Shown: positions 1 through 22,695 of the stretch, in pieces | How positions within the stretch are numbered: the stretch's first letter is position 1 | Layout of the letters: the number at the start of each line of letters is the position of its first letter | Translations under genes and position numbers: made by a program | Notes under the pieces: generated by a model | Seen by the model: only the letters and a program-made list of their open reading frames with translations | Database searches by the model: none | What the model was told of the DNA's origin: nothing | Origin: a virus | IMG/VR virus record: IMGVR_UViG_3300030117_004319 | Coordinates: 1-22,695 of that record | DNA: 22,695 nt | Reading direction: 5' to 3' (one strand)

Positions 1-1
1 T

Positions 2-97
2 AATGTAAATCAATACGATAGAAGAGATAGGCAACACAATATCTCTGCATACTGTGTTCCTGTAACAGTTCCTAAAACTACACAGTTTTGGGATTAA
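2..97 (+). CDS. 3' end of small Cys-containing protein (partial)
   Basis: An open frame runs in from the left edge and ends at TAA 95-97, giving 31 visible residues that include 'ISAYCVPVTVPK'. The start lies outside the window. The 'YCVP' block recurs near the end of the next gene (138-323), so these look like two tandem members of one small-protein family; that is inference from the shared motif and adjacency. The function is unknown. Members of such families are often short proteins with a hydrophobic N-terminus, but that part is not visible here. Confidence 0.6.
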   Translation, partial: NVNQYDRRDRQHNISAYCVPVTVPKTTQFWD

Positions 98-137
98 ATA
101 AAACTACAACTAATGGAGGTAATAAGATTTATAAACT

Positions 138-323
138 ATGATAAAATTTATACTTGTAATTATTTTAAACACAACCCCACAATATATTCAAGTATTTCAT
201 GACAGAGAACAATGTTCTATGACTGCAAATTTAATAAATAAAACTGAAAATGTACAAAGCTATTGTGTCCCTGCTGGAACTAATATAATAGCAAAAGTAC
301 CTGAACAAGAAATAACAGGATAA
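138..323 (+). CDS. Small protein with hydrophobic N-terminus and YCVP motif
   Basis: This 61-aa protein begins with a short hydrophobic stretch (residues 2-10, IKFILVIIL). Two cysteines follow, one in 'DREQCSM' and one in 'SYCVP'. It may be an exported or membrane-associated peptide, but no family function is recognised. An in-frame stop at 132-134 forces the start to 138 or later. The nearest strong Shine-Dalgarno (GGAGG, 116-120) lies 17 nt upstream, which is unusually far. The gene is 4 nt upstream of the basic-protein gene at 328 and is probably co-transcribed with it. The preceding partial gene shares the YCVP block and may be a paralogue. Confidence 0.6.
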   Translation: MIKFILVIILNTTPQYIQVFHDREQCSMTANLINKTENVQSYCVPAGTNIIAKVPEQEITG

Positions 324-327
324 TTTT

Positions 328-519
328 ATGGCTACCAAAAAGACCAAGAAAAAATCTACCGTTAACAAAGCTGGTAATTATACTAAACCTACGATGAGAA
401 AGAATTTGTTTAATAAAATTAAAGCAGGTTCCAAAGGAGGTAAGCCTGGACAATGGAGCGCACGTAAGGCTCAGATGTTGGCTAAACAGTATAAAGCTAA
501 AGGTGGTGGATACAAGTAA
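328..519 (+). CDS. Small very basic phage protein, GQWSARKAQ type
   Basis: This 63-aa protein is about one third Lys/Arg. A Lys-rich N-terminus is followed by a conserved-looking block 'KGGKPGQWSARKAQMLAKQY' and a Gly-rich end (GGGYK). I recognise this as a recurrent type of small protein in marine phages; its function is not established as far as I know. The charge suggests nucleic-acid binding, possibly with packaged DNA, but that is inference. Its stop codon overlaps the next start (TAATG at 517-521), so it is translationally coupled to another basic protein. Its position at the end of the rightward unit fits a late gene. Confidence 0.75.
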   Translation: MATKKTKKKSTVNKAGNYTKPTMRKNLFNKIKAGSKGGKPGQWSARKAQMLAKQYKAKGGGYK

Positions 520-761
520 TGGCACTTAAAAAATCTCAAAAGTCTTTAAAGAAATGGACTAAACAGAAGTGGAGAACTCCTAGTGGTAAAAAGTCTTCAG
601 AAACTGGAGAAGTCTATGCACCTTCTAAAACTATTAAGAAGTTAAAGTCTACTGCGTCAGGGCGTAAAAAACTTGCAGCAGCTAACAAAAAGAAACGTGA
701 AGCAACTGCAAAAGGGAAACAACATGCAAAGCATGGCTTGCATAAGGGGAAGAAACGATGA
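519..761 (+). CDS. Small very basic phage protein, KWTKQKWRT type
   Basis: This 80-aa protein is extremely rich in Lys/Arg. It has an N-terminal 'LKKWTKQKWRTPSGKKS' motif, a middle 'GEVYAPSKTIKKLK', and a His/Lys-rich tail. The KW...KW motif resembles small uncharacterised proteins found in phages and large DNA viruses (DUF5872-like in my recollection, not verified). It probably binds nucleic acid, which is inferred from composition only. The gene overlaps the upstream gene by 1 nt and the downstream gene by 4 nt (ATGA, 758-761), which gives a tight three-gene cassette of basic proteins. Confidence 0.75.
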   Translation: MALKKSQKSLKKWTKQKWRTPSGKKSSETGEVYAPSKTIKKLKSTASGRKKLAAANKKKREATAKGKQHAKHGLHKGKKR

Positions 762-1072
762 GAGAAGATTATAAAAAAGGAGGGAAGTCTAAGAGAGATC
801 CTAGATTAAAGAGAGCAGGAGTATCTGGTTTTAATAAACCTAAACGTACTCCTAGTCACCCAAAGAAATCTCACATTGTTGTTGCCAAAGAAGGTGACAA
901 GATTAAAACAATTCGTTTTGGACAGAAAGGAGCTAAGACAGCAGGGAAACCTAAAGCTGGAGAGTCTGCTCGTATGAAAGCCAAGCGTAAAAGTTTTAAA
1001 GCAAGACATGCTAGGAATATTAAACGAGGTAAAATGAGTGCAGCTTATTGGGCTGATAAGGTCAAGTGGTAA
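758..1072 (+). CDS. Basic phage protein, KRAGVSGFNKPKRTP type
   Basis: This 104-aa basic protein carries blocks I recognise as conserved among marine phage hypothetical proteins. They are 'LKRAGVSGFNKPKRTPSHP', a central 'SHIVVAKEGDKIKTIRFGQ' and a C-terminal 'ARHARNIKRGKMSAAYWADK' followed by VKW. The central part looks like a short beta-rich module between basic arms. No biochemical role is established to my knowledge; DNA or RNA binding is plausible from charge. It starts inside the stop region of the preceding gene (ATGA) and ends about 27 nt before the riboswitch aptamer. Confidence 0.8.
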   Translation: MREDYKKGGKSKRDPRLKRAGVSGFNKPKRTPSHPKKSHIVVAKEGDKIKTIRFGQKGAKTAGKPKAGESARMKAKRKSFKARHARNIKRGKMSAAYWADKVKW

Positions 1073-1098
1073 CAATTATTATTTAATAAATTAAAACA

Positions 1099-1146
1099 CG
1101 TTCATCCTTTACAGGACGGAAGTAGGCACATAATGCTGAAGGAACG
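1099..1146 (+). promoter_or_regulatory. Glutamine riboswitch aptamer (glnA / Downstream-peptide class)
   Basis: The RNA folds as a compact three-way junction. P1 is CGTTC (1099-1103) with GAACG (1142-1146). P2 is TCCT (1105-1108) with AGGA (1113-1116). P3 is GGCA (1125-1128) with TGCT (1134-1137). The junction strands GGACGGAAGTAGG and CTGAAGGAACGC match the conserved core of glutamine-binding riboswitches, including AGTA (1121-1124) facing GAA (1138-1140), as in the loop-E motif. These RNAs are known from cyanobacteria and marine metagenomes or phages, where the Downstream-peptide type precedes very short genes. Here a 48-aa gene follows. The three-stem form looks more glnA-like. The identification is from remembered consensus and was not run against a model. 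Confidence 0.85.
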
Positions 1147-1147
1147 C

Positions 1148-1177
1148 ATTGATGAAGTTTATCAATCTAACTGGAGG
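1148..1177 (+). promoter_or_regulatory. Possible riboswitch expression platform: hairpin plus strong SD
   Basis: Right after the aptamer there is a perfect 6-bp hairpin, ATTGAT (1148-1153) with ATCAAT (1161-1166). It is followed by a strong Shine-Dalgarno GGAGG (1173-1177) six bases before ATG 1184. No U-tract follows, so control of translation is more likely than termination. This is inference from layout only. Confidence 0.45.
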
Positions 1178-1183
1178 TATAAT

Positions 1184-1330
1184 ATGACTGAGTACTATAG
1201 AGGTTTTAAAATAAAAAATGAATCTGAGAAAGTTACTAAAATGAAATCTGGAATTTATCGTGGAGTAAAATGGTATGAAGCAAGCTCAACAAATAATACT
1301 GACCAAGAAACAGTTGAAGGAGTTAATTAA
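1184..1330 (+). CDS. Riboswitch-controlled short peptide with YRG motifs (DUF4278-like)
   Basis: This is a 48-aa product. The start at 1184 is chosen because it sits six bases after GGAGG. The upstream in-frame ATG at 1133 lies inside the riboswitch P3 loop and is rejected. The peptide contains two 'YRG' elements, 'YYRGFK' near the N-terminus and 'GIYRGVKWYEAS' in the middle. The latter resembles the short DUF4278-type 'TYRGVKY' proteins of cyanobacteria and cyanophages (tentative). Its placement behind a glutamine aptamer makes it a 'downstream peptide', presumably made in response to host nitrogen status. What it does is unknown; a role in adjusting host nitrogen metabolism is an attractive but untested idea. 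Confidence 0.75.
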   Translation: MTEYYRGFKIKNESEKVTKMKSGIYRGVKWYEASSTNNTDQETVEGVN

Positions 1331-1357
1331 GCAACAGAAAGATAAAAGGAATAGTCA

Positions 1358-1585
1358 ATGATGGGAGTAGAAGATTTTTTTGGAGGCCCTGAAATGCCTG
1401 AAACAAGTGTACTAAAAACAAATGCAGATGTTGTGTCTCATGTAGCAGAAGCTATAGCAGGTACAACAGATATAGAATTATCTAAAGCTTTGTTTGATAT
1501 ACTTAACAATCATTCTGATGTTGTATTAGAAACAAGTCAGAAGATAATGTGCAAACATAAAATGCATTTGCAATCTATCAAATGA
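1358..1585 (+). CDS. Unknown small acidic protein
   Basis: This 75-aa protein has an acidic N-terminal half ('GVEDFFGGPEMPETSVL') followed by a predicted helical region with 'HVAEAIAGTTDIELSKALFD'. It has no recognised family. The double ATG start at 1358/1361 is preceded by AAGGAA. The end overlaps the next gene by ATGA (1582-1585), so the two are probably translated together. It lies near the 3' end of the rightward unit. Confidence 0.6.
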   Translation: MMGVEDFFGGPEMPETSVLKTNADVVSHVAEAIAGTTDIELSKALFDILNNHSDVVLETSQKIMCKHKMHLQSIK

Positions 1586-1785
1586 TAGAACCAGCATCAT
1601 CATCTATGCCTGTAGGTACGTGGGCTAAACACAATACAGTTGAAGTTGTTCGCCATAATAAACTTCATGGTGAAGAACAAAGACTGCAAACTGTGTTTAG
1701 AACTGTATACTATGAGTTCGCAGATGGTAGGGTACAATTAAAAAATTATACTTCTCAAAATTCTACAATATCTTTACTAGCTTAA
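1582..1785 (+). CDS. Unknown small protein, last gene of rightward unit
   Basis: This 67-aa protein has a beta-rich middle ('TVFRTVYYEFADGRVQLKNY'). No family is recognised. It starts within the stop of the preceding gene (ATGA). Its TAA stop (1783-1785) overlaps the stop of the oppositely oriented gene at 1782-1991, so the two transcription units converge with a shared 4-nt sequence and no terminator between them. Confidence 0.6.
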   Translation: MIEPASSSMPVGTWAKHNTVEVVRHNKLHGEEQRLQTVFRTVYYEFADGRVQLKNYTSQNSTISLLA

Positions 1786-1991
1786 AGAGCTTGTAATTCT
1801 TTTTCTAAATATTCATGGAGGGTTGCTAGTTTGACTAGTCCCTCCTTGATTATTTTATTTATAAGGACTTGCTCTTCTTCTTCTTTAAATATTTTAGATA
1901 TTTCTGTTTCAGGAATACCACTAAGCTCTGTTACTAAGTTACCTTTAGTATCTAAAAGGATTTTAAACGAAAGTATATTTCCTTCTTTCAT
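1782..1991 (-). CDS. Unknown small helical protein, last gene of leftward unit
   Basis: This 69-aa protein has a short beta-like N-terminus ('NILSFKILLDTKGNLVTEL') and a Glu/Lys-rich helical C-terminal half ('KIFKEEEEQVLINKIIKEG'). It has no recognised family. Its start overlaps the nrdB stop by 4 nt (1988-1991), so it is coupled to nrdB and is the final gene of the long leftward unit. Similar small acidic proteins often follow nrdB in phages, but I cannot assign a role. Confidence 0.6.
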   Translation of the reverse strand: MKEGNILSFKILLDTKGNLVTELSGIPETEISKIFKEEEEQVLINKIIKEGLVKLATLHEYLEKELQAL

Positions 1992-2962
1992 TGTGCAATC
2001 TCCACAAAATTAACTGCTTCTACACTACCTCTTAATCCCGCCTTCATGTATGACGTTGCTCTACCTTCAAAGAAGTTCTGATGTTCTACTCCTAGTACAT
2101 CGTCTAGCCAACTCAAAGGATTGTCTTTAACATTGTAGTTAGGCTTGAGTCCAAGTTGTAGTAATCTTCTGTCAGCTATGTATCTTATATACTGACTCAT
2201 TTCTTTTTGTGTTAAGCCTTCGATATCTCCCATCTTAAATACAAGATTAAGAAACCTATCTTCTAAATCTACCATCTCTCTACATGCTTGATAAATTTGT
2301 TTTTTAAAATCATCTGTCCACAATTCTATGTTTTCTTGCATGTATTCTCTAAACAACTGAGTCATAGCTTCTACATGTAACGATTCATCTCTTATGCTAT
2401 AGGTTATTATCTGTCCCATGCCTTTCATCTTTCCAAACCTTGGGAAGTTTAATAATATTATAAAGCTGCTAAATAGTTGCAATCCTTCAGTGAATGCTGA
2501 GTACACAGCTAAAGCTTTTGCTATGCTTTGTTTGTCCCTGTTAGAAACTTTTATACTATTGACATACTCATGCTTATCTGCCATCGCTGAATATTCTGCA
2601 AAGGCTTTGTATTCTAATTCAGGCATACCTACTGTATCCAATAACAAACTGTAGGCGTGTTGGTGTATAGACTCCATGTTGTTAAACGCGCCCATCATCA
2701 TACGCGCTTCAGGCTTTTTAAAGATACGCATATACCTATCTACATAACCAGCACTAACATCTACATCTGATTGAGTAAACAATCTAAATATTTGTGTTAA
2801 TAGATTCTTTTCTTTATCGTTAAGGTGTTGCCAATCTTGTACATCGTTATGTAATGGTACGTCTTCAGGGAACCAATGCATTTGATTTTGCTGTACATAA
2901 TAATCAAACATCCACGGATGATCGAATGGTTTATAGTAATCTCTCGTACTTGTTAAACTCAT
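1988..2962 (-). CDS. nrdB: Class I ribonucleotide reductase, beta (radical) subunit
   Basis: This 324-aa subunit houses the diiron-tyrosyl radical that drives reduction of ribonucleotides to deoxyribonucleotides. Visible metal ligands are E97 and H100 (in MESIHQHAY), E159 (AFTEGLQ), and E193 and H196 (RDESLHV); an early Asp is D66 or D68. The radical tyrosine is Y104, four residues after H100 as in E. coli NrdB. Y305 lies 20 residues from the C-terminus, matching E. coli Y356, which relays the radical to the alpha subunit. It is somewhat shorter than E. coli R2 (about 375 aa). It overlaps the upstream small gene by 1 nt. Together with nrdA at 3826 it supplies dNTPs for phage DNA synthesis. 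Confidence 0.95.
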   Translation of the reverse strand: MSLTSTRDYYKPFDHPWMFDYYVQQNQMHWFPEDVPLHNDVQDWQHLNDKEKNLLTQIFRLFTQSDVDVSAGYVDRYMRIFKKPEARMMMGAFNNMESIHQHAYSLLLDTVGMPELEYKAFAEYSAMADKHEYVNSIKVSNRDKQSIAKALAVYSAFTEGLQLFSSFIILLNFPRFGKMKGMGQIITYSIRDESLHVEAMTQLFREYMQENIELWTDDFKKQIYQACREMVDLEDRFLNLVFKMGDIEGLTQKEMSQYIRYIADRRLLQLGLKPNYNVKDNPLSWLDDVLGVEHQNFFEGRATSYMKAGLRGSVEAVNFVEIAQ

Positions 2963-3156
2963 TAAAACATTCCTTGTATTGTATTTAGTTTTTCTTGTGC
3001 TGTAGATAATGCTGCAACAAGATCATCTATGTCTTGTACTATATCTGGATGCTCTGCTACTGCTACTGCATTATCTAAATAGTTTTTAAGATTAACTTGT
3101 ATTATTTCAATGTCTGCTTCGTATTTCATTTCTAAAGCTTTTAAATATGGACTCAT
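2962..3156 (-). CDS. Unknown small helical protein between nrdA and nrdB
   Basis: This 64-aa, mostly helical, acidic protein is likely coiled-coil ('YEADIEIIQVNLKNYLD', 'DIDDLVAALSTAQEKLNTI'). It has no recognised family. It shares one base with the nrdB start (TAATG, 2962), and its ATG overlaps the stop of the 50-aa gene upstream (ATGA, 3153-3156). Tight coupling suggests co-expression with the reductase, but a functional link is only inferred from position. Confidence 0.65.
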   Translation of the reverse strand: MSPYLKALEMKYEADIEIIQVNLKNYLDNAVAVAEHPDIVQDIDDLVAALSTAQEKLNTIQGMF

Positions 3157-3305
3157 TCTAAATTCTCCTCATATTTTTCATGTAACCAATCGTTGTATTT
3201 TTCACAGTAGATAGGGAAAGACATTCGCTCAGATAAAATAGTATTATTCTCATCACAATAATCTAACCACATTCTAACGCAAAAACTGTGGAACTCACTA
3301 TTCAC
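3153..3305 (-). CDS. Short ORF with GTG start, 50 aa
   Basis: This frame encodes 50 residues if GTG 3305 is used, or 39 from an internal ATG ('MWLDYCDENNTILSE'). It contains two Cys and aromatic-rich segments ('FPIYCEKYNDWLHEKYEE'). Its stop overlaps the next start by ATGA (3153-3156), and its GTG start overlaps the preceding stop by 8 nt. This is the same coupling style as its neighbours and is the main reason to believe it is a gene. No Shine-Dalgarno is well spaced from either start. The function is unknown. Confidence 0.5.
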   Translation of the reverse strand: MNSEFHSFCVRMWLDYCDENNTILSERMSFPIYCEKYNDWLHEKYEENLE

Positions 3306-3474
3306 CTTCCTTAACCATTGACGCTTTTAAAGTGTAGTAAGAAGTAAAATTAATATCATAAGGACTAAGATTATTGAAAGGTGTTTCCCAATCTAAATCT
3401 GATTGCATTAATTCATCATAAGAAATAAATTGTTTTGTTTCACTTACATAGTACTGTGCATCTTGAACACTCAT
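3298..3474 (-). CDS. Short ORF, 58 aa, unknown
   Basis: This 58-aa product starts at ATG 3474 within the stop of the upstream membrane protein (ATGA, 3471-3474) and ends at TAG 3298. It is rich in Tyr, Asp and Ser ('VQDAQYYVSETKQFISYDE', 'SPYDINFTSYYTLK'). It has no recognised family. Stop/start overlaps on both sides argue that it is translated. It fills an otherwise empty gap in the reductase cluster. Confidence 0.6.
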   Translation of the reverse strand: MSVQDAQYYVSETKQFISYDELMQSDLDWETPFNNLSPYDINFTSYYTLKASMVKEGE

Positions 3475-3665
3475 AACATTCCTCCTAGTTTATTATTGAT
3501 TTCCCACAAAAGATAAATAACTATTCCTAAACCTATAGCCAGTATTGTATGATACCACACCCATCTAACTTTGTATATTCTTAGTTCTAGTCTTCTCTCA
3601 TCATCAACTATTCGATGATACTCCAACATGTCTTTTAATTTAGATTCAAATATTTTATCTTTCAT
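3471..3665 (-). CDS. Single-pass small membrane protein
   Basis: This 64-aa protein has a charged N-terminal half rich in Glu/Arg/Lys (residues 1-33) and one hydrophobic segment ('TILAIGLGIVIYLLW', about residues 40-54). A short polar C-terminus follows. It is probably membrane-anchored. No enzyme motif is present. It lies between two other small genes downstream of nrdA and overlaps the next by ATGA. The ribosome binding site is weak (GTGG). The function is unknown. Confidence 0.6.
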   Translation of the reverse strand: MKDKIFESKLKDMLEYHRIVDDERRLELRIYKVRWVWYHTILAIGLGIVIYLLWEINNKLGGML

Positions 3666-3668
3666 ATT

Positions 3669-3836
3669 TTACCACTTATTAATTATGTTAGCTATAATAA
3701 AAAAACAAGTTACAAAATTAACTATAACAATAATTGTTCTTAGAATTGCTATAGCATTATCATGTTCCATCGTTTTATCATCGCTAAAACTTCCTATAGT
3801 ATACTTCCATACTGTCCACCAATTCTTACCCTTCAC
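3669..3836 (-). CDS. Small membrane protein of the phage nrd neighbourhood
   Basis: This 55-aa product starts at GTG 3836, 11 nt inside the nrdA 3' end, and stops at TAA 3669. The sequence has an N-terminal aromatic motif ('WWTVWKYTIGSFSDDKT') followed by a hydrophobic helix ('IAILRTIIVIVNFVTCFF', about residues 29-46). I recognise this 'WKYxxGSFSD...AxIRT' layout from small membrane proteins encoded near ribonucleotide reductase genes in cyanophages. The recollection is not verified here. It may tether something to the membrane, but its function is not known. Confidence 0.7.
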   Translation of the reverse strand: MKGKNWWTVWKYTIGSFSDDKTMEHDNAIAILRTIIVIVNFVTCFFIIANIINKW

Positions 3837-5721
3837 AACTTAGACACTCCATGTCTTCTAAATTTATCTTAGGTATTTTAATATTAACATTCTCTGCTAC
3901 TCTAGCTGCATCAGATCTTAGATAGTACAAAGACTTTAACTTATTAGCACCAGCCCAATGAACAGAATTAACGTACTCAAGATAAGAGTCATGAACGTCT
4001 TGGGGTTCTGTAGCTTTTGGAAAAGAAAAGAAGAGGTTGATGCTTTGACTTTGACAGATGTATTCTTGTCTTTGATGGGCATGTTCTATTATCCATAGTT
4101 GATTAAGTTCAGGTGCGGTTCTAAATATTTCTTTTTCTTCTTCAGATAGTTCGTCAAGATGTTGAACAGAGCCTTCATGAGCCGCAATATCTTTCCAAGT
4201 TTCTTCATTGTTTAATCCTTTCTTTTTGAGAAGAGCTTCAAGATATTTGTTTTTAACTTTGTAACTACCTGTGAGAGTTTTGTGAGTAAATATGTTGGCC
4301 CTTTGAGGCTCCACACTAGGACTAGTTCCACCACATATAATACTACTGCTAGCATTAGGAGCGATAGCAAGGAGATGACTATTCCTCCTACCACTCCCAA
4401 CCATATCAGGAGCTTCCCCACGTTCTTCAGCCAAGCGATTACTAGCTGCAATACTTCTTTCTTTGATGTGGGAGAATGCTCTATGGTTAAAACTTGTGGC
4501 GTACATACTCTCAAAGAATATTCCATTGCGTTGTAAGTGAGAGCAAAAGCCCATCGCCCCAAGGCCAATTGCACGTTCTCGATATGCTGAATAAGCGGCC
4601 TTTGTAAAACCTTTGTTATCTTCTTTAACATAATTTTTAAACCTCTCGTAGTTTGCAGTATATTTTCCTAGACTTTTTGTGTCTACTGCGTGTTCTATAA
4701 AATGTTCTAAAACATTATCTAACATTGTAATCATGTCATCTATAAAAACATCTGAGTATTTCCACTCATCAAAATATTCTAAATTGACTGAGCTTAGGCA
4801 ACACACAGCGGTACGTTCTTCATTGGTAGGTAAAGTTATTTCAGAACAAAGATTACTTTGTGTTACTTCTAAACCTAAATCTTTTTGTTCTTGAGGTAGT
4901 GCTTCGTTACAGCGATCAATATTAACAATATAAGGTTCACCTGTTTCTGCTCTGGTGTGTATGATCTGCCACCAGATATCTCTAGCAGGTACGATTTTAA
5001 CTGCTTCATTTGATTTAGGATCTATAAGTCTCCACTCTGTATTGTCTTGAACAGCTTTTAAAAACTTATCATTAACAGTTACAGCGTTGTGTAAGTTTAA
5101 ACACTTACGATTTAAATCTCCTCCTGTTGTTTTACGCATGTTAATAAATTCTTCTATCTCAGGATGAGACACATCCATGTAAGCAGCGTATGATCCTCTT
5201 CTTGTAACGCCTTGATTAAAGGCAAGCATCTGACTGTCTACGACATGCATGAAAGGGATAGAACCAGTAGACTTACTGCCGTTAGAAGTGCTAACACCGT
5301 TACTGCGAACACTAGACCAGCACCCACCAATACCTCCACCTCCAGATGCAAGCCATATGTTCTCATCATAATGATCAGATAGACCGCTCCTTGAATCAGG
5401 AACACTATTAAGAAAGCAGCTAATAGGGAGGCCACGGCTAGTTCCTGCGTTACTAAGAATAGGAGTGCTAAACCCAAACCAATGATCACTTGCGTAGTTA
5501 TAAAGTCTTTGTGCAAGATCGAAATCAGTAGTTCCTTTATAAGTAGCGCAATATGTAGCGGCCCTTGCAAAAGCTTCTTGAGCATATTCTTCATCTCCCC
5601 AAAAATATCTATCCTTTAAAGTATCTTTAGAAAAAGTATCTAATTTCTTTTCTTTGTCATAATTAATTTTAATACCTAAATAAAACTGTTCACCTTCTTT
5701 TTTCATAGTGTCTGTTACCAT
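3826..5721 (-). CDS. nrdA: Class I ribonucleotide reductase, alpha (catalytic) subunit
   Basis: This catalytic subunit is 631 aa from ATG 5721, which follows AAGGAG; an ATG 18 codons upstream has a poorer site. Using 631-aa numbering, the active-site N290, C292 and E294 are in 'SNLCSEI'. The redox pair is C102 ('PISCF') with C307, radical-transfer tyrosines are Y599/Y600 ('LYYLRSDA'), and the C-terminal shuttle cysteines are C626/C629 ('CLSC'). All key residues are present. The N-terminus is too short for an ATP-cone, so dATP overall-activity inhibition is probably absent, as in several phage enzymes. It works with NrdB to make dNTPs during infection. It overlaps the small membrane protein downstream by 11 nt. 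Confidence 0.95.
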   Translation of the reverse strand: MVTDTMKKEGEQFYLGIKINYDKEKKLDTFSKDTLKDRYFWGDEEYAQEAFARAATYCATYKGTTDFDLAQRLYNYASDHWFGFSTPILSNAGTSRGLPISCFLNSVPDSRSGLSDHYDENIWLASGGGGIGGCWSSVRSNGVSTSNGSKSTGSIPFMHVVDSQMLAFNQGVTRRGSYAAYMDVSHPEIEEFINMRKTTGGDLNRKCLNLHNAVTVNDKFLKAVQDNTEWRLIDPKSNEAVKIVPARDIWWQIIHTRAETGEPYIVNIDRCNEALPQEQKDLGLEVTQSNLCSEITLPTNEERTAVCCLSSVNLEYFDEWKYSDVFIDDMITMLDNVLEHFIEHAVDTKSLGKYTANYERFKNYVKEDNKGFTKAAYSAYRERAIGLGAMGFCSHLQRNGIFFESMYATSFNHRAFSHIKERSIAASNRLAEERGEAPDMVGSGRRNSHLLAIAPNASSSIICGGTSPSVEPQRANIFTHKTLTGSYKVKNKYLEALLKKKGLNNEETWKDIAAHEGSVQHLDELSEEEKEIFRTAPELNQLWIIEHAHQRQEYICQSQSINLFFSFPKATEPQDVHDSYLEYVNSVHWAGANKLKSLYYLRSDAARVAENVNIKIPKINLEDMECLSCEG

Positions 5722-5812
5722 TTTCTCCTTCCCTCTTTCTTCGTTGTTTGTCCTTTCCCTTAGTTCGTTTATCAAACTTTTCTTTTCGTTCAGCCTTACG
5801 ATCCCAAGACAT
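5690..5812 (-). CDS. Possible 40-aa very basic peptide overlapping nrdA start
   Basis: ATG 5812 sits 7 nt after a good Shine-Dalgarno (AAGGAG) and opens a 40-codon frame. The frame overlaps the end of the DUF3310 gene by 17 nt and the nrdA start by 32 nt. The product is mostly Lys/Arg/Glu ('WDRKAERKEKFDKRTKGK'). It may be a true small gene or a translational-coupling leader for nrdA. Such low-complexity basic frames also occur by chance in A-rich sequence. It has no recognised family. Confidence 0.35.
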   Translation of the reverse strand: MSWDRKAERKEKFDKRTKGKDKQRRKREGENGNRHYEKRR

Positions 5813-6245
5813 CCTTGTTCTCCTTCATAAATGTTAAGAGTCTTTGCTCATACCAGTGAGCCTTTTGTAAATCTTCAACTGGCTTACCTTTGTATCTGAA
5901 TCTCCATCGATACTTTAGACTGTTACCACGTAAGTAACCTACGTATTCTTCTGGAGATAGCATAGCTTCAATTGCATCAATACATTCTACTGATCCTGAG
6001 TTGTAGTGGCTAGGATTGTTTACATTATCTTTGATTTGTCTAGCAACATTTTTAATATGATCAGTCTGATGATTGTAAGGTTTATCAGTTTCAAATATAT
6101 CTGTTTCCATTTTAGTATCTAAGGCATTAATACTTTCTTGATCTGTTTCTCCATTCTCATTATAGTTATCAGGATCTTTCATAGCTTTAATCCTTCTTCG
6201 ATTGTACGCATCCCATTCCTGTGGTGATACATTATCTATACTCAT
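5796..6245 (-). CDS. DUF3310 protein (T7 gp1.7-related C-terminal domain)
   Basis: This is a 149-aa protein. Residues about 75-140 form a DUF3310 domain: 'NNPSHYNSGSVECIDAIEAM', then 'YLRGNSLKYRWRFRYKGKP' and 'EDLQKAHWYEQRLL'. The domain is common in phages and related to the C-terminal part of T7 gp1.7, a nucleotide kinase. Whether this short form has kinase activity is unknown. The N-terminal 70 residues are polar and probably disordered. The start is supported by GGAG upstream. Its position directly upstream of nrdA suggests a role in nucleotide supply, which is inference from context. Confidence 0.8.
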   Translation of the reverse strand: MSIDNVSPQEWDAYNRRRIKAMKDPDNYNENGETDQESINALDTKMETDIFETDKPYNHQTDHIKNVARQIKDNVNNPSHYNSGSVECIDAIEAMLSPEEYVGYLRGNSLKYRWRFRYKGKPVEDLQKAHWYEQRLLTFMKENKDVLGS

Positions 6246-6259
6246 TCAAGTTCTCCAGT

Positions 6260-6691
6260 TTAAAACTCTTGCCATTCTAAAGGAAATGATTCAGCACTGA
6301 ACCATCTAAAGTTGTGTGACTCTGCCCATTCTGCGTGTGATCTTTTCGTACCGTCTTTCCTCCTTTTAGATCCCGGCATTGGAGCAGATGGATTAAGAAA
6401 AATAAAAACTAACTCAACACCTTTAGGTAGCATCTTAGCGGCCCAAACATATTTGTTATGTTCTTGGAAATCCCAGAACCTGCCTTTAGCTTCTACGATA
6501 ATTAATTTATTACCTACTTGTTTAAAGAAGTCAGGGTGGTAAGTATGTTCTATGATGTAAGGGTATTGTTTGCCATGATGTTGCCATCCTTTAAGGACAG
6601 TTTCATGTAGTTCTTTTTCCCATTTAGAATCGTAACCTTCTGGTTTATCTTTTTCTACAGGACGTTTGACTCTAGGTTTTCTAGCTGCCAC
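6260..6691 (-). CDS. T7 endonuclease I-like Holliday junction resolvase
   Basis: This 143-aa protein is close in size to T7 gp3 (149 aa). It belongs to the PD-(D/E)XK resolvases that cut branched DNA. Likely catalytic residues are E25 or E27 ('YDSKWEKELHE'), D54 ('YHPDFF'), and E67 and K69 ('IIVEAKGRFWD'). A basic N-terminus (residues 3-15) resembles the flexible DNA-binding arm of the family. The start is GTG 6691, which shares one base with the previous stop. During infection it should resolve recombination and replication junctions before packaging and may help break host DNA. Confidence 0.88.
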   Translation of the reverse strand: MAARKPRVKRPVEKDKPEGYDSKWEKELHETVLKGWQHHGKQYPYIIEHTYHPDFFKQVGNKLIIVEAKGRFWDFQEHNKYVWAAKMLPKGVELVFIFLNPSAPMPGSKRRKDGTKRSHAEWAESHNFRWFSAESFPLEWQEF

Positions 6692-7014
6692 TAAAACACA
6701 TGCCTATTAGAAGCGTCTTGTTGTTGTTCCATAGCAGCAAACTCTAGATCCTGTAAGGTTACTGACTCTATATCTATATCAGGATTATGTTTGTACATTT
6801 TCTTTAACTCCTTTCGTATCCATCTAGGAGTAAAAGGAACACATCGTACACCGTAGCTAAGTGTAGTGTGAATGTCTCGATCAGGCATGAACTTCATTAT
6901 GTTCTTGGTGTTTACCTGTTTCATTTCTTCATCACTAACTAATGTAGCTAACCATTCTACCAGAAGTTTCTCTGTTTGTCTACTTATTTTTTTAAATGCT
7001 TGTGTTCTACTCAT
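6691..7014 (-). CDS. Unknown protein in replication cluster
   Basis: This 107-aa protein has a basic N-terminal helix region ('SRTQAFKKISRQTEKLLVEW'), a central 'MKFMPDRDIHTTLSYGVRC', and an acidic/Gln-rich end. The middle has the look of a helix-turn-helix or other nucleic-acid-binding module, but I cannot place it in a family. It overlaps both neighbours by 1-4 nt between two nuclease genes, so a role in DNA processing is inferred from context only. Confidence 0.65.
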   Translation of the reverse strand: MSRTQAFKKISRQTEKLLVEWLATLVSDEEMKQVNTKNIMKFMPDRDIHTTLSYGVRCVPFTPRWIRKELKKMYKHNPDIDIESVTLQDLEFAAMEQQQDASNRHVF

Positions 7015-7877
7015 ACTGATCTTAGTGATACCTCCTCTACTTTTGGTTCAGCTACTACTCTTGTAAAGTATTTCAAACCATTAGAATATTTGAATACTCT
7101 CAACCCTTGACCGTTGTTAGCATCTGACCAGCACTTGTTTTTATGAGCGCAATAGACACAGCCAACAGCTAGTTTCAAGTTACCTTTGACTCCTTCTGCT
7201 ATAGGAACATAGCACCTATCAGGTGGAGTGTCTGTCTCTAGGTGTTCTTTAATGTGCTTGATCCTAGACTTAACATTAGGTTTTTCTAGATCTCCGGGCC
7301 TGAACAATGATAGTTCTCCTGATTCTTTATTTAAAGCAAGAAACCCTCCATTGTTTGTACCTTCTGCTTCTTCGTACCCTGCAAGCTGAGACATGTAACC
7401 AAATGGATCATCTTGTGGTAGCGTACCTTCTTTGAATTTCTTAAAGGCAAATCCTGATGTAGTTTTAATATCAACTACCTCACCATCTATAACGCAATCC
7501 ATATGACCTACGATACCATCAACCTCTACTTCTTTTTGTTCACCAGTAACCTCATGACCTGCGAGTTTAGCCAGTAGTAAAACTACTTCCTCTAGCATGT
7601 GTCCATAAAGAAACTTAATGAATACTTGTGGATGAGATCTATTGAAGACAGGTAGATCTTCTTTTACATCATACCACAATTGCCTCATAGGACGGCCTAT
7701 GTTGCTCATACGCAGCCCTTTAGCTTCCTTGTAGGGGGTAGACCAGTGCCTTAGAACGTCCTTCATACGCTCTCCAAAGTCCTCTATGGCCTCGTCTGAT
7801 ATGTCTAAGTCTTTTTGTTCACAAAGACAAGACAAGGTTTCATAAATGTCTTCTACTAAAGTGTCTAATGTTTTCAT
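7011..7877 (-). CDS. Cas4/RecB-like PD-(D/E)XK exonuclease
   Basis: This 288-aa nuclease has the RecB/Cas4 motif order. H93 lies in 'YGHMLEE', D127 in 'GHMDCVID', D136-x-K138 in 'VVDIKTT', and Q164 with Y168 in 'SQLAGY'. C240, C243 and C249 ('GCVYCAHKNKC') plus another Cys (C222, C17 or C19) could hold an iron-sulfur cluster as in Cas4. In cyanopodoviruses a protein of this type sits in the place of the T7 gp6 5'-3' exonuclease, so it probably degrades host DNA or processes recombining ends. There are no cas genes nearby, so a CRISPR role is not indicated. It is coupled to the preceding resolvase-like gene by a 4-nt overlap. Confidence 0.85.
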   Translation of the reverse strand: MKTLDTLVEDIYETLSCLCEQKDLDISDEAIEDFGERMKDVLRHWSTPYKEAKGLRMSNIGRPMRQLWYDVKEDLPVFNRSHPQVFIKFLYGHMLEEVVLLLAKLAGHEVTGEQKEVEVDGIVGHMDCVIDGEVVDIKTTSGFAFKKFKEGTLPQDDPFGYMSQLAGYEEAEGTNNGGFLALNKESGELSLFRPGDLEKPNVKSRIKHIKEHLETDTPPDRCYVPIAEGVKGNLKLAVGCVYCAHKNKCWSDANNGQGLRVFKYSNGLKYFTRVVAEPKVEEVSLRSV

Positions 7878-8158
7878 TTTTTATGATCCACAAATCTGCA
7901 TTTTCTAGTATCGGAATTGTAGTGCAAGTACTGCACACCTAATTTCTTTTGAGTCATTGTCTTAGCAGATAGCCTTCCATCTTTATAAGACTTAACATCA
8001 ATTAAAATAATTTCACCGTTAGGTTTCATGGCAACAATATCTACAGGCCCTGTGCAACCTGAGTTCTTAAAGACATGATAGCCCTTATCCCATAACCAAG
8101 TTATTGCATAGTGTTCTGCCATGTCTCCAACTCTGTTAGGCTCATGTTTAGGTTTCAT
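7874..8158 (-). CDS. Holliday junction resolvase-like nuclease (PD-(D/E)XK)
   Basis: This 94-aa minimal PD-(D/E)XK nuclease has E15 ('GDMAEHYA'), D40 ('GPVDIVA'), and D54-x-K56 ('IILIDVKS'). Its predicted helix-beta-beta-beta layout resembles archaeal-type resolvases and the YraN/Hjc superfamily, though it lacks a long C-terminal part. It likely cuts branched or damaged DNA. The substrate cannot be told from sequence. It starts within the stop of the next-upstream nuclease gene (ATGA), so two nuclease folds are translated back to back. Confidence 0.75.
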   Translation of the reverse strand: MKPKHEPNRVGDMAEHYAITWLWDKGYHVFKNSGCTGPVDIVAMKPNGEIILIDVKSYKDGRLSAKTMTQKKLGVQYLHYNSDTRKCRFVDHKK

Positions 8159-8655
8159 ACTAGCTCCTCTATAGGTTTTAAATTAGATATACTTAAATTA
8201 AAACAATCTGTTTTAACTGTCCAGTTATTAGAAGGATCTATGTCTCCTCTTTTTAAGAAGGTCGCCTTATTAAAATAATCTTCTTTAGTAAGGAATCCTA
8301 GAATCCATCCTTTAGACATATCTTTTAATACTCTAGTGAAAATATACACATCACATTTTTGCTTTGTATTTAGATTAGCTATAGAACACTCGTAATGAGG
8401 TTTAGGTTCAGAGGATACCTTTTTTGTTTTGACATCTATCTTAATATTTTTATACACCATATCATAATCATACGTGTTAGACAAGTCAGTGCCTAAAAAA
8501 TTAGCTGTTATTAATTCTCCCAAAAATCCATAGACATTTCCTCTTCCTTTTGTTATAGAATTATTTAATGTTCCTAAATTAGAAGATAAAGATTTAGCTC
8601 TACACACATCTTCATGTTTTATGTTAATGAGTTTCTGACCAGTTTCGTCCAACAT
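8155..8655 (-). CDS. Putative PD-(D/E)XK nuclease (restriction-endonuclease fold)
   Basis: This 166-aa protein starts at ATG 8655, which has GGAG six bases upstream. A TTG five codons earlier is possible but has no site. Signature elements are a helix with Glu ('GFLGELITANFLG'), an Asp-rich strand ('YDYDMVYKNIKI'), and D-x-K in 'IDVKTKKV', typical of restriction-enzyme-like nucleases. A Cys-containing beta region follows. It overlaps the DNA polymerase 3' end by 32 nt. The exact activity is unknown; host-DNA cleavage or recombination are candidate roles. Confidence 0.65.
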   Translation of the reverse strand: MLDETGQKLINIKHEDVCRAKSLSSNLGTLNNSITKGRGNVYGFLGELITANFLGTDLSNTYDYDMVYKNIKIDVKTKKVSSEPKPHYECSIANLNTKQKCDVYIFTRVLKDMSKGWILGFLTKEDYFNKATFLKRGDIDPSNNWTVKTDCFNLSISNLKPIEELV

Positions 8656-10411
8656 TATATTCTCCATCAAGAGGACATTTTAATTTAAACAAAGCACCTG
8701 CGTCTATGATAGCCTGTACTCCACGCTTTCCTACTTCTTCAGCATGATCTTCTCGCGCCTCTACCTGCCACTCATCGTGGACGTTAGCAACGAATCGTGC
8801 ATCCAAGTCCCTTATATACCATGCAAACAGGGTCAACGCTTTCTTCATTACAATAGCTCCTGCTCCCTGCAATAAAGTATTTAAAGCAGAATGTTCAGAC
8901 CTCACAAATAATTTCCTACCATCTAATCCTTTTAAGTATCCTCTGTCTGCTGCTCTTGCAACTTTATTTTTAAGAGATCTAAATGATGGGAGATTATCAA
9001 GGAAATGTTCTCTAGTTCTTTTTGCATCTGCTGCGCTTCCTCCAAGAATTGTTGAGAGCTTGAGGTCGCCAGCCCCATAGCAAAGTGCGTAGATGAAAGT
9101 CTTCGCCTGATTTCTTGATTCAAGTCGTGCAAGTTTTTGATTAGCGGTGTGTATGTCTCCGTTAATGATTTCATTTGTGTACTCCTCATCGTTCATGAAG
9201 TGAGCAAGCATACGAAGCTCTAAGCCAGAAGCATCTATACCTACTAGTTTATATCCATCAGGTACAGTCCAACAAGCTCTGCACTGTTTACCATAGGGAG
9301 AAGAAGCGTTAGGAACTTGTGCCATGTTAGGGTCACGATGAGTCATCCTTCCTGTTACTGCACCGTTAGGAATAACAAAGCCGTGTACCCTGTCATCTTC
9401 CTCTACTGCCTTGAGCCAAGAGTCTATCTGAGATATTCTCTTCTGGTGTAGTAGATAATTGTTTATGAGATCTGCTTCAGGTATATTCTTTACCTGCGCT
9501 AGAGTCTTTTCATTTACGATTGGTCTACCGTTAACAGTAAATTCAGTTGGCTTCCATCCAAACTCTTGAAGATACTCTCCTATCTGCACTCTTGAGTTTA
9601 AATTAAAATCAATAGTGGTCAGCCTAGATACAGGAGGACACTTGGCTAGGCATCCTCCTGCTAGATTTAGATTGTTCCTTAACAGATTGTGTTCTGATTC
9701 AGTTAGTCTAGCACCTTCTCCACTACCTACAAAGTTCTTGTCAGCAGTCTTACTAACCTTACCAGCTTTAGTTAATCTAGGATACAAAGCTAATTCATCT
9801 ATCTTAGGCTTGAAGACAGACTTAACCTTCATCTCTACCTTTCTTGCATTAGATCGTAGCTTACCCATAAGGATCTCTGCTTCTCTTACATCAAACAAGA
9901 AGCCGTGTTTCTCCTGATCCTTTAAGATCTTAGCTACACTATGCTCTAGTTCAAGTGAGTCTTTAGAGAATCCTTTGGACTCCTCTCGTAAAGCATAGTA
10001 AATCTTTTCATTTAACTCGACATCTCTAATACAGTACTCAAGCATCTCTTTAGAATATCTAGAGAACTCCTCGAATCCTATTTTATCTAAGCCAAGTTTA
10101 GTACCCCATATGCCTAAGCCATGACCGCCTTCTCTAGAGGGATTGAATAGTCTAGATAATACAAGAGTATCTATAATCTCCTTACCTTCTGCCAGATCAG
10201 CGCGGTTACACAGCTCCTCTACTACAGGGATATCAAACCCAATTATGTTATGACCTATGAGGTGAGTAGCTTTCTCTAAAAGTTGAACACCTTCTTCGAT
10301 CTGATCTGGCCCATAAGTGTATAACTGTTTTGAGTCCATGTCCTTAGCAACTATACACCATATCTTAGTTGCTTTTAGATCATCAGTCTCTATGTCAAAT
10401 AGTAGTTTCAT
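8624..10411 (-). CDS. T7-like family A DNA polymerase
   Basis: This 595-aa replicative polymerase has a 3'-5' exonuclease domain with D6/E8 ('LFDIETD'), D60 ('IIGFDIP') and D130 ('CIRDV'). The polymerase motifs are A (D393 in 'GIDASGLELR'), B (R433, K437, Y441 in 'RNQAKTFIYALCYGAG') and C ('VHDE', 545-548). The residue matching E. coli Phe762 is Tyr441, as in T7 (Tyr526). Residues about 196-268 form an insert before 'FNLNSR', at the place of the T7 thioredoxin-binding loop and with a similar 'YPR' element. A thioredoxin-like partner is therefore possible. It is about 110 aa shorter than T7 gp5. It follows the primase-helicase directly. Confidence 0.95.
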   Translation of the reverse strand: MKLLFDIETDDLKATKIWCIVAKDMDSKQLYTYGPDQIEEGVQLLEKATHLIGHNIIGFDIPVVEELCNRADLAEGKEIIDTLVLSRLFNPSREGGHGLGIWGTKLGLDKIGFEEFSRYSKEMLEYCIRDVELNEKIYYALREESKGFSKDSLELEHSVAKILKDQEKHGFLFDVREAEILMGKLRSNARKVEMKVKSVFKPKIDELALYPRLTKAGKVSKTADKNFVGSGEGARLTESEHNLLRNNLNLAGGCLAKCPPVSRLTTIDFNLNSRVQIGEYLQEFGWKPTEFTVNGRPIVNEKTLAQVKNIPEADLINNYLLHQKRISQIDSWLKAVEEDDRVHGFVIPNGAVTGRMTHRDPNMAQVPNASSPYGKQCRACWTVPDGYKLVGIDASGLELRMLAHFMNDEEYTNEIINGDIHTANQKLARLESRNQAKTFIYALCYGAGDLKLSTILGGSAADAKRTREHFLDNLPSFRSLKNKVARAADRGYLKGLDGRKLFVRSEHSALNTLLQGAGAIVMKKALTLFAWYIRDLDARFVANVHDEWQVEAREDHAEEVGKRGVQAIIDAGALFKLKCPLDGEYNVGRNWSETH

Positions 10412-12112
10412 TTATTCAAATCCAAGGTTAATGTCTATGTCCTCTTCAGCAGAATTAGAAAGCTCGTCACCTGCTAACTCAGATAATCTACCTGTCTCGT
10501 TATCGTACAAAAGATAAGTAGCTATCCCAACATCACCAGTGTATCTAGATTTAAGTATCCTTACTCTGGTAGTGCTTGCTTCTATAGGATCATCTGACTG
10601 TTGGTTCCTCTCTAGTGACAGGATAGCATCAGATATCTGAGCGATAGACTGACTGCCTCTGATGTGACTCACGCTTGTCTCTACGCCATTTTCATGGCCC
10701 CTGTTACCGTCTATACGTCTTAGGTGAGAAACAAGTATCAGGCCCACTCCTGTCTCTTCTACGAGGGATCTGAGTCGAGTCATGATAGAATCAATAGCCC
10801 TTCTCTCATCACCCTCTACAGTAGAAGACACCATCATATGCAAGTGATCTAGAACAACCCATCTACAGTTACATCCCACAATCATGAATCGTAACTTACT
10901 AAAGATAGCATCTATATCGTTAGCTCCAAAGTGAGCATGTATCCACACCCTGTCTTTGTTGCTGCCTGTAAATACTTTCTTGAAGTAATTAGTTAACTCC
11001 TCTTCAGAGTATTGATTCCTGATACGATCAATATGTAACTTAGCATCAGCTTCAATAGATATGATCCCATCCATTGTTCGTTCTTCTGATTCTTCTAGAG
11101 CTATGATACCTACATTGTCTTTGGTTTGGTTTATGATCCAGTGTTCTAGTTCTCTAGTCACTGAAGATTTACCTAAACCAGTACCGCCTGTAAGTAAAAC
11201 AAGTTCGCCTTGTCTTAATCCTTCTAGCTTTTTATTTAATCCTTCCCAAGGATAGGGAATAGATTCTTTCTTCTCTCGCTTTAAGAATTTAGATAAGTTC
11301 TCTGAGGCGTTGACTACTCCGCTAGGGGTGTAGGTCTTTGCATCCCACCAGTACTTAACGAAACCTGCTTGTTGGTGTTTGAGTAGTACATCATTAGCAT
11401 CCTTAAACCCTTCAGGTAAAGACATAATCTTAGCCTTGCTTGGTTTAAGTACTCTAGCTACTCTCTTGGCTGCTTCGCGTCCAGCTTTATCAGCATCAAA
11501 ACAGATTATCACATTATCAAATGATTCTAGAAACTCTAGTGAAGTTTTGACATCTCGTTCTGCTGATTGTGCACCACTGCGAATAGAAACAACAGGCCAT
11601 TTAGATCCAAGCATTTCATAAGCAGCCATCGCATCGCACTCTCCCTCTACTAGGGTGATGTACTTGCCACCACTTTTGAATAGCTGTTCTCCAAATAGTC
11701 CTGCTTCTCTGATGTTACCTTTTGAATAAAAGGATTTAGTGTTAGTCAGTCTGGATTTGTATCCAACTAATTCTTGGTCAGCAAAGTAAGGATAGAAGTG
11801 TTTATTTATCTTACCATCTGCACCACGTACAGCTCTTACACCATACTTAGTAGCTGTTGCCTTGCTGATTCCTCTGTCATCTAAGCTTGTAAATTCTCCT
11901 TCTTGTTCAAAATTAATTGGTTCATTGGTTTGATTGTTATCGATAAGACTCATAGGCTCCGCCATTTTAGAATCGTTATCCATTCTACTGTACTCCTGTT
12001 CACTAAAAAATGTGCCGCAAGAAAAGCAGTAAGCCCTTCCGCTGTCATCAACGCAAAGGGCATCACTACTAGGGCAACTTGGGCATGGAAGATGAAGCTT
12101 TACGAAAGCCAT
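10412..12112 (-). CDS. T7 gp4-like primase-helicase
   Basis: This 566-aa bifunctional replication protein has the same length as T7 gp4. An N-terminal zinc ribbon uses C10, C13, C29 and C32 ('CPSC...CFSC') to read primer sites. A TOPRIM primase core follows, with E157 ('VEGECD') and D206/D208 ('CFDADKAG'). The C-terminal DnaB-type helicase has Walker A 309-316 ('GGTGLGKS'), a catalytic Glu near 340 ('ALEES'), Walker B about D422 ('WVVLDHLHM'), and an arginine finger candidate R523 ('LKSRYTG'). The acidic C-terminal tail (EEDIDINLGFE) resembles the gp4 tail that contacts the polymerase. It acts with the polymerase and SSB encoded on either side. Confidence 0.95.
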   Translation of the reverse strand: MAFVKLHLPCPSCPSSDALCVDDSGRAYCFSCGTFFSEQEYSRMDNDSKMAEPMSLIDNNQTNEPINFEQEGEFTSLDDRGISKATATKYGVRAVRGADGKINKHFYPYFADQELVGYKSRLTNTKSFYSKGNIREAGLFGEQLFKSGGKYITLVEGECDAMAAYEMLGSKWPVVSIRSGAQSAERDVKTSLEFLESFDNVIICFDADKAGREAAKRVARVLKPSKAKIMSLPEGFKDANDVLLKHQQAGFVKYWWDAKTYTPSGVVNASENLSKFLKREKKESIPYPWEGLNKKLEGLRQGELVLLTGGTGLGKSSVTRELEHWIINQTKDNVGIIALEESEERTMDGIISIEADAKLHIDRIRNQYSEEELTNYFKKVFTGSNKDRVWIHAHFGANDIDAIFSKLRFMIVGCNCRWVVLDHLHMMVSSTVEGDERRAIDSIMTRLRSLVEETGVGLILVSHLRRIDGNRGHENGVETSVSHIRGSQSIAQISDAILSLERNQQSDDPIEASTTRVRILKSRYTGDVGIATYLLYDNETGRLSELAGDELSNSAEEDIDINLGFE

Positions 12113-12129
12113 CTGTTTACCTCCTACAT

Positions 12130-12387
12130 TTAGTTGCTTTCTGGTTCAGGTATCTTAGCCTCCTCATCTAAGTTCGCCTTGATTATTGAATTGTATTGCG
12201 ATTGAGCAGCACGTAAATGTCCCATCTCAATCTCTGCTTGACGAAGAGCATTCTGTTGTAACTGAGCCAACATCATGAAAGCTTGTTGAGCTTCTGGGTT
12301 GAGCTTGGATACATCATAGTCCACATCTTCATTACGATACACCGCTGTTGGTGCTTGCGCTTCTGCGGCTTCTTCTGCTTCTGCCAT
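12130..12387 (-). CDS. Small acidic coiled-coil protein between SSB and primase
   Basis: This 85-aa protein has an Ala/Glu-rich N-terminus, a conserved-looking 'YRNEDVDYDVSKLNPEAQQA' and then a Gln-rich helical stretch likely to form a coiled coil, with an acidic tail. Similar short proteins with a 'VDYDVSKLNxEAQ' motif occur in cyanophages (DUF6447-like in my memory; uncertain). It lies 1 nt downstream of the SSB gene and 17 nt upstream of primase-helicase, so it may be an accessory to the replisome. No function is known. Confidence 0.7.
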   Translation of the reverse strand: MAEAEEAAEAQAPTAVYRNEDVDYDVSKLNPEAQQAFMMLAQLQQNALRQAEIEMGHLRAAQSQYNSIIKANLDEEAKIPEPESN

Positions 12388-12388
12388 C

Positions 12389-12847
12389 TTAAAATGCTAC
12401 CTCCTCTTGTGGTATGGTTGACGAAGACGATTCCTGTCTTTCCACTAAATCAACGATCTGTACTGCTTGAAGTAAAGGTCGTATTATTTTAGTTTGTTTA
12501 CCGTAGCTGTACTCTGACCACTGTACATTGACGGTAGATCCATTGCCTATCAGTACATCGACAGGGTTCTTATCTAAATCAACTACTCTAGGCGGTGGAC
12601 GATTATCTCCTCCTTTATTCTTAGCCCATGTAGCAAATTTAATTACTGGATCTGGAGTGAAGTTCTTTGTCCCTGCTTCAAACAAAAAGAAATTACTTAT
12701 CCCTATGTCTTTGAAGGACGCGAACACATCATCTGACACCGCTAGGTTTAACTCGTAGAAGTAGTCAGTCTGATTGTAGTTAGGGTTAGGTACTTTCAAG
12801 TGTGCAAAGTAACACTGACCTGTAACTATCGAGGCTGGTCTATCCAT
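12389..12847 (-). CDS. Single-stranded DNA-binding protein (T7 gp2.5-like)
   Basis: This 152-aa protein has beta-rich sequence consistent with one OB fold: 'GQCYFAHLKVPNPNY', 'YELNLAVSDDVFASF', 'DVLIGNGSTVNVQW', 'GKQTKIIRPLLQAVQIVDLV'. The C-terminal tail ends in acidic residues plus a final Phe (EEVAF). This is the arrangement T7 gp2.5 uses to contact the polymerase and helicase. The assignment rests on this tail, size and position just before the replication genes; the OB fold is inferred. It should coat single-stranded DNA during replication and recombination. The family is shared with cyanopodoviruses. Confidence 0.8.
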   Translation of the reverse strand: MDRPASIVTGQCYFAHLKVPNPNYNQTDYFYELNLAVSDDVFASFKDIGISNFFLFEAGTKNFTPDPVIKFATWAKNKGGDNRPPPRVVDLDKNPVDVLIGNGSTVNVQWSEYSYGKQTKIIRPLLQAVQIVDLVERQESSSSTIPQEEVAF

Positions 12848-12851
12848 ATAC

Positions 12852-13082
12852 TTAGTCTCCTGTTTTTAATTTATCTATATTATACCATGTTAGGAAGGGA
12901 ATGTAAATATCTGAATAGAAATTTAAATCAATTCCTTCTGATGGAGTTACCTTGTAGTCACCATTGTCTTGACGCTTAACAGATTCAATAGCCATCTTAT
13001 CTTCGTACATCATCTTAATGAACTTAGAAGATGAAAAGGAATTATATTGATTCTCAGTCATGGTGTAGAATTTAGCTATCAT
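12852..13082 (-). CDS. Unknown small protein upstream of SSB
   Basis: This 76-aa protein reads 'KFYTMTENQYNSFSSSKF' near its N-terminus, then a charged stretch and an aromatic-rich C-terminal half ('NFYSDIYIPFLTWYNIDKLK'). It looks like a small alpha/beta domain, but no family is recognised. It lies 4 nt upstream of SSB and 2 nt after the preceding gene, clearly in the same unit. Confidence 0.6.
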   Translation of the reverse strand: MIAKFYTMTENQYNSFSSSKFIKMMYEDKMAIESVKRQDNGDYKVTPSEGIDLNFYSDIYIPFLTWYNIDKLKTGD

Positions 13083-13084
13083 GT

Positions 13085-13303
13085 TTAACCTCCTGCAAGT
13101 TCAGAACAAAAGTCACTATGTAACTGACCAAAATTATCTAGCCTCCAGCAATCTGTTTCCTTGCACTGTTGCTTTACGTAATGAAAGAATCTATCTTTGT
13201 AGCTTCCTTCAGGCGCGGTTGCTTGAATGCCATGCGACCATAGCAATGCATACCTTTCATCAAACTCTGAACCCCACTCAGCCATTGTATCTACTGCACT
13301 CAT
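13085..13303 (-). CDS. Unknown small phage protein (WSHG / CWRLDNFGQLH motif)
   Basis: This 72-aa protein has a distinctive pattern: 'DERYALLWSHGIQATA', 'YKDRFFHYVKQQCKE', 'CWRLDNFGQLHSDF'. I believe I have seen similar small proteins in other phages, without known function. Its Cys, Trp and His residues could support a compact fold, but no metal motif is clear. It lies in a run of five small genes upstream of SSB. Confidence 0.6.
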   Translation of the reverse strand: MSAVDTMAEWGSEFDERYALLWSHGIQATAPEGSYKDRFFHYVKQQCKETDCWRLDNFGQLHSDFCSELAGG

Positions 13304-13304
13304 T

Positions 13305-13499
13305 TCAATCCCTCCCTACTATTTCAACAAATGATCCAAAGTGTTTCTCGAATGTGTCAAGAAGATGATCGTAATCACCAGCTTTCATTTCATCTGTAAT
13401 TGCTTTTGCATCCCAATCAAGTTGCTTGGCAAAACTTTTTGCGTGTCCTAGTAGTGCAAATGCATTACCGTCTGCGCCTTCTATGTCTATTGTTCTCAT
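13305..13499 (-). CDS. Small conserved phage protein (MRTIDIEGADGNAFALLG type)
   Basis: This 64-aa protein begins 'MRTIDIEGADGNAFALLGHA', followed by a helix and 'MKAGDYDHLLDTFEKHFG'. This pattern recurs in small proteins of diverse phages, as I recall; no activity is known to me. Its start overlaps the stop of the preceding gene (ATGA, 13496-13499) and it ends 1 nt before the next gene. Confidence 0.65.
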   Translation of the reverse strand: MRTIDIEGADGNAFALLGHAKSFAKQLDWDAKAITDEMKAGDYDHLLDTFEKHFGSFVEIVGRD

Positions 13500-13729
13500 A
13501 TATTCACATCCTCATGTAAGAAAGTTAGTGAGGCAGTAACTGCCCCATCAGTGTGGTCTACATACAAAGACTTCACATCGTTATAAAGCTTTGTAATATT
13601 ACGAATATACTGCTCCTCTTCTAGGTCTGTCTGGTGTATCTGAAAAGGTATCTTAATTAAAGCAAGTACCTCATCTTCTCTACCCTTCACACCATAGTCA
13701 GCAACTGCTTTTATTTCATACGAGTCCAT
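13496..13729 (-). CDS. Unknown small protein
   Basis: This 77-aa acidic alpha/beta protein reads 'YEIKAVADYGVKGREDEVLA', 'DLEEEQYIRNITKLYND' and a final strand 'GAVTASLTFLHED'. It has no recognised family. It overlaps the preceding gene by 1 nt and the following gene by 4 nt, so the small genes here are translated as a chain. Confidence 0.55.
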   Translation of the reverse strand: MDSYEIKAVADYGVKGREDEVLALIKIPFQIHQTDLEEEQYIRNITKLYNDVKSLYVDHTDGAVTASLTFLHEDVNI

Positions 13730-13938
13730 TAAGAATCTCCTAGTAAAAGGTTTATATCTGGATCAAGACTTTTATCATGAAACAAACATAACTCATGCTC
13801 AATCTGAATTTCTTGACTTGTAGTCTCGTAAAACTTGAGAGTAATATATTTCGTATGACCTTCTGAGGAACTGTTCTTTTTAATCTCAATTCTTTTTATT
13901 TGATGGATGTTCCCGTGATCTACTGTAATAGTCTTCAT
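13729..13938 (-). CDS. Unknown small beta-rich protein
   Basis: This 69-aa protein has alternating hydrophobic and polar residues ('IHQIKRIEIKKNSSSE', 'TKYITLKFYETTSQEIQIEH') suggesting beta strands, then an acidic end with 'DPDINLLLGD'. No family is recognised. It is the first gene after a 57-bp AT-rich gap downstream of the DUF932 gene, and AAGGAAA precedes its start. Confidence 0.55.
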   Translation of the reverse strand: MKTITVDHGNIHQIKRIEIKKNSSSEGHTKYITLKFYETTSQEIQIEHELCLFHDKSLDPDINLLLGDS

Positions 13939-13995
13939 ATATTTTCCTTTTGATTAATTAAATAAGCAGTTTAATATCATGCTTAGGATAATATG

Positions 13996-14976
13996 TTATG
14001 CGGCTAACAACTCCTTAGATGCTGTACGAACAGACTCTTCTCTGTTAACCCTAGCAGAGATTATGTTGTTCTTAGCAGTCTTCCTTTGAATAGGCATGTG
14101 AGTACTCCAGTGAGTCATGGCATTGTAAGCAGCCCAATGCGTCTTGCCTAATGTTTTAACCTCTTGCCTGTACTGTCCCCATAAGTACATTAGATTCTGA
14201 TTCCTAGAGACTTCAGAGTAGTTCTCTTTATCGTTAATCATATCCTGTACAGATACAGACATACTGGTAGTAAGAGGAACCTTACACTTAGCAGCAAGAG
14301 CAAAGACATTGAACGCTTCCCTGTCAGAGATATCATTCTTAGTCCAACGCTTCCATCGTTCACCTTCTGCACGATAATCCTCTAATGCTTTCTGTAACTT
14401 CCTTTGAGCGTGAGTGATATCAAAGCTAGGTGTATGCTTCGCCTTGTACATACTAAAGTTATCTACAAAAGCTTGGGTATTAGTACAAATAATTCTAATA
14501 GCACCTATCTGTAGCACAGTAGGCCATAGGCCATTGAAGGATGTTCTACCAGAGATTTGGAACTGGCTCTCATCTCCATTAGCTACTTCGATAGTGTATT
14601 CTGGTAACGTCATAGAGATATAACCTAATGCACCATCATGTGTAACATCAGACCTGACCTTAATTCCATTACAGTCCACACCTGAATTCTTTAACACGTT
14701 AGTCATACACCTATATAGATCAGAGTACTGACCTCCTTCAATACTGTAGGAATTCTGACCTACAATATTAACAGCAGCATCTCCTCCTACACGGTGTATT
14801 CCTTTCCTGTTTGGATCAGACACTATATTCCCATATCCATCTGGATAGTACACAGCTCTCTCTTCCATCTTTATGTCCACTATTTCTGGTGGATCTAAAA
14901 GATCTAGAGGGTGTCTTAGTACAAGTCCATTTGGTGTTGAACGATATTCATTAAGATCTACTACATGTGTATCCAT
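13996..14976 (-). CDS. DUF932 family protein
   Basis: This 326-aa protein matches the layout of DUF932 (phage/plasmid-like protein, TIGR03299-type). The N-terminal half has 'GGQYSDLYRCMTNVLKNSG' and a beta region. A middle segment reads 'GLWPTVLQIGAIRIICTNTQ', with the IRIxCxNT motif typical of this family. The helical C-terminal half has 'YLWGQYRQEVKTLGKTHWAA'. The family is common in phages and plasmids and often lies near recombination or anti-defence genes, but its activity is not established. AAGGAAAC precedes the start. It ends in 'KELLAA' and is followed by a small gap. Confidence 0.85.
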   Translation of the reverse strand: MDTHVVDLNEYRSTPNGLVLRHPLDLLDPPEIVDIKMEERAVYYPDGYGNIVSDPNRKGIHRVGGDAAVNIVGQNSYSIEGGQYSDLYRCMTNVLKNSGVDCNGIKVRSDVTHDGALGYISMTLPEYTIEVANGDESQFQISGRTSFNGLWPTVLQIGAIRIICTNTQAFVDNFSMYKAKHTPSFDITHAQRKLQKALEDYRAEGERWKRWTKNDISDREAFNVFALAAKCKVPLTTSMSVSVQDMINDKENYSEVSRNQNLMYLWGQYRQEVKTLGKTHWAAYNAMTHWSTHMPIQRKTAKNNIISARVNREESVRTASKELLAA

Positions 14977-15041
14977 TTTAAGTTTCCTTTTTAGAATAAA
15001 TAAATAATTAAATATCTTTTATTTTAAATAAATTACGAATT

Positions 15042-15081
15042 AAGGGTAGCATAGAATTGTTACAATAATATGACACCCCTT
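15042..15081 (-). terminator. Imperfect hairpin after hydrolase gene, possible terminator
   Basis: The arms AAGGG (15042-15046) and CCCTT (15077-15081) plus CATA (15050-15053) and TATG (15069-15072) can form an interrupted stem, with TTGTTACAA near the loop. It lies 5 nt beyond the stop of the hydrolase gene on the minus strand and is followed by AT-rich but not purely U sequence. It may be a weak terminator or an RNA-processing site. The remaining gap to 14977 is AT-rich with no clear promoter. Confidence 0.4.
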
Positions 15082-15085
15082 AAAT

Positions 15086-15562
15086 TTATTTGTAAAAGAT
15101 GTGATTGTTTATAATAACAGTGGGTGTTAACTCAGCAGACCAGTATGGTTTATCAATATAGTTTGCATGATACCATAAAGATCCTTCAGTTATATCCATG
15201 TCATCATAATTCAACAGACGGAAGGCTAGTATATGACTAGACAACCATGTCTCAGAGTCCGTAGGTATGTCATGCTTACCATCACAATACCAACTGAATT
15301 GACACCTGTGTTTTCTTTCACCTCCTTGATGCACTACTGCACATATTGTATTAGGAAACAGCTTGTGATTCCTACGGTTAATAGTAACCTGACCAACAGC
15401 GATACGTCCTGCTAATGGTTGATTACCTGCCTCGAAATAAATGTTCCTAGCTAAACAAAATACTTCTTCATCTTCATCAGATGCAAACGCTCCACATGTA
15501 GATAAAAGTAATATGAAAAATACTAGCAACATCAATAAGTTATAGCGGATATCTCTTTTCAT
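15086..15562 (-). CDS. Secreted SleB-type cell wall hydrolase
   Basis: This 158-aa protein has an N-terminal export signal: basic MKRDIR, hydrophobic residues 8-22, and a cleavage-like AFA-SD at 25-28. A Hydrolase_2/SleB domain follows. Likely catalytic E44 is in 'LARNIYFEAGNQP', and the family marks 'AVGQVTINRR' and 'CQFSWYCDGK' are present. Such enzymes cut peptidoglycan glycan strands. In a phage it may act as a secreted endolysin or aid lysis; no holin is identified nearby. Its location in the replication-side unit, not with lysis genes, is unusual. Its start overlaps the stop of a zinc-ribbon peptide (ATGA, 15559-15562). Confidence 0.88.
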   Translation of the reverse strand: MKRDIRYNLLMLLVFFILLLSTCGAFASDEDEEVFCLARNIYFEAGNQPLAGRIAVGQVTINRRNHKLFPNTICAVVHQGGERKHRCQFSWYCDGKHDIPTDSETWLSSHILAFRLLNYDDMDITEGSLWYHANYIDKPYWSAELTPTVIINNHIFYK

Positions 15563-15696
15563 TTGGTAGGTATCCTCATTCGCTTGTTAGGTTGTATAAC
15601 AAGAAAGCCATAACAAGATGCACACAAGGGCCGTGTGTAACCATGTTTATAAACTACTGCTGGCTTGTTACAGTTAGGTTCTGAACATACTATCAA
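15559..15696 (-). CDS. 45-aa zinc-ribbon peptide with TTG start
   Basis: A strong Shine-Dalgarno (AGGAGGT) lies five bases before TTG 15696. The frame encodes 45 residues with four cysteines in zinc-ribbon order: C4 and C9 ('IVCSEPNCNKPA'), then C25 and C28 ('RPLCASCYGF'), with a basic tail. The stop overlaps the start of the hydrolase by ATGA, and the 5' end overlaps the acidic gene by 23 nt. This coupling plus the metal motif makes it very likely real despite its size. It probably binds Zn and perhaps nucleic acid. No named family is recognised. Confidence 0.75.
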   Translation of the reverse strand: MIVCSEPNCNKPAVVYKHGYTRPLCASCYGFLVIQPNKRMRIPTK

Positions 15697-15868
15697 CCGC
15701 TACCTCCTCATCATCGAACTCGTTAGGAATCTCCACTCCTAAGATCACATCCTCCTCATCGAACACGCCAATGTCCTCGATGCTATCCGTAGTAGACCTA
15801 GAGAAAGTCTCTACGTCATTGTTCAAAAAAGAATCCAAGTCGAACTCGTTGTCATTTGGATTAGTCAT
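15674..15868 (-). CDS. Small highly acidic protein
   Basis: This 64-aa protein is about one third Asp/Glu, with 'NEFDLDSFLNNDVETFS', 'GVFDEEDVILGVEIPNE', 'DDEEVAVDSMFRT'. It is likely disordered. Acidic phage proteins of this kind can act as DNA mimics that block host DNA-binding enzymes, but nothing here proves that. It is preceded by AAGGAG and overlaps the zinc-ribbon peptide gene. Confidence 0.6.
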   Translation of the reverse strand: MTNPNDNEFDLDSFLNNDVETFSRSTTDSIEDIGVFDEEDVILGVEIPNEFDDEEVAVDSMFRT

Positions 15869-15908
15869 AGTATCTAACTCCTTGTGTTAGTTAGTTTGTT
15901 TTATTTAA

Positions 15909-16664
15909 TTAACCTACTGCGATTAGTTTAGATTTAAACTTACTCGCCCTAGATCCATGCACAGTAATAGCAATGCTTTGTTTCTGTCCATTACACAAAC
16001 CACACGCATCACACTGTAACCCTTCTGATTCACTAAGACATTCTATTTCACTATCGAACATCATATCCCCATCCATAGCTACTCTAAATGTCTTAGCTCC
16101 CATGCTTTGATACTTCAATGCTTGCTTTGGTGTATCTGCTGACACCATGCATAAGTTTAAGAATCTCTTGTCAAAATTCTTATGTCTTATTTGATGAACA
16201 TATCCTGTGTGTCCTCGGCCCATGCTGGTAACTTTCTCTGCTACTTCGTAGGGCATAGCAGATGGATCACCATAAGCACCAAGTCTAACCGTACGTCCTA
16301 AGAAATGTATATTATCCGCAACATAATCTATTTGTGGGTATATCCCACGTTTGTATGCTTTGTATATTGCTAATGGTGCTTGTCCTATATTCACATAGCA
16401 AGCACCGCCTGAGTTATGCCTATGAGGACAATTCCCACAAATGCTAGAATCTTCTCCCTTCTTTGATGCTGACACTGGATCTATGTCTGATCTAATAATC
16501 CATGTCTGAATCATGGGGCCAGTTTTTCTATTGCTGGTAGACAACGTAGCTATCACAACTATTGGTTTACCATCTAGAATACTTGGCCCCTCGTACAAGA
16601 TAAAGCCTTTAGGTTTAGGCTTTACTTTTATTTTAAATAGCTTACCGCTACTTAATCTTTTCAT
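15909..16664 (-). CDS. Cys-rich phage/plasmid protein (DUF7227-like)
   Basis: This 251-aa protein has three cysteine groups. They are C76, C79 and C89 in 'CGNCPHRHNSGGACYVN', single C172 and C209, and C218, C221 and C224 in 'CDACGLCNG'. Family-like stretches are 'GQAPLAIYKAYKRGIYP', 'FLGRTVRLGAYGDPSAMP' and 'FDKRFLNLCMVSADTP'. I connect this to a poorly known phage/plasmid family (DUF7227 in my recollection; unverified). The cysteines suggest a Zn or Fe-S site. The 'RLGAYGDPSAMP' segment and spaced Cys recall radical-SAM-like barrels, but no classic CxxxCxxC is visible. The function is unknown. Confidence 0.7.
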   Translation of the reverse strand: MKRLSSGKLFKIKVKPKPKGFILYEGPSILDGKPIVVIATLSTSNRKTGPMIQTWIIRSDIDPVSASKKGEDSSICGNCPHRHNSGGACYVNIGQAPLAIYKAYKRGIYPQIDYVADNIHFLGRTVRLGAYGDPSAMPYEVAEKVTSMGRGHTGYVHQIRHKNFDKRFLNLCMVSADTPKQALKYQSMGAKTFRVAMDGDMMFDSEIECLSESEGLQCDACGLCNGQKQSIAITVHGSRASKFKSKLIAVG

Positions 16665-16882
16665 TACAATACCCCTCCTTGACCTGCTATTCGTACTTGA
16701 TGTTCTAAAATATCAAACACTTCTTTACCTTCTCTTACTTCACAAAGACGATTAGTCAGAGGGAAAAATAAATGCAAGTCTCTTTTCTTTTTCAATTGTG
16801 CATACTTTAAATCAATTAAACTAGGTACAAAATGCACCTCATTTAAGTTGTATGCTATCCCTTCAAGCCTACAAATAACCAT
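16664..16882 (-). CDS. Unknown small protein
   Basis: This 72-aa mixed alpha/beta sequence reads 'VICRLEGIAYNLNEVHFVPS', a Lys-rich centre, and 'LCEVREGKEVFDILEHQVRI'. No family is recognised. It shares one base with each neighbour (16664 and 16882), so it is translationally coupled to the Cys-rich protein downstream. Confidence 0.55.
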   Translation of the reverse strand: MVICRLEGIAYNLNEVHFVPSLIDLKYAQLKKKRDLHLFFPLTNRLCEVREGKEVFDILEHQVRIAGQGGVL

Positions 16883-17109
16883 TACACTTCTCCACTTGGT
16901 CTTAATAGTCTATCAATCCTTCGCGCATTTTCCTCATGCAACTCACGACTAATAGATTCCCTTAGTCGTCTGTTAGATTCTTCTACTAACCTTTTAAGAT
17001 CAGCTATAAAATCTTCTTGACTTCCATTCAACACTGGTACGTTAGGTTCTTGTGTCCTGAATAATATCCAGTGATCAGCAAAAACCTTCACATCTCTATC
17101 CATATTCAT
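16882..17109 (-). CDS. Unknown small helical protein
   Basis: This protein is 75 aa from ATG 17109, which has GGAG seven bases upstream; ATG 17115 is an alternative two codons earlier. An N-terminal 'VKVFADHWILFRTQEP' is followed by a long charged helix ('DFIADLKRLVEESNRRLRES', then 'ENARRIDRLL') likely to be a coiled coil. It has no recognised family. Confidence 0.55.
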   Translation of the reverse strand: MNMDRDVKVFADHWILFRTQEPNVPVLNGSQEDFIADLKRLVEESNRRLRESISRELHEENARRIDRLLRPSGEV

Positions 17110-17132
17110 TTTCATTCTCCAAACAAATTAAA

Positions 17133-17291
17133 TTAAATCCTTTTTGTGGTCACTCTTTTAATAGATTTACCCCACGTACTCTCCATTCTACTGTGATACC
17201 TGTTGGCTTTGTCAGCTTCTTTGTAGTTAAAGAGCTTGGCCCTAACTGAACCATCTCTGTACTCAACCTCAACCAAATAGTTAAACATCAT
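17133..17291 (-). CDS. Unknown 52-aa basic protein
   Basis: The start at ATG 17291 is chosen over a longer frame because it follows AGGCAGGT at normal distance and overlaps the end of the upstream gene by 11 nt. The product is 52 aa: 'MMFNYLVEVEYRDGSVRAKL' then 'NYKEADKANRYHSRMES' and a basic end. The beginning looks like a beta hairpin. It has no recognised family. Confidence 0.5.
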   Translation of the reverse strand: MMFNYLVEVEYRDGSVRAKLFNYKEADKANRYHSRMESTWGKSIKRVTTKRI

Positions 17292-17424
17292 AATTTTTAC
17301 CTGCCTTTCTAATTGCTTTGTTACCTGCACGTTTAGCATTATAGCCTCGACGCTTGTTAGCGTTTCTTGGTCTACCATAAGACCCTGCTGCTTTTCTTCC
17401 AATCGCTTTTGATTCTTTATTCAT
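17281..17424 (-). CDS. Small very basic peptide (47 aa)
   Basis: The start at ATG 17424 follows ACAGGA, which lies in the stop region of the membrane protein gene. The product is 47 aa, Lys/Arg/Asn/Gly-rich ('KAIGRKAAGSYGRPRNANKR'), and probably binds nucleic acid. A longer in-frame start (17469) lacks a site. It overlaps the downstream gene by 11 nt. No family is recognised. Confidence 0.5.
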   Translation of the reverse strand: MNKESKAIGRKAAGSYGRPRNANKRRGYNAKRAGNKAIRKAGKNYDV

Positions 17425-17425
17425 T

Positions 17426-17653
17426 TTAAATCCTGTAGTTCTTCCATTCCTGCCACTCGTAATGAGCAAACATAAATGGTACTGGCATGAATATTATACT
17501 ACTGAACATCAATAGTCCACCAATAGTCATATCAAACCAATCACCATACCCTGAGTTGATAGTATATATCATGTAGCCAGACCACGCCATCAAGGCTGCT
17601 AGTCCTTCCATGATTAAAAACAATAGCACTATCTTTATTAACTTGCAGATCAT
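17426..17653 (-). CDS. Small two-helix membrane protein
   Basis: This 75-aa protein has two hydrophobic segments: residues about 6-29 ('IKIVLLFLIMEGLAALMAW') and 43-63 ('TIGGLLMFSSIIFMPVPFMF'). A short C-terminal tail is charged and aromatic ('HYEWQEWKNYRI'). The topology fits a small inner-membrane protein. A holin-like role is possible by shape and would pair with the secreted hydrolase at 15086, but nothing specific supports it. It ends 1 nt before the next start. Confidence 0.55.
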   Translation of the reverse strand: MICKLIKIVLLFLIMEGLAALMAWSGYMIYTINSGYGDWFDMTIGGLLMFSSIIFMPVPFMFAHYEWQEWKNYRI

Positions 17654-17666
17654 TTTACTTTTCTCC

Positions 17667-17846
17667 TTATGCGTTGAGTTCTTCTTCCATTACCTCACAG
17701 AAAGAATCTGAAAATTTGTTAACGTACTCAAAGCCATACTTCAATGTCAGCTTGAGTACATCATCCATAAACCTGTCGCGGTTTTCTTCACTACCATCAA
17801 AGATAGCATTAGACCACACATTACAGCAATCAATTAGATTCTGCAT
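17667..17846 (-). CDS. Unknown small acidic protein
   Basis: This protein is 59 aa from ATG 17846, which follows AAGGAG five bases upstream; a start 11 codons earlier has no site. The sequence has 'MQNLIDCCNVWSNAIFDGSE', 'RFMDDVLKLTLKYGFEYVNK' and an acidic end 'CEVMEEELNA'. It has helical character and three Cys without metal spacing. It has no recognised family. It is the first gene after the structured gap 17880-18195. Confidence 0.55.
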   Translation of the reverse strand: MQNLIDCCNVWSNAIFDGSEENRDRFMDDVLKLTLKYGFEYVNKFSDSFCEVMEEELNA

Positions 17847-17879
17847 ATTACTCCTTGTTTTATTTATACACTCAAACAT

Positions 17880-18195
17880 AGAGGCAGTGGATCGCGTGTT
17901 AGCAGTAACCTAACACAACAACCCACAAACGAAGAATGCTCACTATGTACATAGATTTGTTATCTATTAAGCATTGCTTCCCTTATAGTTCTTAGGTGAT
18001 CAATCCTAAGTCCTAATACCCCTATGTTTCAGGGTACAAATAAAACTAAAGAGCAGCCCCGCCTACGCCTCTTATGGCCGGAGTTAGCACCACACTTTCA
18101 TTGTACGAATACACGCACTCATGCAATGTTACTGCTCAATAATTCTAAATTTTTAAATAGGCACTAATGAATTAGATTGTTTTTTTGTTTGGCTA
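17880..18195 (-). other. Hairpin-rich non-coding segment
   Basis: No convincing gene is present in these 316 bases. In minus-strand order there is a branched fold (18051-18137), then a hairpin with ACCCT...AGGGGT arms (about 18017-18036). Next come a perfect 6-bp stem CTTAGG...CCTAAG (17991-18010) and AATGCT...AGCATT enclosing TAGAT-AACAA-ATCTA (about 17935-17976). Last is a perfect 7-bp stem with a 7-nt loop, GTGTTAG...CTAACAC (17896-17916). The number of stems suggests a structured RNA processed from the leftward transcript. No tRNA or tmRNA signature fits. Confidence 0.5.
18051..18137 (-). ncRNA. Three-way-junction RNA or complex terminator after 164-aa gene
   Basis: Read on the minus strand, P1 is GAGCAG (18132-18137) with CTGCTC (18051-18056). 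P2 is CATTG (18124-18128) with CAATG (18099-18103). P3 is CTCCG (18079-18083) with CGGGG (18057-18061) around an inner GCC/GGC pair. A U-rich stretch (TTTAGTTTTATTT) follows P1. This could be an elaborate terminator for the gene at 18196-18690 or the 3' end of a small RNA. The stems were found by eye with no energy calculation. Confidence 0.4.
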
Positions 18196-18690
18196 TTATG
18201 CCGCCATCGCTTCGATATCTGCCTTTAATCTCGCGACCATTTTTTCCTCTGCACTTGTCATAGTTTTGAGGTTGCCGTCATCATCTGCCTTAGTGATAGA
18301 AGATATCGCTCCCTTTAAAATCTTGAGAGCGATTTTTTCTTTCGCTTTTCCTACATTATCGAATTCATACCAGCGCGAATCTCCCTCTGGTATTGTCGCT
18401 TCGATTGAATCATCTGCTTTGTTCTTTTTAACTGTGAAACCAGAACCATCTTTTTGCTCTGTAAATACAACATTCGCGTGAAATTTGATGTATTCTTTTA
18501 ACGTATTGCTACGTATTGAATGCATACTAACAGAGGCATTTACAAGACGAGCGATTCTAGAAGTATCTCCATTGCTAGAGTATCTCTCAATAGCTGCTCT
18601 TGTTAAATCTTCGATATCATCTCTTAAAGAAGATTCTCTCTTGATAGCTGATTTCAACTTGCTAGTAAATTGTTTGTCATTCATTTCCAT
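18196..18690 (-). CDS. Unknown protein, first clear gene of leftward unit
   Basis: This 164-aa protein is helical and charged at the N-terminus ('FTSKLKSAIKRESSLRDDIE', 'LTRAAIERYSSNGD'). A beta segment follows ('KFHANVVFTEQKDGSGFTVK'), then 'RWYEFDNVGKAKEKIALKIL' and a Lys/Glu helix at the end. The start is supported by GGGAG six bases upstream. No family is recognised with confidence. As the first well-supported gene behind the leftward promoter it is likely expressed early and could act on the host or on replication initiation, but this is inference from position. Confidence 0.7.
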   Translation of the reverse strand: MEMNDKQFTSKLKSAIKRESSLRDDIEDLTRAAIERYSSNGDTSRIARLVNASVSMHSIRSNTLKEYIKFHANVVFTEQKDGSGFTVKKNKADDSIEATIPEGDSRWYEFDNVGKAKEKIALKILKGAISSITKADDDGNLKTMTSAEEKMVARLKADIEAMAA

Positions 18691-18757
18691 TTTATTCTCC
18701 CATAGAATAATTAAATTGTTTTGAATTAGTACCTATTTAGAAATTTAGAATAAATTA

Positions 18758-18844
18758 AGAGAGTACAATCAAACTAAGAAATTATTTACACCTAATAAAT
18801 TAGGATTAAAACAATTCAAACAGAGTTATTATTTTGTACTCTCT
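18758..18844. repeat. 11-bp perfect inverted repeat with inner hairpin
   Basis: AGAGAGTACAA (18758-18768) is exactly complementary to TTGTACTCTCT (18834-18844), separated by 65 bp. The spacer contains a perfect small stem, CCTAA (18791-18795) with TTAGG (18800-18804). It lies 68 bp upstream of the 164-aa gene, so in the leftward transcript it could form a leader structure. Alternatively it could be a paired protein-binding site. Confidence 0.6.
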
Positions 18845-18960
18845 ACAATTTAAATTTTTGTTAGATGATAACTTATAAGCTATCGATATCTAGCACCTAA
18901 ACAGTTTAGGCTCCCTCTAATGCTCGCGCATGGGGCAATTGAAAAGAACAGAGCTAATTA

Positions 18961-19200
18961 TTATTCAGCATTTACATAATCACTAAACATCGTGTTACAA
19001 CTGACAAATCCCGCAAGATTTGCCCACACTACTTTTCGACCGCTTACAGCGTACGTGTTTCTTGTTACTGTCTTAATTAAATAAGTTAATCTCCCGCGAG
19101 AAAACAGATATAAACCCCTAGCAATATTAGGTGTTCTAGCTAGCCACACTATCGATTCGTAAGGGACGGGTTGCCGGATTAAGAATCCTACCTTATACAT
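18961..19200 (-). CDS. Doubtful 79-aa ORF in intergenic region
   Basis: This open frame of 79 codons has a fairly normal amino-acid mix ('YKVGFLIRQPVPYESIVWLA', 'RGRLTYLIKTVTRNTYAVSG'). The upstream GGCGGG is too close to the ATG to be a good ribosome site. The same bases contain several stable stems (19005-19022, 19117-19131, 19176-19188), which argues for structured RNA instead. It has no recognised family. I list it because it is the longest frame in the region, but coding is uncertain. Confidence 0.3.
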   Translation of the reverse strand: MYKVGFLIRQPVPYESIVWLARTPNIARGLYLFSRGRLTYLIKTVTRNTYAVSGRKVVWANLAGFVSCNTMFSDYVNAE

Positions 19201-19214
19201 TACCCGCCTATTTT

Positions 19215-19325
19215 TCAGTCTAGAACCAACCGTCTAGAGTCCCTCTGAACCGCTCCTAATTTTGCCTGTTTATCGTGCTGTAGTAAGGAGATCACTTGTT
19301 GCACCATTCCCTTGGGAATAGACAC
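19215..19325 (-). CDS. Doubtful 36-aa ORF in intergenic region
   Basis: The frame runs from GTG 19325 (or ATG 19307) to TGA 19215: 'VSIPKGMVQQVISLLQHDKQ' followed by a basic end. The amino-acid mix is protein-like, but no well-placed ribosome site exists (AAGGGA abuts the ATG). It overlaps two hairpins (19219-19238 and 19306-19319). It may be a real leader peptide, a relic of a gene, or chance. Confidence 0.2.
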   Translation of the reverse strand: MSIPKGMVQQVISLLQHDKQAKLGAVQRDSRRLVLD

Positions 19326-19478
19326 ACAATATCAAAACCAACGAAAAAATCCACTAATTTATTTTAATTAACTAATTCTGTTGGAATATTTATATAACAA
19401 ATGAATATAAAAGAAGGTATTGACAATAGAAAAACACCAAAAAATCACCTAAAAAGTGACATTTTTAGAAAATCAAAC

Positions 19479-19559
19479 AGGCGCGAGAAGGCATCTAGAT
19501 TGCCCCAGATTGAACGATTTATTTTTGCGATGGGTATTACCTAAGATTAGAACGCGCCT
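19479..19559. repeat. 7-bp GC-rich inverted repeat enclosing a stem
   Basis: AGGCGCG (19479-19485) pairs with CGCGCCT (19553-19559). Inside lies GGCA-TCTAGAT-TGCC (19490-19504) and a CTAAGATTAG palindrome (19541-19550). GC-rich arms stand out in AT-rich surroundings, which favours a folded RNA or extruded DNA structure. Confidence 0.5.
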
Positions 19560-19674
19560 CTGTGAGCAATACAGGCACTCTCAGGCATATGTAGTGGTTA
19601 GACCAATTTGGTCATACCAATTGTGTTTTTAAGCTTTGGCATGGTATTTGCAAGGGATGATAATGGTGGTGGGG

Positions 19675-19940
19675 TTATAAGCTTATAACTATTTGAAATA
19701 TTTAGAATAGGATGAGCGTTAAGTTATAAGTATATAACTATTAGAAATATTAAAAATATTTGTCAAACTTTAGGCATAAGCTTATAACTATTGGGAATAT
19801 TTAAAATATTTTAGATCGCGCCTAATATTAGACTTAGTCAAATATTTTAAATATTAAAAATATTGATGGCAGCATCATATTTGCTAATGGCATTTTAATA
19901 TTTCCAAATAGAATAAGTTATAACTATTTAGAATAAGGGG
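19675..19940. repeat. Iteron-like AT-rich direct repeats, candidate origin
   Basis: The core TATAACTATT occurs at 19684-19693, 19733-19742, 19783-19792 and 19919-19928. The first three are 49-50 bp apart. They sit in longer similar units, roughly TATAAG(C/T)(T/A)TATAACTATT followed by GAAATATTT-like sequence. Further AATATTTTAAA-type runs lie between them. Regularly spaced AT-rich repeats next to a control region are typical of replication origins or DNA-unwinding elements. No initiator protein is identified, so origin function is inference. Confidence 0.55.
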
Positions 19941-19967
19941 TACGCAGGAGGCCAGCCCCCTCCCCTA
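19937..19967. other. Short GC-rich patch with hairpin potential
   Basis: A G/C-rich island sits in AT-rich sequence. GGGG at 19937-19940 can pair with the C-run near 19961-19964, and GGAGG pairs with CCTCC inside. It directly follows the last iteron-like repeat. It may be a structural boundary, a primer start or a weak terminator for either direction. Confidence 0.35.
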
Positions 19968-20120
19968 CGAGTAAAAGGCATTGAGAAATATTTTAAACTA
20001 TTTTTCAATTGTCAATCTTAACAGGCTGGTGTTTAATGTGTACAATATATTGCGCTCACATTATTAATATTTAAAACCATGTAACTCACAACGTCCTTTT
20101 GTATCTACAACCCATTAAAT

Positions 20121-20146
20121 ATTAATACTGTATTAATATATTAATA
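20121..20146. promoter_or_regulatory. Operator-like ATTAATA array at leftward promoter
   Basis: Three copies of ATTAATA lie at 20121-20127, 20132-20138 and 20140-20146. They form a perfect 16-bp palindrome (20131-20146) and an overlapping 7-bp inverted repeat around CTG (20121-20137). The block begins just downstream of the leftward -10 element, at the expected transcription start, a classic repressor position. A fourth copy is at 20063-20069. The sequence is simple and AT-rich, so chance is not excluded. Confidence 0.45.
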
Positions 20147-20149
20147 GTT

Positions 20150-20178
20150 ATTATACAGTTAAATCTTTACTTTGTCAA
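20150..20178 (-). promoter_or_regulatory. Consensus sigma-70 promoter, leftward
   Basis: On the minus strand there is a perfect -35 TTGACA (20178-20173), a 17-nt spacer and a perfect -10 TATAAT (20155-20150). Transcription should start near 20143 and run left across the whole intergenic region into the 164-aa gene and the replication unit. That leaves a leader of roughly 1.45 kb. This match to the host-type consensus implies early expression by host polymerase. Confidence 0.85.
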
Positions 20179-20198
20179 GTACAATGTGTAAATAAAGC

Positions 20199-20227
20199 TT
20201 GACAAAACCTAAAATCAACCCTATAAT
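20199..20227 (+). promoter_or_regulatory. Consensus sigma-70 promoter, rightward
   Basis: There is a perfect -35 TTGACA (20199-20204), a 17-nt spacer and a perfect -10 TATAAT (20222-20227). The start should be near 20234, about 40 bases before the small terminase candidate. The -35 boxes of this and the leftward promoter are part of an 8-bp inverted repeat, TTGTCAAG (20172-20179) and CTTGACAA (20198-20205). Confidence 0.88.
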
Positions 20228-20271
20228 AGATAACAATTTAGTTTATGTGTATTGTAATAAGGATGTGTTAA

Positions 20272-20730
20272 GTGGCTCATATTTCAAATTATTTACCTAA
20301 AGGTATAAGACCACAAAGTAAAGAACGTGAACTAACTGAAAAGCAACAAAAGTTTCTGGATAACCTAATTGAAACAGGAGGTGATCCTAAACTAGCAGCG
20401 AAGCTTGCAGGATATGCTGAAGGCAGTCATCATCAAGTCATAAAAGCATTGCAACAAGAAGTGATTGAGCTGGCCTCTCGTATCCTAGCGGAGTCTGCAC
20501 CAAAAGCTGCTATGAAGTTAGTGCAGGTAATGAACTCTGATGATGCTATACCACAGGTAAATACCAAGCTACAAGCCGCTCAAACCATCCTTGATAGGGT
20601 AGGTGTCTCTAAAACGGATAGGTTGGATGTAAATCACAACCTAGACGATAGTACAGGCAGCTTATTTATATTACCAGCTAAGGGAGATGTGATTGAAGGC
20701 ACAATTGCTAATAGAATTTCCCAAGACTAA
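20272..20730 (+). CDS. Putative small terminase subunit
   Basis: This 152-aa protein starts at GTG 20272, preceded by AAGGA eight bases away. The N-terminal part has 'LTEKQQKFLDNLIETGGDPK' followed by 'LAAKLAGYAEGSHHQVIKAL', a helix-turn-helix pattern common in small terminase proteins that recognise packaging sites. A helical middle ('KAAMKLVQVMNSDDAIPQVN') fits the oligomerisation core. The adjacent, overlapping large terminase gene strongly supports the call. It would start DNA packaging by binding phage DNA and handing it to the large subunit. Confidence 0.8.
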   Translation: MAHISNYLPKGIRPQSKERELTEKQQKFLDNLIETGGDPKLAAKLAGYAEGSHHQVIKALQQEVIELASRILAESAPKAAMKLVQVMNSDDAIPQVNTKLQAAQTILDRVGVSKTDRLDVNHNLDDSTGSLFILPAKGDVIEGTIANRISQD

Positions 20731-22570
20731 AGATAAGGTTAGGGGATCTATTCCCTATGGTTACAAGCTGGTAGATAATAAAGATAACGCTTTAGAGGTT
20801 ATCCCTGAACATATTGAACTATTAGCAAAGATGATTAATGGTTTGATAGATAATACAGTCTCTTCACTAAGAGAAGCGAAAGAGATTATAGAATCTGAGT
20901 TAGAAGGTGTAACTATATCGCACCAGACCATACAAAAGTATGTCAAGCAGGAAAAGGTAGCTAGAGGTTTAGAAGATCCTAACAAACCTAAGAGGCAGTA
21001 TAACTATCATAGCAAAGTTAAAGCTAAGATATCTGCTCAGAAGTCTTTAAAGGATAAAAAGAAAAAAGAAAAAGACTTAGAACGAAAGCTACAAACAGTT
21101 AAGAAAAGTATTCAACGTCAGAAGAATATTCAAAGTAAGTTAGATGAACCTTCTGATGAAAAGACTAAAGAAGGTAAAGTAGTTTCTTTAGATCAAATAG
21201 AAGAACATTTACCAGATCTAGTACAGGAAGAAGCGAAACAGTCTGTTATATTTTCCCCTAATGAAGGGCCGCAGACTGATTTCCTAGCCGCTCCAGAAAC
21301 AGATGTACTGTACGGAGGAGCAGCAGGAGGTGGTAAATCCTATGCGATGTTAGTAGATCCGCTAAGGTATTGCCACAGACCAGCGCATAGAGCCTTGATA
21401 CTAAGAAGATCTATGCCAGAGCTAAGAGAATTGATTGACAAGTCTAGGGAATTATATCCTAAAGCTTTTCCGGGTTCTAAGTTTAGAGAAGTAGAAAAGA
21501 TATGGAATTTCCCTAGCGGTGCAAAGGTTGAATTTGGATTCCTAGAAAGGGATGCAGATGTGTACCGTTATCAGGGGCAAGCCTATTCTTGGATTGGGTT
21601 TGACGAGATCACCCACCTACCAACAGAATTTGGGTGGAACTATTTAGCATCTCGACTCAGGACTACTGATCCAGATATTGTCCCTTACCTACGTTGTACA
21701 GCTAACCCCGGAGGGGTAGGCGCACATTGGGTTAAGAAACGATATGTTGATCCTAACGAGCCTAATGAATCGTTTACAGGGGAAGATGGACTAAGCCGCA
21801 AGTTTATTCCTGCTAGATTACAAGACAATCCGTTTTTATCAAAGGATGGTCGATACGAGCAGATGTTAAAGGCTTTACCTGATGTACAACGTAGGCAGTT
21901 ATTAGAAGGTAATTGGGAAATTACTGAAGGCGCAGCCTTTACGGAATTTGACGTAGGTGTTCATGTAATACCTCCTTTTCAGATTCCTATAGGTTGGGAA
22001 CGAGTTAAAGGCATTGACTATGGCTATGCATCTGAATCAGCTTGTGTATGGTCTGCTATAGATCCTTCTGACGGAACTCTTATTGTATATCGAGAGTTGT
22101 ATCAAAAGAATCTAACAGGATTAGATTTAGCACAGTTAATTACTGAAATGGAAATAGAAGATCCCTTTTCTGTTGGTGGAGTGCTTGATACAGCAGCTTG
22201 GAACAGAACAGGGACTACAGGCCCTACAGTAGGTGAAACGCTTGTAAGAGCAGGACATAAGCTACGAAGGGCAGATAAGAATAGGATTCAAGGAAAGATA
22301 CAGATCCATGAATACTTGAAAGTGCAACAAAGCGGAAGGCCACGAATACAAATATTTAATACTTGTCCTAACCTGATACGTGAACTTCAAAGTATTCCAT
22401 TGGATAGATCTAACCCTGAAGACGTAGACACTCACGCACAGGATCATGCTTATGATGCTTTGCGTTATTTAATTATGTCAAGACCTAAAGTTAATGATCC
22501 TTTAGCTCAAATGAGACATATGAGAATGGAACAAGCTTATACGCCAGTGGATGCAGAATTTGGCTATTGA
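20693..22570 (+). CDS. terL: Large terminase subunit with N-terminal HTH extension
   Basis: This 625-aa DNA-packaging motor starts at TTG 20693 with GGGAG six bases upstream, and overlaps the small subunit by 38 nt. The ATPase has Walker A 208-216 ('GGAAGGGKS'), Walker B 'WIGFDE' (D304, E305) and a coupling motif 'CTANPGG' (335-341). The RNase H-like nuclease has D442 ('GIDYGY'), D499 ('GVLDTAAW') and D584 or D588 ('DHAYDALRY'). Before the motor, residues about 17-90 ('RGSIPYGYKLV', 'SLREAKEIIE', 'TISHQTIQKYV') resemble the DNA-binding 'recombinase' domain of serine recombinases. A Lys-rich coiled-coil linker follows (about 105-160). A similar extension occurs in cyanophage terminases, as I recall. 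Confidence 0.93.
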   Translation: MKAQLLIEFPKTKDKVRGSIPYGYKLVDNKDNALEVIPEHIELLAKMINGLIDNTVSSLREAKEIIESELEGVTISHQTIQKYVKQEKVARGLEDPNKPKRQYNYHSKVKAKISAQKSLKDKKKKEKDLERKLQTVKKSIQRQKNIQSKLDEPSDEKTKEGKVVSLDQIEEHLPDLVQEEAKQSVIFSPNEGPQTDFLAAPETDVLYGGAAGGGKSYAMLVDPLRYCHRPAHRALILRRSMPELRELIDKSRELYPKAFPGSKFREVEKIWNFPSGAKVEFGFLERDADVYRYQGQAYSWIGFDEITHLPTEFGWNYLASRLRTTDPDIVPYLRCTANPGGVGAHWVKKRYVDPNEPNESFTGEDGLSRKFIPARLQDNPFLSKDGRYEQMLKALPDVQRRQLLEGNWEITEGAAFTEFDVGVHVIPPFQIPIGWERVKGIDYGYASESACVWSAIDPSDGTLIVYRELYQKNLTGLDLAQLITEMEIEDPFSVGGVLDTAAWNRTGTTGPTVGETLVRAGHKLRRADKNRIQGKIQIHEYLKVQQSGRPRIQIFNTCPNLIRELQSIPLDRSNPEDVDTHAQDHAYDALRYLIMSRPKVNDPLAQMRHMRMEQAYTPVDAEFGY

Positions 22571-22664
22571 TAAAAAAATTGTTAAACAACGCTTAAAGTT
22601 GGAACAACAACGTAAAGAGCTTGAACAACAGTATAAACAAATTAAAAATTTAATGGGAGATTAA
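22551..22664 (+). CDS. Short coiled-coil peptide after terL
   Basis: This 37-aa frame starts at ATG 22551, inside the last 20 nt of terL, and ends at TAA 22664, 1 nt before the next start. The sequence is a charged heptad-like helix ('KKIVKQRLKLEQQRKELEQQ'). It resembles small coiled-coil proteins sometimes found between terminase and portal genes, but no family is recognised. The ribosome site is weak (GTGG), so coupling to terL translation is likely. Confidence 0.5.
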   Translation: MQNLAIDKKIVKQRLKLEQQRKELEQQYKQIKNLMGD

Positions 22665-22665
22665 T

Positions 22666-22695
22666 ATGGCAAATCCAGTTGTAAGCATCAGAAAT
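22666..22695 (+). CDS. Start of next gene (partial)
   Basis: ATG 22666 lies behind GGGAG (22655-22659), 6 nt upstream. Ten codons are visible (MANPVVSIRN) before the window ends. Position right after terL suggests a virion gene such as portal, but ten residues cannot show that. Confidence 0.55.
   Translation, partial: MANPVVSIRN

Follow-up and report, generated by a model that had tools for sequence, protein, structure and literature searches.

A type 1 glutamine riboswitch aptamer upstream of a YRG-repeat peptide in an HMO-2011-type podovirus, and its recurrence in viral contigs

By its covariance-model score and intact core, an RNA element in the late unit of a podovirus is a type 1 glutamine riboswitch aptamer, and it lies in the leader of a short gene for a YRG-repeat peptide. 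The sequence analysed, here called the window, is the whole stretch of 22,695 nucleotides of the IMG/VR virus record IMGVR_UViG_3300030117_004319 (positions 1 to 22,695). We consider it fairly probable, taking all parts together, that the window derives from a marine HMO-2011-type podovirus in which the riboswitch controls the translation of the peptide as an ON switch, that the module was acquired from a SAR86-type donor, and that the peptide serves as a modulator of nitrogen metabolism. The features of the leader and the peptide gene are the following:

1097..1150, + strand: type 1 glutamine riboswitch aptamer (cmscan, RF01739)
1099-1103/1142-1146, + strand: aptamer stem P1 (RF01739 alignment)
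1105-1108/1113-1116, + strand: aptamer stem P2 (RF01739 alignment)
1125-1127/1135-1137, + strand: aptamer stem P3 (RF01739 alignment)
1129..1137, + strand: predicted switching strand formed by the loop and 3' arm of P3, CAUAAUGCU (folding)
1148..1166, + strand: AU-rich hairpin between the aptamer and the Shine-Dalgarno sequence (sequence, relatives, folding)
1173..1177, + strand: Shine-Dalgarno sequence GGAGG, 6 nt upstream of the ATG (sequence)
1184..1330, + strand: 48-amino-acid YRG-repeat peptide with two YRG units, DUF4278-like (ORF; Pfam PF14105, below the cut-off)

A cmscan search of the whole 22,695-base window, with rows reported to E≤1, placed RF01739 (glutamine riboswitch aptamer, type 1) at positions 1097-1150 of the plus strand with a score of 57.9 bits (E 1.3e-10), for a model with a gathering score of 35 bits. 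The match spans model positions 1-53 of 53 and is the sole credible Rfam row in the window. The only other row, XIST_A, was below the threshold and was taken as a chance match. The original prediction of a glutamine-sensing aptamer with the stems P1-P3 is thus borne out, its start at position 1099 being located 2 nt inside the match. It had proposed Infernal searches with two Rfam models, of which the glnA model gave a significant, full-length match, and the type 2 model RF01704 (Downstream-peptide, glutamine-II) gave no match in the window at E≤1. That the aptamer class is already known was also correct; it corresponds to type 1 in Rfam. In the RF01739 alignment, the stems P1-P3 and the conserved core strands are intact, and the strands quoted in the prediction, GGACGGAAGTAGG and CTGAAGGAACGC, are present exactly in the window. 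An aptamer that has decayed or shifted its ligand specificity, so that only an RNA structure that shields the ribosome-binding site remains and glutamine control is lost, seems improbable. While a structure near the ribosome-binding site may persist for other reasons, 18 relatives with differing P2 and P3 loops all keep the same P1 and have nearly invariant core columns, and the RF01739 score is far above the gathering score. An aptamer that binds glutamine would therefore be the preferred reading.

The hairpin downstream of the aptamer, ATTGATGA-AGT-TTATCAAT, consists of eight base pairs, one of which is a G-U pair, and the distance from the aptamer to the start codon is 36 nt. The hairpin, the strong Shine-Dalgarno sequence and the 48-amino-acid ORF are all as previously described from the sequence. 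The ATTGA...TCAAT arms of the hairpin are conserved in the relatives, while the loop and the spacing differ, and the hairpin is formed in both of the predicted states of the leader. It is not an intrinsic terminator because it is not followed by a U-run, and a scan for intrinsic terminators was negative for the sense strand. A transcription-termination switch was ruled out on these grounds. A longer ORF of 65 amino acids, with an in-frame start at position 1133, was rejected since it has no Shine-Dalgarno sequence and its start falls inside P3.

The peptide contains two YRG units, as expected for the YRG-motif peptide originally noted. It matches Pfam PF14105 (DUF4278) with 21.6 bits (E 2.9e-4), which is under the curated cut-off of 25.3, and it is therefore referred to as DUF4278-like and assigned by name to the YRG-repeat family. 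In a Pfam scan of 22 YRG peptides, 20 from phages and two from bacteria, 21 matched DUF4278 at E≤0.1, with a best E-value of 1.5e-8, and only the YRG motif and the start methionine are invariant among the YRG peptides. As judged from these alignments, the window peptide is a member of the YRG-repeat (DUF4278) family. The Pfam search identified no other credible domain in the peptide, which consists of YRG units only and has no second domain, and a profile search against the PDB returned nothing credible. The AlphaFold model has a mean pLDDT of 65 and a pTM of 0.27, and its confident part is a short beta hairpin around GIYRGVKWYE.

In cyanobacteria, DUF4278 is commonly targeted by glutamine riboswitches (PMC6316151). 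Switches of both types, 1 and 2, regulate DUF4278 genes as well as IF17, and expression increases with glutamine (PMC6316151, PMC11288750). The statement in the original prediction that the role of such phage peptides is not known holds for their function, but the peptide is no orphan, since the YRG-repeat (DUF4278) family is under glutamine riboswitches in cyanobacteria and, according to the present data, in SAR86-type bacteria. The cyanobacterial DUF4278 genes (gifB/IF17, and the picocyanobacterial peptides with the type 2 aptamer RF01704) resemble the window in that a glutamine aptamer is located directly upstream of a YRG-repeat peptide (PMC6316151), whereas in the phage peptides the YRG units number 1-3 and are not joined to a second domain, and the similarity to the SAR86 peptides is higher. 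DUF4278 forms the N-terminal part of IF17, the gene of which is under a glutamine riboswitch (PMC6316151), as would fit a phage peptide that acts like a glutamine synthetase (GS) inactivating factor and directly inhibits the host enzyme. We consider such an activity quite unlikely, because the DUF4278 part of IF17 is dispensable for inhibition (PMC6316151) and a GS-binding part beyond the DUF4278 region, as in IF17, is absent from the 48-amino-acid peptide according to the Pfam search. The peptide would act at high glutamine levels in the infected cell, where it probably modulates nitrogen assimilation of the host as a small protein that binds other proteins.

The relationships of the phage are reflected by four further genes:

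328..519, + strand: late-unit gene upstream of the riboswitch, phrog_17747, which marks the syntenic region (identity of 71% with HTVC115P)
519..761, + strand: upstream late-unit gene, phrog_14910 (phrog match; synteny)
758..1072, + strand: gene directly upstream of the riboswitch, phrog_7595 (phrog match)
20693..22570, + strand: terminase large subunit, TerL (63-67% to Pelagibacter phages HTVC103P/104P/115P)

The location late in a rightward unit was predicted correctly. The late-unit genes 328 and 519 and gene 758 (named by their first positions) are found upstream on the plus strand. The nearest relatives of TerL are those of HTVC115P, HTVC104P and HTVC103P at 63-67% identity, followed by roseophages, HMO-2011 and others, and the DNA polymerase shares about 48% identity with its homologs in HTVC103P/104P/115P. 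These three phages share TerL, the polymerase, the primase and the syntenic pair of genes 328 and 519 with the window, and HTVC115P also shares the RNR. TerL, the polymerase, the primase and the gene order are common to the window phage and the HMO-2011-type podoviruses. TerL, the polymerase and the synteny of genes 328 and 519 thus identify the phage as an HMO-2011-type podovirus and not a cyanophage. The window phage is accordingly taken to be a proteobacterial phage, the host being deduced from its relatives.

The original prediction had hinted at a cyanophage, which is contradicted by TerL, the polymerase and the gene order, all of the HMO-2011 type and kin to SAR11 phages. Cyanobacteria frequently contain glutamine riboswitches, which precede YRG peptides in these organisms too; 24 of the 25 fetched picocyanobacterial type 2 loci encode a YRG peptide of 33-67 amino acids. 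However, the aptamer of the fetched picocyanobacterial loci is type 2, and their peptides score lower against those of the phages. Together with the Pelagibacter/HMO-2011-type genes, this makes it extremely unlikely that the virus infects picocyanobacteria and obtained the module from them. The Pelagibacter phages HTVC103P/104P/115P differ from the podovirus in the window in that no RF01739 aptamer was found in them, and no YRG peptide in the 30 kb examined of each. With 37%, the G+C content of the window exceeds that of two of the three phages (29-32%, taken over their first 30 kb), and the host therefore need not be SAR11.

A search with the exact core pattern identified the aptamer in 75 IMG/VR contigs, and a small ORF is located just downstream of it in every viral contig where the downstream sequence is present, which argues that the aptamer in the window is not a chance match. 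The downstream ORFs were classified by hand. YRG peptides with 1-3 YRG units directly follow the aptamer in 31 of the 75 contigs, while a second family, GTSGY...NNW, of 64-65 amino acids and unrelated to YRG, is found behind the same aptamer in another 34, including L006-L008, L012-L015 and L042. The other 10 contigs encode a few small peptide groups. The late-unit genes of the window are shared by at least 18 contigs, all with YRG peptides, and the position of the cassette varies, being between genes 328 and 519 in L002, L005 and L010, and after gene 758 in the window, L003 and L016. In the GTSGY group, a late promoter similar to TATAAATA lies directly upstream of the aptamer in many contigs. 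Nucleotide and protein searches gave no match to the cassette in isolate phages. Weak homologs of the GTSGY peptide were observed in the Pelagibacter podophages HTVC019P and HTVC011P, with no aptamer match in the scanned stretch. Tandem glutamine aptamers upstream of one small ORF were seen in both phage contigs and bacterial genomes (L017, L047, L107, L139 and L187).

A review describes glutamine riboswitches as restricted to cyanobacteria (PMC6316151). RF01739 was identified in 95 of 150 genomes from one order of marine alphaproteobacteria, with amtB downstream in many of the loci examined, and above the cut-off in 59 of 151 genomes from the SAR86 order, with glnA and other genes downstream. 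It was present in two of 197 genomes from the order of a Pelagibacteraceae MAG. In marine Alpha- and Gammaproteobacteria, type 1 riboswitches occur commonly, and frequently as tandem copies, upstream of amtB, glnA, gltB and gltD (for example L088, L098, L103, L133, L137, L161 and L182). Two SAR11-order genomes contain a chromosomal-looking riboswitch and GTSGY peptide beside housekeeping-type genes (L164, 7379-7588; L230, 1268-1477).

DUF4278 was found in 19 of the 151 SAR86-order genomes and in none of the 150 genomes of the marine alphaproteobacterial order or the 197 of the Pelagibacteraceae MAG order. The SAR86-order DUF4278 genes stand alone next to housekeeping genes, and RF01739 was located upstream at five of the six loci scanned, with 42-44 bits, above the threshold. 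The match spans 137-138 nt in these leaders (L257, L258, L263, L264 and L267), compared to 53 positions in the model, which implies a large insertion in the aptamer. In a small comparison with five bacterial peptides, which is also limited by database coverage, the SAR86/Porticoccaceae score exceeded the best cyanobacterial score for nine of ten phage YRG peptides, with one tie, and the picocyanobacterial score for all ten. These data suggest a gammaproteobacterial source of the phage YRG module, most likely a SAR86-type marine gammaproteobacterium, in which chromosomal YRG peptides follow the same riboswitch.

According to folding predictions, the leader likely acts as an ON switch at the level of translation. 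In the absence of glutamine, the loop and 3' arm of P3 would reach across the small hairpin to pair with the AUG and the end of the Shine-Dalgarno region, and there would be no translation. When glutamine is bound, P1 and P3 would close, the ribosome-binding site would be free and the peptide would be made. In the predicted free-state fold, positions 1129-1137 are paired with 1176-1180 and 1183-1186 (GGUAU..UAUG) while the hairpin is kept, and its energy is -17.5 versus -13.7 kcal/mol with the aptamer forced. The unpaired probability of the AUG changes from 0.04 in the free fold to 0.84 with P1-P3 forced, a comparison biased towards ON as forcing an aptamer tends to free other bases. Shuffled platforms attained an AUG-freeing change in one of 60 cases, and P3-loop shuffles in 10 of 60. 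A comparable change is predicted for most HMO-type relatives, weakly for L010 and L025, while folding predicted no switch in L011 and L034.

In a swap test, the P3 strands of the HMO-type group paired better with their own ribosome-binding sites than with swapped ones (162 of 20000 permutations, which ignore relatedness), while the pairing in the window itself does not stand out (rank 12 of 15). The test gave no signal in the GTSGY phage group or the cellular leaders, and the switch model is therefore proposed for the HMO-type group only. By pair counting, 89.6% of the cells in the switching helix are paired, with sliding and shuffle controls that were not decisive, and a two-sided change is seen for one pair only, from A-U to G-C, in three sequences from one clade. 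Overall, the comparative support for the ON-switch model is moderate.

The opposite direction, in which glutamine lowers peptide synthesis so that the peptide is produced when nitrogen is scarce, is suggested by the marine proteobacterial aptamers, which precede amtB, glnA and gltB/gltD, where repression by glutamine would be expected, and by the window phage being a proteobacterial phage. However, the leaders of these genes are mostly longer, with approximately 70-160 nt from the aptamer to the start, whereas most cyanobacterial DUF4278/IF leaders, at approximately 33-53 nt, are near the 36 nt in the window, and the fold predicts that the AUG is hidden without the ligand. An OFF switch is thus judged unlikely, and the ON switch is preferred.

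Riboswitches have been described as rare in phages (PMC9004378). Glutamine aptamers in marine phages have been reported from Melnitz, Mosig EXVC030M and cyanomyoviruses (PMC9004378, PMC9602691), which are T4-like myophages, while the window represents a podovirus with a YRG peptide. In Melnitz, the authors tie the switch to ssrA. In Mosig, it precedes an ORF of 51 amino acids (Mosig_00116) about 20 kb from ssrA, a distance that makes control of the tmRNA unlikely; it is located on the minus strand (L270, 42397-42450; record 92197-92250). Mosig also contains a manA RNA motif (RF01745, 64 bits; L271, 9364-9571). With type 1 glutamine riboswitches in general, the window element shares the full-length match, the P1-P3 architecture, the core and the position in a 5' leader, here that of a small ORF. 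It differs by lying inside a phage late unit and by its short platform, which is specific to the phages and contains an AU hairpin.

Thus, the aptamer class and its pairing with DUF4278 were known, while the phage lineage, the peptide assignment and the proteobacterial distribution are new. Among viruses, the same aptamer precedes small peptides of a few families in 75 contigs, and it is also present in numerous genomes of marine alpha- and gammaproteobacteria. A tentative extension is that a glutamine-induced small-peptide module of the host was captured more than once by phages of streamlined marine proteobacteria, that the peptides adjust the nitrogen assimilation of the host at a late stage of infection, and that they represent a phage-borne class of metabolite-gated regulators. 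The two unrelated families concerned would be YRG, which occurs in HMO-type podoviruses and other phages, and GTSGY...NNW, which occurs in two SAR11-order genomes and in phages whose late promoters are of the T4 type. As the peptide is kin to glutamine-controlled small proteins of marine bacteria, the virus has apparently taken over a nitrogen-response module from its host. With the peptide families, their cellular homologs and a nucleotide-level switch model listed, the role of riboswitch-controlled small peptides in infection and nitrogen control becomes testable.
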